Positions 1-64,000 of a stretch of DNA of 64,000 bases are shown piece after piece; the first letter of the stretch is position 1, and every line of letters starts with the position of its first letter. A program made the position numbers and the translations under genes. Under the pieces are notes generated by a model. That model was not told where the DNA came from, made no database searches, and saw only the letters and a list, made by a program, of their open reading frames with translations. Where the stretch lies: NCBI RefSeq assembly GCF_021049285.1, contig NZ_CP088017.1, forward strand, positions 186,001 to 250,000. Direction: 5' to 3'. This DNA comes from Ruania halotolerans (lineage in GTDB: Bacteria; Actinomycetota; Actinomycetes; Actinomycetales; Beutenbergiaceae).

Positions 1-2
1 GG

Positions 3-380
3 GCCGGCTTCGGCACCAACATGATGATCTATCTCGGCGGGCTGCAGGGCATCCCGCCACAGCTGTACGAGTCCTCCCGCCTGGACGGGGCCTCCTGGTG
101 GCAGCAGTTCCGGTTCATCATCTGGCCGAGCCTGTCCCGCACCACCTTCCTGGTCTCCACGCTGCTCGTGATCGGTGCCTTCCAGGTGTTCGATCAGGCG
201 TACGTGCTCACCAAGGGCGGGCCCGGCAACTCCACCATCACCCTCGTCTACTACGTGTACACGCAGGGCTTCGGCAACCTCGAGATGGGCTACGCCTCCG
301 CCATCTCCTTCGTGCTGTTCGTGATCATCGCCATCTTCGCGCTGATCAACGTGCGGATCACCGGGAGGGACAACACATGA
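3..380 (+). CDS. Sugar ABC transporter permease, MalF/UgpA type (5' truncated by window edge)
   Basis: C-terminal part of an inner-membrane permease of the MalF/UgpA family, which pairs with a MalG-type partner to carry a sugar through an ABC importer. The reading frame is open from base 3, so the true start lies upstream of the window. The cytoplasmic EAA loop that docks the ATPase is visible in the segment YESSRLDGASWWQQFRF, followed by two hydrophobic helices (about residues 45-65 and 95-115 of the visible part). The stop overlaps the next start in an ATGA, so the two permeases are translationally coupled. No ATPase gene is seen in the window. Such importers often share a remote MsiK-type ATPase; that is family knowledge, not seen here. 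Substrate is inferred to be a mannan-derived oligosaccharide from the GH76 genes downstream. Confidence 0.9.
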   Translation, partial: AGFGTNMMIYLGGLQGIPPQLYESSRLDGASWWQQFRFIIWPSLSRTTFLVSTLLVIGAFQVFDQAYVLTKGGPGNSTITLVYYVYTQGFGNLEMGYASAISFVLFVIIAIFALINVRITGRDNT

Positions 381-1339
381 GCGCACCATCAGCACTTCCC
401 CCGACGCAAGCGGCCACCGCCGCGGTGCACACCGCTGGCGTGCCGGCTCATACCTCCGATCGCCGACGGCGCAAGGGTGCGCTGGCCCGCATCGGCGCCG
501 TCGCGTGGTGGCTGGCCGTGCTGGCGGTCTCCGTGCTCACGGTCTTCCCGCTGGTGTGGACGATCATCACCTCCCTCAAGCCCGCCGGTGACATCCTCTC
601 CGGCGCCCTGGATCTGATCCCCGAGACGGTCACGCTGGAGAACTACCAGCGGGTGTTCGTGGAAGTGCCCTTCGCGCGGTACTTCCTGAACTCCCTGGTT
701 CTCGCCGTGGCCGGAGTGGTGGCGAATCTGTTCTTCGGCTCCCTCGCCGGGTATGCCTTCGCGAAGTTGAAGTTCCGCGGACGGAAGGCGCTGTTCGCCA
801 CTCTGCTCTCCTCGCTGATGATCCCCGGAATCGTCACGATGGTGCCCTCCTTCCTGGTGCTGCGTGCCTTCCCGCTGGCCGGTGGAAACACCATCCTCGG
901 CCAAGGTGGCGTCGGGTTCCTGAACACCTACTGGGCGATCATCCTGCCCGGTGCCGCAGGCGCCTTCGCGGTGTTCTTCATGCGGCAGTTCTTCGCCTCC
1001 ATCCCGGACGAGCTGGGCGAGGCGGCCAGGATCGACGGCGCCTCCGAGTTTCGCATCTTCGCTCAGGTATACCTGCCGCTGGCGAAGGCCGGCGCCGCGG
1101 TGCTCGCGATCCTCACCTTCCAGGCCGGGTGGAACAACTTCATGTGGCCGCTGATCGTGCTGAACGTGCAGGAGATGTGGACCGTGCAGGTGGGTCTGGC
1201 CTCCTTCATCACCGACTACGCCACCGACTACGGGCCGCTGATGGCGGGCACCGTGATCTCCAGCCTTCCCGTGCTGCTGCTGTTCGTCTTCGCGCAGCGC
1301 TACATCATCGAAGGGGTCGCTCATGTCAACGCTCGTTAG
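377..1339 (+). CDS. Sugar ABC transporter permease, MalG/UgpE type
   Basis: Second inner-membrane permease of the same sugar importer, 320 aa, the usual MalG length. The start is the ATG of the ATGA overlap with the preceding permease. A poorly conserved Ala/Pro-rich cytosolic tail of about 45 residues precedes the first helix (residues about 50-72, beginning near VAWWLAVLAV). The EAA loop reads EAARIDGASEFRIFAQVYLP, with the helix WNNFMWPLIVL after it. The 3' end overlaps the binding-protein gene by 17 bp, which supports a single mRNA for permease, permease, binding protein and GH76. No unusual codon use was noticed. Specificity cannot be read from the permease; the mannan assignment is contextual. 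Confidence 0.92.
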   Translation: MSAPSALPPTQAATAAVHTAGVPAHTSDRRRRKGALARIGAVAWWLAVLAVSVLTVFPLVWTIITSLKPAGDILSGALDLIPETVTLENYQRVFVEVPFARYFLNSLVLAVAGVVANLFFGSLAGYAFAKLKFRGRKALFATLLSSLMIPGIVTMVPSFLVLRAFPLAGGNTILGQGGVGFLNTYWAIILPGAAGAFAVFFMRQFFASIPDELGEAARIDGASEFRIFAQVYLPLAKAGAAVLAILTFQAGWNNFMWPLIVLNVQEMWTVQVGLASFITDYATDYGPLMAGTVISSLPVLLLFVFAQRYIIEGVAHVNAR

Positions 1340-2588
1340 CAGGCGCAGGGTGCTCGCCGGCCTGGCCGGTGCCGGGGCACTGACTCTGGGAGCGTGCGCC
1401 GCGCCGAACCAGCCGCGCTACACTGCCTCCGGTGCCCGGGTCCTGACCATGTGGGGCGGGTGGGCCGGCGATCAGGCCGCCCAGATCGACTCCCAGCTGC
1501 AGGCCTTCAACGCCGAGCACCCCGAGGTGGAGTTCCGGTACGTGCCGCAAGGCGCGCTGGAGGAGAAGCTGCTCACCGGGATCGCCGCCGGCAACGTACC
1601 GGATGTGGTGCTCTGGGACAGGTGGCGCACCGCCACCTTCGCCCGCCGCGGCGCGCTGCGCCGGATCGATGACCTCGCCGAGCGCGACGGGGTGGACCTG
1701 GGCGGCTTCTTCCCCGAGGCGCTGCGCGAGATGCAGGTCGACGGTGAGGCCTTTGGGCTCCCGCTGATCGTGGACGCGCGCGCCATCTTCTACAACAAGA
1801 CCCACCTGGAGGAGGCGGGCCTGGAGCCACCCAGCAACTGGGAAGAGCTGGCCGAGGCCGCCGAGGAACTCACCATCCGCGAGGGCGGGCGCCTGCAACG
1901 CGCAGGCTTCGAACTGCAGGACGTGGGGCTGTTCGCGATGTGGCTGCAGCAGGCCGGCGGTCAGATGCTCGACGACTCCGGTGCCCGGACCGCCTTCGAC
2001 TCTGATGCCGGACGGGCCGTCCTGGACTACTGGGACGACCTGCTGCACACCCGTGGCGTGTACGACCTCGGTTTCTCCGACGGCATCGACGCCTTCGCTC
2101 AGGGTGTGGTCTCGATCGCCTACAACGGCCCCTGGCAGTTGCCGACCTGGGACGAAGTGGCCGGCCTCGAGTACGGCGTGGTGCCGGCCTTGGCCGGCCC
2201 CGGAGGGAACCGGGCCTCCGGTCTAGGCGGGTTCGGTCTGATCATTCCCACCGATGCCCCCGAGCCGGAGTGGGCGTGGGAGCTGATGAAGTGGTGGGCC
2301 GCCGACCGGGACAACGCCCTGGCCTTCACCGAGATCAGCAACCAGATCCCGGCGCTCGAAGAGGCCGCGACCGCGCCCTACTTCACCGGTGACGAGCGGC
2401 TCGCACCCATCGTGGAGACCGTGAGCTTCGCAAAGATCCGGCCCCCGGTGCCCGGATATGCCGATGTGGAGACCCTCGCCCTGATCCCCGCTCTGCAGCA
2501 GTCGATGTCCGGCCAGCTCACCGGCGCCGAAGCACTCACCCAGGCCCGCATCCAGGGCGATCGCATCATGGAGGCCAACCAGTCATGA
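1323..2588 (+). CDS. Extracellular sugar-binding lipoprotein of ABC importer
   Basis: Extracytoplasmic substrate-binding protein (SBP family 1, 421 aa) that captures the sugar and delivers it to the two permeases upstream. The N-terminus has a Tat-like SRRRVL motif and a lipobox ending LTLGAC, with the lipidated cysteine at residue 25. This makes it a membrane-tethered lipoprotein, the normal form in Gram-positives. The body shows typical motifs of the family: a start such as LTMWGGWAGDQ, AFNAEHPEVEF, and GVVSIAYNGPWQLP. The gene starts inside the end of the preceding permease gene, and its stop overlaps the next start (ATGA), so it is embedded in the operon. The ligand is not identifiable by eye. 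Location next to two GH76 enzymes suggests alpha-mannooligosaccharides. Confidence 0.92.
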   Translation: MSTLVSRRRVLAGLAGAGALTLGACAAPNQPRYTASGARVLTMWGGWAGDQAAQIDSQLQAFNAEHPEVEFRYVPQGALEEKLLTGIAAGNVPDVVLWDRWRTATFARRGALRRIDDLAERDGVDLGGFFPEALREMQVDGEAFGLPLIVDARAIFYNKTHLEEAGLEPPSNWEELAEAAEELTIREGGRLQRAGFELQDVGLFAMWLQQAGGQMLDDSGARTAFDSDAGRAVLDYWDDLLHTRGVYDLGFSDGIDAFAQGVVSIAYNGPWQLPTWDEVAGLEYGVVPALAGPGGNRASGLGGFGLIIPTDAPEPEWAWELMKWWAADRDNALAFTEISNQIPALEEAATAPYFTGDERLAPIVETVSFAKIRPPVPGYADVETLALIPALQQSMSGQLTGAEALTQARIQGDRIMEANQS

Positions 2589-3715
2589 CCCTGACCCAGA
2601 CACCGCTGAGCACATCCGTGTGGAACCAACGGGCTGACGTGGCGCAGCGCTCGCTCGATCTGCTCTACGGAGCGCGGTGGCCGCAATTGCTGCACAACTC
2701 TCACCCGGCGCGTGATGACGCCACCTTCAACTACTGGTGGCTCGCACACGCCATCGACGTCCGCCTGGACGGGTACCGCCGCACCGGGGACGAGGCGTTG
2801 CTCGACAGTGCCCGCGCGATCGCCCGCAACATCCGCGAACGCAACGAGGGCAGCCTGTTCAACGACTACTTCGACGACATGCTCTGGTACGCGCTCGCGC
2901 TGCTGCGGCTCGCCGATGCCGTGGGCCCAGGGAGCGAGCAGGCAGGAGTGGAGTCCGATGTGCTGGCGCTGTGGGAGCACGTGAGCACGCACGGACGCAC
3001 CCCGATCCATGGGGACTCGGTGAGCTGGCGGCGGCAACAACCCGGCTACAAGAACACCCCGGCCAACGGGCCGTACGCGATTCTCGGCGCGCGCCTGGCC
3101 CGGCGGACCGGTGATCGGCAGTACCTCACGGATGCGCTGGTGGCATTGAACTGGGTCCGTGCTCACCTGGTGGCCGATGACGGCTTCGTCTGGGACGGGC
3201 TCGGCCGCGAGGGCGGTGAGGCGATCGACTCCGACTGGGACTTCACCTACAACCAGGGCCTCTATGTGGGCGCCTGCGTGGAGGCCTATCGATGCACCCA
3301 GGAGCAGGACTGGCTGGACCAGGCCGAACGCACCGCCCGGGCCTCGGTGGCCGTGTTCGCTCGCGATGGCGTACTCGCCCCCGACGGGATGGGGCCTGAG
3401 GACGGATCCTCCGGAGGCGATACCGGGCTGTTCAAAGGTGTCTGGTTCCGATACATGGCCGATCTGCTGATCGAGCGGGAGGTGCCCGAGGTGCGGGACC
3501 TGATCGTCTCCAGCACCGAGACGCTGTGGCAGCAGTGCACCACCACGGCCGGTGAGCTGGCACTCGCGGACGGCGCACCGCCGGTGGAACCGGACGCCGT
3601 CGTGCTTCGCCCTGGCGACGACTGGAGCGCACCCGCCACCGCGCGCGTGGGCTTCTCCACGCTGCTCAGCGCCATCATGGCGATCGAGGTCCGTACCCAG
3701 GTGGAGGGCGACTGA
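2585..3715 (+). CDS. Glycoside hydrolase family 76 (alpha-1,6-mannanase-like), cytosolic
   Basis: GH76 enzymes cut alpha-1,6-linked mannan backbones with retention of configuration, using two adjacent aspartates. This 376-aa protein shows the family signature LFNDYFDDMLWYALAL, with the Asp pair at residues 97-98. It also has the conserved aromatic patches WPQLLHN, FNYWWLAHA and DWDFTYNQGLYVGA. No signal peptide precedes the catalytic domain, so it should act in the cytosol on imported oligosaccharides. The start overlaps the binding-protein stop (ATGA), which couples its synthesis to the importer. It is a clear paralogue of the secreted enzyme at 3816-5009: both contain WPQLLHNS near the N-terminus and the same NDYFDDM motif. 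GH76 membership is firm; the exact mannan substrate is inferred. Confidence 0.88.
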   Translation: MTLTQTPLSTSVWNQRADVAQRSLDLLYGARWPQLLHNSHPARDDATFNYWWLAHAIDVRLDGYRRTGDEALLDSARAIARNIRERNEGSLFNDYFDDMLWYALALLRLADAVGPGSEQAGVESDVLALWEHVSTHGRTPIHGDSVSWRRQQPGYKNTPANGPYAILGARLARRTGDRQYLTDALVALNWVRAHLVADDGFVWDGLGREGGEAIDSDWDFTYNQGLYVGACVEAYRCTQEQDWLDQAERTARASVAVFARDGVLAPDGMGPEDGSSGGDTGLFKGVWFRYMADLLIEREVPEVRDLIVSSTETLWQQCTTTAGELALADGAPPVEPDAVVLRPGDDWSAPATARVGFSTLLSAIMAIEVRTQVEGD

Positions 3716-3728
3716 GCTGATCGATCAA

Positions 3729-3790
3729 CGTTCCGCCCGGGCGCCGAGCCCGCGGAACGGCGCAGATCCCGGCCGGAACGAGCCGGCCGG
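3729..3790 (+). promoter_or_regulatory. Two consecutive intercistronic hairpins between the GH76 genes
   Basis: The roughly 100-bp gap between the two GH76 genes contains two perfect stems. The first pairs CGTTCCGC (3729-3736) with GCGGAACG (3752-3759). The second pairs CCGGCCGG (3769-3776) with CCGGCCGG (3783-3790) around a six-base loop. There is no T-tract after either, so a classic intrinsic terminator is not indicated. The second stem ends 14 bases before the GAGGAG ribosome binding site of the secreted enzyme. Plausible roles are mRNA processing or differential expression of cytosolic and secreted enzymes. Confidence 0.5.
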
Positions 3791-3815
3791 TGACATGACT
3801 CGACGAGGAGACACC

Positions 3816-5009
3816 ATGCCTGTCAGCCCGACGAACTCGACCCTTGCCCACCACCGAACACAGCTGAGCCGGCGCATCGTGCTCTCCGGAGCCGCCGGAC
3901 TGGCGGTCGGCCTCGCAGGGGCCACTGGTGCGGCTGCGGATTCCGGCGGTGCCGCCGCTTCCGGTGCGGCCCGGCCGGGCGGCCGTGCGAAGCGTGCGGT
4001 GGCGGCCGCGCACCGGGCGCTGGAGCGTGACTACGCGGCGCCGTGGCCCCAGCTGCTGCACAACTCCTTCCCGGCGTCAGCCGACGGCGATCGCGCCTTC
4101 CACTACTGGTGGCTGGCGCATGCGGTGGACGCCTACCTGGACGGTTACGAGCGCACCGGGCGGCGTTCCTTCCTCGCCGATGCCGAGCAGGTGGTGGCCG
4201 CGATCCGGGCCCGCAACGGCGGACACCTCGTGAACGACTACTTCGACGATATGAACTGGCTCGCTCTGGCCACGCACCGGCTGTGGACCCACACCCAGGA
4301 TCAGACCTACCTCGACGACGCCCACGACCTGTGGGAGGAGATCGTCACCGACGGCTGGAACGACACCTTCGGCCCGAGCGTGGCATGGCGGCGCGAGCAG
4401 CTCGACTACAAGAACACCCCGTCCAATGCGCCGTTCGCGATCCTCTCCTACCGGCTGCACCGGGAGAGCGGGGAGGACAGGTTCGCCGAGTACGGCGACG
4501 CCGCGCTGACCTGGATGCGGGAGACCTTGGTGGATCCCGAGACGGGTTTTGTGGCGGATGGCATCAACCGCCAGGGCGACGGCGCGATTGACTGGAACTG
4601 GCGCTTCACCTACTGCCAGGGCGTGTGGATAGGCGCCCTGGTAGAGAGCGCCCGCACACACGGTGACCACGCACTGCTCGATGAGGCGGCACGCACCGGC
4701 GTGTTCTCTGTGCGCGAGCTCACGGCCGGACCGGTGTTCTCCCCGGAGGGTCAGGGCGATGGTGGCCTGTTCAAGGGCATCTGGTACCGCTATGCCGCGC
4801 TGCTCCTGCAGGAGCTGCCCGACGGCGGCGCTCGCCGGGAACTGACCGCGTTCATCCGCACCAGTACCCAGGCCTTGGCGGACTCGTCCCTGGCGCGCGG
4901 CGTGCTGCTGGCCGGGCCGGACTGGCGCATCCCGGCGCCGGCGACCACCGATCTGGCCACCCACCTCTCCGGGGTGATGGCGCTGGAGGCCGCAGCGGCC
5001 ATCGAGTAG
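3816..5009 (+). CDS. Glycoside hydrolase family 76 (alpha-1,6-mannanase-like), Tat-secreted
   Basis: Secreted paralogue of the preceding GH76 enzyme, 397 aa from the ATG at 3816, which has a GAGGAG ribosome binding site just upstream. An in-frame ATG at 3795 is a weaker alternative. The N-terminus carries a twin-arginine motif SRRIVLSG (residues 18-25) and a hydrophobic Ala/Gly stretch, with likely cleavage after the AAA near residue 41. The catalytic Asp pair lies in NDYFDDMNW (residues 144-145). The motifs FHYWWLAHAVDAYLDG and WNWRFTYCQGVWIGA are shared with the paralogue. It should start extracellular mannan breakdown, with the ABC importer and cytosolic enzyme finishing the job. Export through Tat implies folding before secretion. 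The family call is strong; the substrate linkage is inferred. Confidence 0.9.
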   Translation: MPVSPTNSTLAHHRTQLSRRIVLSGAAGLAVGLAGATGAAADSGGAAASGAARPGGRAKRAVAAAHRALERDYAAPWPQLLHNSFPASADGDRAFHYWWLAHAVDAYLDGYERTGRRSFLADAEQVVAAIRARNGGHLVNDYFDDMNWLALATHRLWTHTQDQTYLDDAHDLWEEIVTDGWNDTFGPSVAWRREQLDYKNTPSNAPFAILSYRLHRESGEDRFAEYGDAALTWMRETLVDPETGFVADGINRQGDGAIDWNWRFTYCQGVWIGALVESARTHGDHALLDEAARTGVFSVRELTAGPVFSPEGQGDGGLFKGIWYRYAALLLQELPDGGARRELTAFIRTSTQALADSSLARGVLLAGPDWRIPAPATTDLATHLSGVMALEAAAAIE

Positions 5010-5012
5010 CGG

Positions 5013-6110
5013 CTACCGCCTGGCTGCGGCGGTGGTTCGCCCGAGGATCAGCTGCATCGGCACCGCCTCCTGTGCCACCGCACCCGGTTCACGAACCTGC
5101 GCGAGAGCGAGTTCCAGCGCCCGCTCGCCCAGCCGGTGCTGATCCTGCTCCAGGTGGGTCAGCGGGAGGGCGGCGTCCACGAACTCGGGCGGTGCGTCGA
5201 AGCACACCACGGAGAGGTCGTCCGGCACCCGCCGCTGCAGGAGGTGCGCGGCCTGCAGCACGATCCGGGCCGCGTGATACTCGGCTGCGACCACACCGGT
5301 CACCTCCGGGTGCGCGGTGAGGAACTGCGCGAACCGGGCGGCATCGTCCTCCTGGCGCTCGTGCGATCCCGGCACCACCGAACGCACCTGGCTGTACACC
5401 AGGTCGGGATCGAGGCGCACATGCCGGGCGGCGTGCGCGGCGACGAACCCGCGCCGCCGCTCGTCCAGCGACGAGACAGAACTGGGGGAAAGCGCCAGGG
5501 CAAGATGCTGGTGGCCGAGGTCGGTCAGGTGTTCGACGGCGATGCGCCCACCGGCGACGTTGTCGCTGGTGATGGTGCTCACCGGCACCCCGGTGAGCGT
5601 GCGATCCACGATCACCTGCGGGAACCGGCGCCCCACGAGGGTGGCCACAGCGGGCGGGATGGAGGCGGAGGACGAGGGCAGCAGCACCAGGGCATCGATG
5701 CCGCGGTCCAACTGCTGCTCGATGAGCTGTTCCTCCCGCTCGGGATCACCGTGCGAGGTGGCCACGATCACGTCCGCACTGCCCACGGCCGCGTCGAGCA
5801 TCCCGCCGAGCAGGCGGGTACCGAAGGCATCGTCGAAGTTCGGCACCACGTAGCCTACGAGTGGGAGCCCCGCGGCGGTGCCCTCTGCCTCGGGGTGCTG
5901 GGCCACCACCACGGTGCCGATGCGTGGTCGGCGCACGACGTAGCCGTCGTCGCGGAGCATGTCCAGCGCGCGCTTGAGGGTGATCGCGCTGACGGAGAAC
6001 TCCTCGGTGAGTTCCGCCTGGGAGGGGAGCCGCTCACCGACGGGGAAGGATCCGTTGCGGATCCGCTCGCGCAGAGCGGCATGCACGTGGGCGTAGAGGG
6101 CCTCTGGCAT
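5013..6110 (-). CDS. GntR-type DNA-binding domain fused to LacI-type sensor, transcriptional regulator
   Basis: 365-aa regulator with an N-terminal GntR winged helix (about residues 3-70, including LPSQAELTEEFSVSAITLKR) joined to a periplasmic-binding-protein-like effector domain (about 80-360) of the LacI/GalR type. This architecture is that of the AraR group, which senses a sugar and represses the matching catabolic genes. The gene is convergent with the GH76/ABC operon, with only three bases between the two stops. Control of the mannan operon is therefore the natural hypothesis, although its operator would sit upstream of the window. The promoter must lie in the 72-bp gap 6111-6182. The effector is likely a mannose-derived sugar, by inference. 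Confidence 0.88.
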   Translation of the reverse strand: MPEALYAHVHAALRERIRNGSFPVGERLPSQAELTEEFSVSAITLKRALDMLRDDGYVVRRPRIGTVVVAQHPEAEGTAAGLPLVGYVVPNFDDAFGTRLLGGMLDAAVGSADVIVATSHGDPEREEQLIEQQLDRGIDALVLLPSSSASIPPAVATLVGRRFPQVIVDRTLTGVPVSTITSDNVAGGRIAVEHLTDLGHQHLALALSPSSVSSLDERRRGFVAAHAARHVRLDPDLVYSQVRSVVPGSHERQEDDAARFAQFLTAHPEVTGVVAAEYHAARIVLQAAHLLQRRVPDDLSVVCFDAPPEFVDAALPLTHLEQDQHRLGERALELALAQVREPGAVAQEAVPMQLILGRTTAAARR

Positions 6111-6182
6111 CGGCTCTCCTCCCGCGATGTGTGCCCGGCACGCTCGGTACCATTCAATATGTCGGTTCCATCCTGCCAGGAG

Positions 6183-7577
6183 TTACTCCTCTTCGAGGGC
6201 CACCCCGGTGCGGTCCGGCAGCAACAGGGCGGCGGCGCAGGCGAGAACGAAGGCCACCCCGAGCATCGCGAACGCGAATGGTTGCCCGCTGAATGCGACG
6301 AACCACGGCACCGCGAGCGGGGCGATGATGGAGGCGATCCGCCCGAATGCGGCCGCACTGCCGGCGCCGGTGCCGCGCAGCGCCGTGGGGTAGAGCTCGG
6401 GCGTGACGGCATAGAGAGCGCCCCAGGCGCCGAGGTTGAATGCCGAGAGTGCCATCCCGGCCGCCAGGATCGTGGCCACCGATTCGGCCTGGCCGAACAG
6501 CAGCGCGGAGACGGCCGATCCGGCGAGGAACGTGGCCAGCGTGGCGCGCCGCCCCCACTTCTCGATCAGGTACGCGGCAGCTGCGTACCCGGGCAGCTGG
6601 GCGAGGGTGATGATCAGCGTGTACCCGAAGGAGCGCACCAGATCGAAACCCCGGTCCACCAGTAAGGACGGAATCCAGATGAACGCCCCGTAGTAGGCGA
6701 AGTTCACGAAGAACCACACCAGCCACAGTGCAGCGGTCCGACGGCGCAGCCTCGCCGTCCAGAGGTCGCGCCAGCGTGCCTTCGGTACCGCCGGGGCGGG
6801 TGAGACCTCACCTGTGGTGAGGGGCTCACCGTGGTGAGGGCCGTCGTCGTGATCGGAGTAGACCCGCTCCGGGATCGGAGCCGGAAGGCCGGCGGAGGCC
6901 TCGTACGTGCGCACGGCAGCTTCGGCCTCGGCGTGCCGGCCGGTGCGCTCCAGGAAGCGCACCGACTCCGGCAGCCGCCACCGCACGAACAGGGCGTACG
7001 CGGCCGGAGCCATCCCGATCAGGAATGCCCAGCGCCAGCCGTTCTCGAGTGGCACCACGAAGTAGCCGATCAGCGCGGCCAGGATCCATCCCACGGCCCA
7101 GAACGCCTCGAGGATCACCACCACCCGGCCACGGATCTTCTTCGGCGCGAACTCGCTCACCAGGGTGGAGGCCACCGGGAGCTCGGCGCCGAGCCCCAGG
7201 CCCACCACGAAGCGCAGCGCGATGAGCACCGCCAGTCCGCCCGCGGCCGCCGAGGCACCCGTGGCGAGCCCGTAGACGAGCAGGGTCAGGGCAAACACCT
7301 GACGGCGTCCGATCCGGTCCGCGAGCAGGCCGCCGAGGCTGGCGCCCACCGCCATTCCCACGAAACCGATCGAGGCAACCCAACCGCGCTCGCCGTCACT
7401 GAGACCCCACTCGGCACCGAGGGCGGCGAGGATGAAGGAGATCAGGCCCACATCCATCGCATCGAGAGCCCACCCGATCCCGGAGCCGCCGAGCAGTTTC
7501 GTGTGCGCCCGGGTGTAGGGCAGCCGGTCGAGGCGCTCGGTGCGGGTGAGGGGAGTACTCGGCTCGCTGGCGGACAT
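6183..7577 (-). CDS. MFS transporter, NiaP-like
   Basis: Twelve-helix major facilitator of 464 aa. The MFS loop motif after helix 2 is GLLADRIGRRQ, and its counterpart in the second half is LIEKWGRRATL. The segments GWALDAMDVGLISFI, GAELPVASTLVSEF, EAFWAVGWI and SFGYTLIITLAQLPGY closely resemble, from memory, the nicotinate carrier NiaP (YceI) of Bacillus subtilis. The best guess is therefore uptake of niacin or another small carboxylate. No NAD-synthesis gene or NiaR/NrtR regulator lies nearby. A LacI regulator is upstream on the same strand, with a 100-bp gap holding a repeat element. A cytosolic loop with DHDDGPHHGE splits the two halves. Substrate assignment is tentative. Confidence 0.8.
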   Translation of the reverse strand: MSASEPSTPLTRTERLDRLPYTRAHTKLLGGSGIGWALDAMDVGLISFILAALGAEWGLSDGERGWVASIGFVGMAVGASLGGLLADRIGRRQVFALTLLVYGLATGASAAAGGLAVLIALRFVVGLGLGAELPVASTLVSEFAPKKIRGRVVVILEAFWAVGWILAALIGYFVVPLENGWRWAFLIGMAPAAYALFVRWRLPESVRFLERTGRHAEAEAAVRTYEASAGLPAPIPERVYSDHDDGPHHGEPLTTGEVSPAPAVPKARWRDLWTARLRRRTAALWLVWFFVNFAYYGAFIWIPSLLVDRGFDLVRSFGYTLIITLAQLPGYAAAAYLIEKWGRRATLATFLAGSAVSALLFGQAESVATILAAGMALSAFNLGAWGALYAVTPELYPTALRGTGAGSAAAFGRIASIIAPLAVPWFVAFSGQPFAFAMLGVAFVLACAAALLLPDRTGVALEEE

Positions 7578-7612
7578 GGCCCAGATCCTCCCAGGTTGCG
7601 CACTCGAACACC

Positions 7613-7672
7613 CGCGAGTGCGCGCAATTGTGCCTATATCTCAATAGGTGATCATGATCGGCCGCACTCGCG
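7613..7672. repeat. Dispersed inverted-repeat element, copy A
   Basis: Ten-base arms CGCGAGTGCG (7613-7622) and CGCACTCGCG (7663-7672) flank a 40-base centre that contains CAATTGTGCC followed by TATATCTC. The arms and part of the centre match copy B at 13823-13882, in opposite orientation. The arm alone recurs at 32179. The element fills most of the gap between the LacI gene and the MFS gene. It looks like a small REP/BIME-type intergenic repeat, able to fold in RNA from either strand. Confidence 0.7.
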
Positions 7673-7677
7673 AGCGG

Positions 7678-8640
7678 TCAGGGCCAGGTGACCGGCACCG
7701 GGAGGCGTTCGTTGCGTGGCTGCGCGGGCGCCCTGCGGTGGGTCGAGGCCAGCAGGGTGAGCAGCTGATCCATCGCGCATCGTCCGAGGCCGGCACCGTC
7801 GACGTCGACCATCGGAGCGCCCGGGCGGCCCACCACGGCCACCCCAGGATCACCCGGCTCAGGCGAGGCCGACCAGGAGGCCCGGCCCACGTGATGGAGT
7901 GCGAAGAGCGCGCCGAGGCCCAGATCAGTGGCGTAGGGCAGCACCACCGGTGCCCCGGTCTCGAGGATGGCCTGCACGCTGCCTGCCCCGGCCGCAAAGG
8001 TGGGTGGGTACGGGCCCAGGACGGAGAGGTCGATCCCGCACTCGCCGGCCACGGTTCGGAGTGCACGGGTGCGCTGACCGCTCTGCCACGACCGATCTGG
8101 ACCGCTGAGGAATGCGACTTTCTGGTGCCCGGACTCGGCGAGCGCACCAAGCAGTTCGACGAATGCCGATGCTGTATCGGCGACCACGGAGTCGGTTCCC
8201 TCGAGCTCACGGTCCACCAGCACGGTGGGCCGCACGGCCACGGCGGGACTGAGGTTCTCGTCGCTGCAGCGCGGAGCGACCATCACCACGCCGTCCACCT
8301 GCTGTGCGAGCCGCTGGTATCGGATCAGATCCTCGGCGGTCTCGAGTTCGTTGACCGCGACCGTGACCTGTTGGTCCTGACCTGCGGCCCGATCCTGCGC
8401 GCCGCCGATGATCGGGGTGAAGAAGGTGTTGGTGAGCGTGGGCACCACGAATGCGATCACGCCGGTGCGGCCCCGAGCGAGCTCCCGGGCTGCCCTGTTG
8501 GGGACGAAGCCGAGCTCCATCGCTGCGGCAAGCACCCGATCCACCGTTGCGGGTGCGACCAGTTGCGGATGGCCCAACGCCCGGGAGGCCGTGGACTTGG
8601 ACACGCCGGCGCGATCGGCAACATCGAGCAGTGTGGGCAC
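7678..8640 (-). CDS. LacI-family transcriptional regulator
   Basis: 320-aa LacI/GalR repressor. The start is taken as the GTG at 8640, because the protein then begins VPTLLDVADRAGVSKSTASR, the canonical LacI helix-turn-helix position, with a GGGAGG ribosome binding site just before it. An ATG 28 codons upstream would add an unlikely tail. The effector domain follows (about residues 60-310: TGVIAFVVPTLTN, DGVVMVAPRC, VLVDREL). It is divergently transcribed from the PotABCD-like importer at 8832 with a 191-bp gap that holds a LacI-style palindrome. Control of that importer and perhaps of itself is likely. The ligand is unknown; a purine-related compound is suggested only by the deaminase in the operon. 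Confidence 0.85.
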   Translation of the reverse strand: MPTLLDVADRAGVSKSTASRALGHPQLVAPATVDRVLAAAMELGFVPNRAARELARGRTGVIAFVVPTLTNTFFTPIIGGAQDRAAGQDQQVTVAVNELETAEDLIRYQRLAQQVDGVVMVAPRCSDENLSPAVAVRPTVLVDRELEGTDSVVADTASAFVELLGALAESGHQKVAFLSGPDRSWQSGQRTRALRTVAGECGIDLSVLGPYPPTFAAGAGSVQAILETGAPVVLPYATDLGLGALFALHHVGRASWSASPEPGDPGVAVVGRPGAPMVDVDGAGLGRCAMDQLLTLLASTHRRAPAQPRNERLPVPVTWP

Positions 8641-8716
8641 CGGCAACCTCCCTCCCTGTGGGACCCGGATCCGACCCTCGGTCGGTGCCGGAACTAGACG
8701 TACCCCTGGGCCGTCT

Positions 8717-8746
8717 GGTTCCATACCTTAGCGAATGGAACCGGTT
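8717..8746. promoter_or_regulatory. Candidate LacI operator between the divergent LacI and ABC genes
   Basis: GGTTCCAT (8717-8724) and ATGGAACC (8735-8742) form an inverted repeat. The second arm overlaps AACCGGTT (8739-8746), an eight-base palindrome with the central CG typical of LacI/GalR sites. It lies about 85 bases upstream of the first ABC gene start and about 75 bases from the regulator start, a position suited to controlling both. Confidence 0.5.
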
Positions 8747-8831
8747 GTGGGAGCGGTTGTGGTCGAACTGGCCATGAGTGAACTCGTCCGGTTCTGCTCG
8801 GGGACCTGACCGGCGAACCAGTGAGGGAGAC

Positions 8832-9653
8832 ATGCGCAGAGGCGGTCTCGCAGTGCTGCTCCTGCCCGGGCTCGTGCTGCTACTCGCTGGGTTCCTAGTT
8901 CCGGCGCTGATCATGCTCCTGGCGCCCCCGGACACCACGATCGGTGAGGTGCTGGACCGGCTGGTGCAGATGCTCGCCGATCCCTACGACCTGACCATCA
9001 TCGGGCGCACCCTTGGTCTCGGCCTGATCGTCACCGTGACGTGCGTGGTGCTGGGCTTCCCGATCGCGTATCTGCTCGCCCGCTCGCAATCGCGCTGGGC
9101 CGGGGTGATGCTCGCCGTGGCGATCTTCCCGCTGCTGCTGTCCAACGTGGTGCGCACGTTCGGCTGGCTCGTGGTGCTTGGTTCCCAGGGCGCCGTCGGG
9201 CAGGCGCTCGTGGCGCTCGGGATCGTCGACGAGGCACCGCAGCTGCTGTACACGCCATTGGCGATCGTGCTCGGGCTGGTGCAACTCTTCCTCCCGCTCG
9301 CCGTGGTTTCCAGCTACTCGGCACTCGCTCAGGTGGACGCCAGTCTGGATGAGGCCGCTCGCGGGCTCGGTGCCGGACGGGCCCGCACCTTCTGGACCAT
9401 TGTGGTGCCGCTCTCCTGGCCGGGCGTGGTGGTGGCCGCCACGCTCGTGTTCGCCGGGTCGATCACGGCGTACACCACCCCGTACCTGCTCGGCGGCTCC
9501 CGCCAGCGGATGCTCTCCACCCAGCTGTTCCAGTACTCCAGCTCCACGATCGATTGGGCGGCGGCCAGTGCGACCGCGATGATCATGACCGTCCTGGTGT
9601 TTGGTGTGGCGGCCCTCTCCTCCATGATCGGACGACGGGCGAGGACCTCATGA
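8832..9653 (+). CDS. ABC transporter permease, PotB type
   Basis: Inner-membrane permease of 273 aa in the spermidine/putrescine/iron class (PotB/CysU fold, six helices). The start ATG at 8832 is preceded by GAGGGA and gives a protein that opens with a membrane helix (GGLAVLLLPGLVLLLAGFLV). An in-frame upstream start would add 18 polar residues. The EAA region reads LDEAARGLGAGRARTFWTIV. The stop overlaps the next permease start (ATGA). It works with the PotC-, PotA- and PotD-like proteins encoded downstream. PotABCD relatives import polyamines, thiamin, phosphonates or other small cations. The deaminase at the end of this operon makes a purine-like cargo possible, but that is inference. Confidence 0.88.
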   Translation: MRRGGLAVLLLPGLVLLLAGFLVPALIMLLAPPDTTIGEVLDRLVQMLADPYDLTIIGRTLGLGLIVTVTCVVLGFPIAYLLARSQSRWAGVMLAVAIFPLLLSNVVRTFGWLVVLGSQGAVGQALVALGIVDEAPQLLYTPLAIVLGLVQLFLPLAVVSSYSALAQVDASLDEAARGLGAGRARTFWTIVVPLSWPGVVVAATLVFAGSITAYTTPYLLGGSRQRMLSTQLFQYSSSTIDWAAASATAMIMTVLVFGVAALSSMIGRRARTS

Positions 9654-10447
9654 ACACGCGCCGCCCCGTGGCCGCCTCGCTGGCGGTGCTCGGCTACATC
9701 GTGATGATCGCGCCGCTGATGTTCGTGGTGATCACCGCCTTCACCGCCGGATCGACGGTGCGCTTCCCTCCGGATGGACTGTCGCTGCGGTGGTTCGACG
9801 CCGCCGTCACGTACGAGCCGTTCATGTCGGCGCTGGCCTCCAGCCTCCAGCTCGCCGTGTTCGCTGCCGTCGCCTCCCTTGCGCTCGGTGTGCCGGTGGC
9901 GTTGGCGATCCATCGAGGCAAGATTCCGGGCAAGGGATTGCTGGAGGGGTTGTTCCTCTCCCCGCTCATCGTGCCCGAACTCGTGGTGGGTCTGGCGCTG
10001 TATCAGCAGTTCATGATCGGCCTGGGACTGAACAATCTGACCACGTTGGCGATCGGGCACACGGTGCTGATGTTCCCCTACGCGGTCCGGGTCACCGGTG
10101 CCTCCCTGGCGCTGATCGACCCGGCTGTGGAAGACGCCGCCCGCGGCCTGGGCGCCTCCCCGCTGCGGACGTTCTTCACCGTCACCCTGCCGCTGCTGCG
10201 GCCGGGCCTGTTCTCGGCGGCCCTGCTCGCTTTCGTCACGTCCTTCAACAATGTGCCGCTGTCCTTGCTGTTGCAGAGCCGTGACTTCCGCACCCTGCCG
10301 GTCACGATGCTCGACTACGTGCAGCAGAACTACGACCCGATCGTGGCCTCCACCTCGGTGCTGATCCTCGCCGGCACCGTGCTGGTGGCCGTGGTGGCAG
10401 AGCGCGCTGTCGGGTTCGCCAAGATTTTCGGAGGGATCAACCGATGA
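9650..10447 (+). CDS. ABC transporter permease, PotC type
   Basis: Second permease of the same importer, 265 aa with six predicted helices, starting at the ATG in the ATGA overlap with the PotB-type gene. The EAA loop is seen in VEDAARGLGASPLRTFFTV, and the N-terminal helix is GYIVMIAPLMFVVITAF. The gene end overlaps the ATPase start by four bases (ATGA), so PotB, PotC and PotA homologues are translated as a coupled unit. There is nothing anomalous in length or composition. Specificity resides in the binding protein, not here. Confidence 0.88.
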   Translation: MNTRRPVAASLAVLGYIVMIAPLMFVVITAFTAGSTVRFPPDGLSLRWFDAAVTYEPFMSALASSLQLAVFAAVASLALGVPVALAIHRGKIPGKGLLEGLFLSPLIVPELVVGLALYQQFMIGLGLNNLTTLAIGHTVLMFPYAVRVTGASLALIDPAVEDAARGLGASPLRTFFTVTLPLLRPGLFSAALLAFVTSFNNVPLSLLLQSRDFRTLPVTMLDYVQQNYDPIVASTSVLILAGTVLVAVVAERAVGFAKIFGGINR

Positions 10448-11457
10448 GCATGACGAGTGCTGCTCAGTTTCAGGCCGTTTCGCAGGTGTTCGGTGACTTC
10501 ACTGCCGTGGACGCGATCGACCTGACCATCCCCGAAGGCAAGCTCACCACGCTGCTCGGGCCGAGCGGCTGCGGGAAGACCACCAGCCTGCGGATGCTTG
10601 CGGGCTACCTGCGACCCACCAGCGGTCGGATTCTCATCCGGGGCGAGGACTTCACCACGGCCCCGCCGGAGAAGCGCAACCTCGGCATGGTGTTCCAGTC
10701 CTATGCGCTGTTCCCGCATATGAGCGTGGCCGACAATGTGGGCTACGGACTGAAACTGCGCCACGTGCCCGGGCCTGAACGGGCGAAGCGGGTCACCGAG
10801 GCACTGGAGATGGTGGGGCTCGCGCACCTCGCCGGCAACCGCCCCAAGCAGCTCTCCGGCGGCCAGCAGCAGCGAGTGGCGATCGCACGTGCCGTGGCGA
10901 TCGCACCGAACCTGCTGCTTCTGGACGAACCGCTCTCCAACCTCGATGCGCGGCTGCGACTGCAGATGCGTGCCGAACTTCGCCGCATCCAGTCCGAGAC
11001 CGGACTGAGCGTGGTGCTGGTCACGCACGACCAGGATGAAGCCCTGGAGATGAGCGACCAGATGGTGGTGATGAAGGACGGCCGGATTCAGCAGCAGGGC
11101 GCCCCGCAGGAGGTCTTCCCCGCCCCGGCCAATCGATTCGTGGCTGAGTTCCTCGGTTACGAGAACTTCATCCCGACCGGGACGGAGTGGGTGACGGTCC
11201 GGCCCGAGCACCTTGATGTCCGCCGTCGGAGCGGTTCGAGCGAGACTGTCGATGGCCTCACCTTGGATGGCCACGTCACTGATCTCGCCTATCGCGGGGT
11301 CGATGTGCTCGTCACGCTCGCCGCAGAGGCTCCCGGCAGCCCGGACCCGGTGCGCCTGGTCGCAGACCTGCGCGCCGCCAACGCACCCGACCTGCGGATC
11401 GGTGACGAGATCACGATCGGCGCCGCGACCGGCCACCTCGTCACGCTGCCTGCCTGA
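10444..11457 (+). CDS. ABC transporter ATP-binding protein, PotA type
   Basis: 337-aa ATPase that powers the PotBC-like permeases. Walker A is GPSGCGKTT (residues 39-47), the signature is LSGGQQQRVAIARA (about 138-151), and Walker B is LLLLDEPLSNLD. It is followed by the H-loop in VTHDQDEALEM. The C-terminal part (about 240-337) is a TOBE-like regulatory domain beginning near WVTVRPEHLDVRR, as usual for PotA. The start overlaps the upstream permease stop. A 53-bp gap separates it from the binding-protein gene, where an AAAGGA ribosome binding site is visible. Annotation as an importer ATPase of the polyamine/iron class is firm. Confidence 0.92.
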   Translation: MSMTSAAQFQAVSQVFGDFTAVDAIDLTIPEGKLTTLLGPSGCGKTTSLRMLAGYLRPTSGRILIRGEDFTTAPPEKRNLGMVFQSYALFPHMSVADNVGYGLKLRHVPGPERAKRVTEALEMVGLAHLAGNRPKQLSGGQQQRVAIARAVAIAPNLLLLDEPLSNLDARLRLQMRAELRRIQSETGLSVVLVTHDQDEALEMSDQMVVMKDGRIQQQGAPQEVFPAPANRFVAEFLGYENFIPTGTEWVTVRPEHLDVRRRSGSSETVDGLTLDGHVTDLAYRGVDVLVTLAAEAPGSPDPVRLVADLRAANAPDLRIGDEITIGAATGHLVTLPA

Positions 11458-11510
11458 GCACTACCCCTGATCGCCCGCTTGACCTGTCCGTCCCCCCGAA
11501 AGGACCCCCC

Positions 11511-12590
11511 ATGACCTCCTCCCGCAGATCGCTGAGCGCTCTCGCTGCCGTCGCCGCTACCGGCTTGGTCGCCGCCGGCTGTTCGTCCCCCTCCGACGAC
11601 GGAGGCAACGGCGGTGAGGCCACCGACACCATCGTGGTGAGCACCTTCCCGTTCGGTGTCGAAGAATTCACCGAAGCTGTCGTCGACCCGTTCACCGCCG
11701 AGACCGGCATCGAGGTGGAGCTGGACACCGGCTCCAACGCTGACCGGCTCTCCCGTTTGCAGCTCGAGGGTGAGGACACCGGCATCGACGTGATGCTCAT
11801 GTCCGACGCATATGTGGCGATCGCCGAGCAGGAGGGCCTGTTCCAGCCGGTCACCGAGGAGAACGTGCCGGCGCTGGCTGAGATCGCCGACTTCGCCGTC
11901 GACGACGCCTACAGCGGCCCCGCGTACAGCTACCAATTGAACGGGATGCTCTACAACACCGACGAGCTCACGGCCGAGCAGGCCGCGGACTGGGAGCTGT
12001 TTGCCGACTCCGCCTATGCCGGCGAAGTCGCCCTACCGGACATCGCGGTGACCGCGGGCCAGCTCACCGTCTCGGGCGTGGCGGACGCCTACGGCGACGG
12101 GCCCTACGACGTCGACACGGCGTTCGAGACGATGGCCGGCTGGGCGCCGAACGTGCTGCAGTTCTATAGCTCGACCACCGAGTTCACGAACCTGCTCACC
12201 CAGGGGGAGATCGTCGGCGGGGTGGCCCTGAACGGGTTCGCCACCACCTTGATCGCCTCCGGTGAGCCGATCGGCTGGGTCCCGCCGGCCGAGGGCCGCT
12301 ACATGGCCACGAACCGCGCTTCTGTACCCGCCGGCGCCCCGAACGCCGAGGGTGCGTTCGCGTTCATCGACTACCTGCTCTCGGCCACGGCCCAGCAGTC
12401 CTCCGCCGAGATCGTGGGTGACCTGCCGGTGAACCTGGACATTGAGGTACCGGCGGAACTGACCGCCGTCGTGGGTGACATCGCCCAGGACCCGACCGCC
12501 GCCGGTTACGCCACTCTGGATCCGGCCGAGACCGTGGACCAGCGCAGCGAGTGGGTGGAGCGCTTCGCACGCGAGGTCGTGGGCGGCTGA
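11511..12590 (+). CDS. ABC substrate-binding lipoprotein, PotD/SBP family
   Basis: Extracytoplasmic solute-binding protein of 359 aa. The signal peptide runs from residue 1 to a lipobox VAAGC near residue 24, followed by a Ser/Asp/Gly linker (SSPSDDGGNGG). The mature part resembles PotD-like proteins: TIVVSTFPFGVEEFTE, FTAETGIEVELDTG, SYQLNGMLYNTDEL, GEIVGGVALNG. It should bind the ligand and dock on the permeases encoded upstream. The TGA stop shares one base with the ATG of the next gene (TGATG), tying transport to the deaminase-family enzyme. The ligand cannot be deduced directly. Confidence 0.85.
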   Translation: MTSSRRSLSALAAVAATGLVAAGCSSPSDDGGNGGEATDTIVVSTFPFGVEEFTEAVVDPFTAETGIEVELDTGSNADRLSRLQLEGEDTGIDVMLMSDAYVAIAEQEGLFQPVTEENVPALAEIADFAVDDAYSGPAYSYQLNGMLYNTDELTAEQAADWELFADSAYAGEVALPDIAVTAGQLTVSGVADAYGDGPYDVDTAFETMAGWAPNVLQFYSSTTEFTNLLTQGEIVGGVALNGFATTLIASGEPIGWVPPAEGRYMATNRASVPAGAPNAEGAFAFIDYLLSATAQQSSAEIVGDLPVNLDIEVPAELTAVVGDIAQDPTAAGYATLDPAETVDQRSEWVERFAREVVGG

Positions 12591-13813
12591 TGGCAGAGCA
12601 GTTGACAACGGGGGAGTCGACAACAGAGCAGGTGAGCACAGGAGCATCGACGCCAGGGCATGCGAACACGGGGCCTGCGAACACGGGGCCTGCGAACACC
12701 GGGCAGGCGACGGCACAGCCGGACAGCGTCGGCGCTCTCGATCTGAGGCGCCTGCCCAAGGCGGATCTGCATTGCCACCTGCTCGGCACCGTCCGGGCGA
12801 GCACGTTCGCCGAACTCGCCCGGCGGGAGTCACTGGCGTTGCCGGAGGATCCCGAGCGGATCTTCGCCTCGATCAACTCCCACCCCCCGGATCCGCAGCT
12901 GTACCGCCATACCCGCATCCCGATGCCGCAGGGGCCGAGCGAGAACGAGCCGGAGCGCTCCTACTCGCTGTTCCAGGCATCTGGGTGGGTCCGTCAGGTG
13001 CTCCGGGGCGCCGATGATCTCACCAGGATCACCTACGAGGCGTTCGAGGCGGCACATCAGTGCGGCACCTGGCACCTCGAGGTGTCCTTCGACATGCTCC
13101 CTGAGCATCTGCAGTACCTCGGGTACGAGGCATGGGTGGAGGCGCACGCCGAGGGCATCCGGATGGCCGAACGCGATTTCGGCATGACGGGGCGGCTGCT
13201 TGCGGCGATCGACCGCAGCGGTACCGGCGAGGAAGCGCTCGCCTGGGTGCAGACCGTGGTGGACCACCCGCACGAGTACGTCGCCGGGATCGGCCTGGAC
13301 AACTTGGAGACGGCCGGGCCGCCGGAACGGTTCGCCGACGCCTACCGGTTGGCGGGCGAAGCAGGACTGAAGCGCACCGCGCACACGTCCGAGCACGTCC
13401 CGGCGGCCACCAATGCGGTGACCTGCCTCGATGTGCTGGGGTGCGACCGGCTCGACCACGGGTACTTCGTGCTCGAAGACGATGCCGTGGTGGCGCGCAT
13501 GGTGGCCGAGCAGGTGCCGTTCTCGGTGGCCTCGACCACGTCGCGCCGCTCCTGGCGGCCGTGGCGCAAGGCGTCCATCAAGGCAATGATCGAGGCCGGG
13601 ATGAACGTCTACCCGTGCTCCGACGATCCGGGTATGTTCCCCACCACCGTGCTGAACGAGTACGAGATCCTCGCGCGCGACGTGGGCGTCTCCGACGAGC
13701 GGCTGGTCACGATGGCTAGGGCGAGCTTCGAGGCGTCCTGGCTGCCGCCGGAGCAGAAGGCCTGGGTGTGCGCCCAGTTCGACGAGACAGTGGGGACGCT
13801 TCAGCCCCGCTGA
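12590..13813 (+). CDS. Adenosine deaminase family metal-dependent hydrolase
   Basis: 407-aa member of the adenosine/adenine deaminase branch of the amidohydrolase superfamily. These are zinc enzymes that hydrolytically remove an amino group from a purine or related ring. Visible metal and catalytic motifs are the HxH pair in KADLHCHLLG (His61, His63), HTSEH (the His/Glu pair of family motif HAGE), DRLDHGY, and the tandem Asp in SDDPGMF. The first 48 residues are a low-complexity Thr/Gly/Ala stretch with three ANTGP units that is not part of the fold. The ATG at 12590 overlaps the binding-protein stop. Co-transcription with the ABC importer suggests the imported solute is its substrate. Adenosine itself is not proven, since family members also act on pterins, guanine-like and cytokinin-like rings. 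Confidence 0.82.
   Translation: MAEQLTTGESTTEQVSTGASTPGHANTGPANTGPANTGQATAQPDSVGALDLRRLPKADLHCHLLGTVRASTFAELARRESLALPEDPERIFASINSHPPDPQLYRHTRIPMPQGPSENEPERSYSLFQASGWVRQVLRGADDLTRITYEAFEAAHQCGTWHLEVSFDMLPEHLQYLGYEAWVEAHAEGIRMAERDFGMTGRLLAAIDRSGTGEEALAWVQTVVDHPHEYVAGIGLDNLETAGPPERFADAYRLAGEAGLKRTAHTSEHVPAATNAVTCLDVLGCDRLDHGYFVLEDDAVVARMVAEQVPFSVASTTSRRSWRPWRKASIKAMIEAGMNVYPCSDDPGMFPTTVLNEYEILARDVGVSDERLVTMARASFEASWLPPEQKAWVCAQFDETVGTLQPR
12661..12705 (+). repeat. 15-bp tandem repeat inside the deaminase gene
   Basis: Three head-to-tail copies of TGCGAACACGGGGCC (the third is degenerate) encode ANTGP, ANTGP and ANTGQ near residues 25-39. The unit length is a multiple of three, so copy-number change would lengthen the N-terminal linker without a frameshift. 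Confidence 0.85.
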
Positions 13814-13822
13814 CCGCCCCAC

Positions 13823-13882
13823 CGCGAGTGCGGCCCATCTCTCTCATTCGTCGAGATATGGCCGAGATTGGCCGCACTCGCG
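13823..13882. repeat. Dispersed inverted-repeat element, copy B (probable bidirectional terminator)
   Basis: Perfect 13-base arms CGCGAGTGCGGCC (13823-13835) and GGCCGCACTCGCG (13870-13882) surround a 34-base loop. Read on the minus strand, the centre starts AATCTCGGCCATATCTC, like copy A. It begins 10 bases after the deaminase stop. Its right half is read as the last codons of the convergent LLM gene (codons for the ending CGQSRPYLDE), so the repeat has been captured into a coding sequence. Confidence 0.75.
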
Positions 13883-14896
13883 TACCAGGGAGGGGAGCAT
13901 CCGTGGGTCGGTCTGCAGGATGAGGGTGGTCACGCAGGACGTTTCCCAGCGGGCGAGCTGGGTGGTGATGTCCGACGGCGTCCCCGCCAGGGCCACGTCC
14001 GTCACCAGATCTGTGGGGATCGCCGCAGCCGCGCCGGCCTTGTCGCCTGCGGTGTACTTCGCGGTCACTTCCTCGCACACGTCGTGGTAGCCGATCCGGG
14101 CGATCGCCTCGCGGTGGAAGTTGGTGCTCGCCGAGCCCATCCCGCCGATGTAGAGAGCCAGATGCGGTCGGACCTGGTCTGCGGCCGTCTCCAGATCCCG
14201 GGCGATCACCGCCGGGACGGAGGCGCTCACCTCGAACTCCTCGCGGGGCGACCGGGCGCCGTCTCGCTTGGCGAAGCCCGCCTCCAGGTTCTCCCGGTAC
14301 TCGGCATCGAGGGCGGGGGAGACGAAGGCCGGCAGCCACCCGTCGGCGATTTCGGCGGCCAGCGCCGTGTTCTTCGGACCCTGCGCGGCCAGGTGGATGG
14401 GCAGGTCGGTACGCAACGGATGCACTGTGGAGCGCAGGGCTTTGCCCAGGTGAGCTCCGCCGTCGTGCGGGAGCGTGAAGTGCCGACCGGAGAAGGTGAC
14501 GGGCGCTTCCCGGGCGAGCACCTGCCGCACGATGTCCACGTACTCGCGGGTGCGCTCCAGCGGGCGCGGGTACGGCTGGCCGTACCAGCCCTCCACCACC
14601 TGAGGACCGGAGGCACCCAGGCCGAGGATGAAGCGGCCGCCGGAGAGGTGGTCCAGGGTCAGCGCGGCCATCGCGGTGGCGGTGGGAGTACGGGCGGACA
14701 TCTGCGCGATGCCGGTGCCGAGCCGGACCGATCGGGTCTGTGAGCCCCACCAGGCCAACGGCGTGAAGGCGTCCGACCCGTAGGACTCGGCGGTCCAGAC
14801 CGAGTCCAGGCCGAGTTCGTCGGCGTGCTGCACCGCCTCGGCGGCACCTGCGGGGGGACCGGCCGACCAGTATCCCGTGTGGAATCCGAACCTCAT
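13844..14896 (-). CDS. LLM-class F420-dependent oxidoreductase
   Basis: 350-aa luciferase-like monooxygenase-fold protein, probably using F420 or FMN for a hydride transfer. The start at 14896 gives the family-typical beginning MRFGFHTGYWSAGPP. The longer frame upstream adds polar residues with no match. Motifs: LGLDSVWTAESYGSDAFTPL (near residues 27-46), RLGTGIAQMSARTP, and ILGLGASGPQVVEGWYG. The C-terminal residues are encoded by the right arm of repeat element B. It is convergent with the deaminase operon. No partner gene suggests a substrate; the DUF222/HNH gene behind it is unlikely to be functionally linked. Confidence 0.85.
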   Translation of the reverse strand: MRFGFHTGYWSAGPPAGAAEAVQHADELGLDSVWTAESYGSDAFTPLAWWGSQTRSVRLGTGIAQMSARTPTATAMAALTLDHLSGGRFILGLGASGPQVVEGWYGQPYPRPLERTREYVDIVRQVLAREAPVTFSGRHFTLPHDGGAHLGKALRSTVHPLRTDLPIHLAAQGPKNTALAAEIADGWLPAFVSPALDAEYRENLEAGFAKRDGARSPREEFEVSASVPAVIARDLETAADQVRPHLALYIGGMGSASTNFHREAIARIGYHDVCEEVTAKYTAGDKAGAAAAIPTDLVTDVALAGTPSDITTQLARWETSCVTTLILQTDPRMLPSLVRECGQSRPYLDE

Positions 14897-14986
14897 CGGC
14901 TCATCCTCGCACTCGCTCCTTGAGGTGCGCCCGCGATTGAGCACCGTGGTGATCCACGGGGGCGCGCGTTCGCCGGTGGTCGCCGG

Positions 14987-16633
14987 TCACTCTCGCGGGA
15001 GGACCGGTCGTTCGCAGGGTGGTGGGTGGTGATAGGTGAGGGGATGGCCGCCGGGGCGGGTGAAGTGCCAGTGGTCGGTATGTCTGGTGATGGTGATGTC
15101 GCGTTGGTGGACGACGTGGTGGTGATGCCAACACAGCAGGATGCCTTGGTTGGCGGTGGTGGATCCGCCGCGGGACCACCAGGTGGTGTGATGGATTTCT
15201 CCCCAGCCGGGTGGTGTGGTGCAGCCGGGGTATTGGCAGTGGCGGTCGCGGGCCCAGATGGCTGTGGTCTGGGCGCGGGTGTGCAGGCGGGCGGCGCGTC
15301 CGACGTCAAGGATCTCGCTGTGGGGGCCGAAGATGATGCGGGTGAACTCGCCCTCGCAGGCCAGCTGGGCGAGTTGGGCGTGGCTGATGGGGGTGCCATC
15401 GGCCAGAGTGGCGGGTTCGGCGCCGTTCATGTGCTCGTGGTCGATTGATGCCGAGATCATCGGTGCTGCCGGGTCTGCTGGACACCCTGATGCGTGAGCA
15501 TTCACCGTGGCCAGGACGTGCGCGTTGGCCAGGCCGGGGAGTGTGGGTGCGGAGCCGAGCCGGCCCGGTTCGTCTGCGGGGTCGCTGCTGCTGGCTCGGG
15601 CACCATTGCCGACGTTTGTGCGGGTCGGACCGTGATTGTTCTCGCTGATGGCAGCGCTGGGCCCGCGACTGGTGGGTTGGTGGTGGCAGGTGCAGCGTGG
15701 CCGGCGGTTCGGACCACTGCCTTCGGGCTGTTCGGGTGTGGTGGTCAGTCGGTGCAGGGTCTGGGCGGGGACGTGGACGAGCAGGTGGGGTCGTATTCGG
15801 CCGGAGGGTTGAAAGTCGCCGCTATCGAGGACGTGTCTGGCGATGGTCACTAGGGCGTGGGCGTTGCGTTGGGAGGGGGTGCGGTCATCGTCGGCGGCGG
15901 GGACACCGGTGACGGCGTCGAACGCGCGCGCCACGATCTGTCCGTTGGTGTCATCGAGCCACCCATCGACGCGGTGCCCGCCGGTGGTCGCGGAGACGAA
16001 CAGGTGTTCTTTGCCTGCGTCGTCGCGCCAGTTCCGGTCTGCTGATTCAGGGTCGGCGCGGATGGCCCAGGTTCTGATGAGCCGGGTGAAGGAGTCTGCA
16101 TCGAGGGCGCGGGCATGGCCGAGGAGGAATGACTCACCGAGTTCGGGGTCGGTCAGTCGTTCCTGTAGTGCCGGTGTGGTAGTGGCGTGCCGGGCCAGCG
16201 CGGCGGCGTGGTCACCGCTGATGCCACCGGCGGCCAGGGCGGTCGCGGTGGCGGGGAGGTGATCGCGCACCGTCCGGGCCAGGCGCACCTGGGTGCGGGC
16301 CTTGCCCCCGTGGGTTCCGGTGGCGTTGGTCCACCAGGAGGCCATGGTGCGTGCCCCGGATACTGCCCACCCGCCGTCTGCTTCGACTGCGGTGATCGTG
16401 GTGGTGGTCAGCGCGTCCAGGCGCCGGCGGGCTTGCTCCAACCCGTGCACCAGTTCAGGCAGCACTACCGAGGGCAGGCTGTGCAGGTCGGCGCCCAGGA
16501 CGTCGTCCAGCAGGGCGTTCACCACGGCGAGCTTGCCCGGCACATCCGATTCGGTGAACCGTTCACGCACGAGCGCCAGCACGGCCTCGGCAGCTGCCGT
16601 GGTGGCGGGGCCGGTGCTGGTCATGGTGGACAT
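14987..16633 (-). CDS. DUF222 / HNH endonuclease domain protein
   Basis: 548-aa protein with an N-terminal DUF222 helical region (about residues 25-330) and a C-terminal HNH nuclease module (about 455-520). The HNH part shows a zinc knuckle CQYPGC, the catalytic stretch GEIHHTTWWSRGG, and ILLCWHHHHVVH. Families with this layout are abundant and multicopy in actinobacteria (the 13E12-like group) and are often linked to mobile or selfish behaviour. Their role is unproven. A Pro/Ser-rich spacer (about 300-400) separates the domains. ATG codons lie at 16633 and three and five codons inside, so the start is uncertain by a few residues. The upstream 334 bp hold repeats and the promoter of the oxidase operon. 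Confidence 0.85.
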   Translation of the reverse strand: MSTMTSTGPATTAAAEAVLALVRERFTESDVPGKLAVVNALLDDVLGADLHSLPSVVLPELVHGLEQARRRLDALTTTTITAVEADGGWAVSGARTMASWWTNATGTHGGKARTQVRLARTVRDHLPATATALAAGGISGDHAAALARHATTTPALQERLTDPELGESFLLGHARALDADSFTRLIRTWAIRADPESADRNWRDDAGKEHLFVSATTGGHRVDGWLDDTNGQIVARAFDAVTGVPAADDDRTPSQRNAHALVTIARHVLDSGDFQPSGRIRPHLLVHVPAQTLHRLTTTPEQPEGSGPNRRPRCTCHHQPTSRGPSAAISENNHGPTRTNVGNGARASSSDPADEPGRLGSAPTLPGLANAHVLATVNAHASGCPADPAAPMISASIDHEHMNGAEPATLADGTPISHAQLAQLACEGEFTRIIFGPHSEILDVGRAARLHTRAQTTAIWARDRHCQYPGCTTPPGWGEIHHTTWWSRGGSTTANQGILLCWHHHHVVHQRDITITRHTDHWHFTRPGGHPLTYHHPPPCERPVLPRE

Positions 16634-16777
16634 TCCCGCCTCCTCACGGCCGTGGGCCTCTCACCCGTGGTTTCTCGCCTGCTTTGATCTCTCCACGGTA
16701 GAACACGCGTTCGTTTCCGTCAAGACTTTTCGTTGGAATAGCAACGATTACTCGCCGTCCGCTTGTGGGCGAAGGCG
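16634..16777. other. First part of the 334-bp gap before the oxidase operon
   Basis: This is the upstream region of the DUF222/HNH gene. An AT-richer patch (around 16700-16755, containing TTTTCGTTGGAATAGCAACG) is the most likely promoter for that minus-strand gene. It contains GTTGGAATAGCAAC (16731-16745 region), a loose inverted repeat. The remainder of the gap holds the 23-bp direct repeats and the operator described separately. Confidence 0.35.
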
Positions 16778-16830
16778 CATCGGGCGTGCGCCCTGTGGAC
16801 GGTGCTACATCGGGCGTGCGCCCTGTGGAC
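16778..16830. repeat. 23-bp direct repeat, two copies 30 bp apart
   Basis: CATCGGGCGTGCGCCCTGTG plus GAC occurs at 16778-16800 and again, identical, at 16808-16830. Each copy contains the short palindrome GGGCG-TG-CGCCC. It sits mid-way in the 334-bp gap between the DUF222/HNH start (16633) and the oxidase operon (16968). The 30-bp period is near three helical turns. This could be a regulator site pair or a slippage product. Confidence 0.8.
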
Positions 16831-16918
16831 AGAGCGGTATCGGGGATGGTGTAAGTCGGCGGGCGCAGGGTGTGGCCGCGACTCGTGGCACCGTGGCTAG
16901 CCTCGTTCACCAGATCCG

Positions 16919-16960
16919 CTTGTGCAGTCACACTGCACAAGTTCACTGTGACTGTATGGT
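16919..16960 (+). promoter_or_regulatory. Palindromic operator and likely leaderless promoter of the dehydrogenase operon
   Basis: A perfect 10-base inverted repeat CTTGTGCAGT (16919-16928) / ACTGCACAAG (16932-16941) is followed by TATGGT (16955-16960), a fair -10 hexamer. A transcript from it would begin at about 16967, directly at the ATG at 16968, so the first gene may be leaderless, which is common in actinobacteria. The palindrome overlaps the -35 area, so a bound protein would repress. The TTGTGC...GCACAA shape resembles GntR/FCD-type sites, but no such regulator is adjacent. Confidence 0.55.
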
Positions 16961-16967
16961 TGGGCAT

Positions 16968-17189
16968 ATGACCGGGGGACCTCGCGAACTACGTGACGAA
17001 CAGAACCTGGCCTGGATCGAGTGCGGGGCGGTACTGGCGGACAGGCTCACGGTGCACGTGACAGCGACCGGCCATGAGATCACCGCGGGAGAGCCCGTCA
17101 CCTTCGACTCCCGGCAGCCGCACCGGTACCAGAACGTCACCGACGGGGTGGTCGAGTTCCTTGGCTCCGTCGCGCCACCGTCCCTCTAA
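16968..17189 (+). CDS. Short cupin-like protein, apparently a truncated C-terminal cupin half
   Basis: 73-aa protein whose second half (GHEITAGEPVTFDSRQPHRYQN) matches the last strands of a cupin barrel. It resembles the end of the HTH-cupin regulator encoded at 21110-21688, which has YEVAAGESITFDSRLPHLFAN. The first half of the barrel and any helix-turn-helix are missing. It may be a decayed duplicate of that regulator or a mini-cupin. The start is the ATG at 16968, which coincides with the predicted transcription start; an ATG four codons upstream is possible. It is followed after eight bases by the DapA-family gene. Whether it binds a ligand is unknown. Confidence 0.55.
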   Translation: MTGGPRELRDEQNLAWIECGAVLADRLTVHVTATGHEITAGEPVTFDSRQPHRYQNVTDGVVEFLGSVAPPSL

Positions 17190-17197
17190 GGATCACC

Positions 17198-18133
17198 ATG
17201 GACCGCCACAGCATCGACTGGACCGGGTACATCCCGGCCATCACCACCCCCTTCAGCCGTGACGACGCCCTCGACCTGGACGCCCTCACCGGCCAGATCG
17301 CCTGGATGCGCGAGCAGCGGCTGCACGGCATCATCCTCGCGGGCACCAGCGGCGAATGGTTCAGCATGTCCGCCACCGAACGTGCTGACCTGTTCACCGA
17401 GGGAGCCCGCGCCGCGGACGGGTCGATGTGGGTGATCGGTGCGTGCAACGCCTTCACCGCCGCCGAAGCGATCGAGCACGCCCACGCGGCCGAACGCGCC
17501 GGGCTGGACGGCATCCTGCTCACCCCGCCGCCCTACATCGTGCCGAGCCGTGCCGAAGTGGTCCGTTTCTACCAGGACGTCTCCGACGCCACCGACATCC
17601 CACTGTGCGTCTACAACTGGCCCCGCGGCTGCATCGTGGACCTGGACACCGGCACCCTCGCCGAACTCTCCGCGATCGATAACGTCGTGGCGATCAAGAA
17701 CTCGACGGGGGACTTCGCGCAGTTCCTCGCCGGGATGTACGCGCTGGAGGGATCGGTGCGCTACTTCGGCCTGCCCACGAGCGAGCTCGGCGCTGACCTG
17801 GCTCTCCTCGGGCACGGTGATGGCCTGATGGGGTCGGGCGCTCCGCTCGGCGCCGATCACTCGGACTACTGGCGTGCGATCGCCGCCGGCCGCCGGGACG
17901 ACGCCATCGCGCTGGGGGCTCGGGACCGGGTGGTGATGGAGCGCTGGTTCGAACCCGACTACGGCGCCCGATTCGGCAACCAGCAGGCCATCATGAAGAC
18001 AGCGCTGCGGCTGCAGGGCGTCCCGGCTGGATATGTGCGGCGTCCGCTCCTCGAGCTGACTGACGACGAGGTCCAGATCGTTGCCGACACGCTGCACGGC
18101 CTCGGCATCGCCACCGTCCCGTTGGTCGACTGA
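17198..18133 (+). CDS. DapA-family (class I aldolase/deaminase) lyase
   Basis: 311-aa TIM-barrel protein of the dihydrodipicolinate synthase/N-acetylneuraminate lyase family. Motif GTSGE is at residues 49-53, the catalytic Tyr is Tyr139 (VYNWPRG), and the Schiff-base Lys is Lys167 (VAIKNSTGD). In operons with a flavin/iron-sulfur dehydrogenase like the one that follows, members of this family serve as pyrroline-4-hydroxy-2-carboxylate deaminase in hydroxyproline breakdown. That is the favoured role here, by context. True lysine-pathway DapA is unlikely in this setting. It is spaced four bases from the next gene. Alternatives are a 2-keto-3-deoxy-sugar aldolase or an opine-derived keto acid lyase. 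Confidence 0.82.
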   Translation: MDRHSIDWTGYIPAITTPFSRDDALDLDALTGQIAWMREQRLHGIILAGTSGEWFSMSATERADLFTEGARAADGSMWVIGACNAFTAAEAIEHAHAAERAGLDGILLTPPPYIVPSRAEVVRFYQDVSDATDIPLCVYNWPRGCIVDLDTGTLAELSAIDNVVAIKNSTGDFAQFLAGMYALEGSVRYFGLPTSELGADLALLGHGDGLMGSGAPLGADHSDYWRAIAAGRRDDAIALGARDRVVMERWFEPDYGARFGNQQAIMKTALRLQGVPAGYVRRPLLELTDDEVQIVADTLHGLGIATVPLVD

Positions 18134-18136
18134 CCT

Positions 18137-19330
18137 ATGCCAGCACGATACGACGCCGTGGTGATCGGGGGCGGCCTACTTGGTTGCACCGTGGCCTGGA
18201 TGCTCGCCCGGGATAGCGCCTCGGTGCTGCTCGCCGAGCGCGACCAGCTCAATGCGCACGCCTCCGGGCAGAACGCCGGGAGCCTGCACTTCCAGCTCGA
18301 GTACCGGATGCTCGAGCAAGGGCTCGAGGCGGCCCGCACTGCGGCCGAAGCGATGCCCTTGCACCTGGCTGCCGCCGAGCTGTGGGCGGGCCTGGCCGAC
18401 GAGCTCGGCGAGGACCTCGGGCTCGCCCAGGACGGCGGACTGATGCTTGCTGAGGACGCCGAGCAGGCACGTGTGCTGGAAGCGAAGTCACGGCTCGAAC
18501 AGTCCTGGGGCCTGGACGTGCAGCTGCTCGACGGGCACGAGGCGCGCCGGATCGCGCCGTACCTTTCCGACGAGGTCGTCGCTGCCGCGTACTGCCCCAT
18601 CGAGGGCAAGGCGGACACCCGGATCGCCGCGCCCGCGTTCGCTCGCGGCGCCACCCGTGCCGGCGCGCAGGTGCGCACCCGGACCGAGGTGGTCGCCCTG
18701 CGCAGGTCGGGCACCTCGTGGCTGGTGGACCTGGCCACGCCCGACGGCGCAGGTGCCGATGAGCGGGTGGTGACGGACGCCGTCGTGCTCGCTGCGGGCG
18801 TGTGGACCGGTGAGCTGGGCGCGCTGATCGACGCCCGGCTCCCGACCATCCCGATGGCGCTGACGATGACGGCCACGACGGCGCAGGAGCCGACAATCGC
18901 ACATCTGGTGCAGCACGCCGGGCGGCGACTCTCCCTGAAGCAGGCCAGTGCGGGCAACGTACTGATCGGGGGCGGGTGGCCGGCGCGGCTGCTCACCGAC
19001 TCCGCTGGCCACCCGGACTTCCACCGCCGCCCGGAATTGATCGGCTCCTCCGTGGCGGGCAACCTCGCCGCGGCCGTCCGTGCTGTGCCCTGGGTGGCGT
19101 CGGTCCCCGCGCTGCGCACCTGGGTCGGCACCACCACTGTGACCCCGGACCAACTGCCACTGGTGGGCGCGGTCCCGGGGAACCCCGGGGTCTACGTGGC
19201 CACCGGCGGGTCGGCATTCACGCTGGGTCCGAGCTTCGCGCAGGTGATTGCGGATCTGGTGCAGCACCGCCGGCCGGGTCATGACCTGGCCCCCTACGAT
19301 CCGGCGCGGTTCGACAAGGCGGCCGCATGA
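18137..19330 (+). CDS. FAD-dependent DAO-type oxidoreductase, catalytic (beta) subunit
   Basis: 397-aa D-amino-acid-oxidase-fold flavoprotein. The N-terminal Rossmann motif is VVIGGGLLGCTVAWMLA (GxGxxG at residues 11-16), followed by ASGQNAGSLHFQ, and near the end GVYVATGGSAFTLGPSFAQ binds the flavin. In HypDH and opine oxidase complexes this subunit oxidises the amino or imino acid, and electrons leave through an iron-sulfur protein and a second flavoprotein. Both of those are encoded immediately downstream. The stop overlaps the ferredoxin-like gene start (ATGA). Substrate is inferred to be a hydroxyproline- or opine-type imino acid. The protein is cytoplasmic or membrane-associated, with no signal peptide. 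Confidence 0.87.
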   Translation: MPARYDAVVIGGGLLGCTVAWMLARDSASVLLAERDQLNAHASGQNAGSLHFQLEYRMLEQGLEAARTAAEAMPLHLAAAELWAGLADELGEDLGLAQDGGLMLAEDAEQARVLEAKSRLEQSWGLDVQLLDGHEARRIAPYLSDEVVAAAYCPIEGKADTRIAAPAFARGATRAGAQVRTRTEVVALRRSGTSWLVDLATPDGAGADERVVTDAVVLAAGVWTGELGALIDARLPTIPMALTMTATTAQEPTIAHLVQHAGRRLSLKQASAGNVLIGGGWPARLLTDSAGHPDFHRRPELIGSSVAGNLAAAVRAVPWVASVPALRTWVGTTTVTPDQLPLVGAVPGNPGVYVATGGSAFTLGPSFAQVIADLVQHRRPGHDLAPYDPARFDKAAA

Positions 19331-19614
19331 GCGGCTATCGACGCCTGGACGTCCGGCGCGGGGAGCCCGTGCAGATCACGGTGGATGGCGAACAGATGGC
19401 GGCGTACCACGGTGAGACGCTCGCGGCCGTGCTCCTCGCCGCCGGGGTGGACGAGTTCCGACGCACCTCCGCGTCAGGCCCGCGCGGCCCCCTGTGTCAG
19501 ATGGGCACATGCTTCGACTGCGTGCTCACCGTGGACGGCGCGCCATTGACGCGTGCCTGCCTGACGGAGGTCCGCGATGGGATGGTCGTGACGAGGGTGA
19601 CGGCGCCATCGTGA
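19327..19614 (+). CDS. (2Fe-2S)-binding protein, gamma subunit of flavin dehydrogenase
   Basis: 95-aa plant-type ferredoxin-like subunit. Four cysteines fit a [2Fe-2S] site: Cys57, Cys62 and Cys65 in PLCQMGTCFDC, and Cys78 in LTRACLT. Small proteins of this kind are the gamma subunit of heterotrimeric HypDH and opine oxidases, passing electrons from the DAO-type flavoprotein to the NAD-type one. Start and stop both overlap the neighbouring genes (ATGA at 19327, GTGA at 19611), which enforces balanced synthesis of the three subunits. Confidence 0.88.
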   Translation: MSGYRRLDVRRGEPVQITVDGEQMAAYHGETLAAVLLAAGVDEFRRTSASGPRGPLCQMGTCFDCVLTVDGAPLTRACLTEVRDGMVVTRVTAPS

Positions 19615-21104
19615 ATCCGGTGACGATCGTCGGAGCGGGTCCGGCCGGTCTGGCGGCGGCTGACGTGCTGCAGACCTATGGGGTGCCCGTGGTGCTGGTG
19701 GACGAGCAACCCCGCCCCGGGGGCCAGATCTTCCGACAACCCCCGGGCGCCTTCCCCGGGGCGCGGGCCACCTACACCGCCGGCTACGGGTGGGGCAGGA
19801 ACCTTGTGACCGTGCCCGAACGCCCCGGCATCACCTTCGCGGGCTCGACCACCGCACTCGGAGTGCTGCACGAGCGGGCCGACGAGAGCGGGCACGAGCT
19901 GGTCGCCGGACCGGCCGGCCGGCCCACTGGAGCGGACCGGCTCAGCGTGGTTCTCCGCGGCCCGGACGGGGTGCGCTCGCATCCAAGCGCGGCCCTGCTG
20001 GTGGCCACCGGTGCCTACGACATGCCGGTTCCGATGCCCGGGTGGACGCTGCCCGGGGTGGTGATGGCGGGGGCGGCGCAGGCGATGGTGAAGAGTCAGA
20101 AGATGGTGCCGCCCGGCCCGATCGTGCTCTCCGGCGCCCACCCGTTGCTGCTGGTGGCGGCCGACCAGCTGCTGCGCTCAGGCGCCCAGATCTCCGAGCT
20201 GGTGTTCACCCGCGGTCTGCCCGGACCGCGTGAAGTCTGGGCCGCGCTGCCGGCAGTGCCCGGTCATGTGGCGATGCTCGCCGAACTCGGTACCTCGCTG
20301 GCGCGACTGCTGCGTGCGGGGGTGCGGATCAGCACGCACGCCACGGTGACCGGCGCCTCAGGCACAGACCGGGTGGAGGCCGTGCAGATCGACCGGCTGG
20401 GTCCCCGCGGCCGGCCGGCCGGGCGCCCACGAACCGTCGAGACCGCCACGCTGGTGCTCGGCTACGGCTTCCATCCCTCCACCGAGCTGGCCCGGCAGGC
20501 GCGGTGCCGCCTGACGCACGACGCCACGGTGGGTGGCTGGGTGGTGGACCACGACGGCACCGGCCGCACCACCGCACCCGGGGTCTATGTGGCCGGCGAA
20601 CCGACTGGCGTGGCCGGGGCTGAGGCGTCACGGGCCGAGGGCGTGCTTGCCGCGCTCTCGATCGTGGCCGATCTCGGCGGCGCGGTGTCTGCGCGGCAGT
20701 GGCGCGACGCCCGGCGAGGCGTGCGTGCTGCGGCCCGCTTCTCCCGAGTGGTCCAGGACCTGTTCCAGGTGCCGCCGGCGCTACTGGATGCGCTCGCGAC
20801 CGAGGAGACGGTGGTGTGCCGCTGCGAACGGGTCAGTGCCGGGGACCTGCGGACCACGCTCGCCCGGAACCCGCAGATGTCCACCGTCAGTGCCGTGAAG
20901 CTCGAGTGCCGGGCAGGCATGGGCCCCTGCCAGGGACGCTACTGCGAGGCAAGCGTGAGCCGCGCTCTCAGCGCAGCGCGCGGGCAGCGCGTGGATCAGG
21001 CCGGGTACGCGGCCGCCCACCTACCGATCAAGCCGGTCCCGGTGGGCGAGCTCGCCGCGCTCACTACGGACCCGGACGCTCCCGCATCAGGTGGGGTGCG
21101 CTGA
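19611..21104 (+). CDS. FAD/NAD(P)-binding oxidoreductase with C-terminal BFD-type iron-sulfur domain, alpha subunit
   Basis: 497-aa flavoprotein, the alpha subunit of the dehydrogenase. The GTG start at 19611 overlaps the preceding stop and places TIVGAGPAGLAAADVLQTYG at the N-terminus, the FAD Rossmann motif. A second nucleotide-binding half follows (LLVATGAYDMPVPMPGWTL). The C-terminus carries a BFD-like cluster motif: CRCERVSAGDL and ECRAGMGPCQGRYC. This layout is that of OoxA/HypDH alpha. With the two preceding genes it makes a complete three-component enzyme. A plausible reaction is oxidation of D-hydroxyproline or a related imino acid. Hydroxyproline epimerase and ketoglutarate-semialdehyde dehydrogenase are not in the window, so the pathway would need remote genes. 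Confidence 0.87.
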   Translation: MNPVTIVGAGPAGLAAADVLQTYGVPVVLVDEQPRPGGQIFRQPPGAFPGARATYTAGYGWGRNLVTVPERPGITFAGSTTALGVLHERADESGHELVAGPAGRPTGADRLSVVLRGPDGVRSHPSAALLVATGAYDMPVPMPGWTLPGVVMAGAAQAMVKSQKMVPPGPIVLSGAHPLLLVAADQLLRSGAQISELVFTRGLPGPREVWAALPAVPGHVAMLAELGTSLARLLRAGVRISTHATVTGASGTDRVEAVQIDRLGPRGRPAGRPRTVETATLVLGYGFHPSTELARQARCRLTHDATVGGWVVDHDGTGRTTAPGVYVAGEPTGVAGAEASRAEGVLAALSIVADLGGAVSARQWRDARRGVRAAARFSRVVQDLFQVPPALLDALATEETVVCRCERVSAGDLRTTLARNPQMSTVSAVKLECRAGMGPCQGRYCEASVSRALSAARGQRVDQAGYAAAHLPIKPVPVGELAALTTDPDAPASGGVR

Positions 21105-21109
21105 TGACC

Positions 21110-21688
21110 TCATGGGGTGGGCGGCGTGACCGCCAGAATGATCTGCGCCAGCGCGTCGGTGTGATTGGCGAACAGGTGCGGCAGTCGCGAGTCGAAGGTG
21201 ATGGATTCACCGGCGGCGACCTCGTAGTCCTGCCCGTCCACGGTGGCGGTGATCTGCCCGGAAAGCACGTAGACGCACTCGGTGGAGACGTGCCCCCATG
21301 GTTCGGTGGCACTGCGGTCCCCGGGTGCCAGGTCGGCGCGCAGTACCTCCAGGTCGCCGCGACCGGGAGTGAGGCGCTCGTAGGTGATCTGCCCAGCCGG
21401 AGCCTGCATCCGGAAGCGTTCGCCCGCCCGCGAGACGTGCACTGGCGGTGCGTCCGGCTCACGGAAGAGGTCAGCCAGGTCCGAGTCGAACACCTTCGCC
21501 AGTTTGCGCAGCGTCTCGACGCTCGGATCGGTCTTGCCGTTCTCGATCTGGCTGAGCAGCGCGACGGACAGTCCGGTGCGTTCGGCCAGCGAGCGCAGGG
21601 TCAGTGAGCGCGCACGGCGCAGCACTCGCAGACGGTCACCGATCACCGGACCTCCCGACACGTGTTTCATTTCGATGAACATTTTCAC
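21110..21688 (-). CDS. XRE-family HTH regulator with cupin sensor domain
   Basis: 192-aa regulator with an N-terminal XRE helix-turn-helix (about residues 18-70: SLTLRSLAERTGLSVALLSQ, IENGKTDPSVETLRKLAKVF) and a C-terminal cupin (about 105-185: SGQITATVDGQDYEVAAGES). This architecture is that of PuuR/SutR-like sensors of small metabolites. It is convergent with the dehydrogenase operon (five bases between stops) and divergent from the peptide-importer operon at 21803, so it sits between the two blocks and is the obvious candidate to control both. The start may be the GTG at 21688 or ATGs at the third or seventh codon. Confidence 0.87.
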   Translation of the reverse strand: MKMFIEMKHVSGGPVIGDRLRVLRRARSLTLRSLAERTGLSVALLSQIENGKTDPSVETLRKLAKVFDSDLADLFREPDAPPVHVSRAGERFRMQAPAGQITYERLTPGRGDLEVLRADLAPGDRSATEPWGHVSTECVYVLSGQITATVDGQDYEVAAGESITFDSRLPHLFANHTDALAQIILAVTPPTP

Positions 21689-21703
21689 TAAGGCTATACA
21701 CTA
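21686..21703. promoter_or_regulatory. Direct TAGTG repeats in the regulator/peptide-importer intergenic region
   Basis: On the minus strand TAGTG occurs twice with a 13-base period (CACTA at 21686-21690 and 21699-21703 on the plus strand), immediately at the HTH-cupin gene start and about 100 bases upstream of the DppA-like start. The position suits autoregulation and control of the divergent operon, but the site is short and the call is tentative. Confidence 0.3.
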
Positions 21704-21802
21704 GCCACGTTTGCATGATCTCATACCGACCATCAGAGCCACCGAAGCATCGACCACGCTGACCGAGCGATGACGCCACGGTCACCGTTGAATGGAGACA
21801 TC

Positions 21803-23428
21803 ATGGGAGTGCGACCCGCACGCGTCGGAGCGGCCGTGGCCGCAGCCGCCGCGCTGACACTGACGGCATGCACCGCCGGCGGGAGCGGTGGCGGTGCCGC
21901 AGGCGGTGGCGGGTCCGACGACGAGAGCCCCGGCCAGGGTGGCACGCTCACCGTGAGCACATCCTTCGTCGTGAACAGTCTCGATCCCGGCCAGGTCTAT
22001 GAGGCGACCGGTGCACTCGCCGTGCACGCGATGTACGACACCCTCGTGACTTTCGAGGGCTCGGATGTGACGACGCCGGTGCCGCTCCTCGCCGAGTCGT
22101 GGGAAGTCAACGAGGACGCCACCGAGTTCACCTTCACGCTGACCGATGGCGCCGTCTTCTCTGACGGATCCCCGGTCACGGCCGAGGACGTCGTGTTCAG
22201 CATCAACCGACTGCACAACCTCCAGGGCAGTCCGGCAGTCACCGTCGAGGGCCTGGCGGCCAGCTCGCCGTCCGAGGGCGTCGTCGTGGTGACCAGCGAG
22301 CAGTCCAACCCGAACGTGCCGACGATCCTCGCCATGCCCGCAGCCGGCATCCTGAATGCCGAGGCCACCGAGGCCGAAGGCGGCACTGCCGCCGAGGACG
22401 CTGCCAGCGCGGACGCCGCCACCGAGTTCCTGAACGGTGCCTCGCTCGGCTCGGGCCCGTACGTGCTGGACTCCTTCGACCCGGCGTCAGAGATCGTGCT
22501 GACGGCGAACCCGGAGTACTGGGGTGAGACACCCGGCTACCAACGCATCGTGATCTCCAATGTGGAAGCCGAGACGCAGAAGCTCACCATGCAGCGCGCC
22601 GAGGGTGATCAGATCGCACTCGACCTGTCCGGACGCCTGCTCGAGGACCTACCCGAGAGCGTGCAGGTCTCGGCCAGCCAGGACACCTTCTACTTCCTGA
22701 CCCTGCATCAGGACCCGGCGATCTCGGAGATCACCTCGAACCCCGACTTCGTGCGCGCGCTGCGTGCGTCCATCGACTATGACGGCCTCGCCGCCCTGTT
22801 CGGCGATGACGCCTTGCCCGCAGCCGGGATGGTGCCGACCGCCTTCCCCGGGGCGCTGCCCGAAAGCGAAGCGCAGCAGCAGGACCTCGACGCGGCTGCT
22901 GATCACCTCGAAGCCTCCGGCATCACCGATCCGACCGTCGAACTCATGTACCCGGCCATCACCTACCGCGGGGTGGACCTGGGCACGATCGCCACGAAGA
23001 TCCAGTTCGATGCCGAGCAGGCCGGTATCGCGATCGTGCTCGACCCGCAGCCGATTGCCTCCTTCCTGGAGGCGCAGACCGGCGGTGAGGTGCCCTTCCG
23101 GTTCAGCCCGCAGTCGCTGAACTACCCGGTGGCCGCCTCCCTGGTGAACAACTTCGCACCCGGCCAGGCAAGTGCCCAGCGCACCGGCTGGACCGAGGAG
23201 CGCGCCAGCGAGGAGATCATCGCCGCCGGTGAGGCCGTGCAGAGCGCACCCGACGCGGAGAGCCAGATCAGCGCCATCCAGGACTGGCAGCGCCTTCTGA
23301 ACGAGGAGAGCCCGTACGTCACGCTGGCGTACAACTCCGGCGTGGTGGCGGCCACTGAGACGATCGCCAACGCCGAGTACTCCCCGGCCGGGTGGCAGGT
23401 GGACCTGCGGGCGGTAGCGCCACAGTGA
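21803..23428 (+). CDS. Peptide ABC transporter substrate-binding lipoprotein (DppA/OppA type)
   Basis: 541-aa SBP family 5 protein that binds peptides or peptide-like ligands outside the membrane. The start at 21803 follows a TGGAGA ribosome binding site. An in-frame ATG 11 codons upstream is less likely. The lipobox is LTLTAC, with a Gly/Ser/Asp-rich linker next. The body carries family signatures YDTLVTFEGSD, LAESWEVNEDATEFTFTLTD and DVVFSINRL. It is the first gene of a ten-gene unit running to 32148. Ligand class is peptide by family; the Pro-directed hydrolases downstream hint at imino-acid-rich peptides. Confidence 0.9.
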   Translation: MGVRPARVGAAVAAAAALTLTACTAGGSGGGAAGGGGSDDESPGQGGTLTVSTSFVVNSLDPGQVYEATGALAVHAMYDTLVTFEGSDVTTPVPLLAESWEVNEDATEFTFTLTDGAVFSDGSPVTAEDVVFSINRLHNLQGSPAVTVEGLAASSPSEGVVVVTSEQSNPNVPTILAMPAAGILNAEATEAEGGTAAEDAASADAATEFLNGASLGSGPYVLDSFDPASEIVLTANPEYWGETPGYQRIVISNVEAETQKLTMQRAEGDQIALDLSGRLLEDLPESVQVSASQDTFYFLTLHQDPAISEITSNPDFVRALRASIDYDGLAALFGDDALPAAGMVPTAFPGALPESEAQQQDLDAAADHLEASGITDPTVELMYPAITYRGVDLGTIATKIQFDAEQAGIAIVLDPQPIASFLEAQTGGEVPFRFSPQSLNYPVAASLVNNFAPGQASAQRTGWTEERASEEIIAAGEAVQSAPDAESQISAIQDWQRLLNEESPYVTLAYNSGVVAATETIANAEYSPAGWQVDLRAVAPQ

Positions 23429-23432
23429 CCCG

Positions 23433-24524
23433 ATGAGTACGACTGCTCCCCCGACCAGGGGCAACGGCACCCGTTCGGCGACGCAGCGTCTTCGAGTCGG
23501 CGGGTACGCCCTCGGGGCGTACCTGCTCCGCCGCCTCGTGATCACCGCCGTGCTGCTGCTCGGGGTGACCGCCGTGACCTTCCTGCTGGTGCAGCTGGTG
23601 CCGGGCGACTCGATGACCGCCACCCTCTCCGAGGCGGCCCTGCAGGACCCCGAGATCGTGGCGGCGTACCGGGAGCGGTGGGGGCTGGACGAGCCCTTGC
23701 ACGTGCAGTACTTGGTGTACCTGCAGAACGTGCTCACCGGTGATCTCGGCGTCTCCCAGCAGACCGGTCGTTCCGTGCTCGGCGATCTGATGACCTACGT
23801 GCCGGCCACCCTGGAGATCGCCCTCCCGGCGATGCTGCTCTCCCTGCTCATCGGGGTGGCAGTGGGCCTGTACGCGGCAGTCCGGCACGGCCGCGCCGGT
23901 GACCAGGTAGTACGCGCGGGCACCCTGCTCGGGCTCTCCACCCCGCCGTTCTGGCTCTCCCTGGTGGTGCTGTACGTGTTCTTCTTCGTGCTCGGCGTCT
24001 CGCCCTCGGGTGGGCGCTTGAGCACCTACTGGGTGCCACCGGAGCAGGTCACCGGCGTGATGAGCCTGGACGCCCTGCTGGCCGGCGAACCGGCCATGGC
24101 CTGGGACGCCGTTCAGCACGCGGTGCTGCCGGTGCTCGTGTTGACCGTGTTGACCGTGGCCACGCTGGTGCGGTTCGTCCGCTCGGCGATGCTCGAAGTA
24201 CTCGATCAGGACTACATCCGCGCCGCCCGAGCCAAGGGTCTCCCGGGCCGCACGGTGCTGCTCTCGCATGTGCTGCGCGCCGGGCTGGTGCCGGTGATCA
24301 CGGTGAGCGGTCTTGCCTTCGCGGCCCTGCTCTCCGGCACGGTGCTGGTGGAGCAGATCTTCTCCTGGCCCGGGGTCGGCCAATACGCCTACCGCGCAGC
24401 CGCCGCTCTCGACATGCCAGCCATCCTCGGCGTCAGCCTCTTCGTGGCCGTCGTGTACACCGTGGTGAACCTGATCGTCGACCTGCTCTACGGCCTGATC
24501 GATCCGAGGATCCGCCTGTCATGA
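23433..24524 (+). CDS. Peptide ABC transporter permease, DppB type
   Basis: 363-aa permease with six helices and the DppB/OppB hallmark LLLGVTAVTFLLVQLVPGDS near residues 44-63. The EAA-like loop is RAARAKGLPGRTVLLSHVLR, and the closing segment is YGLIDPRIRLS. It starts four bases after the binding protein and overlaps the DppC start by four bases. The N-terminus has about 35 extra polar residues before the first helix. Together with DppC it forms the pore for peptides delivered by the binding protein. Confidence 0.92.
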   Translation: MSTTAPPTRGNGTRSATQRLRVGGYALGAYLLRRLVITAVLLLGVTAVTFLLVQLVPGDSMTATLSEAALQDPEIVAAYRERWGLDEPLHVQYLVYLQNVLTGDLGVSQQTGRSVLGDLMTYVPATLEIALPAMLLSLLIGVAVGLYAAVRHGRAGDQVVRAGTLLGLSTPPFWLSLVVLYVFFFVLGVSPSGGRLSTYWVPPEQVTGVMSLDALLAGEPAMAWDAVQHAVLPVLVLTVLTVATLVRFVRSAMLEVLDQDYIRAARAKGLPGRTVLLSHVLRAGLVPVITVSGLAFAALLSGTVLVEQIFSWPGVGQYAYRAAAALDMPAILGVSLFVAVVYTVVNLIVDLLYGLIDPRIRLS

Positions 24525-25447
24525 GTCTCGAACCGCGTATCGACGATGTCGTGGCCCACACCGACGACCGGGTCAACCGCGCCCTCGGACGACGCCGCTG
24601 GGCGGGCCGGCTCCGCCTCTCCCAGATTCACTCCACCTGGCGCCAGCCGTCCGTGGTGCTGGCGATCGTGCTCCTCGCCGCCTGGGTGCTCGCCGCCCTC
24701 CTCGCACCGCTGATCGCCGGGCAGGACCCGATCGCGCAGTCCGGGGACCTCTACACGCCACCCTCGGGTGCGCACTGGTTCGGCACCGACGAGCTGGGCC
24801 GAGACGTCTTCGCCCGGGTGGTGCACGGGGCCCGGCTCTCCTTACCGCTTGCGGTGATCATCGTGACCTGCGCGCTCGCGATCGGTGGCCTGCTCGGTCT
24901 GCTCGCCGGGTATCTCGGCCGCGGCTTCGACGAGGCCATCATGCGGATCACCGACCTCGTGTTCGCGTTCCCGCAGATCATCCTGGCGATGGCGGTGGCG
25001 GCCGCCTTCGGCCCGAGCACCCAGAACGCGGTGATCGCGCTGGTGATCGTCTCCTGGCCGGTCTACGCCCGGGTGATCCGATCGGCCGTGTTGAGCATTC
25101 GCTCCTCAGACTTCCTCGCCGCCTCTCGGTTGCTCGGCGTGGGGCCATGGAAGGCCCTACGCAAGGACGTCCTCCCGAACAGCGTGGGCCCCGCCGTCGT
25201 ACTGGCCACCCTGGAGCTCGGTAACGCCGTGCTGATGCTCGCCGCCCTCTCCTTCCTCGGCCTCGGCCCTCGCCCTCCCGCCCCCGAGTGGGGAGCGATG
25301 ATCGCGGCCGGGTCCAAGGACCTGTCGATCTGGTGGGTCAGCGTGTTCCCTGGTCTGGCGATCCTGACGGTGGTGCTCGCCTTCAACGTGATCGGCGATG
25401 CGCTGCGCGACCGCCTGGACCCCCGCTACGCGAAGGGACTGTCATGA
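24521..25447 (+). CDS. Peptide ABC transporter permease, DppC type
   Basis: 308-aa partner permease. DppC features seen: an N-terminal cytosolic region, LAPLIAGQDPIAQ, HWFGTDELGRDVFARVVHGA, and the EAA loop AASRLLGVGPWKALRKDVLP, ending GDALRDRLDPRYAKG. ATGA overlaps at both ends connect it to dppB and dppD. There is nothing unusual in its length. It completes the membrane pore. Confidence 0.92.
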   Translation: MSLEPRIDDVVAHTDDRVNRALGRRRWAGRLRLSQIHSTWRQPSVVLAIVLLAAWVLAALLAPLIAGQDPIAQSGDLYTPPSGAHWFGTDELGRDVFARVVHGARLSLPLAVIIVTCALAIGGLLGLLAGYLGRGFDEAIMRITDLVFAFPQIILAMAVAAAFGPSTQNAVIALVIVSWPVYARVIRSAVLSIRSSDFLAASRLLGVGPWKALRKDVLPNSVGPAVVLATLELGNAVLMLAALSFLGLGPRPPAPEWGAMIAAGSKDLSIWWVSVFPGLAILTVVLAFNVIGDALRDRLDPRYAKGLS

Positions 25448-26469
25448 GCGCGCTGCTCGAGGTCGAGGGCCTCGGCGTCCACCTGCCCGGCGACGTACCC
25501 GTCATCCACGATGCGACGTTGCGGGTGGATGAGGGCGAGGTCGTCGGAGTTGCGGGCGAGAGCGGGTCGGGGAAGTCGATGACGGCGTCCGCGCTCCTCG
25601 GTCTGCTGCCGCCGGGGGCGCGCACCAGCGGTTCGGCACGGTTGCACGGGGTGCCTGAGCTGGGTGGCAGCGCCACCTCCACGGTCGATCTGCTCGCCCT
25701 GCGGGGTGCGGAGTGGAACCGGGTGCGGGGCACCGAGATCGCCATGATCTTCCAGGACGCGACCGCATCGCTGCACCCGATGCTCAGCGTGGGCCGGCAG
25801 CTCACCGAGCATATGCGCGTGCACCTGGGGATGGACCGCCCCGCTGCCCGGCGCCGGGCGGTCGAACTGCTCGACCGCGTGCGGATCCCCGACCCGGAGC
25901 GGGCCCTGCGCGCCTACCCGCACCAGTTCTCCGGTGGGATGCGTCAGCGCGTCGCGATCGCAAGCGCCCTGGCCTGCCACCCTCGCCTGCTCATCGCCGA
26001 CGAACCCACCACCGCCCTGGACGTGACGGTGCAGGCTGGGATCCTGCGCCTGCTCGACGAACTGCGCACCGAGACCGGGCTCTCCGTGCTTTTCGTCACC
26101 CACGATCTGGGTGTGCTCGCCGCTCTCACTGCTCGCTCGTACGTCTTCTACGCCGGCCGGGTGATGGAGACCGCTCCCACGCCGGAACTGGTGACCCGGC
26201 CCCGGCACCCCTACACCGCCGCCCTGCTGGGTGCGCGCCCGCACGCCGACGAGACGTGGGACCAACCTGGCGCTCGCGAGCCGTTGCAATCGATCCCGGG
26301 CAGTCCGGTCACCCCGGCCACGGCCCCGGCCGGGTGCCCGTTCGCGCCCCGCTGCACGTACGCGGTCGAGGAATGCACGACGGCGGTCCCCCCGTTGAGC
26401 GCCGCCGGCCCAGCAGGCCATGAGCTCGCCTGTGTGGTCCGCCCCGACCTGACGGGAACCCGGCTATGA
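25444..26469 (+). CDS. Peptide ABC transporter ATP-binding protein, DppD type
   Basis: 341-aa ATPase. Walker A is GESGSGKS (residues 38-45), the signature [15 protein letters not shown], Walker [14 protein letters not shown], and the H-loop VTHDLGV. The C-terminal oligopeptide-transporter extension is present with its Cys-containing motif ([15 protein letters not shown]), which in this family can hold an iron-sulfur cluster. The start is the ATG of the ATGA overlap at 25444; a longer upstream frame runs inside dppC and is not real. It pairs with the DppF-type ATPase. Confidence 0.92.
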
Positions 26470-27440
26470 GCATGCAGGAGAAGCAGGTGCAGGCTGCACT
26501 GGAGGTGACCGACCTCGAGGTCACCTTCCGCAGCCGTGGCCGCGGCACAGTTCGCGCCGTGGATGGGGTGAGCCTGAACGTGGCCCGCGGCGAGGTGGTC
26601 GGACTGGTCGGGGAATCCGGGTGCGGGAAATCCTCCTTCGCACGCGCCGTCGTCGGGCTGGAGCGGGTGTCGGCCGGTTCGGTGCGCCTGGACGGCCGCG
26701 ACGTGCAACCGGTGGGCTGGCGGGTGCGTTCCGACGTGCGAGTGCAGATGGTGTTCCAGAACCCCTACTCCTCGTTGAATCCGCGGCGCACGATCGGTTC
26801 GCAGATCCGCGACGGCGTCCCGGCCGATGTGGCCGATCCTGAGGCGGATGTGGCCGACCTGCTGGAACGGGTCGGCCTGGGTGCGCAGGCGGCCTCCCGC
26901 TACCCGCACCAGTTCTCCGGCGGCCAGCGCCAGCGCGTGGCCATCGCCCGCGCCCTGGCACCTCGGCCAGAGATCTTGATCGCCGACGAGCCAGTGACCG
27001 CCCTGGACGCCTCCGCGCAGGCACAGATCGTCACGTTGCTGACCTCCCTGGTCCGCGATCTGAACGTGGGCATGCTGTTCATCTCCCATGACCTCGCACT
27101 CGTGCGCCAGATCGCTGACCGCACCGCCGTCATGTACCTGGGCAGGATCGTCGAGGACGGGGCCACCGATACCGTCTGGGGAGACCCGGTGCACCCCTAC
27201 ACCCACGCCCTGATCGAGGCCATCCCTCGGATCAGTACCCATGCCGACCTCCCCCAGGCTCTCGCCGGGGAGGTTCCCGACGCCGCGCACGTGCCCACCG
27301 GGTGCCGGTTCCGCCCCCGCTGTGCGGCTGCCATGGACATCTGCACCGACGAACCGCCCGTGGTGCAGCTCGGTGAGCGCCGCACTGCGTGCTGGTTGCC
27401 CGTCGAGACCGGCGAGACCAAGGAGAGAGCGAACGTATGA
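26466..27440 (+). CDS. Peptide ABC transporter ATP-binding protein, DppF type
   Basis: 324-aa second ATPase. Walker A is GESGCGKS (residues 49-56), the signature FSGGQRQRVAIARAL, Walker B ILIADEPVTALD, and the H-loop ISHDLALVRQIA. The C-terminal Cys motif is GCRFRPRCAAAMDIC. It overlaps dppD at the start and the amidohydrolase at the end (ATGA). With this gene the importer is complete: binding protein, two permeases, two ATPases. Confidence 0.92.
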   Translation: MSMQEKQVQAALEVTDLEVTFRSRGRGTVRAVDGVSLNVARGEVVGLVGESGCGKSSFARAVVGLERVSAGSVRLDGRDVQPVGWRVRSDVRVQMVFQNPYSSLNPRRTIGSQIRDGVPADVADPEADVADLLERVGLGAQAASRYPHQFSGGQRQRVAIARALAPRPEILIADEPVTALDASAQAQIVTLLTSLVRDLNVGMLFISHDLALVRQIADRTAVMYLGRIVEDGATDTVWGDPVHPYTHALIEAIPRISTHADLPQALAGEVPDAAHVPTGCRFRPRCAAAMDICTDEPPVVQLGERRTACWLPVETGETKERANV

Positions 27441-28708
27441 GCACCAGCAAGGCCCGGCCACCGGTCGTCCTGAACCACTGCGTGACCTGGGACGGGACGT
27501 CCACGACGACCCGGCCCGATCAGGCGATCGTGATCGGCACCGACGGCACGATCGAGGCCATCGGGGCGAGCTCTGAGGTGCTCGCCGGCCTGGGCGAGCA
27601 CGGTACCCCCGCGCCGGTCGTGATCGACCTGGCGGGCGCCGTCGTGATCCCCGGCCTGGTGAACATGCACGTGCACCTCGGCCTCGGGCTGCCCGGCCCG
27701 ATGCAGGATGCGCTCCACGGTTCCAGTGATGCCGAACTGGTGCTGCGGATGGCGGGTAACGCGCGGGAGGTGCTGCACGCCGGAGTGACCACGGTGCGCC
27801 TGGTGGGGGAGACCCGATACACCGACATGGCGCTGCGCACCGCGATCACACACGGCGCGGTGGACGGTCCGCGGATCTTCACCGCCGGTCACGCCCTGTG
27901 CTGCACCGGTGGACACGGGCACGATTCGGACGGACTCGAGGCCGACGGCGCCGACGGGTTCACCCACGTCACCCGTGCCCAGCTGAGGGCAGGTGCCGAC
28001 TTGATCAAAGTGTGCATCTCCGGCGGGATCGCCGGTGAGCACGAGTCGATCGATACCCCGCAGCTCACCGACGAGGAGATGGCGGCCGTGCTGCGCACCG
28101 CGCACGACTGGGGGCGGAAGGTGACCGCACACGCCGGACCGGCACCGGTGATCACCCGCGCCGTCGAACTCGGCCTGGACTGTGTGGAGCACGGCTACGA
28201 GCTCACCCGGGAGTTGTGCGATCTGATGGCCGCACGCGGGGTGGCCTACGTACCGACGATCACGGTGAGCCGGTGCGAGGAGTTCTTCCGCGCCAACCAG
28301 GTGCCCGAATGGATGATGAACCGGGCGCTCGCGGCCGGTCCGAGGCACTGGGAAAGCCTGCAACACGCCATCGCCGCCGGCGTGGAGATCATCATGGGCT
28401 CCGATATGCCCCCGCAGGCCCCCTTCGACGGGACCACGGCCACGGTTCGGGAGATCGAGTTCATGGTCGACGCCGGAATGAGCCCGCACGCGGCGATGGT
28501 GGCCGCCACCAGTGCCGGCGCCCACTGGCTGGGCCGGGCCGGGGAGTTCGGAACGCTCGCGGCCGGGGCAGCGGCGGATCTGCTCGTTCTCGACGCCGAC
28601 CCGCTCGCTGACATCTCCGCACTGCGGTCGATGCACGCCGTGGTGCAGGCCGGGCGTGCGGTGCGCGACGATCGAGGGATCGTGCCCGCCCTGACCGGGG
28701 GCGTGTGA
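27437..28708 (+). CDS. Amidohydrolase, Xaa-Pro dipeptidase-like (prolidase-type) subgroup
   Basis: 423-aa amidohydrolase superfamily enzyme with a full binuclear metal set: His78 and His80 (NMHVHLG), Lys191 as the likely carbamylated bridge (DLIKVCISGG), His232 (TAHAGP), His252 (EHGYEL) and Asp323 (GSDMPP). The TGGHGH motif near residue 160 and the bridging lysine are typical of the branch containing the Xaa-Arg and Xaa-Pro dipeptidases Cc2672 and Sgx9260. The imidazolonepropionase-like branch is related. The start at 27437 overlaps dppF. Cleavage of imported dipeptides in the cytosol, possibly with a C-terminal imino acid, is the favoured role, by family and context. Exact specificity is unknown. 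Confidence 0.83.
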   Translation: MSTSKARPPVVLNHCVTWDGTSTTTRPDQAIVIGTDGTIEAIGASSEVLAGLGEHGTPAPVVIDLAGAVVIPGLVNMHVHLGLGLPGPMQDALHGSSDAELVLRMAGNAREVLHAGVTTVRLVGETRYTDMALRTAITHGAVDGPRIFTAGHALCCTGGHGHDSDGLEADGADGFTHVTRAQLRAGADLIKVCISGGIAGEHESIDTPQLTDEEMAAVLRTAHDWGRKVTAHAGPAPVITRAVELGLDCVEHGYELTRELCDLMAARGVAYVPTITVSRCEEFFRANQVPEWMMNRALAAGPRHWESLQHAIAAGVEIIMGSDMPPQAPFDGTTATVREIEFMVDAGMSPHAAMVAATSAGAHWLGRAGEFGTLAAGAAADLLVLDADPLADISALRSMHAVVQAGRAVRDDRGIVPALTGGV

Positions 28709-29028
28709 TGGGCGAGCGACGTACGGAGCTGCACGATCTGCGTGTGGTGGTGGACCGGATCGAGGGACGTTCGGTCTGCGGGATGGCGCCCGGGGATCAC
28801 CTGGATGTGACCTGCTCGAGCCGCCTGTCCATCCCCGATGGGAAGCACTTCTGCCTCTACGCCCTCTCCGCGGTGCTGCCGCTGCTACCGGCCGCACAAC
28901 GTGCCGTGGATCCCGGGGACTGGCTCGCTACCGACAACGAGGTGGCCTGCCCGGACCCGGAGGAACGGCTGATCATGCGCATCGAGCGCACCGGCCGCAC
29001 CAGCATCCCCACGGAGGAGCTCACATGA
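28708..29028 (+). CDS. TIGR04076 family small protein
   Basis: 106-aa cytosolic protein. It has the layout of the TIGR04076 family: an N-terminal strand (HDLRVVVDRIEG), CGMAPGDHLDV, a Cys-containing segment HFCLYALSAVLPLLPAAQR, and a C-terminal DPEERLIMRIERTG. The family has no settled function and recurs near catabolic hydrolases and oxidoreductases. ATG at 28708 overlaps the upstream stop; a GTG one codon earlier is equally possible. The 3' end overlaps the LLM gene. Conserved cysteines (residue 18 and others) could bind a metal, but this is speculation. Confidence 0.72.
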   Translation: MGERRTELHDLRVVVDRIEGRSVCGMAPGDHLDVTCSSRLSIPDGKHFCLYALSAVLPLLPAAQRAVDPGDWLATDNEVACPDPEERLIMRIERTGRTSIPTEELT

Positions 29029-30053
29029 GTCTCTCGTTGACGATCGCGCTGCAGTCGGACAAGCACGCCACCGACTACGCCCGGCTCGCACGTGCCGTTG
29101 AAGCACACGGTTTCGACGGACTCTCGGTGTACTCCGACCTGGGCTTCCAGCCGCCGATGGCGCCGCTCATGGTGGCCGCCGATGTGACCGAGCGGTTGCG
29201 GCTTGGCCCGTCCTGCCTGAACCCGTACCTGCTGCACCCGGTGGAGATCGCCGGGCAGATCGCCGCGCTCGACGAGGCCTGCGGCGGACGGGCGTACCTG
29301 GGCCTGGCCCGGGGGTCCTGGCTGCAGCAGGTGTGCGTGGCACAGGACCGCCCGCTCGCGCACTTGGAGGACACCATCGAGATCGTCCGGCGGCTGCTCG
29401 CCGGGGACACCGGCGGTTACACCGGGCGCGCCTTCTCGATCGAGCCCGGTTTCGGCTTGCACTACACGCCGGTGCGGCCGGAGGTAGACGTGCTGCTCGG
29501 GGTCTGGGGTCCGCGCGGTGCGGCACTGGCCGGGCGGCTCGCTGACGAGGTGAAGATCGGCGGCTGCGCCAACCCGGACATGGTCGCGCAGATGCGCACC
29601 TGGCTGGACGCTTCGTCGGTGGCCGCCGGTCGCGGGGCCGGGGCGGTGGACGTGTGCGCCGGTGCCGTGACCGTGGTGGACGACGACGGTGACGTGGCCC
29701 GCGGATTGGCCCGCCGCGAGGTGGCCATGTACGTGGACGTGGTGGCCGCCCTCGACCCCACCGTGGAGGTGGAAGACGAGCTGCTCACCCGCCTGCGTGA
29801 CCTGCTCGGAGAGGATCGCCCGGACGACGCGGGCGCTCTGCTCAGTGACGACCTGCTGGACCGGTTCGCCTTCGCCGGCACCCCGGCCCAGCTGGTGGAG
29901 CACACACTGCGGCTCGCCGACGCCGGTGCGGACCGGGTGGAGTTCGGCACCCCGCACGGGCTCACCGGCACCGGCGGAATCGCCCTGCTGGGGTCTCAGG
30001 TGGTGCCCGCCGTACGAGCCGCGCTGGGCGCACCGGAGGGAGCTCTCCCATGA
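29025..30053 (+). CDS. LLM-class F420/flavin-dependent oxidoreductase
   Basis: 342-aa luciferase-like TIM barrel. Visible motifs: EAHGFDGLSVYSDLGFQPPM, RLRLGPSCLNPYLLHPVEIA, GRAYLGLARGSW and LLGVWGPRGAALAGRLADEV. These fit the MER/LLM F420-dependent group. Embedded by four-base overlaps between the TIGR04076 and DUF885 genes, it must belong to the peptide-linked pathway. A redox step on an imino-acid ring or peptide derivative is an inference. It is distinct from the LLM enzymes at 13844 and 32217. Confidence 0.85.
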   Translation: MSLSLTIALQSDKHATDYARLARAVEAHGFDGLSVYSDLGFQPPMAPLMVAADVTERLRLGPSCLNPYLLHPVEIAGQIAALDEACGGRAYLGLARGSWLQQVCVAQDRPLAHLEDTIEIVRRLLAGDTGGYTGRAFSIEPGFGLHYTPVRPEVDVLLGVWGPRGAALAGRLADEVKIGGCANPDMVAQMRTWLDASSVAAGRGAGAVDVCAGAVTVVDDDGDVARGLARREVAMYVDVVAALDPTVEVEDELLTRLRDLLGEDRPDDAGALLSDDLLDRFAFAGTPAQLVEHTLRLADAGADRVEFGTPHGLTGTGGIALLGSQVVPAVRAALGAPEGALP

Positions 30054-31738
30054 CCACCCGCCACAACGCGGTGCGCTCCATCGCCGACGACTACGTGCGC
30101 GCTCGCGCCGCCGACGATCCCGAGGCCGCCGCCGCACTCGGCCGGCGGCCGGAACTGGTGATCGGCGACCTGTCACCGGACGGCTTCGCGCGGCGGCACG
30201 CCACCGACGTTGAGGCCTTGCGCCGGCTCACCGCGCTGGGTACCGAGGAACCCGAGACGGTGGACGACCCGCTGGCCGCGGCGCTGACCGAACGCCTGCG
30301 CAGCGACATCGCCCTCGACGAGGTCGGGTTCACCCGCCGGCTCCTCGCACCGCTGGCCACGCCGGTGCACCAGGTGCGGCAAGCCTTTGACGACCTGCCA
30401 CGCTCCAGCGAAGACGACTGGCAGCGGGTGGCGCTCAACCTCGAGCACGTCCCGACGGCGTACGCCCAGTTCCGCGAGACCCTCACCGCCCAGGCCGCCT
30501 CGGGCAACATCGTGGCCGTCCGGCAGGTGCGCACGGTGGCCGAGCAGTGCCGCCGCTGGGTGGACCAGGGCTACTACCCGGGTGTGGTGGCCGGCTACGA
30601 CGGCGGGGGCGCCACGGCGGCCCGGCTTGCCGGCGGGGCTGAGCGGGCCGTGGCAGCCACGGCGTCGTTCGCCCAGTACCTCGAGACCGAGCTGGCGCCG
30701 GCTGCCCCGGTGACGGACGCCGTCGGGCGGGACACGTATACCTGCACCAGCCAGGCGTTCCTCGGCGCCGGTGTGGACCTCGATGAGCTGTACGACTTCG
30801 GGTGGGACCTGATCGATGAGTTGCAGGGGCGGGCCCGCGCCCTGGCCACCGAGATCGTCGGCTCGCCGGACGTGGCGGCAGCGGTGGCGGCGCTCGATGC
30901 CGATCCGGATGGCCGCGTCGCGGTCGGGGACGAGCTGCAGGGTTGGCTGCAGGGCCGCATCGACGAGACCATGTCGGCGATCGACGGCGTGCTCGTGGAC
31001 GTGCCCGCCCGCACCCGCCCGGTAGAGGCGATGCTCACCACGGCCGCGTCGGGGGTGATGTACTACACCCCGCCGGACGCGCAGCTGACGCGCCCCGGAC
31101 GCGTCTGGTGGACCGTGCCCGAGGGCACCAAGAGCGTCGCCACCTGGCACGAGGTCAGCACCGTGCACCACGAGGGTGTGCCCGGCCACCACCTGCAGCA
31201 CGCCGTCACCTACGCCATGGACGATCTGCATCCGTGGCAGCGGCTGCTCTGCCACGTGCACGGCTACGCCGAAGGGTGGGCGCATTACGCCGAGGAGCTC
31301 GCGGGTGAGCTCGGACTGCTGCGCACCCCGGGGGAGGAACTCGGCATGGTGTTCGCCCGGCTGTGGCGCGCCTGCCGGATCGTGATCGACATCGGCCTGC
31401 ACCTGGAGCTGCCGATCCCGGGCGACGCCCCCGGTCTGCCGGCGGGTGCACGGGAGTGGACCCCGCAGCTCGGTGCCCAGATGTTGCACGAGGTGGCCCA
31501 GGTGGATCCGGTGACGGCCGGGTTCGAGGTGGACCGCTATCTCGGCTGGCCCGGTCAGGCGCTCGCGTTCGCCGTGGGGGCGCGTCTGTGGCGGCAGACC
31601 CGGCAGAGCGTGCAGGCACGCACGGCGGGCACCTTCGATCTGCGGGAGTTCCACACCGCCGCGCTGCGCCTGGGCCCGATGGGGTTGGCACCGCTGCGCA
31701 CGGCACTGACCCGAACCTTCACCGAGGAGCGATCATGA
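30050..31738 (+). CDS. DUF885 family protein, putative zinc-dependent peptidase
   Basis: 562-aa DUF885 protein, full family length, with no signal peptide. The metal-binding region reads HHEGVPGHHLQ, with His374-Glu375 and His379/His380. Further on, EGWAHYAEEL (Glu408 to Glu415) is the second conserved block, followed by LWRACRIVIDIGLH. Members resemble gluzincin-type carboxypeptidases, but few have been tested. Location behind a Dpp importer and a dipeptidase-like amidohydrolase supports peptidase action in the cytosol. ATGA overlaps join it to the LLM gene and to the last gene of the unit. Confidence 0.82.
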   Translation: MTTRHNAVRSIADDYVRARAADDPEAAAALGRRPELVIGDLSPDGFARRHATDVEALRRLTALGTEEPETVDDPLAAALTERLRSDIALDEVGFTRRLLAPLATPVHQVRQAFDDLPRSSEDDWQRVALNLEHVPTAYAQFRETLTAQAASGNIVAVRQVRTVAEQCRRWVDQGYYPGVVAGYDGGGATAARLAGGAERAVAATASFAQYLETELAPAAPVTDAVGRDTYTCTSQAFLGAGVDLDELYDFGWDLIDELQGRARALATEIVGSPDVAAAVAALDADPDGRVAVGDELQGWLQGRIDETMSAIDGVLVDVPARTRPVEAMLTTAASGVMYYTPPDAQLTRPGRVWWTVPEGTKSVATWHEVSTVHHEGVPGHHLQHAVTYAMDDLHPWQRLLCHVHGYAEGWAHYAEELAGELGLLRTPGEELGMVFARLWRACRIVIDIGLHLELPIPGDAPGLPAGAREWTPQLGAQMLHEVAQVDPVTAGFEVDRYLGWPGQALAFAVGARLWRQTRQSVQARTAGTFDLREFHTAALRLGPMGLAPLRTALTRTFTEERS

Positions 31739-32148
31739 GCGAACGAGGGCGCGCCGACCATGACGGCGCAGTCGCCGAGACGATCCGGTCGCTGTACCGG
31801 GCCCTGGGCGATCGGGCGGCCTTCGACGCCCATCTCGCCTCGGACATCACCATCTGGGAGTCCGACGCCCCCGACCTGATCGACGGGGTGAGCGGGCTGG
31901 ACGCGCTGCGCGACGAACGCGCTGGGCGGGCCCGCGCCGCCGATAGTGCGGCGCCGGCCTGGGTGGCCCCGGAGGACATCCGGGTGGACCGCTGGGACGA
32001 CGCGGCCGTGGCCCGGTTCGTGCTGCGCGCGCACTACCCCGATCGCGAGGACGAGACCTTCCGGGTGACCGATGTGCTCACCGCGGTGGGGGGCCGGTGG
32101 CTGATCGTGCACCACCACGCCGAGCGACACCCGCACCCGCACCCCTGA
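31735..32148 (+). CDS. NTF2-like (SnoaL/DUF4440-type) small protein
   Basis: 137-aa protein with the cone-like NTF2 fold pattern: an N-terminal helix AVAETIRSLYRALGDRAAFD, DITIWESDAPDLI, VARFVLRAHYPD and a last strand TAVGGRWLIVHHHAE. The C-terminus ends in a His/Pro run (RHPHPHP). Such folds act as isomerases, hydrolases or accessory binding proteins. It starts inside the DUF885 stop and closes the ten-gene operon. The start is fixed by the ATGA overlap; a longer upstream frame is an out-of-frame shadow. Its function in the pathway is unknown. Confidence 0.75.
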   Translation: MSERGRADHDGAVAETIRSLYRALGDRAAFDAHLASDITIWESDAPDLIDGVSGLDALRDERAGRARAADSAAPAWVAPEDIRVDRWDDAAVARFVLRAHYPDREDETFRVTDVLTAVGGRWLIVHHHAERHPHPHP

Positions 32149-32178
32149 TCCACCCCACCCCCCTGACCACCCCACCCC

Positions 32179-32191
32179 CGCGAGTGCGGCC
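32179..32191. repeat. Half-copy C of the dispersed CGCGAGTGCGGCC repeat
   Basis: Exact 13-base arm CGCGAGTGCGGCC between the end of the peptide operon and the convergent LLM gene. The partner arm and the conserved centre are absent. It is probably a remnant of the same element as copies A and B. Confidence 0.6.
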
Positions 32192-32216
32192 CTTCGGTGC
32201 TCGGCTGGCCTGGTGC

Positions 32217-33134
32217 TCAGAGCTGCGGCGCCACCTCACGGGCGATCAGGTCCAGATGGTCCAGGTCGGCCAGATCCAAGATCTGCAGGTAGGTGCGCTG
32301 CACACCCTGTTCGGCGAGCCAGGCCAGCCGGTCAGAGACCTCGGCGACTGTGCCGGCCACCCCGTGCTCACGCAACTCCGCCGGCTCCCGGCCGATCGCG
32401 GCGGCGCGCCTGGCGAACTCTGCTTCGTCGGCGCCAACGCAGGCCACCAGTGCGGCCGAATAGGTGATCTCGTCGGGGTCGCGCTCGATCGCCCGGCAGG
32501 CCTCTCGCACCCGTTCGAACCCTGACGCCATCTGGTCCAGTGGTGCGAAACCGAGGTTGAAGTCGCTCGCGTACCGGGCGGCGAGGGCGGGAGTGCGCTT
32601 CTTCCCCTGACCGCCGATCACGATCGGCACGGGTGACTGCACCGGCTTGGGCAGCGCGGGGGAGTCGGTGAGCTGATAGTGCTCACCGGCGAAGGAGAAA
32701 CGCTCACCCACCGGCGTGGCCCACAGACCGGTGATGACGGCGAGCTGCTCCTCGAGGATGCCGAAGCGCTTCTCCGGGAAGGGGATGCCATAGGCAGCAT
32801 GCTCGTCGGCGAACCAGCCGGTGCCCAGCCCGAGTTCCACGCGGCCGCCGGACATCGCATCCACCTGCGCCACTTGGATGGCCAGCACGCCGGGCATGCG
32901 GAAGGTGGCTGAGGAGACGAGCGTGCCGAGCCGGATGCGGGAGGTCTCCCGCGCCAGCCCGGCGAGGGTCACCCAGGAGTCGGTGGGCCCGGGCAGGCCG
33001 TCGCCACCCATGGCGAGGTAGTGGTCGGACCGGAAGAAGGCGTCAAATCCCAGTTCCTCGGTGGCCTTCGCCACGGCGAGCTGGTCGTCGTAGCTGGCGC
33101 CTTGCTGGGGTTCGGTGAAGATTCGCAGGTGCAT
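32217..33134 (-). CDS. LLM-class F420-dependent oxidoreductase
   Basis: 305-aa LLM enzyme. The start at 33134 gives MHLRIFTEPQQGASYDDQLA. A frame extending 16 codons upstream has no family character. Typical motifs: LGFDAFFRSDHYLAMGGDGL, IRLGTLVSSATFRMPGVLA, GRVELGLGTGWFADEHAAYG and PVPIVIGGQGKKRTPALAAR. These fit the TIGR03560-like F420-dependent group. The gene stands alone between the convergent peptide operon and a structured intergenic region. Substrate unknown. Confidence 0.87.
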   Translation of the reverse strand: MHLRIFTEPQQGASYDDQLAVAKATEELGFDAFFRSDHYLAMGGDGLPGPTDSWVTLAGLARETSRIRLGTLVSSATFRMPGVLAIQVAQVDAMSGGRVELGLGTGWFADEHAAYGIPFPEKRFGILEEQLAVITGLWATPVGERFSFAGEHYQLTDSPALPKPVQSPVPIVIGGQGKKRTPALAARYASDFNLGFAPLDQMASGFERVREACRAIERDPDEITYSAALVACVGADEAEFARRAAAIGREPAELREHGVAGTVAEVSDRLAWLAEQGVQRTYLQILDLADLDHLDLIAREVAPQL

Positions 33135-33270
33135 GGCCCCAGCCTGCCACGAGCCTGCACGCCGTGCCCCGGCGCGTCGCATGGTTGGCGGACTCCGTGA
33201 GTGGCGAAACTGGCGTCGAAAAAACTCTGGCGCGCTCCGCCGTCGGCATCTACCGTGGTGCGCACACGGG
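33135..33270. other. Promoter-side part of the 348-bp gap 33135-33482
   Basis: This stretch lies upstream of the LLM gene (minus) and of the micro-ORF (plus). No convincing sigma-70 promoter was picked out. The only notable piece is an A-run (GTCGAAAAAACTC near 33215-33227) about 65 bases before the micro-ORF start. The rest of the gap holds the micro-ORF and structured RNA described separately. Confidence 0.4.
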
Positions 33271-33284
33271 AAAGGAGGTGATCC
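33271..33284 (+). promoter_or_regulatory. Full-length anti-16S Shine-Dalgarno sequence
   Basis: AAAGGAGGTGATCC is a 14-base perfect complement of the conserved 16S rRNA 3' tail (GGATCACCTCCTTT), far longer than the usual 4-6 bases. It ends five bases before a GTG that opens a 12-codon frame. GGAGG-to-GTG spacing is about 11 bases, slightly long. It could drive very strong initiation, stall initiation, or hold ribosomes. Confidence 0.8.
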
Positions 33285-33289
33285 GAGAA

Positions 33290-33328
33290 GTGAATTTTCT
33301 TCGGACGCGTGAGGTGACTGTCCGCTAG
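33290..33328 (+). CDS. 12-codon micro-ORF (MNFLRTREVTVR)
   Basis: GTG start at 33290 and TAG stop at 33326-33328 encode the peptide MNFLRTREVTVR behind the extreme ribosome binding site at 33271-33284. It is far too short for usual gene finding. The peptide is Arg-rich and has no Cys, Trp or repeated codon that would mark a classical attenuator. Codons 9-11 overlap GGTGACTG (33313-33320), which can pair with CAGTCACC at 33392-33399, so a ribosome on the frame would block that pairing. The next downstream gene is on the opposite strand, so this is not an obvious leader of a coding gene. Translation is inferred from the RBS only. Confidence 0.5.
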   Translation: MNFLRTREVTVR

Positions 33329-33465
33329 TCGCCCGTTACTGACACGGACGGATTTGCCGTCTCGTAGGTGCGCGCACTGGCGAGACCACGGCAGTCACCG
33401 GAAGCCCGCGGGGGCCACCATTCGTCCAGGTGGCACTCGGCACCAGCCGAGAACCCGCGGGCTTC
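33313..33465 (+). ncRNA. Candidate structured RNA with a compact three-way junction
   Basis: Four sets of perfect complements line up. P0: 33313-33320 with 33392-33399 (GGTGACTG/CAGTCACC), enclosing a small hairpin 33347-33351/33357-33361. P1: 33401-33412 with 33454-33465 (GAAGCCCGCGGG and its complement, 12 bp). Inside P1, P2: 33414-33419 with 33429-33434 (GCCACC/GGTGGC). P3: 33436-33441 with 33446-33451 (CTCGGC/GCCGAG) on an ACCA loop. Junction linkers are only one, one and two bases. P0 and P1 are separated by one base and could stack. No T-tract follows, so a plain terminator is not favoured. The strand is inferred from the upstream micro-ORF; the junction would also fold from the minus strand as the 3' end of the gene at 33483. 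Confidence 0.5.
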
Positions 33466-33482
33466 ACCATGCTCGCTGACGG

Positions 33483-33977
33483 TCAGAACGCCCCTGCCAA
33501 GCCGGCGATCACCGTGATCACCGCGATCACACCGACCAGGATCAGGAGAGTCAGGCCGAAGATCTTCCCGAAGCCCCATCTCTTGGTCTGTACCCCGTAG
33601 GTCCCAAGGCGATCGGTCCACCAGCGCTCGGGCGGCATCCCCTCCTGCATCACCCGCTGGTTGTACTGCTCCACGGACTCCCACTGGTGCGGTGTGGGAT
33701 GGGCGCCGCCGAGATCCACCTTCACCTTGCCGGTGGCCGTCTGCAGCGTCAGGTAGGACTGCGCCCCGCCGACGTTGGGCATATAGGTGGCCTTGGTGAT
33801 CTCCTGCGGCCGTACATCGAGCACCACCTGCAGGTCACCCAGTGGGGACGTGTCAATGACCTGGATGCGATCATCCGCCGTCCACACCAATCGTGCTGGC
33901 TGAACCTGGAACACCGTGGGCCCGGTGCTGCGAGAGACGTTCAGGCTGACGTCACGTGCCTGGTCGGGCATCGACAT
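33483..33977 (-). CDS. Small membrane protein with C-terminal anchor, unknown function
   Basis: 164-aa protein I do not recognise with certainty. Residues about 1-125 are soluble and beta-rich (TVFQVQPARLVWTADDRIQV, SYLTLQTATGKVKVDLGG), reminiscent of a small PH-like or LURP-like barrel. A single helix closes the protein (IFGLTLLILVGVIAVITVIA, about 138-157). With no signal peptide the domain should face the cytosol, tail-anchored in the membrane. It is divergent from nei with 46 bp between starts. Its 3' end abuts the three-way-junction RNA. Start: the ATG at 33977; a second ATG two codons in is possible. Confidence 0.65.
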   Translation of the reverse strand: MSMPDQARDVSLNVSRSTGPTVFQVQPARLVWTADDRIQVIDTSPLGDLQVVLDVRPQEITKATYMPNVGGAQSYLTLQTATGKVKVDLGGAHPTPHQWESVEQYNQRVMQEGMPPERWWTDRLGTYGVQTKRWGFGKIFGLTLLILVGVIAVITVIAGLAGAF

Positions 33978-34023
33978 GGATCCTCCGGAAGTTAGGTGAA
34001 CGAGGAAACGCTAGCGTGCGTTC

Positions 34024-34890
34024 ATGCCCGAAGGTCACACCATCCATGCGCTCGCCCAGCGGCTCGACCGCGCTTTCGCCGGGCGCCCGGTGCGGGCGTC
34101 CAGTCCACAAGGGAGATTCGCCGGTGGCGCGGCCCTCCTGGACGGGCGCGAGCTGATCGCCTCCCAGGCCCACGGTAAACATCTGCTGTGTGAGTTCGCC
34201 GGGGATACGTGGCTGCACGTGCACTTGGGCCTGATCGGGCAGTTTCCGGTGCTCCCGATTCCCGACGGCGCAGGTGAACTCCCCGTGACAGGTGCCGTTC
34301 GCCTGCGGTTGCTGTCCGAGGGGCACGTCGCCGATCTGCGCGGACCGATGACGTGTGCCGTGCGCACTCCGGAGGAGGTCGAGGGCATCACCGCCGCACT
34401 GGGGCCGGACCCCCTCCGCGAGGATGCGGACCCGTCCGTGGGCTGGCAACGGCTGCAGCGCAGCGGCAGACCGATCGCCGAACTGCTGATGGATCAGAAG
34501 GTGATCGCCGGCGTCGGCAACGTCTACCGCTGTGAGGTGCTGCTACGCCGTCGGGTGGATCCGATGCGCCCAGGCAACCAGATCCGCGCGTCGACGTGGC
34601 GGTCGATCTGGGACGACCTGGTTGTGCTGTTGCCGCTCGGTGTGGCGTTCAACCAGATTCTCACCGTGGACGATCAGGTGGAGCTGGCCGCGGCGCAGGT
34701 CGCCTCAGGTGAGGCCGCCGAGTACACGCCCACCCTGACCGGGGAAGGGCTGGGCAGGCGGTTCGAGCGGCGCTTCTTCGTCTACAAGCGCACGGGGGAG
34801 CCGTGCCTGATCTGCGGTTCCCGGGTCCGCGCGGCCCCGCTGGCCGGACGCACTCTCTACTGGTGCGGGCGGTGCCAGCGACGGCGCTGA
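34024..34890 (+). CDS. nei: DNA glycosylase/AP lyase, Fpg/Nei family (endonuclease VIII-like)
   Basis: 288-aa base-excision-repair enzyme that removes oxidised bases and nicks the abasic site. The N-terminus MPEGHTIHALA carries Pro2 (Schiff-base nucleophile) and Glu3. The MPEGHT form, rather than MPELPE, points to the Nei branch. The H2TH part includes LLMDQKVIAGVGNVYRCEVL. The C-terminal zinc finger has CLICGS and CGRCQRR, four Cys. It is followed, after repeats and a hairpin, by nfo, which processes the products of such lyases. Gene symbol is by family; actinobacteria often have two Nei paralogues. Confidence 0.9.
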   Translation: MPEGHTIHALAQRLDRAFAGRPVRASSPQGRFAGGAALLDGRELIASQAHGKHLLCEFAGDTWLHVHLGLIGQFPVLPIPDGAGELPVTGAVRLRLLSEGHVADLRGPMTCAVRTPEEVEGITAALGPDPLREDADPSVGWQRLQRSGRPIAELLMDQKVIAGVGNVYRCEVLLRRRVDPMRPGNQIRASTWRSIWDDLVVLLPLGVAFNQILTVDDQVELAAAQVASGEAAEYTPTLTGEGLGRRFERRFFVYKRTGEPCLICGSRVRAAPLAGRTLYWCGRCQRRR

Positions 34891-34906
34891 TCGCTTGGGC
34901 ACTGGG

Positions 34907-34994
34907 GTCCACGCCGCGCACCTCCTGAGTCCACGCCGCGCGCCTCCTGAGTCCACCCCGCGCACCTCCTGAGTCCACCCCGCGCACCTCCTGA
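34907..34994. repeat. Four tandem copies of a 22-bp unit between nei and nfo
   Basis: Copies start at 34907, 34929, 34951 and 34973, each with the form GTCCACSCCGCGCRCCTCCTGA. Copies 3 and 4 are identical; copies 1 and 2 differ by one or two bases. The period is two helical turns. The array begins 17 bases after the nei stop. A fifth, degenerate start (CTGAATCCAC) forms the left arm of the hairpin at 34991. It contains stops in some frames, so it is not a coding repeat. Confidence 0.9.
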
Positions 34995-35054
34995 ATCCAC
35001 TTTTCGTGTGTGAACGCCATGCGCGAAGGGTTCGTACGCGGGAAGTGGGTTCAG
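34991..35054 (+). repeat. Long inverted repeat forming a 25-bp stem in plus-strand RNA
   Basis: Arms 34991-35015 and 35030-35054 with a 14-base loop. Of 25 positions, 19 are Watson-Crick, and the other six are all G.U pairs when read as plus-strand RNA, giving an unbroken stem. In the minus-strand transcript the same six would be A.C mismatches. The right arm ends 25 bases before the nfo ATG. Candidate roles are a 5' UTR structure of nfo, a processing site, or a mobile short repeat. Confidence 0.75.
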
Positions 35055-35079
35055 ATGTGAGGGCGACTATTCTCGAGGC

Positions 35080-35874
35080 ATGGTGGTACTCGGAGCACAT
35101 GTGGGCCAGGCCGACCCGATCGCAGCGGCACACGACCGCGGTGCGCAGCTGGCGCAGATCTTCATCGGGGATCCCCAGGCGTGGAAGGGACATGAGGTCG
35201 GCTATGCCGATGGTCCCGCCGCGCTGAAACAGGCTGCCGAGGATGCCGGGATCACGCTCGTGGTGCACGCCCCGTACGTGATCAATGTGGCCACCTCAAA
35301 CAATCGGATCCGCATCCCGAGCCGGAAGATGCTGCAGAAGCAGGTGAGCCTGGCCGCGGAGATCGGCGCGATCGGCGTGGTCGTTCATGGCGGACATGTG
35401 CTTGCCTCTGACGACGAGGCCGTCGGGTTCGACAACTGGCGCAAGTGCATCGACCAACTGGACGCCGAGGTGCCGATCTTCATCGAGAACACCGCCGGTG
35501 GGACCAAGGCGATGGCTCGCGGGGTGGCGAAGCTGGAACGCCTCTGGGCATCCGTGATGGAGGCCGACGGCGGTGACCAGGTGGGCTTCTGCCTGGACAC
35601 CTGCCATGCGTACGCAGGCGGGGAAGAACTCGCCGGGCTCGTCGACCGGGTCAGGGCAGTCACCGGCCGGATCGACCTGGTGCACGCCAATGACAGCCGG
35701 GACGCGTTCGATTCCGGAGCCGACCGGCACGCGAACCTCGGTCAGGGCTCGCTGCCCGGTGATGACCTGGTTGAACTCGTCCGCCAGGCCGGGGCGCCCG
35801 TCGTCGTGGAGACGCCAGGAGAGGCGGCAGAGCACGCGGCGGACCTGGCGTGGCTGCGCGAACGACTCGGCTGA
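35080..35874 (+). CDS. nfo: Deoxyribonuclease IV (AP endonuclease)
   Basis: 264-aa class II AP endonuclease, a TIM barrel with three zinc ions that cuts 5' of abasic sites and trims 3' blocks. Metal-ligand motifs visible in order: VVHAPY, VVHGGHV, FIENTAGG, CLDTCHAY, LVHANDSRD, DRHANLGQG and VVVETPG at the C-terminus, matching all family ligand blocks. Length is slightly under the 285 aa of the E. coli enzyme. It is on the same strand as nei 190 bp upstream, forming a small base-excision-repair pair with structured DNA between them. Start: the ATG at 35080, giving MVVLGAHVGQ. Confidence 0.92.
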   Translation: MVVLGAHVGQADPIAAAHDRGAQLAQIFIGDPQAWKGHEVGYADGPAALKQAAEDAGITLVVHAPYVINVATSNNRIRIPSRKMLQKQVSLAAEIGAIGVVVHGGHVLASDDEAVGFDNWRKCIDQLDAEVPIFIENTAGGTKAMARGVAKLERLWASVMEADGGDQVGFCLDTCHAYAGGEELAGLVDRVRAVTGRIDLVHANDSRDAFDSGADRHANLGQGSLPGDDLVELVRQAGAPVVVETPGEAAEHAADLAWLRERLG

Positions 35875-35940
35875 CCTGCACGGCGCGCTCGGTGGAGCGC
35901 GTTTCCCACGCGGGCCGGCCGGACCGGTGGGAGCAGCCGG

Positions 35941-37011
35941 TCAGCGACCCATGCTCGCGGCCACGGGGCAGGTGAAAGGATCGCGGGCTTGCCCCTCGAC
36001 GTCGTTGAGGTACCGGATCACCGTGCGGTAGGAGGAGAAGAAGCCGACCTCGGTGTAGGTGATGTCGAGACGCTCACAGTGTTCGCGCACGAGTGGCTGG
36101 ACCTGACGCAGGGTTGGTCGCGGCATGCTCGGGAACAGGTGGTGCTCGATCTGGCGGTTCAATCCGCCCATGAGGAGATCGACGAACGGATTGCCGCGAA
36201 TATTGCGCGACATCAGCACCTGCCGGCGCAGGAAGTCGATCCGGCTATCGGCTGTCACGATCGGCATGCCCTTGTGGTTGGGTGCGAACGCCCCGCCCAG
36301 CAGGACGCCGAACACGGCGAGCTGAACCGCGAGAAACGTCCCGGCGATCGCCGGTGGCATCAGCACGAACAGCGCCGCGAGGTAGATCACGAGGCGGCCG
36401 AGCAGCAGCGGTGCCTCCACCGCGCGGCGTGCCATCGGGCGCCGGCCGAGCACCGCGCGCACACTCGCGACGTGCAGGTGGAGACCCTCCAGGGTGAGTA
36501 GTGGGAAGAAGAACCATCCCTGACGGCGGGCGAACCAGCCTCGAAAACCACGCCGGGTAGCAGCCGCCGCGGGAGTGAACGCGAGGACGCGGGACTCGAT
36601 GTCCGGGTCCTTCGTTTCCTGGTTCGGTGCGTTGTGGTGCGCATCGTGCTTCAGCATCCACCACGCATTGCTCAACCCGACCAGACCGTTCGCGATCACA
36701 CGGGACGTCCATTCGTTCCACGACCACGAACGGAAGATCTGGCGGTGGGCACTGTCGTGGCCGAGAAAGGCCAGCTGAGCAAGGACGAAGGCCATGGCCA
36801 CCGCGAGGGCAAGCTGCCACCAGGTATTGCCCAGCAGAGCTACGCCGGCCCAGACACCACCGAAGGCTGCCACGGTCATCACGATGCGGGTCCAGTAGTA
36901 CCCGTAGCGTCGTCGCATCAGCCCGCTGGCGCGAACCTGTCTCATCAGGACCTGGTAGTCCTTGGTCGCGTTCAGAGGTTTGCGTCGAACAGCCGCTGCC
37001 ACCTCAGTCAT
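35941..37011 (-). CDS. Membrane fatty acid desaturase (DesA3-like)
   Basis: 356-aa integral membrane diiron desaturase that introduces a double bond into acyl chains. Three histidine boxes are visible: GHDSAHRQIF, KHDAHHNAPN and NRQIEHHLFP. Helices lie between, including IVMTVAAFGGVWAGVALL. The start at 37011 (MTEVAAAVRRKPLNATKDYQ) is preferred; the frame continues 44 codons upstream but those are Arg-rich and unlike the family. Electrons would come from a ferredoxin or rubredoxin system not seen here. It is convergent with nfo. A role in membrane fluidity is family knowledge. Confidence 0.88.
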   Translation of the reverse strand: MTEVAAAVRRKPLNATKDYQVLMRQVRASGLMRRRYGYYWTRIVMTVAAFGGVWAGVALLGNTWWQLALAVAMAFVLAQLAFLGHDSAHRQIFRSWSWNEWTSRVIANGLVGLSNAWWMLKHDAHHNAPNQETKDPDIESRVLAFTPAAAATRRGFRGWFARRQGWFFFPLLTLEGLHLHVASVRAVLGRRPMARRAVEAPLLLGRLVIYLAALFVLMPPAIAGTFLAVQLAVFGVLLGGAFAPNHKGMPIVTADSRIDFLRRQVLMSRNIRGNPFVDLLMGGLNRQIEHHLFPSMPRPTLRQVQPLVREHCERLDITYTEVGFFSSYRTVIRYLNDVEGQARDPFTCPVAASMGR

Positions 37012-37211
37012 GTGCTCGTACCGCTCATGATCAACCGCCGATCTCAGCAGGACAGCTGTCCGCCGTCGTCTTCTCACCGGGAGCACGTCCCGATTGCATC
37101 GACGGCAAGGAATTCCGATGCACCGGCGTATTCGTACATACAACTACTGATCAGCCGACGAGAGTGTCAGCCATCATTCGACGATACGCCTGACGCGCGG
37201 TGCCTGCCCGG

Positions 37212-37835
37212 TCAGACTGTCGTCACCGTACGGAGCCGCGGTCGAGCACTGCTCCACGCCTCGACGAGGCCCCGGGCGCGTTCGCCGAGCTCTGCCAGGG
37301 CGACACCCGGGGTGTACAGCGACGATCCGATCCCGAAGCCGGTGGCCCCGGCATCGACCCACCCGGCCATCTGGTCCGCACCCACGCCGCCGACGGGAAT
37401 CAGGTGTACCGGCGGCAGGACCGCCAGCCAGGCCTGCATCCCGCTCAGTCCGACCTGCTGGGCCGGGAACAGCTTCAACGCCCGCGCTCCTGCTCGGATC
37501 GCGGTGAACGCCTCCGAGACCGTCGCCACACCCGGGTAGCTGGCCAGCCCGGCCGCCACGGTCGCCTCAATGACGTCGACGTCAGTGTTGGGAGAGACGA
37601 CCAGTTGGCCGCCGGCCTCCAGCACGGAGGTGACCTGCGCCGTCGTGAGCACTGTCCCGGCCCCCACCTGGGCGTCGGCCGGGAGGCTCTCCCGCAGGAC
37701 CTGGATACTGCGCAGGGGATCGGGAGAGTTCAGCGGCACCTCGAGCGTGCGGAAGCCCGATTCGTATAGCACGGCCCCGACGTCGGCGGCGTCAGCGGGG
37801 GTGAGCCCGCGCAAGATGGCGATTAATCCAGTCAT
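37212..37835 (-). CDS. dgoA: 2-dehydro-3-deoxy-6-phosphogalactonate aldolase
   Basis: 207-aa class I aldolase of the KDPG/KDPGal family that splits 2-keto-3-deoxy-6-phosphogalactonate into pyruvate and glyceraldehyde 3-phosphate. The start GLIAILRGLTPADAADVGA and the segment TLEVPLNSPDPLRSI are characteristic of DgoA. The Schiff-base lysine lies in ARALKLFPAQQVG. GTVLTTAQVTSVLEAG and GGVGADQMAGWVDAGATGFG complete the barrel. The ATG overlaps the dgoK stop by four bases, so kinase and aldolase are coupled. Galactonate dehydratase and transporter are not in the window. Confidence 0.9.
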   Translation of the reverse strand: MTGLIAILRGLTPADAADVGAVLYESGFRTLEVPLNSPDPLRSIQVLRESLPADAQVGAGTVLTTAQVTSVLEAGGQLVVSPNTDVDVIEATVAAGLASYPGVATVSEAFTAIRAGARALKLFPAQQVGLSGMQAWLAVLPPVHLIPVGGVGADQMAGWVDAGATGFGIGSSLYTPGVALAELGERARGLVEAWSSARPRLRTVTTV

Positions 37836-38761
37836 GGTGTCACTCCCGAGGTCAAGAGCCCGGCATTGCGGGCGAGATGGATGAGGCCGCGGGTCGTCAC
37901 GTCGTTCTCGCCCGGATTGGCCCCGATTCCCGCGGTGGCCAGGGCGCGCCGATATCGCTGTGCCAGCGAGGCGGACGCCACGATCGACAATCGATCAGGG
38001 GTATGGCCGAGCCAGTGGCACCCGCCCGCGATCTCGGCTCCGATCAGGATCCCGGAGAGTTCCTCCCGCACCTGTGCCGGTGGCAGCGATTCGAGCAGGG
38101 CCCGGGCTCGCACCCCGAACACCAGGGCCGCTGTTCCGAGACCTGCCCCGGCCAGTCCGCGTGCGACGCCGGCCTCGAAATGAGCCCACCCGATCTCATC
38201 CAGGTCACCCTCGGGCGCGGGGCCGGCCACCTGGGCGATCGTGCCGTGGGTGGTGAGTAACGCGAACAGTTCACCGGTCATCGCCGTATGGAAGTCCCTG
38301 AGTGTGCCATCCTCCACCAGCGCCCACTTCGTGTGGGTTCCGGGCAGGATTGCCGGGCCGCTCGCGTGGCCTGCCAGCGCCAGGCCCAGCAGTTGCGTCT
38401 CCTCCCCCCGCATCACACCGCCGTCGGTGCTCACCCCCGGGACCAGGTGCACCGGACCCCACGGTCCGGCCACCTCGGTGAGCGGCGCTCCCGCCATGAG
38501 GTGGACCGGTGCGGGTAGATAGGGCACCTCCTGCCAACCCTTCGCACTGCCCACCATGCCGCAAGCGATGACGGCAGGGCGCGCCTGGGCCCAGGAGCCG
38601 GCCAGGCGGGCGAGGGTCTCGGCATAGGCCGCCGGCTCGGTACCGACCGTCAGGATGCCCTCCGCTGCGGCGGTGCTCGCGAGCTCGGTGCCGTCGGCCG
38701 CCACAGCGGTCAGGCGGACCGAGGTGGTGCCCCAATCGACGGTGATGAGTGCTGGATCCAC
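37832..38761 (-). CDS. dgoK: 2-dehydro-3-deoxygalactonokinase
   Basis: 309-aa sugar-acid kinase (ASKHA fold) that phosphorylates 2-keto-3-deoxygalactonate for the DgoA aldolase encoded next. The GTG start at 38761 gives VDPALITVDWGTTSVRLTA, with the phosphate-1 motif DWGTTSVR at the expected place. Later motifs: VIACGMVGSAKGW, AILPGTHTKWALV and GILIGAEIAGGCHW. An upstream in-frame ATG would add 24 Pro/Arg-rich residues and is disfavoured. It is divergent from the small membrane protein at 38868 with about 105 bp between. Confidence 0.88.
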   Translation of the reverse strand: MDPALITVDWGTTSVRLTAVAADGTELASTAAAEGILTVGTEPAAYAETLARLAGSWAQARPAVIACGMVGSAKGWQEVPYLPAPVHLMAGAPLTEVAGPWGPVHLVPGVSTDGGVMRGEETQLLGLALAGHASGPAILPGTHTKWALVEDGTLRDFHTAMTGELFALLTTHGTIAQVAGPAPEGDLDEIGWAHFEAGVARGLAGAGLGTAALVFGVRARALLESLPPAQVREELSGILIGAEIAGGCHWLGHTPDRLSIVASASLAQRYRRALATAGIGANPGENDVTTRGLIHLARNAGLLTSGVTP

Positions 38762-38867
38762 GCTGCCACCCAATCGTGATCCGGTCTGCCGTGTCGACCC
38801 CGTCCGGGGACCGGGATGGGGTGATCTGCCCATCGTCACCGGTGGCCGCCGCCCATACTCTCGGGTC

Positions 38868-39323
38868 ATGGTGATCTGGCGCGGCTGGGGAATTCTCGGC
38901 CTTCTCTTTGTTCTTGCTGTTGGCGTGGGCCTCGGTGGCCTGTTCCGACTTGTGATCGGCGAGCAGTATGAGCCGCTGCCGATCGGTCTCGGCCTCGCGG
39001 TTGCCGGCGTGGCGCTGTTCTTCGCCGGACGATGGTTCCAAGGCTGGGACGCCCGCCGCCGTGCCGATAAGTACATCGAGTCGCGGCGCCCGGAGGTGGC
39101 GCAGACGATCGCTGCCGGACGGTTCCAGCCGGTGCCCGGGTACCAGCCGGCCAGCCGTGAGGAGGCCGAGCAGCTCGGCGCCGAGATGCTCGAGAAGGAG
39201 CACGCGCAGGTTGTGCGCAAGCTGCGCGGGCATCACACGCTGTTCTTCATCCCGGTGCAGTACTTCGGCCTGGTGGTGGCGGTGATCGGCGGCGCGATCG
39301 GGGCGCTCGGGCTCATCGGATGA
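38868..39323 (+). CDS. Hypothetical membrane protein
   Basis: 151-aa protein not recognised. It has helices at about residues 5-27 (GLLFVLAVGVGLGGLFRLVI), 38-56 (LGLAVAGVALFFAGRWF) and 127-149 (VQYFGLVVAVIGGAIGALGL). Between them is a charged cytosolic segment (about 60-115) rich in Arg/Glu, including REEAEQLGAEMLEKEHAQVV. Three helices and a helical cytosolic loop suggest a small membrane scaffold. It stands alone and ends at a strong hairpin terminator. Confidence 0.7.
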   Translation: MVIWRGWGILGLLFVLAVGVGLGGLFRLVIGEQYEPLPIGLGLAVAGVALFFAGRWFQGWDARRRADKYIESRRPEVAQTIAAGRFQPVPGYQPASREEAEQLGAEMLEKEHAQVVRKLRGHHTLFFIPVQYFGLVVAVIGGAIGALGLIG

Positions 39324-39351
39324 GTACGTACTGACGGACCGCACACACACG

Positions 39352-39383
39352 CAACGCCCCCGCAGCATGCTGCGGGGGCGTTG
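39352..39383. terminator. Bidirectional intrinsic terminator
   Basis: Perfect 16-base inverted repeat, CAACGCCCCCGCAGCA followed directly by its complement, lying between the convergent membrane protein (ends 39323) and sugar-binding protein (ends 39410). The GC-rich stem and central GCATGC loop suit both directions, though there is no long T-run. Confidence 0.8.
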
Positions 39384-39409
39384 TGCTGCACGTGCGGTGC
39401 GGGTGCTGA

Positions 39410-40741
39410 CTACTCGGCGATGGCCTCGTTGGCCGCGTCCTGCGCCTGCTGGAGGGCCTCTTCGACCGGCAGCCGGCCGGCGAACATCTCCTCGAAGTAC
39501 GGCGCGATGGCGTTCGCGCCGGCGTTGGCCCGCGGGCCGAGCGGGGCCGCGATGGTCTGGCCCTCAGCGGCGGCAATGAACTCCGAGGTGTCCACTCCCT
39601 GCTCATCCCAGTAGTCGATGAACGAGCTCTGCGCGTCCACGGCGGCCGGGAAGGCCGCACCGTTGGCACCGAGCGGCTCCTGGCCTTCGGCGCTACTGAG
39701 CCAGCGGAGCACCTCGAGGGTGGCCTCGGGATGCTCGCTGTCCGCATTGCCCACTGCGGCCACGCTGTGCACCACACCGACGCGCCCCTCCGGTCCCTCG
39801 AGCATCGGCGCGATGCCCCATTCGAACTCCGCATCGGCCATGTGCGGTAGCGAGTACTGCCCGGACTGGAACAGCGCCATGTTGCCTTGGACGAAGAGGT
39901 CGCGGGCGAGATCGCCGTTCTGGTTCGTCTCGGCCGCTGAGGGGGAGACGTGGTGGGTGTTGATCAGATCCACCAGATACTGGAACGACTCCACACCCTC
40001 GGGAGAGTTGAACGCGTACTCGTCACCATCCTGGTATCGAGCGCCGTTGGATCCGAGGAAGTCGATGTAGATCGCCTGCAGATCGTTCTGAGCGTTGAAC
40101 GCGTACTGCTCGATGTTCTCGGCATCGAAGTCATCGTCGGCCGCGGTGACACCGTTGGCATCGACCGTGAGGTCCAGGGCCGCGGGCAGGAAGGTGTCGT
40201 TGGATCCGCTGGGGTCCCAGCGCAGGCTGCTCGGATCGATCCCCGCTTCGGCCACCAGATCGGCGTTGTAGTAGAGCGCGATCGAGTCCGTCAACTGCGG
40301 CACACCCCACACGGCACCACTGCGGGTGTAGAGGTCCACGGCAGACTGGACCAGCTCGTCCTGATCGGTGCCGATCTCAGCGCCGATATCGATGAGATTC
40401 CCGTTGTCGGCGTAGATGCCGAAGTTCGATGTGTTCGTCCAGAAGATGTCGGCCATCGTGCCTGAGCCAATGTCCTGTGGGAGACGGTCCCAATAGTTCG
40501 CCCACGGGACGGTCTCCACCTCGACCTCGATGTCTGGGTGCTCAGCGGTGAACGCGTCAAACGACTCCTCATATGCGGTGGCGGCAGCGTCGTCCCACAG
40601 CCGGAAGGTGACGGTCGCGGTGCCTTCGGAACCCTCGCCGTCGTCCGATCCCCCGGAGTTCCCTGGCGAGCAGGCGGCGAGGGCAAATGCGGCCGCTGCG
40701 GTCCCTGCCACCAGGGCGAGCGAGGTACGTCGTCTGAACAT
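39410..40741 (-). CDS. Orphan sugar ABC transporter substrate-binding lipoprotein
   Basis: 443-aa SBP family 1 lipoprotein. The signal peptide RRTSLALVAGTAAAAFALAAC has its lipidated Cys at about residue 24, then a Ser/Gly/Asp/Glu linker. Motifs: FDAFTAEHPDIEVEVETVPW, IALYYNADLVAEAGIDPS and FVQGNMALFQSGQYSLPHM. No permease or ATPase gene flanks it on either side. It must therefore serve a transporter encoded elsewhere, or be the remnant of a lost operon. A strong terminator lies behind it and a DUF2071 gene in front, both unrelated. Ligand unknown. Confidence 0.88.
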   Translation of the reverse strand: MFRRRTSLALVAGTAAAAFALAACSPGNSGGSDDGEGSEGTATVTFRLWDDAAATAYEESFDAFTAEHPDIEVEVETVPWANYWDRLPQDIGSGTMADIFWTNTSNFGIYADNGNLIDIGAEIGTDQDELVQSAVDLYTRSGAVWGVPQLTDSIALYYNADLVAEAGIDPSSLRWDPSGSNDTFLPAALDLTVDANGVTAADDDFDAENIEQYAFNAQNDLQAIYIDFLGSNGARYQDGDEYAFNSPEGVESFQYLVDLINTHHVSPSAAETNQNGDLARDLFVQGNMALFQSGQYSLPHMADAEFEWGIAPMLEGPEGRVGVVHSVAAVGNADSEHPEATLEVLRWLSSAEGQEPLGANGAAFPAAVDAQSSFIDYWDEQGVDTSEFIAAAEGQTIAAPLGPRANAGANAIAPYFEEMFAGRLPVEEALQQAQDAANEAIAE

Positions 40742-40873
40742 GTGATCTCCTTCTCGGCGCCGCGTCTGCCCGGTCGGGGAGTGCGTACGATCTCAACGCA
40801 CGGTAGCCCGCTGCCGATTCCCGTGCGTGGACCTGGGGCGGCTGCGACCGAATTGTGACCTCGCGTCGCGCAG

Positions 40874-41587
40874 TCAGCGCACTGGCGCCGGAATCCCGAA
40901 TCGCACGGTGGTCCCGCTCGCGTAGAGCACGCTCTCGGGCGGTTCGGGCAGCGGGGGTAACCCGCAGGCAGCAAGTAGACCGTCGTCATGCCACGCCTCG
41001 AGTTCGGCGCGATGCAACGGCCACGGTGGGTGGTCGATCGGCACTCGCAGCGTGGTGCCGTACCAGTGCTCGTGCAAGGACCATCGTGCGGTGAGGCGTT
41101 GTTCGCTCTCGGTGGGCTCGATCAGCGGCGTGCCCGGTCGCACCGCCATCCGCACTCCCGCCCCATCGGCCGCTGGGGCGAGCCGCCGGGTCGCGTAGGC
41201 CACGTGCGTCCGGGTGCGTGCGTATCGGAATCCAGCCCACGTGTAGGGAAGCCGGACGGCGGCTCGGGAGCCAGCGGCGAAGAGCGGGTCGGTGGCCTCC
41301 ATCGCACGGAACACCACGCCTTCGTGGCCGTCGGAGTCCCGGCTGTACAGGCGCACGTTCAGCTCGAAGAATGCGGGATACGGCACCGGGCCGAACCAGA
41401 TGTTCCGCATCCGCAGCCCGATCACGCCCACCCACGCCGAACCGTCGATCACGTCCGGCAAGGTCCCGGCCGGAAACAGTGGCGCCACCTCATCCTCGGG
41501 CACTCGCCAGTGCAGGAACACCACATCCTGCCAACTCTGCCGCAGCGCGGCGCGTGGACTCACCCGATAGGGAGATGCCGCGTTCAT
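40874..41587 (-). CDS. DUF2071 family protein (YqjF-like)
   Basis: 237-aa cytosolic protein of the DUF2071 family. Recognisable features: WQDVVFLHWRVPEDEVAPLF (residues about 18-37), WVGVIGLRMRNIWFGPVPYP, FELNVRLYSRDSDGHEGVVF and RWSLHEHWYGTTLRVPIDHP. The family has a beta-barrel fold related to acetoacetate decarboxylase, without demonstrated activity. The start at 41587 is chosen because the 20 codons upstream show no family sequence. It is probably monocistronic. Confidence 0.8.
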   Translation of the reverse strand: MNAASPYRVSPRAALRQSWQDVVFLHWRVPEDEVAPLFPAGTLPDVIDGSAWVGVIGLRMRNIWFGPVPYPAFFELNVRLYSRDSDGHEGVVFRAMEATDPLFAAGSRAAVRLPYTWAGFRYARTRTHVAYATRRLAPAADGAGVRMAVRPGTPLIEPTESEQRLTARWSLHEHWYGTTLRVPIDHPPWPLHRAELEAWHDDGLLAACGLPPLPEPPESVLYASGTTVRFGIPAPVR

Positions 41588-41705
41588 GCCTGTCACGGTA
41601 GCGACCGCCCCGAGCTCCCTGGCGCCGACGAGCCACGACACGACCACTGTGGTGGCCGGTTCCCGGCCCAGAAGGGACCGTTGCCCACCGGGCGTCTTGA
41701 CCGGG

Positions 41706-43010
41706 TCAGCGCCCTACCGGTGCCAGGCCGATGCTGCTCGGCTGGGGTGCCGGTGTGCAGCAGCCGCCGGGCCGCTCGGGCTCGTCAAACAGTCCGGAGC
41801 CACCACACACGCCCGTATCGGGCAGCGTCAGCTCCACCCGGTGGGCGGCCTCGTCATCGCCGGCCAGCTTCGCGACGACGCTGCGCACCTGCTCGAAGCC
41901 CGTCATGGCGAGGAAGGTGGGCGCCCGCCCGTAGGACTTCGCGCCCACGATGAAGAACTCCTGCTCCGGATGGGCGAGGTCCGCAGCACCGGTGGCGCGC
42001 ACCGACCCGCAGGAGTGGATGTTGGGGTCCACCTCGCTTGCTAGTCGCACCGGGGCTTGGAGGCGGGTGTCCAGTTCGAGCCGCACTTCGGACAGGAACG
42101 AGTGATCGGGGCGGAACCCCGTCAGCACCACGACACGATCAGCGTCGAGAGCACGACCGTCCTCGGCGCGCACCTCGGCGCCGCCGTTGACGAGATCGAT
42201 CCGATCGGTCCGAAAACCTGTCACCAGATCGACCAGTCCGGCCTCCACCGCGCGCTTGGCTCGTTGCCCGAGCGCACCGCGTTCAGGGAGCTCATCCGCC
42301 GCGCCACCGCCGAATGTCGCGCCGACCTGGCCGCGGCGCAGCACCCACGTGATCCGGGTGCCGGGCTCGCGCTTCGCGAGCCGGGCGAGGTTGGCGATCG
42401 CCGTTGCCGCGGAGTGGCCATTGCCGATCACCACGGTGTGTCGTCCCGCCCAGGAGGAGTCGACGTCGGGGATCCCGTAGCTCAGCACCCCAGCGCTCAG
42501 TGCTGCGTGTTCGCCGATCGCTGGCAGGCCTTCCGCACCGGCCGGGCTGGGAGTCCGCCATGTTCCGGAGGCGTCGATCACGGCGCGTGCCTCGATCCGC
42601 TGCTCGCCTCCGCCCGCGGTGCGTACGTGCACGACGAACGGCTGTTCCGCTCGCCCGGAGTCGACCGAGCGGTCCCGGCCCTTTCGTCCCACGCCAACGA
42701 CTCGTGCCGAATACTGCACCCGGTCTCCCAGGGCTTCGGCGAGCGGCTGCAGGTACTCCGAGATCCATTGTGCCCCGGTGGGATATCCCGCCGCCGGCGC
42801 CGACCATCCAGTGCGTTCCAGGAGGCGCCGGCTCGCGCCGTCGACCACTTCCGGCCACGGGGAGAACAACCGCACATGGCCCCACTCGTGCACCGCGGCA
42901 GCCGGCTGATTGCCCTCTTCGAGGACCAACGGCTGCAGGCCGCGTTCGAGCAGATGCGCTGCAGCGGCAAGCCCTTGCGGACCGGCACCGATCACCACGA
43001 CGGGATGCAT
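41706..43010 (-). CDS. FAD/NAD(P)-binding flavoprotein, ArsO-like
   Basis: 434-aa flavoprotein monooxygenase-like protein. The FAD motif VVVIGAGPQGLAAAAHLLER opens the protein when started at the ATG at 43010. ATGs at 43061 and 43076 lie inside the ArsR operator and are rejected. The NADP motif is HTVVIGNGHSAATAIANLAR (about 210-229). The C-terminal tail is Cys-rich: TGVCGGSGLF and GGCCTPAP. It resembles the ArsO-type proteins of arsenic islands, whose reaction is still unclear. It is divergent from arsR-arsN over a shared operator, so arsenic-responsive expression is likely. No arsenite pump is adjacent. Confidence 0.75.
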   Translation of the reverse strand: MHPVVVIGAGPQGLAAAAHLLERGLQPLVLEEGNQPAAAVHEWGHVRLFSPWPEVVDGASRRLLERTGWSAPAAGYPTGAQWISEYLQPLAEALGDRVQYSARVVGVGRKGRDRSVDSGRAEQPFVVHVRTAGGGEQRIEARAVIDASGTWRTPSPAGAEGLPAIGEHAALSAGVLSYGIPDVDSSWAGRHTVVIGNGHSAATAIANLARLAKREPGTRITWVLRRGQVGATFGGGAADELPERGALGQRAKRAVEAGLVDLVTGFRTDRIDLVNGGAEVRAEDGRALDADRVVVLTGFRPDHSFLSEVRLELDTRLQAPVRLASEVDPNIHSCGSVRATGAADLAHPEQEFFIVGAKSYGRAPTFLAMTGFEQVRSVVAKLAGDDEAAHRVELTLPDTGVCGGSGLFDEPERPGGCCTPAPQPSSIGLAPVGR

Positions 43011-43058
43011 CACAGGACTCCGTTCATCGACGCTCTTCGATGGATCGAGGATGGCGCT

Positions 43059-43080
43059 CATATCGACAAATGTCAATGTG
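43059..43080. promoter_or_regulatory. ArsR operator
   Basis: Imperfect palindrome CATATCGACA (43059-43068), AA, TGTCAATGTG (43071-43080), with eight of ten arm positions matching. This TATCGACA-N2-TGTCRATR form is typical of ArsR/SmtB sites. It lies 17 bases before the arsR ATG and 48 bases before the flavoprotein start, so one dimer can silence both directions. Confidence 0.7.
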
Positions 43081-43097
43081 ACGCGCAGAATGGGTGG

Positions 43098-43436
43098 ATG
43101 ATCGTCGAAGCTCCAGTTGCCGCCTCGTCGTGCTGCACCGAGGCCCGCGAGCCGCTACCCGAGGGCGCGGCGGAACAGATCGCCACGGTGTTCAAGGCAC
43201 TCGGCGACCCGACCCGGGTGAAGCTCCTCTCGCTGATCACGGCCAGTGCACAGGGGGAGATGTGCGTCTGCGATCTCACCGGGCCGGTCGGCCTGGCGCA
43301 GCCCACCGTCTCCCATCACATGAAGGTGCTCGTCGAGGCCGGGCTGGTCGACCGGGAACAGCGGGGCAGATGGGCCTACTACCGGCCCTCCACCTCCGCT
43401 CTGGTCGCTGCAACCGACGCGCTGGTTGCCCGGTGA
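43098..43436 (+). CDS. arsR: ArsR-family arsenic-responsive repressor
   Basis: 112-aa winged-helix repressor. The DNA-recognition helix region reads LAQPTVSHHMKVLVEAGLV and the wing REQRGRWAYYRP. Potential As(III) ligands are the N-terminal pair Cys12-Cys13 (SSCCTE) and Cys56/Cys58 (EMCVCDL). An N-terminal CC pair plus a cysteine near position 55 is the arrangement described for the Corynebacterium glutamicum ArsR, distinct from the E. coli CxCxxC site alone. The ATG at 43098 follows the operator closely. It overlaps the acetyltransferase gene by four bases (GTGA). Confidence 0.88.
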   Translation: MIVEAPVAASSCCTEAREPLPEGAAEQIATVFKALGDPTRVKLLSLITASAQGEMCVCDLTGPVGLAQPTVSHHMKVLVEAGLVDREQRGRWAYYRPSTSALVAATDALVAR

Positions 43437-43933
43437 CGCCGCTGAAGTTTCGGCGCTTGACCGAATCGGACTGGCCGGCGGTCGAGTCGATCTTCCGCGA
43501 GGGGATCGCCACCGGTCACGCGACTTTCGAGGCCGAGCCGCCTCCTTGGGCGGCCTTCGACTCCGGACGGCACCGCGACCTACGCGTCGTCGCTGAGGCT
43601 TCCGATGGCGACATCCTCGGTTGGGTGAGCGCCAGTCCCACCTCCGGACGCGAGGTATATCGCGGCGTGGTCGAGCACTCCATCTACGTCGGCGCGGGTG
43701 CCCGTGGCCGAGGTGTCGGTCACGGCCTGCTCCGCGCGTTCCTCGACCTCGCCGACGAACACGGCATCTGGACCGTGCAAGCCTCACTCTTTCCGGAGAA
43801 CACCGCCAGCCTGCGCCTGCACGAACAGCTCGGGTTCCGGGTGGTGGGTCGCCGGGAACGGATCGCCCAGATGACGTATGGCCCGCTCGCCGGGACGTGG
43901 CGGGACACCGTGCTCATCGAGCGCCGTCGATAG
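43433..43933 (+). CDS. arsN: GNAT N-acetyltransferase, ArsN/phosphinothricin-type
   Basis: 166-aa GNAT enzyme. The family opening KFRRLTESDWPAVESIFREG, then GHATFEAEPPPW, the acetyl-CoA loop GARGRGVGHGLLRAFLDLA, and NTASLRLHEQLGFRVVGRRE match the phosphinothricin/arsinothricin acetyltransferases. Linkage with arsR argues for the ArsN branch, which detoxifies organoarsenicals such as arsinothricin by N-acetylation. The GTG start at 43433 lies in the overlap with the arsR stop, so both are made together. Phosphinothricin-like or methionine-sulfoximine activity is possible as well. Confidence 0.8.
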   Translation: MTPLKFRRLTESDWPAVESIFREGIATGHATFEAEPPPWAAFDSGRHRDLRVVAEASDGDILGWVSASPTSGREVYRGVVEHSIYVGAGARGRGVGHGLLRAFLDLADEHGIWTVQASLFPENTASLRLHEQLGFRVVGRRERIAQMTYGPLAGTWRDTVLIERRR

Positions 43934-43958
43934 GATCTCAACGACCGCAAGCCCGCTG

Positions 43959-43980
43959 GTGCCCGAAGGCTGCCGGGCAC
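43959..43980. terminator. Hairpin between convergent arsN and sugar-binding protein
   Basis: GTGCCCG (43959-43965) pairs with CGGGCAC (43974-43980) around an eight-base loop, directly before the stop of the convergent lipoprotein gene at 43981. No T-run is present, so this is a moderate terminator candidate. Confidence 0.45.
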
Positions 43981-45624
43981 TCACCCGTTCGCCGCGGCGT
44001 GGCCCTCTTCGTACTCAGCCCGGATCGTGTCGCCGCCCTCCGCGCGCCAGTCAGCGACCACGTCGTCCCAGGATGAGACCGGTTCGCGACCGAGCAGGAT
44101 CGCGTTCGTGGCGTCGTTGAGTGTGGTGTCGAGTTGGCCGCCCAGAGTGCCCTGTGTGTTCGAGTACAGCCCATTGGTGGGGTTCGGCACGCCGGTCGGG
44201 ATCACCTGCTCCATGTGGTCGTAGATATCCTGCGCGACCTGTGGCCGGCCCGGGTAGTAACTGGGCCGTGGCCCGTCGACGAGGTACTCGATCGGGAACG
44301 TGCCACCGGATGCCTCGGTCTCGCCGAGTTCGGTGAGTACCGGGTCGTTGCTGTCGTCGAGGGTGTAGTGGACACCCTCGATGCCGTACTTGCGGAACAG
44401 GTGTTCTGCGGTCCCGATAGGGGCGGCGAGGAAGTTGAGAACCTCCAGCAGCATGCGGATGCGGCCCTCATCCGCCTGCCTGAGCGCCGAGATCGTGTTG
44501 TTGGGGTTGCCGAGCCAGAAGGGCGCTGGGTCACCGCTCTGGCTGGGGGTGACCATCAGACCGACGAGGTAGCCGGGCCCCTCGGCGCTCCCGACCTTGT
44601 ACATGCCGCCCATCCCCGAGTAGGTGTCCTGGTGGATCGCGGCCGACCCGGCCCCGAACCACGCCTTCTGGTCCGCGGTGGACGCATCGGCGCTATCGGG
44701 GTGGACCAGCTCGTCGGAGATGAGCCGACGCCCGAGCTCCAGGGCCTCTTTGTACCCTTCCGACTCGATCGCATGAGTGAAGGCTCCGGTGTCATCGACG
44801 CCCCAGGTGTTGGGGAGTCCGTACATCTGCTGCAGCATGGCCATCGGAACACTCGTCAACGCCCAGGAATTGGCCCGGGTGTCGGTCATGTCGCGGCACG
44901 TCTGGATGAACTCGTCGATGGTGGCCGGCTGCGGGTCGACGCCACGTTCGGCGAACAGGTCATCGCGTGTGTACAGCAGGACCGACGATTGCACACCGCG
45001 GCTGATCGGAATACCGAAGATGCCGCCGTTGAAGACGGTGCCGCGCCAGGATTCGGTGGGCAGGTTTGCGAGGAAAGGATAATCGGAGATGGCATCGCCG
45101 GACAGGTACTCGGTGAGGTCTTGGCACTGCGTCTCCAGGAACTGGGGCAACTGGGCGAAACCCATGTCGACCGTGAAGATGTCGCCGAGCCCATCACCGG
45201 CGACGGCGGTGGCGAACCGCTGGGAGTAGTCGGCACCAGGGGTGATGGTGAGGCTGAGGTCGGACCCGATCCGGGTATTGAGCTCCTGCCAGTAGGAGTT
45301 GCGATCCATGCTCGGCGGCACGGCCTGGTTGACGGGCACGGAACCGTGGATGGCGGACCCGTCGGCGGGCATGCCGCTGGTGGCGGGCTGCGGATCGGCG
45401 GGGTAGGAGAAGAAGGTGTCCGGGATGCCGGCCTCAGTTCCCGGAAGGTCGGGGGTGACCCCCTCGAAGCGGATGTACGTGGGCAGCTCGACGCCAGCGG
45501 TGGCGACGGTGCCGCCGCCAGACTGAGTGGCCCCCGAGTTCGAACACGCGGTGGTGGCGCCGACCGTGGCCAGAGCAGCGGAGCCTATTCCAGCGGTCAG
45601 GAACGTGCGGCGGGAGAAGGTCAT
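43981..45624 (-). CDS. Extracellular solute-binding lipoprotein, LplA type
   Basis: 547-aa binding protein of the long SBP class used by LplABC/YtcQ-type polysaccharide importers. The N-terminus combines a Tat motif (SRRTFLTAGIG) with a lipobox ending GATTAC near residue 27. Mature motifs: FFSYPADPQPATSGM, SYWQELNTRIGSDLSL and FGIPISRGVQSSVLLYTRDD. It is last in the operon behind two permeases, 45 bp after the second. No ATPase gene is present, as usual for these systems. The ligand should be a complex oligosaccharide, given the co-regulated glycosidase. Confidence 0.9.
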   Translation of the reverse strand: MTFSRRTFLTAGIGSAALATVGATTACSNSGATQSGGGTVATAGVELPTYIRFEGVTPDLPGTEAGIPDTFFSYPADPQPATSGMPADGSAIHGSVPVNQAVPPSMDRNSYWQELNTRIGSDLSLTITPGADYSQRFATAVAGDGLGDIFTVDMGFAQLPQFLETQCQDLTEYLSGDAISDYPFLANLPTESWRGTVFNGGIFGIPISRGVQSSVLLYTRDDLFAERGVDPQPATIDEFIQTCRDMTDTRANSWALTSVPMAMLQQMYGLPNTWGVDDTGAFTHAIESEGYKEALELGRRLISDELVHPDSADASTADQKAWFGAGSAAIHQDTYSGMGGMYKVGSAEGPGYLVGLMVTPSQSGDPAPFWLGNPNNTISALRQADEGRIRMLLEVLNFLAAPIGTAEHLFRKYGIEGVHYTLDDSNDPVLTELGETEASGGTFPIEYLVDGPRPSYYPGRPQVAQDIYDHMEQVIPTGVPNPTNGLYSNTQGTLGGQLDTTLNDATNAILLGREPVSSWDDVVADWRAEGGDTIRAEYEEGHAAANG

Positions 45625-45669
45625 GCGGATTTCCTTTCAGGTGGGCCGGCGTCGATGCCGGCAGTGAGA

Positions 45670-46581
45670 TCAGCCTTTGACTGCGCCGGTGAGGACGCCT
45701 TTGGCGAAATGACGCTGGAGGAACGGATAGACGATGAGAATCGGCACGATCGTGACGACGAGGATCGCCATTTGGATCGATGGTTGCGGCGGCAGGTTCT
45801 CTGCTCCGGCGCCCAGGTCCGTGGCACTCATTTCGGTGTTGTTGATGACATAGGTCCGCAGGACGAGCTGCAGCGGCCACATGGCGCTGTCGTTGAGGTA
45901 GATGAGGGCGTTGAAGAAGGCGTTCCAGTACCCGACGGCGTAGAACAGCCCGATCACCGCCAGCACCGCCTTCGACAGCGGCAGCATGACCCGGGCGAAG
46001 ATCGTGAGATGGCCCGCGCCGTCGACTCGTGCCGAGTCGGTGAGCTCGGCGGGGATGCCCATGAAGAATGCGCGGAGCACGATCACGTTGAAGGCGCTGA
46101 GCGCCGTCGGCAGGATCAGCGCCCAGTAACTGTTGAGAAGCCCGAGTTCCTTGACCACCAGATAATTGGGGATCAGACCGGGTGAGAACAGCAGAGCGAA
46201 CAGCACCAACATGAGCATGAGCTTCTGCCCGAACGATCCCTGCCGGCTCAGCGCGTAGGCGAGCAGGGTCGAGACTGCGAGGCTGAGCGCCGTGCCGATG
46301 ACGGTCACGCCCAGGCTCACCAGCATGGCCCGGCTGACGACGCCGCCAGCAAAGATCGTCCGGTACGAGTCCAGTGAGACGGTCGTGGGGAGCAGCACGA
46401 ACCCGCCCGAGGAACTCACCTGCGCACGGTCGGCGAGGCTCGTGGAGACGATGCCGACGAACGGCAGGATGACAACCGCACACATGACGACCAGCACCAC
46501 ACCCTTGAGGGTGCGCGTCGGCATGCTCGGGGCGTCGATCGGATGGCGCCGCTGTCGCGATCGCACGGGAGCGATGGTCAT
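45670..46581 (-). CDS. Carbohydrate ABC transporter permease, LplC/YtcP type
   Basis: 303-aa MalG-like permease. The N-terminal helix is GVVLVVMCAVVILPFVGIV. The EAA loop is seen in LTDSARVDGAGHLTIFARVM, and the typical end is PFLQRHFAKGVLTGAVKG, the signature tail of LplC-type permeases. ATGA overlap with the LplB-type gene upstream. It works with that permease and the LplA-like lipoprotein. Confidence 0.92.
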   Translation of the reverse strand: MTIAPVRSRQRRHPIDAPSMPTRTLKGVVLVVMCAVVILPFVGIVSTSLADRAQVSSSGGFVLLPTTVSLDSYRTIFAGGVVSRAMLVSLGVTVIGTALSLAVSTLLAYALSRQGSFGQKLMLMLVLFALLFSPGLIPNYLVVKELGLLNSYWALILPTALSAFNVIVLRAFFMGIPAELTDSARVDGAGHLTIFARVMLPLSKAVLAVIGLFYAVGYWNAFFNALIYLNDSAMWPLQLVLRTYVINNTEMSATDLGAGAENLPPQPSIQMAILVVTIVPILIVYPFLQRHFAKGVLTGAVKG

Positions 46582-47576
46582 GACTTATACACTCCGTTCT
46601 CGCCGAGGATGTGGGCGATCTTGTTGGCGCCGAGTACGAGGACTACGCCGACGGCGCCTTTCACCAGGCCGACGGCGGCAGCGACGCCCCACTGGCCACC
46701 GATGATTCCGTTGTTGTAGACGTAGGTGTCGAGGACTTCGCTGGCGGCGAGCCCGACGCCGCCTTGCTGCAGGATGATCTGCTCGAATCCGACGGTGAGT
46801 GAGTCACCGAGGCGCAGGATCAACAGCAACACGATGATTCCGCGGATGCCTGGCAGGGTGATGTGCCACATTTGCCGCCATCGGGAGGCGCCGTCCATCG
46901 TCGCGGCCTCGTAGAGCGAGGGGCTGATCTGCGATAGCGCGGCGAGGAACAGGATCGTGGCCCAGCCGGTGTCCTTCCACATCACCTGGCTCGTGAGGAG
47001 CCCGACGAACAGATCGGAGTTGCCGAGGATCGACAGCGTGTCCAGACCGTTGGAGCGCAGGAAGTTGTTGATCATCCCCGAGCCGCCGAGTACCTGTTGG
47101 AAGATCGCGACGATGATCACCCAGGAGAGGAAGTGCGGCAGATAGAGCACCGACTGCACGACGCGCTTGATTCGCTCGGACAACAGACTGTTGAGTAGCA
47201 GCGCGACTGCGATGGGTGCCGGGAACACCAAGGCCACCTGCACGAGCGTGAGCACCAATGTGTTTCGCAGCGCGTTCAGGAACGCCGGATCGCCATTGAA
47301 GATGACGGCGAAGTTGTCCAGGCCCACCCACGAGCTCTGCCCGAACGGGAGGAATGGGACGTAGGCCTGGAAAGCGATCACGTTGCCAAGCAGGGGCAAG
47401 TACTGGAAGAGAAGTAGCAACAGCATGCCCGGTATGGCCATGAGCAGCAGGGTGCGGTCGCGGGCCAGGCGGACATGCCAGGGGATCGAGCGCCGCACGC
47501 CACCGGATGGGCGTGATCTGAGAGTCCGGGGTGCGGGCCGCTTCGTTCGAATCGAGGGTTCCTCGGCCGACGACAT
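46578..47576 (-). CDS. Carbohydrate ABC transporter permease, LplB/YteP type
   Basis: 332-aa permease. The start is set at the ATG at 47576 (MSSAEEPSIRTKRPAPRTLR). A longer frame to 47642 would place the N-terminus across the operator at 47626 and is rejected. The first helix LLLMAIPGMLLLLLFQYLPL and the following GNVIAFQAYVPFLPFGQSSW are typical of LplB. The EAA loop is YEAATMDGASRWRQMWHITL. It is first gene of the importer operon, under control of the palindrome about 50 bp upstream. Confidence 0.9.
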   Translation of the reverse strand: MSSAEEPSIRTKRPAPRTLRSRPSGGVRRSIPWHVRLARDRTLLLMAIPGMLLLLLFQYLPLLGNVIAFQAYVPFLPFGQSSWVGLDNFAVIFNGDPAFLNALRNTLVLTLVQVALVFPAPIAVALLLNSLLSERIKRVVQSVLYLPHFLSWVIIVAIFQQVLGGSGMINNFLRSNGLDTLSILGNSDLFVGLLTSQVMWKDTGWATILFLAALSQISPSLYEAATMDGASRWRQMWHITLPGIRGIIVLLLILRLGDSLTVGFEQIILQQGGVGLAASEVLDTYVYNNGIIGGQWGVAAAVGLVKGAVGVVLVLGANKIAHILGENGVYKS

Positions 47577-47625
47577 GTCGCTCCGAGCGACGTCAGTGTG
47601 GCTCACATTCGGCTCCGTATCTATA

Positions 47626-47639
47626 TTACCGCGCTGTAA
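47626..47639. promoter_or_regulatory. Operator 1 of the Lpl/glycosidase regulon
   Basis: TTACCGCGCTGTAA, a 14-base palindrome with central GCGC and one mismatched pair, 50 bp upstream of the LplB-type start. It matches operator 2 in reverse orientation and has the form expected for a LacI-family protein. It lies in the 327-bp divergent gap 47577-47903. Confidence 0.7.
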
Positions 47640-47838
47640 CATCAGGAGTATTGCGGTTCGGGCGACAGTGTGTCAAGGAGGAGGCAACGGGTTCCGCCGT
47701 CGTGAAGCCAGCGGCAGGGCGTCGACAAATGACTGATAATTCAAGGGATTGATCGTGTGGTGACAGGGTGGACGACGTGGGCGGCTCGCTGGTGTGCGCG
47801 GCGTCATCGACGGGTAGGGCGGGTGCGATAGTGCAGCC

Positions 47839-47852
47839 TTTCAGCGCGGTAA
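47839..47852. promoter_or_regulatory. Operator 2 of the Lpl/glycosidase regulon
   Basis: TTTCAGCGCGGTAA, the reverse complement of operator 1 with two differing positions, 52 bp upstream of the glycosidase ATG at 47904. The near-equal distances to both genes suggest one regulator acting on two divergent promoters, perhaps with looping over the 213 bp between sites. Confidence 0.7.
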
Positions 47853-47903
47853 TGTATCGTGCCAGCCACCACTGACCGATTTCCCCACGAGGAGAGCGTG
47901 ACT

Positions 47904-48884
47904 ATGACGCAGTCATCCACAGCGGCGCCGGACGCGACGCGAGCCACACCGCCAGCGGCCGAACTGTTGGGCGAGCCTTGGGCTGTCGGCCGTGCCGATG
48001 GGACACCGTTCTCGAAGGACCCATCGGTGGTGCGGCTGGGTGAGCGTTATCTGATGTACTTCACGCTGCCTCCGGAGCAGCCCGGCGCCCGTCGGGGCTG
48101 GCACGTCGGCATCGCCGAGAGCCCAGATCTGCGGTCCTGGACGCTGGTCGGGCGTCTTCACCCGGCAGGGGGCCATGAGTCTCGCGGCCTAGCGGCGCCA
48201 GGCGCGATCGTGCTTGACGGAGTGGTGCACCTCTTCTACCAGAGCTATGGAAATGGGCCGCGAGACGCGATCTGCCACGCGTGGTCCGCCGACGGCGTGT
48301 CCTTCACCCGAAATGATTCGAACCCGGTCTTTCGCCCGACCGGTGCATGGAACTGTGGCCGTGCGATCGATGCCGACGTCATGGTCGATGGTGCTCGGCT
48401 GCTGCTGGCATACGCGACGCGCGATCCGCAGATGGGTGTGCAGATGGTGGGCGTGGCCGAGGCGGCGCTGGACAGCGGATTCGGTGCCGACGCCTGGCGT
48501 GACCTCAGTGTGGACGCCCCGGCTCTGGCTCCTGAACTGCCCTGGGAGCTGGAGTGCATCGAGGCGCCGGCGTTGGTCCGGCGTGGGAACCGCCTCGTCA
48601 TGTTCTATGCAGGGGGGTACAACAATGAACCGCAGCAGATCGGCTATGCCGTGAGCGAGGATGGCGTGCACTGGACGCGAGGCGCCTCCGAGCCGTTCCT
48701 CCCGAACGGTAGGCCGGGCACGTGGAACTCCTCTGAGAGTGGTCATCCGGGTGTGTTCACCGATGCCGACGGACGGACCTACTTGTTCTTCCAGGGCAAC
48801 GACTCCGGCGGTCGGACCAACTACTTGGCGGCCACCGAGATCCTTTGGGACGAGGACCGCCCGCGGCTTGGTCCACCAGAGTGA
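47904..48884 (+). CDS. Five-bladed beta-propeller glycosidase (GH43/GH130-like)
   Basis: 326-aa protein with beta-propeller glycosidase motifs: PFSKDPSVVRLGERYLMYFT (candidate catalytic base Asp in the first blade), WNCGRAIDADVMVDG, WELECIEAPALVRRGNRLVM (candidate acid Glu) and SESGHPGVFTDADGRTYLFF. It has no signal peptide, so it acts in the cytosol on sugars brought in by the divergent LplABC-like importer. Start: ATG at 47904 with GAGGAGAG seven bases upstream. Whether it is a hydrolase (GH43/GH32 clan) or a phosphorylase (GH130) cannot be settled by eye. It is likely repressed through operator 2. Confidence 0.72.
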   Translation: MTQSSTAAPDATRATPPAAELLGEPWAVGRADGTPFSKDPSVVRLGERYLMYFTLPPEQPGARRGWHVGIAESPDLRSWTLVGRLHPAGGHESRGLAAPGAIVLDGVVHLFYQSYGNGPRDAICHAWSADGVSFTRNDSNPVFRPTGAWNCGRAIDADVMVDGARLLLAYATRDPQMGVQMVGVAEAALDSGFGADAWRDLSVDAPALAPELPWELECIEAPALVRRGNRLVMFYAGGYNNEPQQIGYAVSEDGVHWTRGASEPFLPNGRPGTWNSSESGHPGVFTDADGRTYLFFQGNDSGGRTNYLAATEILWDEDRPRLGPPE

Positions 48885-48924
48885 GTCAACCGGCAGCGTT
48901 TCCGACACTGTTGCCGGCGCTCAC
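48881..48924. terminator. Hairpin between convergent glycosidase and LacI genes
   Basis: GTGAG (48881-48885) and CCGGCA (48890-48895) pair with TGCCGG (48912-48917) and CTCAC (48920-48924), a two-part interrupted stem. It begins at the glycosidase stop and ends 11 bases before the LacI stop, a suitable place for a shared terminator. Confidence 0.4.
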
Positions 48925-48934
48925 TTCGGATGCG

Positions 48935-50038
48935 TCAGCTCGTGGCCACTGTGCTTTCTCGCACTACCAGTCGGTGCCCGATCACGGTCCGCACCGGTGG
49001 TAGGTGGGCGTCACCCGAGCGGGACCGAGCGAACAGCCGCTCCACGCATCGCTGGGCGAGTGCTTCGAGGTCCCAGGACACGCTCGTCAATGGCGGAGCA
49101 GTAAAGCGTGACTCCTCGTTGTCGTCGAAGCCCGCGACGGCGATGTCGTTCGGCACATTGATCCCTCGCTCGCGCAGCCGGGCTAGCGCACCGCTACCGA
49201 CGAGGTCGTTGAAGCAGAGGATCGCATCGGGTGGCTCCGGGAGCGCGAGCAACCCGTCGACGGCGGCGGCCGCCTCGGGCCGACGGCTCCGGGCCAGAGG
49301 TGTGAGGTAGTCAGACCGGACCGACAGTCCCGCCGCGTCGAGCGCCTGGCAGAACCCGCGATAGCGCAACTCGGACGCGTTGGCGCGGTCCTGGGGTTGG
49401 ATACCGAGCGTCGCGATCCGGGTGCGTCCCTGAGCGAGGAGGTGCTCGACCACCTCACGTGCGGCGGCGACAGCGTCGGTGGTGACATGGTCCGAGGACG
49501 CGGTGGCACCGCCCTCGCCGATCAGCACCAGGTTGTGGTGAGCGAACCGGTCGGTCAGCTCGGCCTGGCTGGTCGAATCGGGCTGCAGGATGACCCCATC
49601 GACCAACTGTGCTCCCCCGCCCCGGACGACCGCCGTCTCGAGCTCGGCCGACGATCGTGTCTGCTCGATCAGAACGATCCAGTCGTGCTGAGCTGCGGCG
49701 TCCATGACGTGGCCTGCGAGTTCGGAGTAATACGGATTGTCGAGTCCTGGGATCGCGAGCGCAATGAACCCAGTCCGGTCGCTGGCGAGGGCGCGAGCGG
49801 AGAGGTTGACGCGGTAACCCAGCGCGACGAGCGAGGCCTCGACCTTGGCGCGCGTGCTCGCGCTCACGTAGGGATGATCATGGAGGACGTTGGACACCGT
49901 CTTGGCCGAGACGCCAGCATGCGCGGCCACGTCGGACTGCCGTACGCGGCGACTTCGACCGGGTACTGCCCCCGTCCCGGCTGCCGTGATGTCCACGACT
50001 CCGATCGTAGGGGTTTGGCGGCGGGAACGGATCGCCAC
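48935..50038 (-). CDS. LacI-family transcriptional regulator of the Lpl/glycosidase locus
   Basis: 367-aa LacI/GalR repressor. The helix-turn-helix is VRQSDVAAHAGVSAKTVSNV, preceded by about 30 residues of unstructured, Arg-rich sequence. The true start may be a GTG inside this region (VDITAAGTGAVPG). The hinge and effector domain follow (GFIALAIPGLDNPYYSELAG, DGVILQPDSTSQ, TDAVAAAREVVEHLLAQGRT). It is convergent with the glycosidase and is the only local candidate to bind the two TTACmGCGCkGTAA palindromes. The ligand is likely the imported sugar. Confidence 0.86.
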   Translation of the reverse strand: MAIRSRRQTPTIGVVDITAAGTGAVPGRSRRVRQSDVAAHAGVSAKTVSNVLHDHPYVSASTRAKVEASLVALGYRVNLSARALASDRTGFIALAIPGLDNPYYSELAGHVMDAAAQHDWIVLIEQTRSSAELETAVVRGGGAQLVDGVILQPDSTSQAELTDRFAHHNLVLIGEGGATASSDHVTTDAVAAAREVVEHLLAQGRTRIATLGIQPQDRANASELRYRGFCQALDAAGLSVRSDYLTPLARSRRPEAAAAVDGLLALPEPPDAILCFNDLVGSGALARLRERGINVPNDIAVAGFDDNEESRFTAPPLTSVSWDLEALAQRCVERLFARSRSGDAHLPPVRTVIGHRLVVRESTVATS

Positions 50039-50100
50039 TGCGTCCTAGTCGGCATTGTGCACGCGGCTGGCCGGCCTGCGGCGTGAGCCACAATGTCGGT

Positions 50101-50511
50101 ATGCCCCGTCGCGACCGCCATCGAGCTGATGAGTACTTTGCGTTGAAGACGTTCCGTCGGGATGGGTCGTCGGTGTCAACGCCGATCTGGTTGGCCCCTG
50201 CGGGGGATCGGCTGTACGGGTACACGCCGAGTCGTTCCTGGAAGGTGCGTCGGATCATGCGGAATCCGAGGGTCGAGGTAGCACCGTCGACGTTCAATGG
50301 TGCGCCGCAGGGCCCGTGGCACAGCGGCGAGGCCCGGGTGCTTGCCGACGCAGAGCTCCGAGTGGCGAAGCGAGCGATGACTGCCAAGTACGGCAACCGA
50401 TTCCGACTGTTCACGATCGTGACTCTGTTGGGTCGCCCGCGTAGGCGCGGTGGCCGCGCGGTCGGTCTCGAAATTGCTGTGCACTCGGAGCGGTTGCCGC
50501 CCGATACGTAG
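50101..50511 (+). CDS. PPOX-class F420-dependent oxidoreductase
   Basis: 136-aa split-barrel flavin/F420 protein. Motifs: DEYFALKTFRRDGSSVSTPI, PIWLAPAGDRLYGYTPSRSW and KVRRIMRNPRVEVAPS. These match the PPOX-class proteins in which a Lys/Arg patch binds the F420 tail. Short single-domain members reduce diverse small molecules. It is convergent with the MFS gene, with one base between stops, and divergent from the LacI gene. The start at 50101 is preferred over an ATG six codons earlier. Confidence 0.82.
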   Translation: MPRRDRHRADEYFALKTFRRDGSSVSTPIWLAPAGDRLYGYTPSRSWKVRRIMRNPRVEVAPSTFNGAPQGPWHSGEARVLADAELRVAKRAMTAKYGNRFRLFTIVTLLGRPRRRGGRAVGLEIAVHSERLPPDT

Positions 50512-50512
50512 G

Positions 50513-51715
50513 TCAGAGGTCGCTGTCGATTGCGCCAGTAGGTGGGCCGGGTGCAGTAGCTGCGGCCCGCTGGAGCCGGAACGCAACCGGCGCGAGTGCC
50601 ACGATCGCCAGCGCCAGCACCGCGAAGCCCCAGGTGTAGTTCGAGGCCGCGACCACCACACCGAGCAGCACGGCACCCACGCCCACGCCACCGTCGTAGG
50701 CGATGTTCCACACGGTGCTCGCAGTGCCGAGACCCTTCCTCCCCGCGCGCTGCATCACGGTCACCAGTGAGTCGTTCTGGACGGCCCCGAAACCGAGGCC
50801 GAAGGTCGCTGCCGCCATGACCGTCAGCACCCCGGAATCACTTCCCGTCGTCACGGCGACCCCGCCCATGCCGAGGGCGCTGATCACGGCAGCGGGAAGC
50901 AGCAACCGCCCGGCGGCCACATGGTCACCAATCCGCCCGGCCAGCAACCGCCCGAGCACCATCAGTGCCGAGAGTGCGAACAACGAGATCGTGGCGGTTC
51001 CCGGGTCCGGTACAGCCAGCGGTACGAACGTGGTGGCTCCACCGAGGGCGAGCGCCGTGGCGGCGAACACTGCCGTCGGCGCCAGGAACCGCGCCCAGGT
51101 GCGCATCGGCAGATGCCCAGAACCTTCCGAGCGAACGCCGCCGCGGGTGCGCGCTGCACTGATCGCTGCCGCCAACGGCACCGCCAGCAGAGCCAGGGCG
51201 CTCGCGGTCAGGAACATCGGCACGAATCCCCAGGTTTGCGCCAGCCACACCCCAGCAGGCAGTGCGACCACATTCGGCAACCCGGCCGCCACCCCATAGA
51301 CGCCGGTGGCCGTGGCGAGGCGCCCGGCCGGCGCGAGTTCGGCCGCGAGCGCCGCGCCCGCCACCACCACGAGTGCGAACCCCACGCCACGCACAGCAGA
51401 GATGCCGACCATCGGCGCGATCGCCGGCGAGAGCGCGTAGGCGGGCGTCGCCACCCCCAACAGCAGCGAACCCACGATCACCATCCGGCGCAGCGTGAGC
51501 ACCCGGAAGATCCACCCCATCCCCAGCTGGGTGAGCACCGTGGCGGCCATCATCGCTCCGGTGATCGTGCCCACGTGCCCCGCACCTGCACCGCCGTCGG
51601 ACGCCCACAGCGGAGCCACTGGAAGCATCAGCGCATAGTTCGCCAGTGCCCCGAAGGTGGCGGCCAGGAGCAGCACCAGGTCGCGGTTGAACAGGCGGTC
51701 GGCGCGTGAACTCAC
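50513..51715 (-). CDS. MFS transporter, drug/metabolite efflux type
   Basis: 400-aa, 12-helix major facilitator. It starts MSSRADRLFNRDLVLLLAAT. The loop after helix 2 has GMGWIFRVLTLRRMVIVGS in place of the usual GRLSDRFGRR-like motif. A cytosolic loop (ARTRGGVRSEGSGHLPMRTW) separates the halves; the second-half motif is GRLLAGRIGDHVAAGRLL. This is typical of DHA1-like exporters. It is divergent from the gamma-glutamyltransferase gene with 76 bp between starts. Substrate unknown. Confidence 0.85.
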   Translation of the reverse strand: MSSRADRLFNRDLVLLLAATFGALANYALMLPVAPLWASDGGAGAGHVGTITGAMMAATVLTQLGMGWIFRVLTLRRMVIVGSLLLGVATPAYALSPAIAPMVGISAVRGVGFALVVVAGAALAAELAPAGRLATATGVYGVAAGLPNVVALPAGVWLAQTWGFVPMFLTASALALLAVPLAAAISAARTRGGVRSEGSGHLPMRTWARFLAPTAVFAATALALGGATTFVPLAVPDPGTATISLFALSALMVLGRLLAGRIGDHVAAGRLLLPAAVISALGMGGVAVTTGSDSGVLTVMAAATFGLGFGAVQNDSLVTVMQRAGRKGLGTASTVWNIAYDGGVGVGAVLLGVVVAASNYTWGFAVLALAIVALAPVAFRLQRAAATAPGPPTGAIDSDL

Positions 51716-51791
51716 CGCTCCTGCCTATCGCATCCGGGCGGGCACGTCACCTTCGCCGGCCCCGTCTCACTTCGCGGCATACGCTGACGAG

Positions 51792-53600
51792 GTGAACTCT
51801 TCCACCACCCGCGGTCCTGCCCCCTTCACCACCCGGCCCGAACTCCTCGGGACATTCGGCATGGTCGCTTCCACCCATTGGCTCGCCTCGGCCAGCGGCA
51901 TGGCCGTGCTGGAGGCCGGCGGGAATGCCTTCGACGCCGCCGTCGCCTCCGGCCTGGTGCTGCACGTGGTTGAACCGCACCTGAACGGTCTGGGCGGTGA
52001 CATGCCGGTGCTCTGTCACGAGGGGGCCACCTCGCGAACCTTCACGGTCTGCGGCCAGGGTGTGGCGCCGTCGTCGGCTACTGCGCAGGCCTACATGGAC
52101 ACCGGCATCGAGGAGATCCCTGGCATTGGGCTGCTCGCAGCCACGGTGCCCGGAACGTTCGGTGCGTGGATGCTGATGCTCGAGCGGTACGGAACGATGC
52201 GGCTGCGCGAGGTGGCCCACTATGCGATCGGCTACGCCCGCGACGGCTACCCGTTCCTGCCGCAGGCCGCCGGCGCGGTCGCCGGCCTGGAGCAGGTGTT
52301 CCGCGAACACTGGCCGACCTCGGCTGAGATCTACCTGCCCGGTGGGCGGCTCCCCGCAGCGCGGCAACGGTTCACCAACCCCCAGCTCGCGGACACCCTG
52401 GAGCGCCTCGTGGCCGAGGGTGAGGCGGCCGGCACCACCCGGGAACAGCACATCGAGGGTGCGCGGCAGGCCTTCTACTCCGGCTTCGTGGCCGAGCAGA
52501 TCGATGCGTTCACCGCGACCGAGCAGTATGACGGCGTCGCCTCCGGCGCACATCGAGGTTTCCTCACCGGCACTGACCTGAACGCCTGGAGGGCCACCGA
52601 GGAGCGTCCGCTCCTCGCTGACTTCGCCGGGGTGCAGGTGGCCAAGACCGACACCTGGGGGCAGGGGCCGGTGCTGCTGCAACAGCTGGCGATGCTCGAG
52701 CAGTTCGACCTCACGGCGATGGCGCCGGCCGAGCTCGTGCACACCGCCGTCGAGGTAGCCAAGCTCGCCTTCGCCGACCGGGAGGCCTGGTACGGCGACC
52801 CCGAGTACAGCGACGTCCCGATCGACGATCTCCTCAGCGCGGCCTACGCTGCCGAGCGGGCGCGTCTGGTGGGGTCCGAGGCGAGCGGGGAGCTGCGCCC
52901 GGGGAGTCCGGGTGGCCGAGCCCCGCGCCTGCCGTCGCGTGTGGTCGCCGCGATGGCCGACGGCGGAGCCTGGCCGGACGGGTTGGCCACCCCTGGTCAG
53001 GGGGAGCCCACCGTCGCCCGCGGCGACACCTGCCACCTCGACGTGGCCGACCGATGGGGGAACGTCGTGGCCGCGACTCCCTCCGGCGGCTGGTTGCAGT
53101 CCTCCCCGACCATCCCAGGCCTCGGGTTCGCGCTCGGCACCCGCGCGCAGATGTTCTGGCTCGAGCAGGGACTACCCTCTTCGCTCGCACCCGGAGCCCG
53201 GCCGCGCACCACGCTCAGCCCCGGGCTATTGGTGGGCGAGGATCGGGTGCTGGCGTTCGGCACCCCCGGCGGCGACCAGCAGGACCAGTGGACCGTGCCG
53301 TTCCTGATCAACCACCTGATTCGAGGAATGGACCTGCAGGCGGCGATCGATGCACCGTCCTGGCACTCCACCCATTGGCCGAGCTCGTTCGCCCCACGGG
53401 TGGCTCAGCCGCGGGGGATGCGGGCCGAGTCTCGGCTCGGGGAAGACGTACTCGCCGACCTGCGCCGCCGCGGCCATGAGGTGGAGGACGCAGGTGCCTG
53501 GTCGCTGGGGCGGATCAGCGCTTCGGGGATTCGCCCGGACGGGATGCTGCACGCCGCGGCGAATCCGCGCGGGATGCAGGGCTACGCCGTCGGGCGCTGA
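51792..53600 (+). CDS. Gamma-glutamyltransferase family Ntn-hydrolase
   Basis: 602-aa gamma-glutamyltranspeptidase-like enzyme that is made as a proenzyme and cleaves itself to expose a Thr nucleophile. The large-subunit opening GMVASTHWLASASGMAVLEA and GGNAFDAAVASGLVLHVVEP is typical. The processing site is in VARGDTCHLDVADRWGNVVA, with Thr as the likely nucleophile (Cys follows it, where many members have His or Thr). The oxyanion loop is PGARPRTTLSPGLL. The GTG start at 51792 follows GACGAG. No signal peptide is evident, unlike classical periplasmic GGTs, so it may be cytosolic or belong to the cephalosporin-acylase-like branch. Confidence 0.86.
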   Translation: MNSSTTRGPAPFTTRPELLGTFGMVASTHWLASASGMAVLEAGGNAFDAAVASGLVLHVVEPHLNGLGGDMPVLCHEGATSRTFTVCGQGVAPSSATAQAYMDTGIEEIPGIGLLAATVPGTFGAWMLMLERYGTMRLREVAHYAIGYARDGYPFLPQAAGAVAGLEQVFREHWPTSAEIYLPGGRLPAARQRFTNPQLADTLERLVAEGEAAGTTREQHIEGARQAFYSGFVAEQIDAFTATEQYDGVASGAHRGFLTGTDLNAWRATEERPLLADFAGVQVAKTDTWGQGPVLLQQLAMLEQFDLTAMAPAELVHTAVEVAKLAFADREAWYGDPEYSDVPIDDLLSAAYAAERARLVGSEASGELRPGSPGGRAPRLPSRVVAAMADGGAWPDGLATPGQGEPTVARGDTCHLDVADRWGNVVAATPSGGWLQSSPTIPGLGFALGTRAQMFWLEQGLPSSLAPGARPRTTLSPGLLVGEDRVLAFGTPGGDQQDQWTVPFLINHLIRGMDLQAAIDAPSWHSTHWPSSFAPRVAQPRGMRAESRLGEDVLADLRRRGHEVEDAGAWSLGRISASGIRPDGMLHAAANPRGMQGYAVGR

Positions 53601-53664
53601 GTGCTCGTGTGGCAACTGGATGCACCGGTTCGGCTCCGGGCCCTGGCGCCAGGAGAATAGGGGG

Positions 53665-54168
53665 ATGGCACACACTCCCCGGCACATCGTCGTGATGGGC
53701 GTCTCCGGCAATGGCAAGAGCACGATCGGTGCGGCGCTCGCGGACCGGCTCGGCGCCGTCTTCCTGGAGGGGGACGAGTTCCACCCACAGGCGAACGTCG
53801 CCAAGATGAGCGCTGGCATACCGCTCACCGACGACGACCGGTGGCCCTGGCTGGACATCCTCGCCGCCGAGATCGCCCGCCGGGACGAGGCCGGCGAGCG
53901 GACCGTGCTTGCCTGCTCCGCGTTGCGGCGGGCCTACCGGGACCGCCTCCGCGCCCGGGTACCGGACCTGTTCTTCATCCACCCGAGCGCCGACTACGAC
54001 ACCATTCATGCCCGGATGCAGGCCCGGGAGCATTTCATGCCTCCGGCTCTGCTGCGGTCCCAGTTCGACACTCTCGAGCCGCTCGGTGCGGATGAGGCCG
54101 GGGACGTGGTGGATGCGACCGCACCGCCGAGCATGGTGATCGCCGAAGCCATCGCCGCCGTCGAGTAA
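53665..54168 (+). CDS. gntK: Gluconokinase
   Basis: 167-aa P-loop kinase of the GntK family that phosphorylates gluconate at C6. Walker A is MGVSGNGKST (residues 11-20). The substrate region is FLEGDEFHPQANVAKMSAGI, followed by PLTDDDRWPWLDILAAEIAR and CSALRRAYRDRLR, all hallmark GntK blocks. The start at 53665 has AGGAG at 53651-53655. Length is normal. There is no gluconate permease or 6-phosphogluconate dehydrogenase next to it. It is convergent with the WYL regulator. Confidence 0.92.
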   Translation: MAHTPRHIVVMGVSGNGKSTIGAALADRLGAVFLEGDEFHPQANVAKMSAGIPLTDDDRWPWLDILAAEIARRDEAGERTVLACSALRRAYRDRLRARVPDLFFIHPSADYDTIHARMQAREHFMPPALLRSQFDTLEPLGADEAGDVVDATAPPSMVIAEAIAAVE

Positions 54169-54232
54169 CTCCTCTCGGCGCCTGGCCGTGAGATCCGGTC
54201 CGAGGTGGCGCCATAGGTGACAGGCGACGCTC

Positions 54233-55207
54233 TCAGGAGGACTGCCCGTAGCGGCTCGCCAGCGCGGCGGCCCGTTCGCGCAGAGCCTCACGCAGCCACT
54301 GCGGCTCCAGCGCCTGCGCATCCGTGCCGAACTGCCACAACGCCCAGACGGCGTGGCGTGAATCCTGGAAGGCCACCTCCAGCCGCAGCCGGCCGGCCGC
54401 GTCGGCTTCCTCGGACAGGATCGCCAGTGCGGTGTTCACCAGGTCCTCCCGCCGCGCGGGCTCGAGGTGCAGCAGCACGGTGACGTGATCGCCGCCGGTT
54501 CGAAAGCGGGTGCTGCGCTCCTGCCAGATCCGATCCAGATCAACGTTCTCCGGCCGCTGTGCGGGTTCGGGGAGCTCCTCGGCCGCGGCGATCCTGGACA
54601 GCCGGTAGGTGCGGTCCGCACCGTCTTTCGTGGCGAGCAGGTACCCCTTCTCGCGCACCGTGACCAGCCCGATCGGGTCAACGGTGCGCCACGCCTGGGG
54701 GCGGCCGGGCGCCGCGTAGTGGATGCGCACCTTGTGGCCGGCGAGCACAGAACGGCGGACCTCGATCATGACCGCGTCCGGAATGTGCTCAGCGACGAGT
54801 CTGCGGGAGAGCAGATCCGCCTTCGGGTCCACGAGGATTCGCGCAGCGGCATCACTCGCTGTGGCCCGGTGGCTCTCCGGCATCGCGTCAACCACCTTGC
54901 GCATGGCCGAAGCCAGCGCCGAACCGAGCCCGAACACCTGCTCACCGTGCCCCGATCCGGCGGTCAGCAGGGCGAGTGCTTCCTCATGGTTCAGCCCGGT
55001 CAGCTCGGTCCGGAACCCGGGCAGTAGCGCGAAACCGCCATACCGGCCACGTTCGGCATAGACCGGAACGCCGGCCACGGAGAGCGCCTCGATATCGCGC
55101 AACACGGTGCGGGTGGAGACCTCCAGCTCGCGGGCGAGCGTGTCCGCCGTCATCCGCCCGCGCTGGCGCAGGAGCAGCACGAGGGAGACCAACCGATCGG
55201 CCCGCAT
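54233..55207 (-). CDS. WYL-domain HTH transcriptional regulator (YafY/DeoR type)
   Basis: 324-aa regulator with an N-terminal helix-turn-helix (LVSLVLLLRQRGRMTADTLA, then RELEVSTRTVLRDIEALSVA, about residues 6-50) and a WYL ligand-binding domain (about 140-225, with RIHYAAPGRPQAWRTVDPIG and KEGYLLAT-like VREKGYLLATKDG). A WCX extension reaches the C-terminus. The start at 55207 is favoured, giving MRADRLVSLV. It is divergent from ridA, with a GTATC-GA-GATAC palindrome 10 bases from its own start. Regulation of ridA and itself is likely. Confidence 0.87.
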   Translation of the reverse strand: MRADRLVSLVLLLRQRGRMTADTLARELEVSTRTVLRDIEALSVAGVPVYAERGRYGGFALLPGFRTELTGLNHEEALALLTAGSGHGEQVFGLGSALASAMRKVVDAMPESHRATASDAAARILVDPKADLLSRRLVAEHIPDAVMIEVRRSVLAGHKVRIHYAAPGRPQAWRTVDPIGLVTVREKGYLLATKDGADRTYRLSRIAAAEELPEPAQRPENVDLDRIWQERSTRFRTGGDHVTVLLHLEPARREDLVNTALAILSEEADAAGRLRLEVAFQDSRHAVWALWQFGTDAQALEPQWLREALRERAAALASRYGQSS

Positions 55208-55216
55208 CTGCACACT

Positions 55217-55300
55217 GTATCGAGATACCTGACACATGATGTCGTGATTTCTCGACAGGCTCGTTCGCGCGACGTCTCATTGGGCGGCTACCGAGCCGCC
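55217..55300. promoter_or_regulatory. Palindrome and hairpin in the WYL regulator/ridA gap
   Basis: GTATCGAGATAC (55217-55228, arms GTATC/GATAC) sits just upstream of the WYL gene start. Further on, GGCGGCT (55283-55289) pairs with AGCCGCC (55294-55300) on an ACCG loop within the ridA 5' leader. The palindrome is an operator candidate and the hairpin a leader structure or weak attenuator. Confidence 0.4.
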
Positions 55301-55333
55301 GGACGCGTGTTTCCTCAATCGAATGGAGCAGAT

Positions 55334-55735
55334 GTGGCAATCGAGCGAACGGCCATCAACCCGGTGACGTGGTCGGCGGAGCTGGGATTCAACCAGGGTG
55401 AGATCGTCTCCGGGGCCACCCGGACCCTCTACATCTCCGGGCAGACCGCAATGAGCGAGGACGGCAGGCCCCAGCATGACGGTGAGATGGCAGCACAGCT
55501 GGCGCTGAGCCTCGACAACCTGGAGGGCGTGCTCCGCGAGGCAGGCATGTCGCTTGCGAACCTCGTCCGGCTCAACGTCTACACCACCGACGTCGATCTG
55601 CTCTTCGGGCACTATGGCGAGTTGGCTTCGCGGTTGGGTGCCGCCGGGGTGGCACCGACCACCACGATGCTCGGCGTGACCCGGCTGGCCGTCCCTGGCC
55701 AGATGGTCGAACTCGAAGGCACTGCCGTCGCGTGA
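55334..55735 (+). CDS. RidA family protein (YjgF/UK114)
   Basis: 133-aa RidA-fold protein, forming trimers that in the archetype hydrolyse reactive enamines and imines from PLP enzymes. The GTG start at 55334 follows TGGAGC and gives VAIERTAINPVTWSAELGFN. Motifs: RTLYISGQTAMSEDGRP, LDNLEGVLREAGMSLANLVR and TTTMLGVTRLAVPGQMVELE. The strictly conserved Arg of catalytic RidA (in the RxxV/xSR block) appears as TRLAVPGQMVELEG, so it may belong to a non-archetypal Rid subgroup. It is divergent from the WYL regulator. Confidence 0.83.
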   Translation: MAIERTAINPVTWSAELGFNQGEIVSGATRTLYISGQTAMSEDGRPQHDGEMAAQLALSLDNLEGVLREAGMSLANLVRLNVYTTDVDLLFGHYGELASRLGAAGVAPTTTMLGVTRLAVPGQMVELEGTAVA

Positions 55736-55748
55736 CGTGACCACAGCT

Positions 55749-55785
55749 GCGGCGCTACTCGATCCAGTTCGCTGAGTAGCGCCGC
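55749..55785. terminator. Bidirectional terminator between ridA and the thioredoxin-reductase-like gene
   Basis: Perfect 12-bp stem GCGGCGCTACTC (55749-55760) / GAGTAGCGCCGC (55774-55785) with a 13-base loop, lying between convergent genes that end at 55735 and 55821. Confidence 0.75.
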
Positions 55786-55820
55786 GGCATGTGATCTCCG
55801 GTGGCCAGGACGACCAATCG

Positions 55821-56831
55821 TCAGAGGCTGCGGTCCCCGGCGATGATCCGCCCCACCCGTGCCTCCGACGCGGGCGAGAACACATCCCGGTACTCGGCCA
55901 GAGCGCGGGCTGCGTCGCTCATCACCAGGTCGGCGTTGATCACGGCACCCGCCTGACCGCCCGCCGCCGCAGCCGGCCCGACCTGGGCGGCCATGTCGGT
56001 CACGTTCCCCGCAGCCCACACACCCGGCACCGCCGTCTTCCCGGTGATGGCCTCGGCCGGGATGTGTACGCCCATCCCGCTCGGATGTTCGGTGGGGGTC
56101 AGGCCCAGTCCGGAGAGGAAGCCGGCCCGTGCCACCATCTGGGTCGCGACGGCGATCGCCTCCCTGGCCACGACCGTTCCGTCGGCCAGGCGCACCCCGG
56201 TGATGGCTCCCGCGGACTGCTCGACCGCCGTCACCTTCCCCTCGATCACCCGGATGCGGAGCGCGGCCAGCTTCTCCAGCTCCTCCTCGTCCAGGGCCGC
56301 CTGATGGCTGAACACCACGACGTCGTCGGAGAGCTGGCGGAACAGCAATGCTTGGTGAGCTGTCATCGGACTAGTGGCCAGCACCCCGATCGCCCGGTCG
56401 CGGACTTCCCAGCCGTGGCAGTACGGGCAGTGCACGACGCCGTGGCCCCACTGCTCGGCCAGTCCGGGTACGGGTGGCAGCTTGTCCACCACTCCGGCCG
56501 TGACGAGGATTCGCCGGGCACGGGTAGTGCGTCCATCGGAGAGGCGCACCTCGAAGTCGTCCACACTCCCGACGACGTCGCTCACCTCCCCGGAGAACAT
56601 CTCGCCTCCGTAGCTGCGCACCTCCTCCTGGCCCCGGGCAATCAGTTCTGCCGGGGGAGTGCCTTCGCGGGCGAACAGCCCGTGCACGGCATCGGCCGGT
56701 GCGTTGCGGGGCTGGCCGGCATCGATGACGGCCACGCTCCGGCGGGAGCGGGCCAGCATCAGTGCGCCGTTCAGCCCGGCGGCGCCGCCACCGATCACCA
56801 CTACGTCGTATGAGTCCTTCAGTTCGGTCAT
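55821..56831 (-). CDS. Thioredoxin reductase-like FAD/NAD(P) oxidoreductase
   Basis: 336-aa class II pyridine-nucleotide disulfide oxidoreductase. The FAD motif is DVVVIGGGAAGLNGALMLAR, and the redox-active pair Cys135/Cys138 lies in HCPYCHGWEV. GVWAAGNVTDMAAQVGPAAA closes the FAD site. The start at 56831 follows an AAGGAGG site. No thioredoxin gene is adjacent, so the disulfide partner is unknown; such stand-alone CPYC proteins also include dithiol oxidases of natural product routes. It is divergent from an XRE-cupin regulator gene with an 8-bp direct repeat in the promoter. Confidence 0.87.
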   Translation of the reverse strand: MTELKDSYDVVVIGGGAAGLNGALMLARSRRSVAVIDAGQPRNAPADAVHGLFAREGTPPAELIARGQEEVRSYGGEMFSGEVSDVVGSVDDFEVRLSDGRTTRARRILVTAGVVDKLPPVPGLAEQWGHGVVHCPYCHGWEVRDRAIGVLATSPMTAHQALLFRQLSDDVVVFSHQAALDEEELEKLAALRIRVIEGKVTAVEQSAGAITGVRLADGTVVAREAIAVATQMVARAGFLSGLGLTPTEHPSGMGVHIPAEAITGKTAVPGVWAAGNVTDMAAQVGPAAAAGGQAGAVINADLVMSDAARALAEYRDVFSPASEARVGRIIAGDRSL

Positions 56832-56876
56832 GGGGACCACCTCCTTGCTCCGCAGCCTGCCGCCTGCCGAGAGCGG

Positions 56877-56905
56877 TGGCAAACAACCTTGCTGCTATGG
56901 CAAAC
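56877..56905. promoter_or_regulatory. TGGCAAAC direct repeats between the reductase and XRE-cupin genes
   Basis: TGGCAAAC occurs at 56877-56884 and 56898-56905, 21 bp apart (two turns), in the 78-bp gap between the divergent starts. Same-face spacing suits binding of two regulator subunits to control both genes. Confidence 0.5.
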
Positions 56906-56909
56906 TTCG

Positions 56910-57500
56910 ATGATGGACGACGAGCTTGACCATGCGCTGGACGGTGTCGGCACCCGCTTGCGGAGCCTGCGCACTGAGCGAGACATCACTTTGACCAATC
57001 TGAGCGCGAGTACGGGGATCTCGGTCAGTACGCTTTCCCGCCTGGAGTCAGGCACTCGGCGGCCCACGCTCGAGCTGCTGCTGCCGTTGGCGCGTGCCTA
57101 CGGGGTGAGCCTGGATGAACTCGTGGACGCGCCGCCCACTGGCGATCCGCGGATTCATCTCAAGCCGATCACCCAGCACGGGATGACGATGCTTCCGCTG
57201 ACCCGCCGGCCGGGCGGGATCCAGGCGTACAAACTGGTCATCCCCGCTGGACCGGTGAAGCAGCCGGAGCCCAAAGTCCACGAAGGATATGAGTGGATGT
57301 ACGTGCTCAACGGCAAGCTGCGAGTGATCCTCGGCGAGCACGATCTGGTGATGGAGCCCGGTGAGGCGGCCGAGTTCGATACCCGGGTGCCGCACTGGTT
57401 CGGGTCCGCCGACGGTCGTGCGGTGGAGTTCCTCAGCCTGTTCGGCACCCAGGGGGAACGGGCGCACCTGCGTGCGGGCCCGCGGAAGAAGAAGGCCTAG
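56910..57500 (+). CDS. XRE-family HTH regulator with cupin domain
   Basis: 196-aa regulator. XRE domain at about residues 9-63 (RLRSLRTERDITLTNLSAST, GISVSTLSRLESGTRRPTLE); cupin at about 105-175 (VHEGYEWMYVLNGKLRVILG, EPGEAAEFDTRVPHWFGSAD). The C-terminus is basic (GPRKKKA). Start: ATG at 56910 or the next codon. It is divergent from the thioredoxin-reductase-like gene and probably controls it through the TGGCAAAC repeats. Its last four bases overlap the end of the convergent XRE-cupin gene. Confidence 0.88.
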   Translation: MMDDELDHALDGVGTRLRSLRTERDITLTNLSASTGISVSTLSRLESGTRRPTLELLLPLARAYGVSLDELVDAPPTGDPRIHLKPITQHGMTMLPLTRRPGGIQAYKLVIPAGPVKQPEPKVHEGYEWMYVLNGKLRVILGEHDLVMEPGEAAEFDTRVPHWFGSADGRAVEFLSLFGTQGERAHLRAGPRKKKA

Positions 57501-58051
57501 CGCTGCTCGCTGACCAGGAGTGCATGTGCCGGGCCGTCGAGCGCTTCGAAAGTATGCGGCTCGGTCCCGGTGTAGGTGATGAAGTCCCCAGCCTCGAGGA
57601 CTTCCTCGGCACCGACCGGGCCCAGCCGAACCCGCCCGGCCGCAATGTAAACGTGCTCGATCGTGCCGGCGGCGTGTGCGGCGGCCAGGTGCGGCTGCCC
57701 TGGCTCCGCGGTGATGCGGAACAGGTCCCGGCGCGCGCCGGGCGGGCATGCCGCCAGCAGAGTGGCCAGGTAGTCGGCGTCGGTGGCCTGGACGGAGGGT
57801 CCTGAGCCTGCCCGAATCACGTCCACGGACGCGCGAGGCGGTGCGATGAGTTGGGAGAGTGGTACGCCTAGCGCCGTGGCCAACGCCCACATGGTTTCCA
57901 GGCTGGGGTTTCCGGCGCCGGCTTCGAGCTGGGACAGGGTCGACTTTGCCACCTTCGCCAAGCGGGCCAGCTCGGTGAGGCTGTACCCGCAACGCAGGCG
58001 CTCGCGGTGAATGCTGGCGGCGATTACCTCGCGGGGGAGTCCATCAGTCAC
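57497..58051 (-). CDS. XRE-family HTH regulator with cupin domain, likely azlCD regulator
   Basis: 184-aa regulator. HTH at about residues 12-66 (RERLRCGYSLTELARLAKVA, KSTLSQLEAGAGNPSLETMW), then a cupin (about 105-175: TIEHVYIAAGRVRLGPVGAE, EVLEAGDFITYTGTEPHTFE). It is divergent from azlC with 93 bp between starts, where two GTTCG-N6-CGAAC sites lie. XRE-cupin regulators next to azlCD are a recurring pair, suggesting amino-acid-responsive control. It ends in a four-base overlap with the convergent regulator gene. Confidence 0.88.
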   Translation of the reverse strand: MTDGLPREVIAASIHRERLRCGYSLTELARLAKVAKSTLSQLEAGAGNPSLETMWALATALGVPLSQLIAPPRASVDVIRAGSGPSVQATDADYLATLLAACPPGARRDLFRITAEPGQPHLAAAHAAGTIEHVYIAAGRVRLGPVGAEEVLEAGDFITYTGTEPHTFEALDGPAHALLVSEQR

Positions 58052-58073
58052 GTTCGCTTGACCCTTCGGTGCG

Positions 58074-58089
58074 TTCGACTTGCCGAACA
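58074..58089. promoter_or_regulatory. GTTCG-N6-CGAAC operator 1
   Basis: GTTCG (58074-58078), six bases, CGAAC (58085-58089), 22 bp upstream of the regulator start. Same architecture as the second site. Confidence 0.65.
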
Positions 58090-58121
58090 GTGCTGCTACC
58101 GTTCATCATAACGATCATAGG

Positions 58122-58137
58122 TTCGGTAGGGCGAACA
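58122..58137. promoter_or_regulatory. GTTCG-N6-CGAAC operator 2
   Basis: GTTCG (58122-58126), GTAGGG, CGAAC (58133-58137), ending seven bases before the azlC start. It is 48 bp from operator 1, with a third GTTCG half-site at 58053-58057. Binding here would block azlC translation initiation or transcription start. Confidence 0.65.
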
Positions 58138-58144
58138 GGGAGGG

Positions 58145-58822
58145 GTGATCGAGGTGGTCGAATCAGCGTTCCGGGACCCCCTCGTCCGGGGAGCTCTGTC
58201 GATGGGGCTTGCCGTCGCCTTGATCGGGATCGCCTACGGAGCACTGACCGTCGACGGCGGTCTGCCGGTCTGGCTCGCCCCGCTGCTGGGGGTGCTCGTG
58301 CTCGCGGGTGCCTCGGAGATGCTGTTCGTCGGGCTCGCCGCGGGAGGAACCAGCCCGTGGTTGGCGATGGTGGCCGCGTTGCTGGTGAACACCCGGCACC
58401 TGCCCTACGGGATGGCCGTGCGACGGCTACTCGGCACTGGTTTCTGGCGGGTGGTGCGCACGCACGTGATGAACGATGAGTCCGTGGCCTACGGGCTCGC
58501 CCAACGTGACCCCGAGCGGGCCCGCCGGGCCTACACGATCGCCGGGCTCTCTGTGCTGGTCGGGTGGCCGGTGGGCGCGCTCGCCGGTGGGTTGCTCGGT
58601 CAGGTGATCGACCAGAGCGCCTGGGGGCTGGACGCCGTGTTCCCGGCGGTGATCCTCGCGCTGCTGCTTCCGGCGCTGCGCGAGTCCCGGCTGCGGGTGC
58701 CAGTGCTGGCAGCCGTGGTGGTCTCGGTGGCTGCCGCCGCGTGGGCGCCCACCGGTCTCGCACCGGTGCTGGGGTTGGTGGCGCTGCCGCTGTTGCTGCT
58801 TCGGAGGTGGCGTGATGCCTGA
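58145..58822 (+). CDS. azlC: AzlC-type branched-chain amino acid exporter, large subunit
   Basis: 225-aa membrane protein with about seven helices. Family features: AFRDPLVRGALSMGLAVALI, LLGVLVLAGASEMLFVGLAA, LLVNTRHLPYGMAVRRLLGT and HVMNDESVAYGLAQRD. AzlC pairs with small AzlD to export branched-chain amino acids or analogues. GTG start at 58145 with AGGGAGGGG upstream. It overlaps azlD by eight bases. Expression is probably governed by the divergent XRE-cupin regulator. Confidence 0.9.
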   Translation: MIEVVESAFRDPLVRGALSMGLAVALIGIAYGALTVDGGLPVWLAPLLGVLVLAGASEMLFVGLAAGGTSPWLAMVAALLVNTRHLPYGMAVRRLLGTGFWRVVRTHVMNDESVAYGLAQRDPERARRAYTIAGLSVLVGWPVGALAGGLLGQVIDQSAWGLDAVFPAVILALLLPALRESRLRVPVLAAVVVSVAAAAWAPTGLAPVLGLVALPLLLLRRWRDA

Positions 58823-59138
58823 GTTGTGCACCGTCCTGCTGGCCGGGCTCGGCCTGGCGCTGGGCACCTTTGCCATCCGCGCCTCCGGCGGCGCGGCCGG
58901 CGGGCTGCTCGAGTCCCGGCCCCGGGTGCAGCAGTTGATGGAGGACGGTGCGGTGCTCGTGCTCGCCTCCGTCATGGCCACCACCGCCCTCACCGACGGC
59001 GTCGCTTTCGCCGGCTACGCCCGCCCGGCCGGCGTGGCGCTGGCTGGCGTGCTGGCCTGGCGCGGGGTGCCATTGCCGGTGGTGCTGATGGTGGCTGCCG
59101 CCGGCACGGCAGGGCTACGAGCGCTGGGGGCGGCCTGA
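58815..59138 (+). CDS. azlD: AzlD-type branched-chain amino acid exporter, small subunit
   Basis: 107-aa membrane protein with four short helices (TVLLAGLGLALGTFAIRAS, GAVLVLASVMATTALTDGVA, RPAGVALAGVLAWRGVPLPV, VLMVAAAGTAGLRALGAA). Length and helix pattern match AzlD. Its start lies within the azlC end. Family members contain the same FAIR motif near residue 20. It ends 26 bp before a strong hairpin terminator. Confidence 0.88.
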   Translation: MPELCTVLLAGLGLALGTFAIRASGGAAGGLLESRPRVQQLMEDGAVLVLASVMATTALTDGVAFAGYARPAGVALAGVLAWRGVPLPVVLMVAAAGTAGLRALGAA

Positions 59139-59163
59139 TACGCGCGCACGTTGGTGTGCTGAC

Positions 59164-59192
59164 GGCCCCCGATCCGGTGTGCGGATCGGGGG
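59164..59192. terminator. Bidirectional intrinsic terminator
   Basis: Perfect 12-bp stem GCCCCCGATCCG (59164-59175) / CGGATCGGGGGC (59181-59192) on a five-base loop, between azlD and the convergent surface-protein gene. Confidence 0.85.
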
Positions 59193-59224
59193 CATCCGGG
59201 CTCGGAAGGGCTCCGCCCCGGCCG

Positions 59225-61771
59225 CTACTGTCGCTGTCGGCGCAGTTGGGTGAATACCAGGGCGATGCCGGCGCCGACCAACACGATCGCCGAGATGATC
59301 CAGGGGAGTACGTCGCCACCGGTCCGGCCGAGCTCAGCGGGAGCATCGTCGGCGGGGTTGGCCGTGCCCGGTACGCCTGGCTCGTTGGTGCCCGGCGCGC
59401 CCGGGTCGTCGGGGTCCTGCCCGGTGGGTTCCTCGGGGTCGGGATCCGGTGCGCCGGGTTCATCGGGATCCGGCTCCTCGGCGTCCGCGCGGGCGACGTT
59501 CGCGACGAAGGACTGGGAGGCCACGGGCGAAAAGTTGTCGGCGCCGGTGTAGACCGCCACGAGGTGGTACGTGCCGGGGGTGTCGAAGACCGGTGCGAGC
59601 TGTGCGACACCCTCGGCGTCGAGCGTCGTACTCGCGAGCAGATCCCCGCTCGCATCGCCTTCCCGCAACTCGACCGTGCCGCTCGGGGACGCGCTCGATG
59701 TCGTCAGGGTCGACGGGTCGAGCTCGGCACTCACGGAGACGGACACGGGAAGTGCTTCTCCTGCGATGGCCTCGGCGGAGGCGTCGACGTCGATCACGGT
59801 GCTCGCTCGCGACACCTCGTAGGTCACGGTGCCCGATGCATCGAGGCGGTGGTCGTCACCGACGAACTCGATGGTGTCGGTGTGCTCACCGGCGTCGAGA
59901 CCGGAGACCACGAACTGGGCGACGCCGTCGTCGATCTCGACGGCCTCACCATCGCGCATCGCGGTGCCGGTCTCGATCTCCGGGCACAGCGCGCTCCCCG
60001 GATCGTTGTCGCACGCGCCGGGGTCGATCTCGGCGTAGAACCGCGCCGAGAACTCCACCGGCTCTGGGTACACCCACTCGCCGTCGGCCGGATCGGCCAG
60101 TGGCACCACGCGTACCGGTGCCTTCTGGACGGTCCGATGGAGCTCATCGGAGGTCGACGCGGCGTACCGCACCTCCGGGCTGTCGTATGACGCCGTCAGC
60201 GTGTAGTCACCGGCCGGCAGCGAGGTGTCGAGCGTGGCGATGCCCGCGATGTTCACCGCCGCGTTGCCGAGCTCGCGGGAAACGCCGTCCTCATCCACCG
60301 CCGTGAACGTGACGGTGCCCGCCAGGGGCTCGATCCCCACCTGCTCCTCGCGCGCCGTGTGCGAGAGCAGCCGTACCGGCTCGCCGTCGACGGGCCCGGA
60401 GTCGCGGATCGGACTGGACGCATCGAGCGAGGTTGTCGTGCCGATGACGTGTTCGTAGATCCGCACGATGCCGTCGTCGTTCGCATAGTTCGCCAACTGC
60501 GTCGAGTCGTCGAGAACCGCCCCGCCGCCGTCCGGCTCGGTCATCCAGAGCACACCGGGTTCGGGAATGGGAATGTCCCGGTAGCCCGAACCGAAGTCCG
60601 GCGCATACACCCGGGTGGTCAGCTCCTCGTCCGCCTCGGCGTCTGTGGTGCCCGGGTGCCGCACGAACTGCACGTCATAGTGGTGATTGGTGATGATGCT
60701 CGGGGGATCCACATTCGTCAGCGCGATCACCCCGTTGTTGACGATGGTGCCGGCGCCGGCGATCCGCCCGGCGCCGATCGGGTCCTCCACGGACCCCAGG
60801 ATCTGCCCGGTCGGGCCGACGGTGAACTCGCCGTCGTCCCAGATCAGGTCGCCGTCGAAGATCGGGGTGCGGGTGTAGAGGGTGCCGTTGATGACGGCGT
60901 TTCCGTCTCCTGAGCCCCATGTGCCGCCGATCGCTGTGGCGCCACCTGCGGCGATCAGCGTGGCGTCCGGGCCGAGTGTGAGGTTGCCGCCGATCCCTCC
61001 GTTGGATCCGCCCACTGCTGCGGATTCCACCATGGTGCTGCTGGTGGCCAGGACGTAGGCGTGATCGGTGATGGTGACCGTGCCGCCGTTCCCGCTCACC
61101 TGGACGCCGCCGATGTCTCTGTGGAAGCCGCCGCCGATCGCGGCACCGTCGGCGGCTCGGGCGCGGACCGTCGCATTGCCCGTGATCTCGATCTCGCCGG
61201 CGTGGGTGTTCGCATGGCGGCTGCTGCCTCCGATAGCTGCGTCGCGGCCCAACGCGCCGCGGGCATACACACCGATGTCTCCGGTGATCGTCAGCTTCGC
61301 ACCCAACGGCACGGCCAGACCCATGAACGCATCGAGCCACGTGCCCTCGCACTCGCGCTCGACGAGCGCGCTCATGTCGCAGCCCGGCCCCACGGTGTTG
61401 GTGATGGTCAAGTGATTGCCGGGTTCGACGATCATGCGCAATGAGGGCAACCAGCCGAATCCGCGCAGATCGAGGGTGAGATCGCACTGGACCCTGGCAT
61501 TGGCGATGGAGTTGTCGTACTCGCCGCCGTCGCCCGGTACGACGATGCTCCCATCGAGGCAATCCGGGCCGAGGAGTTCGTGCGCCTCCTCCCAGGTGTC
61601 GAACACCCGGACCTCCGCGTCGAGCGGAGCGACCGCAGTCTCATCTGGTGAGGGTGGTGGGTCCTGCGCGTTTGCGCCGGAGGCCGGCGGAGCCATCGCG
61701 CCTGCGAAGACCGCCGCAGTCGCAGCGATGACGGCGAGTATCCGGGCACTTCGTCGCGCTGCAATCCGCAC
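59225..61771 (-). CDS. Wall-anchored surface protein with beta-helix and Ig-like repeats
   Basis: 848-aa secreted protein. Order: signal peptide (residues 1-33, ILAVIAATAAVFAGAMAPPA); a right-handed beta-helix-like region (about 120-330) with short Gly/Asn-rich turns such as ITGNATVRARAADGAAIGGG and AVGGSNGGIGGNLTLGP; Ig-like (Big_3/MBG-type) repeats (about 480-780: PAGDYTLTASYDSPEVRYAA, DTPGTYHLVAVYTGADNFSP); an acidic Pro/Asp/Glu spacer (about 775-810); the sorting signal LGRTG (814-818); one helix and a basic tail RRQRQ. The pentapeptide deviates from LPxTG by Gly for Pro. A sortase should anchor it to the wall. Likely an adhesin or matrix protein; no sortase gene is nearby. Confidence 0.82.
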   Translation of the reverse strand: MRIAARRSARILAVIAATAAVFAGAMAPPASGANAQDPPPSPDETAVAPLDAEVRVFDTWEEAHELLGPDCLDGSIVVPGDGGEYDNSIANARVQCDLTLDLRGFGWLPSLRMIVEPGNHLTITNTVGPGCDMSALVERECEGTWLDAFMGLAVPLGAKLTITGDIGVYARGALGRDAAIGGSSRHANTHAGEIEITGNATVRARAADGAAIGGGFHRDIGGVQVSGNGGTVTITDHAYVLATSSTMVESAAVGGSNGGIGGNLTLGPDATLIAAGGATAIGGTWGSGDGNAVINGTLYTRTPIFDGDLIWDDGEFTVGPTGQILGSVEDPIGAGRIAGAGTIVNNGVIALTNVDPPSIITNHHYDVQFVRHPGTTDAEADEELTTRVYAPDFGSGYRDIPIPEPGVLWMTEPDGGGAVLDDSTQLANYANDDGIVRIYEHVIGTTTSLDASSPIRDSGPVDGEPVRLLSHTAREEQVGIEPLAGTVTFTAVDEDGVSRELGNAAVNIAGIATLDTSLPAGDYTLTASYDSPEVRYAASTSDELHRTVQKAPVRVVPLADPADGEWVYPEPVEFSARFYAEIDPGACDNDPGSALCPEIETGTAMRDGEAVEIDDGVAQFVVSGLDAGEHTDTIEFVGDDHRLDASGTVTYEVSRASTVIDVDASAEAIAGEALPVSVSVSAELDPSTLTTSSASPSGTVELREGDASGDLLASTTLDAEGVAQLAPVFDTPGTYHLVAVYTGADNFSPVASQSFVANVARADAEEPDPDEPGAPDPDPEEPTGQDPDDPGAPGTNEPGVPGTANPADDAPAELGRTGGDVLPWIISAIVLVGAGIALVFTQLRRQRQ

Positions 61772-62040
61772 GAGTGACTTCTTTCCATGTCGTCGGTCTC
61801 GGAGCCCTCTACAGCCCTGATCTGGAGAATATCGTCCGTTTAACGATTGGACAACCGACTCGTGGGGTTCGTCACCTTGTGCCCCTACAACGCTGCCCCA
61901 CGACGTCGCGAGTGGCTGAAGTCGCCTCGGCGGCCGTGTTCGACGTTCATTTCGTGTATCAAACCTGCCGTGGCCTGCTCTTGAGAGACGCCAACGGCTC
62001 CCGGTAAGGGCGGAGCCTGCCGATCAGAAGGAGTGGGCCG

Positions 62041-62568
62041 ATGACTCATCAGGGATCCAGAAGGAGCACGGTGTGTGCGATGGCTGCGGCGATCGCGCTG
62101 GCCACAGTGGCCGGATGCAGTGTGGACAGTCTTATCGAGGAAGGTGTCGAGCGCGCCGTCGAAGAGGCTGCTGAGGCCGAGGGTGAGAACGTCGATGTGG
62201 ATCTTGACTCCGAGGACGGTGGCTTCGTGGTGGAGAGCGACGAAGGCTCCTTCTCGGTCGGAGGTGATCTCCCGGATAGCTTTCCGGGTGAGGACATCCC
62301 CTTGATCGACGGCGAGATTCTCAGCGCGTCGGCGATGCAGTCCGACGGGGCGTCGGGATGGGCTGTTCAGATTCAGGCGACGGGTGCGGATGCGTTCGAG
62401 CGCGCTCAGCAAGCACTGGAGGGTGCCGGGTTCGGCGAGTCTGGGGAGTCCTTCTCGATGTCCTCCGGGGACCTGGAGATGGTGGGCCTCGACAACGGCC
62501 ACTGGCAGGTGCTGCTGGCGTCGATCGAGGGCGAGGGCGTGGTCAGCTACACCGTCAACGAGATGTAG
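62041..62568 (+). CDS. Hypothetical secreted lipoprotein
   Basis: 175-aa lipoprotein, family not recognised. Signal peptide with lipobox ATVAGC (Cys at about residue 22). Then an acidic segment (IEEGVERAVEEAAEAEGENV, about 26-45) and a small mixed alpha/beta domain with SGWAVQIQATGADAFERAQQ and GHWQVLLASIEGEGVVSYTV near the end. The net charge is strongly acidic. A good AGAAGGAG ribosome binding site precedes the ATG at 62041. The 269-bp gap upstream (61772-62040) is shared with the divergent surface protein; I saw no clear operator there. Confidence 0.7.
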   Translation: MTHQGSRRSTVCAMAAAIALATVAGCSVDSLIEEGVERAVEEAAEAEGENVDVDLDSEDGGFVVESDEGSFSVGGDLPDSFPGEDIPLIDGEILSASAMQSDGASGWAVQIQATGADAFERAQQALEGAGFGESGESFSMSSGDLEMVGLDNGHWQVLLASIEGEGVVSYTVNEM

Positions 62569-62673
62569 GAGGGCTGCCACACTCCGAGCTACGTGTGTCC
62601 GTCGGCAGACCCCGGTCCCAGACGAACCGGTAGTCTGAAGGGATGATATTTCCCCGGCGATGGAGGCGATCGA

Positions 62674-63495
62674 ATGGCTGTATCCCGCGCTGATCGCCCA
62701 CTGTCCGTTCGTAGTCGAACTCGAATGGTGCGACAAGAGGAAATAGCCTCCTACGTCCTCACCCACGGTGTCGCGACACCGAACGAACTCACCGAAGTCG
62801 TCGGTGCCAGCTTGATGACCATTCACCGAGACCTCGATGAACTCGCGCGACGGGGTTTGATCCGCAAGTTTCACGGCGGAGTTTCAGCAACGCCGTCGTC
62901 GGTTTTCGAGAGCAGTTCCGCGTTCCGGATGAAGGTGCAACCCGAGCACAAAGAAGCGCTAGCGGTGGAGGCGATGCAGCGCATCGAGCCAGGAATGTCC
63001 CTGATGCTCGACACCTCGACGACCAACCTGTTTCTCGCCCGCCATATCGCACGTGCCGGTCCCATGCAGTTGACGGTGATCACGAACTATGTGCCGATCC
63101 TGCAGACGCTCCGCGGCTGCGAGGACCTCGATCTGATCATCATCGGTGGTGCCTACAACGCGAACCACGAGTCATTCTTCGGAATGAACGCGGTAGAGAT
63201 GGCCGAATCGCTCCATGTGAATCTCGCCATTCTCAGCACGTCATCCATGACCCCTCGCCTGACGTTTCATCAGGACCAGGACATCGTGACCATGAAGCGC
63301 GCCATGATGGATGCCGCGGATCGGCGACTGCTGTTGATGGACCCCACCAAGATCAAGCACACGGCGTTGCACCAATTGGCGCCGACGAGCGAGTTCGACG
63401 AGCTCGTGATCACCGACCCCGAGGACGCCGAGTTCATCCGATCCGTGGGCGAACACGTGCGCACCACGGTGATCGGTGTCGGCGGGGTCTCCTGA
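62674..63495 (+). CDS. DeoR-family transcriptional regulator
   Basis: 273-aa DeoR/GlpR regulator. The HTH lies at about residues 19-75 (RQEEIASYVLTHGVATPNEL, ASLMTIHRDLDELARRGLIR, KFHGG), somewhat offset by a 17-residue N-terminal stretch. Start alternatives are the ATG at 62674 or the ATG at codon 18 (MVRQEEIAS). The sugar-phosphate sensor domain follows: GMSLMLDTSTTNLFLARHIA, LTVITNYVPILQTL, LDLIIIGGAYNANHESFFG and LLMDPTKIKHTALHQLAP. Target genes are not in view; it may govern genes beyond the right edge. Confidence 0.88.
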   Translation: MAVSRADRPLSVRSRTRMVRQEEIASYVLTHGVATPNELTEVVGASLMTIHRDLDELARRGLIRKFHGGVSATPSSVFESSSAFRMKVQPEHKEALAVEAMQRIEPGMSLMLDTSTTNLFLARHIARAGPMQLTVITNYVPILQTLRGCEDLDLIIIGGAYNANHESFFGMNAVEMAESLHVNLAILSTSSMTPRLTFHQDQDIVTMKRAMMDAADRRLLLMDPTKIKHTALHQLAPTSEFDELVITDPEDAEFIRSVGEHVRTTVIGVGGVS

Positions 63496-63516
63496 CCGCC
63501 GGAGCCGGTACCAGGG

Positions 63517-64000
63517 TCAGCGACCTGTGCTGCTCCGGTAGAAGATCGTGCAGAGCCGGTCTGCATCGGGGCTCTCGTGCGCGCTCGTTGCGAACCCTGA
63601 GTACAGCCGTGCTGTGGCCCGAGACGTGTTACCCGAGCGCCCGGGGGGCGTGAGTGCCACGGCCAGTCCTTCCGGCTCGCGGCGGTGAAGGTCGAGACCG
63701 GAATGCTCGTCGGTGTGTGCGTCGACCTCACCGGTGCTCCACCGGAGCCGGGTCAACGCCGCATCGCCCATGCCCTCCGGTGGTGGCGGGTTCCCGGCAC
63801 CATACTTGGTGCCTACCATCATGTAGAGGTGGTCGCCGAGGCTCGCGTACCCCTGGAAGACGCCGCTGACCTCGGCGGGTGTCCCGACGTCGAACACCGG
63901 CTCGTAGGTCGGCCGTTCCTGCTTGATGTGGGCCAGGTCGAACAGGGCGTACCGGAACTCTGCGTCACGGTAGTAGCGCATCACCAGGCGCTCGTTGGCC
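63517..64000 (-). CDS. Unidentified protein, C-terminal part (truncated by window edge)
   Basis: The frame runs off the right edge, so the start is not visible; at least 160 residues are present. The sequence RYALFDLAHIKQERPTYEPV, GVFQGYASLGDHLYMMVGTK, LDLHRREPEGLAVALTPP and SADRLCTIFYRSSTGR-like ending suggests a beta-propeller domain of the TagC-like/phage-associated kind, in which REPEGLAV is a recurring motif. I am not certain of this family. It is convergent with the DeoR gene, 21 bp away. Confidence 0.5.
   Translation of the reverse strand, partial: ANERLVMRYYRDAEFRYALFDLAHIKQERPTYEPVFDVGTPAEVSGVFQGYASLGDHLYMMVGTKYGAGNPPPPEGMGDAALTRLRWSTGEVDAHTDEHSGLDLHRREPEGLAVALTPPGRSGNTSRATARLYSGFATSAHESPDADRLCTIFYRSSTGR

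Follow-up and report, generated by a model that had tools for sequence, protein, structure and literature searches.

An Ms_IGR-5 RNA of Ruania halotolerans carries a micro-ORF interlocked with its predicted fold and may be operated by the ribosome

The window analysed here is a whole 64-kb stretch of the Ruania halotolerans genome, and positions 33264-33470 of its plus strand encode a real structured RNA. In a cmscan search, this segment matched the Rfam model RF02471 over its full length (model positions 1-184) at 89.6 bits against a curated cut-off of 45, and it was the sole Rfam match above a cut-off in the window. The initial annotation knew of no named RNA family with this layout, a statement that the match overturns: the sequence family is already known, and the locus is a member of Ms_IGR-5. 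The segment has a predicted folding energy of -105.4 kcal/mol, compared with -79.2 ± 4.8 kcal/mol in 200 shuffles (z = -5.5), none of which was equally stable. There is one clear copy of the RNA in its own genome (4.27 Mb, one contig). We rejected a selenocysteine tRNA candidate on the minus strand opposite the 3' domain (33404-33462), which scored 24.8 bits against a cut-off of 47; this sub-threshold match is most likely a chance product of the stems. The features of the locus are given in Table 1.

Table 1. Features of the Ms_IGR-5 locus, with positions counted along the window
Feature	Position	Strand	Remarks
Predicted promoter	33219-33256	+	A-tract 33219-33224; -35-like CTGGCG 33227-33232; -10 TACCGT 33251-33256
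Ms_IGR-5 family RNA (RF02471)	33263-33470	+	About 205 nt; predicted 5' end 33263 ± 1
P1	33265-33311	+	CACG 33265-33268 / CGTG 33308-33311; compensatory events
SD1	33270-33284	+	GAAAGGAGGTGATCC, complement of the 16S rRNA 3' tail; -30.5 kcal/mol duplex
Micro-ORF	33290-33328	+	GTG...TAG, 12 codons (VNFLRTREVTVR); first residue Met if initiating
Pseudoknot, 5' strand	33303-33307	+	GGACG, codons 5-6; pairs with 33423-33427
SD2	33311-33316	+	GAGGTG (codons 8-9); followed after 6 nt by the last sense codon
P3	33313-33322/33390-33399	+	Helix of the initial annotation, extended; compensatory events
P4	33323-33329/33376-33382	+	Spans 33323-33382; 7-nt strand (CGCTAGT) includes the stop codon
P5	33401-33412/33454-33465	+	Closes the 3' domain; three pairs tested, each with 9-10 compensatory events
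P6	33414-33419/33429-33434	+	Hairpin, GCCACC/GGTGGC; loop 33420-33428
Pseudoknot, 3' strand	33423-33427	+	CGTCC, within the P6 loop; pairs with 33303-33307
P7	33436-33441/33446-33451	+	Hairpin, CTCGGC/GCCGAG; lineage-specific
Convergent ORF	33483-33977	-	164 aa with a hydrophobic C-terminus; lies outside the RNA

The IGR names seem to stem from a paper cited in PMC3828370, and the IGR-5 name probably goes back to Li et al. in its reference list. Ms_IGR-5 is transcribed in S. lividans (PMC8079986), forms an sRNA transcription unit in S. avermitilis (PMC8780764), and overlaps an sRNA of M. smegmatis (PMC10454040). PMC4974804 places Ribo-seq reads on Ms_IGR-5 in both M. abscessus and M. smegmatis, likewise places ribosome footprints on 6C RNA, and concludes that ribosome-protected non-coding RNAs 'lack clear evidence of translation'. 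The accessible parts of the open-licence literature searched gave no function for Ms_IGR-5 and made no mention of an ORF or a 16S complement in it. 6C RNA and Ms1 are also widespread actinobacterial sRNAs, but they belong to families other than Ms_IGR-5.

At E ≤ 0.001, RF02471 was detected in 24 of 24 family, 120 of 297 order, 192 of 296 class, and 57 of 296 phylum genomes (overlapping samples) and in 0 of 14 control genomes; matches above the curated cut-off were found in 24, 116, 191, and 26 genomes, respectively. Among the matches listed, hosts included Mycobacterium, Amycolatopsis, Frankia, Cellulomonas, Nocardioides, Micromonospora, Salinispora, and Occultella, with one match per genome except for a single genome (G655) with two. 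We also constructed a model of the 5' module, R1, from 64 of 166 distinct 5' modules. R1 detected 180 of 396 phylum genomes, compared with the 57 of 296 for RF02471 at the same threshold in an overlapping sample, and by hand count about 140 of the 396 had R1 matches with E ≤ 1e-7. Weak R1 matches (E of about 1e-4) are partly due to chance, as with one in the RNA's own genome (2.5e-4) and with L376 and L377; when 12 weaker matches were inspected by eye, nine were homolog-like, two were chance matches in coding sequence, and one lay at a contig end. No RF02471 match occurred among the genomes listed for f5, a family of the same order, which is a candidate for lineage-specific loss of the RNA. 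One f5 genome had a weak R1 match (6.4e-4). A one-pattern search found no copy of the RNA in viral contigs.

Comparisons were based on a first set of 175 loci (L002-L176), which includes the window's own locus and in which L073, L117, and L168 were re-anchored by hand, and a further set of 40 more distant loci hand-picked from R1 matches outside the first set. Since these relatives were collected with models spanning the 5' region, similarity there was selected for; R1 selection favoured similarity in this region, but not the ORF frame. Compensatory changes were counted as same-branch events in 171 of the 175 sequences (four near-identical rows were dropped and seven rows were hand-shifted by one column), using a tree built with the P3-P6 columns included and those of P1 and the pseudoknot excluded. 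An additional alignment, A1, held 70 sequences hand-picked from 132 non-redundant ones, with most of the distant loci left out.

Across 173 upstream regions, an A-tract (-43 to -41), a TTG (-36 to -34), and a TAnnnT (about -13 to -7) were moderately conserved, at roughly 50-77% per base, and these promoter-like elements would place the transcription start at P1. A survey of 1.5-kb flanks at the 175 loci, with genes predicted by a simple script, found mixed orientations of the upstream and downstream neighbours (53, 50, 36, and 31 loci, with 5 others). No neighbour family tracked the RNA in this survey, which yielded 145 clusters, the largest of 23 proteins; this apparent lack of a conserved neighbour gene is new relative to the literature searched. 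Together with the promoter-like conservation and the sRNA unit described in the S. avermitilis study (PMC8780764), it agrees with the earlier suggestion that the RNA may be free-standing, which it probably is. The same observations bear on whether the RNA is merely the convergent minus-strand gene's 3' UTR or terminator. Although 12 nt separate the end of the Rfam match from the stop codon of that gene and P5 could act as a terminator in both directions, SD1, the ORF, and the promoter-like region all belong to the plus strand, the neighbours vary from one relative to another, and the distribution of the family contradicts such an origin, which we find scarcely credible.

The 5' part of the RNA contains SD1, whose partner is the 16S tail GGAUCACCUCCUUUCU. 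When wobbles were allowed, 156 of the 175 loci had 16 contiguous pairs with the tail, 17 had 15, and one each had 12 and 8. Pairing of this segment with the whole 16-nt tail, as judged from complementarity, appears to be new relative to the literature searched. SD1 was the strongest site in a scan of both strands of the window at every second position, with the next (-24.5 kcal/mol) at 56831-56850 on the minus strand. This second site contains AAGGAGGTGGTCC shortly before the ATG of an ORF that we presume to be flavoprotein-like from a motif. In the 4.27-Mb genome, the 13-mer AAGGAGGTGRTCC occurs at only five places, namely the RNA itself, the far strand of two 16S genes, the window at about 56834, and L180. 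Ordinary fold prediction suggests that SD1 would be only moderately open, with a mean unpaired value of 0.44 versus 0.33 for the whole RNA, the former being the higher in 125 of 173 RNAs.

The strength of SD1 within the window and the rarity of its 13-mer both favour a ribosome decoy, or 16S-tail antisense. In such a case, the 16-nt complement would occupy the anti-SD of free 30S subunits, lowering leadered and raising leaderless translation, and the ORF would merely follow from a start codon being within reach. However, a decoy needs neither a stop at a fixed distance from SD2 nor a pseudoknot and P1 and P3 in the ORF, all of which are described below, and we regard this explanation as rather improbable.

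The micro-ORF stands out by its frame. In the frame of the GAG-GTG codons, a stop was found five codons beyond GAG in 174 of 175 loci, and an ATG, GTG, or TTG was found 5-12 nt past GGAGGTG in 160 of 175, compared with 7 and 9 of 175 in the other frames. Counting only frames open from such a start to a stop gave 160 versus 6 and 0. A frame-blind rule, requiring a start 4-13 nt past GGAGGTG and a stop 6-12 nt past a GAGGTG, recovered an ORF in 173 of 175 loci of the first set and in 40 of 40 further loci; with ATG, GTG, or TTG the counts were 160 and 35, versus 70 in 4300 shuffled spacers. L021 failed the scripted rule, yet reads ATG...TGA by eye, and no start was recognised in L023. In a count of 163 distinct 5' domains, the stop was TAG in 142, TGA in 17, and TAA in 3 (one of these mis-anchored), and the start codons varied among ATG, TTG, and GTG. 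The spacing from SD1 to GAG took any value between 35 and 45 nt, that from the start to GAG was 21, 24, or 27 nt, and ORF length ranged from 10 to 17 codons. At some loci the only in-frame start is AUU, AUC, AUA, or CUG, where initiation could be weak or absent. Starts of the AUU, AUC, and AUA types are known for weak, IF3-sensitive initiation. We observed an AUU, AUC, or AUA at SD spacing in L162, L163, L165, L171, L372-L375, and L378, with those of L372-L375 and L378 read by eye.

The encoded peptide is a poorer candidate for what is kept. Summed over codons 5, 6, 7, 10, 11, and 12, there were 142 substitution events at first positions and 91 at third positions, and this greater change of first positions implies that the peptide is not what is kept. 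Codon 7 encodes R, C, L, S, E, P, and other residues, while P1 stays paired. Furthermore, 5 of the 40 further loci read GAGGTG in another frame yet retain the start and stop, which argues that translation, rather than the peptide, is conserved. Hence, the micro-ORF appears from these comparisons to be conserved as a frame and not as a peptide, which is new relative to the literature searched. A small-protein gene with the 12-residue peptide as its product would account for the conserved start and stop, and an (M)xxxRTREVAAR-like sequence recurs in much of the first set. Yet substitutions in the peptide fall where P1, P3, and the pseudoknot vary, third positions are no freer than first ones, length is variable, and the peptide becomes SGG...-like in the five shifted loci, making a selected protein very unlikely.

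The second Shine-Dalgarno-like site, SD2, lies within the ORF and is invariant in the first set (175 of 175), although its partners in P3 vary; in L378, one of the weaker R1 matches read by eye, UAGGUG replaces GAGGUG. The stop follows SD2 at 9 nt in 173 of 173 first-set loci and at 9 or 8 nt in 40 of 40 further loci; in the five shifted-frame loci this spacing is 8 nt, and the last sense codon begins 5 nt beyond SD2. The usual distance from an SD to the P site is about that from the end of SD2 to the last sense codon. Because SD2 precedes the last sense codon by 6 nt, or 5 nt if shifted, a terminating ribosome would have SD2 in the position of an SD. Internal SD-like sites are disputed as a cause of pausing.

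Three helices incorporate the ORF. P1 closes the loop carrying SD1 and the start codon, and its 3' strand consists of codon 7 and the first base of codon 8. It was 93-99% paired across the first set and had 20 compensatory same-branch events over three pairs, versus 1.2 expected. The initial annotation had described 33313-33320 (GGTGACTG) and 33392-33399 (CAGTCACC) as exact complements, with the helix within codons 8-11 of the micro-ORF, and both statements are correct. This complement grows by one G.U and one C-G pair into P3, for which we counted 31 compensatory events over six pairs versus 2.9 expected. P4 had 10 events over four pairs (5, 1, 1, and 3) versus 1.2 expected, and its inner arm (33330-33375) is variable. 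The compensatory changes in P3 and in the closing stem of the 3' domain bear out the proposal that the RNA is structured and coupled to the micro-ORF.

P4 and P3 are separated on their 3' sides by an internal loop (33383-33389), which holds a GAAUCC(A)-like word in many relatives and AGACCAC here; part of this word could also pair with UGGAU of the 16S rRNA. RNAfold favours a start-codon hairpin for the window sequence, P2, formed by GUCC after SD1 and GGAC of codons 5-6. We rejected P2 as a conserved helix, given zero compensatory events at three pairs, two at the fourth (0.9 expected there and 1.1 over all four pairs), and an A-C mismatch at one pair in 19 sequences; P2 may be a lineage-specific alternative helix. 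The structure of RF02471 in Rfam pairs the SD segment GGUGGU with GCUGCC and is without P1, P3, and the pseudoknot. It agrees with our comparative fold in P4 and P5 but differs from P1 and P3 in its 5' stem, the compensatory test having covered P1 and P3 rather than the Rfam 5' stem.

The closing stem of the 3' domain, P5, consists of 12 perfect pairs (GAAGCCCGCGGG/CCCGCGGGCTTC) and, as first described, encloses exactly two perfect 6-bp hairpins, with linkers of 1, 1, and 2 nt. A motif in which a 12-bp stem encloses two hairpins of 6 bp or more, with linkers of at most 2 nt, occurred once per strand reading in the 64-kb window and was absent from 40 dinucleotide shuffles of the window (one strand read), in agreement with the view that this geometry is unlikely by chance. 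Covariation had been proposed as a check, and the branch-event test shows it in P5 and in the stem of P6, the first hairpin: P5 had 29 compensatory events over three pairs versus 2.5 expected (171 sequences), and P6 had 11 over four pairs (3, 2, 4, and 2) versus 0.9 expected. The word GUCC occurs in the P6 loop at 168 of 175 loci. P7 is missing from some relatives in A1 (e.g., L002, L004, L060, L062, and L064). Thus, the three-way junction is present here, but with P7 being lineage-specific it is not the conserved heart of the RNA. That heart, as far as comparison indicates, is P1, the long SD, the micro-ORF, and P3, apparently along with a pseudoknot that links the ORF and the first 3' hairpin in most relatives examined.

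This pseudoknot was absent from the initial annotation and is new relative to the literature searched, and its covariation is supported by comparison. There were 7 compensatory events over five pairs versus 1.05 expected (171 sequences), of which 2, 1, and 4 fell on the three pairs variable on both sides (p = 0.0025, 0.02, and 0.03) and zero on the two nearly invariant pairs. Sliding the columns by one gave 0, 0, and 0 events (+1) and 0 and 0 events (-1), and an unrelated control pairing (49-158) gave 2 versus 1.2 expected. In A1, 94.9% of pseudoknot cells were paired, compared with 87.3% in shuffles (0 of 500 as high) and at most 49.4% when slid; three of the five pairs had double changes, as many as in 2 of 500 shuffles. 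Word pairs seen by eye were GGAC/GUCC, CGAC/GUCG, AGAC/GUCU, and UGAC/GUCA. The further set adds AGAC/GUCU (L346 and L351) and UGAC/GUCA, the latter in eight RNAs of f32, f40, and f48 with a 6-7 nt complement, and the first pair occurs as G-C, C-G, A-U, and U-A. By eye, the word was kept in 34 of 39 further loci with a complete 3' part, and no GUC-loop pseudoknot was seen in L354, L363, L366, L368, and L370.

A strict all-pairs test with a simulated, phylogeny-keeping null was applied to the 175 sequences and to 141 that remained without distant and near-identical rows. Several P5, P1, and P3 pairs reached E < 1 in this heavy-tailed test, and the pseudoknot pairs were not significant: pair 49-152 had E = 4.1 and 24.7, and pair 45-156 had E = 80 in one set and was invariant in the other. 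We count this outcome against the pseudoknot, for which our case draws on branch-wise events, on the controls with slid and shuffled columns, and on additional relatives. Automatic loop pickers were too permissive or chose other hairpins, with one returning GTCC for 130 of 188 GGAC rows (other words or none for the rest) and GTCA for one of eight TGAC rows. We instead used a swap test, omitting five of 215 RNAs (L021, L344, L366, L368, and L370). A complement of XGA(C/T) was present within 75 nt past P3 in 17 of 23 non-GGAC RNAs, compared with 28% when non-GGAC words were sought in the 3' regions of GGAC RNAs. The complement was present in 175 of 187 GGAC RNAs, and GTCC in 11 of the 23 others. 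When scored by longest complement, the eight TGAC RNAs outdid almost every swapped region, whereas most CGAC, AGAC, and GGAT RNAs did not.

Nine loci, comprising the five without a visible GUC-loop pseudoknot and L380-L383, likewise without one by eye, have a P1-like 5' end, SD1, and a short ORF with SD2 in another frame. A plain terminator-like hairpin follows in L354, L363, L366, L380, and L381. These nine are seemingly reduced or divergent forms.

The anatomy of Ms_IGR-5 resembles that of leader-peptide attenuators such as those of trp and erm, with a strong SD, about 12 codons, and helices that include codons and the stop. As helices in both cases include codons and the stop, translation would have to change the fold. 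Unlike attenuators, Ms_IGR-5 is without a downstream cis gene to control, its 3' domain closes on the ORF through the pseudoknot, and it has a second SD at a fixed distance from the stop. The downstream gene is on the same strand in only 89 of 175 loci, no neighbour family unites the loci, and the next gene here is convergent. We therefore disfavour a cis-acting attenuator of a downstream gene, which seems highly doubtful despite the likeness. SgrS and RNAIII, known as dual-function sRNAs, are likewise small RNAs with an ORF. In contrast to these, RNA shape rather than peptide appears conserved over the ORF of Ms_IGR-5, and the ORF is interlocked with the fold; with no third-position excess and a shifted frame over SD2 in 5 of 40 loci, it lacks the peptide selection of a dual-function sRNA.

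A plain trans-acting, base-pairing sRNA deserves more weight. It would act on mRNAs by way of an unpaired segment, ribosome binding would be a side effect, and the ORF would only protect or destabilise the RNA. Annotations in M. smegmatis, S. lividans, and S. avermitilis list the RNA among the sRNAs, and it has no conserved neighbour gene. However, conservation is highest in SD1-ORF-SD2 rather than in a target-like seed loop, and retention of the ORF in 173 of 175 first-set loci and in all 40 further ones is unexpected for a side effect. We consider such an sRNA unlikely, though not far-fetched.

Comparison among relatives supports the RNA family, its predicted helices and pseudoknot, the ORF, SD1, SD2, and the promoter-like region, and the Ribo-seq reads from M. 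abscessus and M. smegmatis speak for contact with ribosomes. The reading that we prefer, on which our confidence is evenly balanced, is that Ms_IGR-5 is a free-standing actinobacterial RNA operated by the ribosome, with a fold meant to be opened by it. In the unread state, codons 5-6 would be held by the loop of the 3' hairpin, codon 7 by the RNA's own 5' end through P1, and codons 8-12 and the stop would be locked by P3 and P4. SD1, placed between the strands of P1 with the start codon after it, would dock a 30S subunit, and translating about a dozen codons would unzip the pseudoknot, P1, P3, and P4. A ribosome at the stop would have SD2 at SD distance from its P site and may pause there or stay after termination. 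The RNA would then have two states: closed and ribosome-free, or open and ribosome-held with a freed 3' domain, that is, the P6 loop and the 3' strand of P3. The most likely output would be reporting or buffering of ribosome availability, by holding ribosomes, by presenting the 3' domain only while occupied, or both. We infer the opening of the fold by translation, the pausing at SD2, and the output from anatomy.

A more specific proposal, which we put forward only tentatively, is an autonomous 'ribosome latch' with no selected protein and no cis gene. One passage of a ribosome, starting at SD1, crossing about 12 codons, and ending at a second SD shortly ahead of the stop, would switch the RNA between a pseudoknotted form and an open one that holds the ribosome. 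In the 12-codon type, 33 nt, or roughly the length of one ribosome, separate the P sites of start and stop, so the RNA might even seat two ribosomes. Neither this anatomy nor the mode of action proposed from it was found in the accessible parts of the literature searched.

Ms_IGR-5 is kept across much of the phylum, and the R1 model finds the family more widely. Operation by the ribosome would give this RNA a concrete, testable role. If true, it would explain published ribosome footprints on a 'non-coding' RNA. With start, stop, and spacing kept but peptide and frame not, Ms_IGR-5 would be a clean case of selection on the act of translation.
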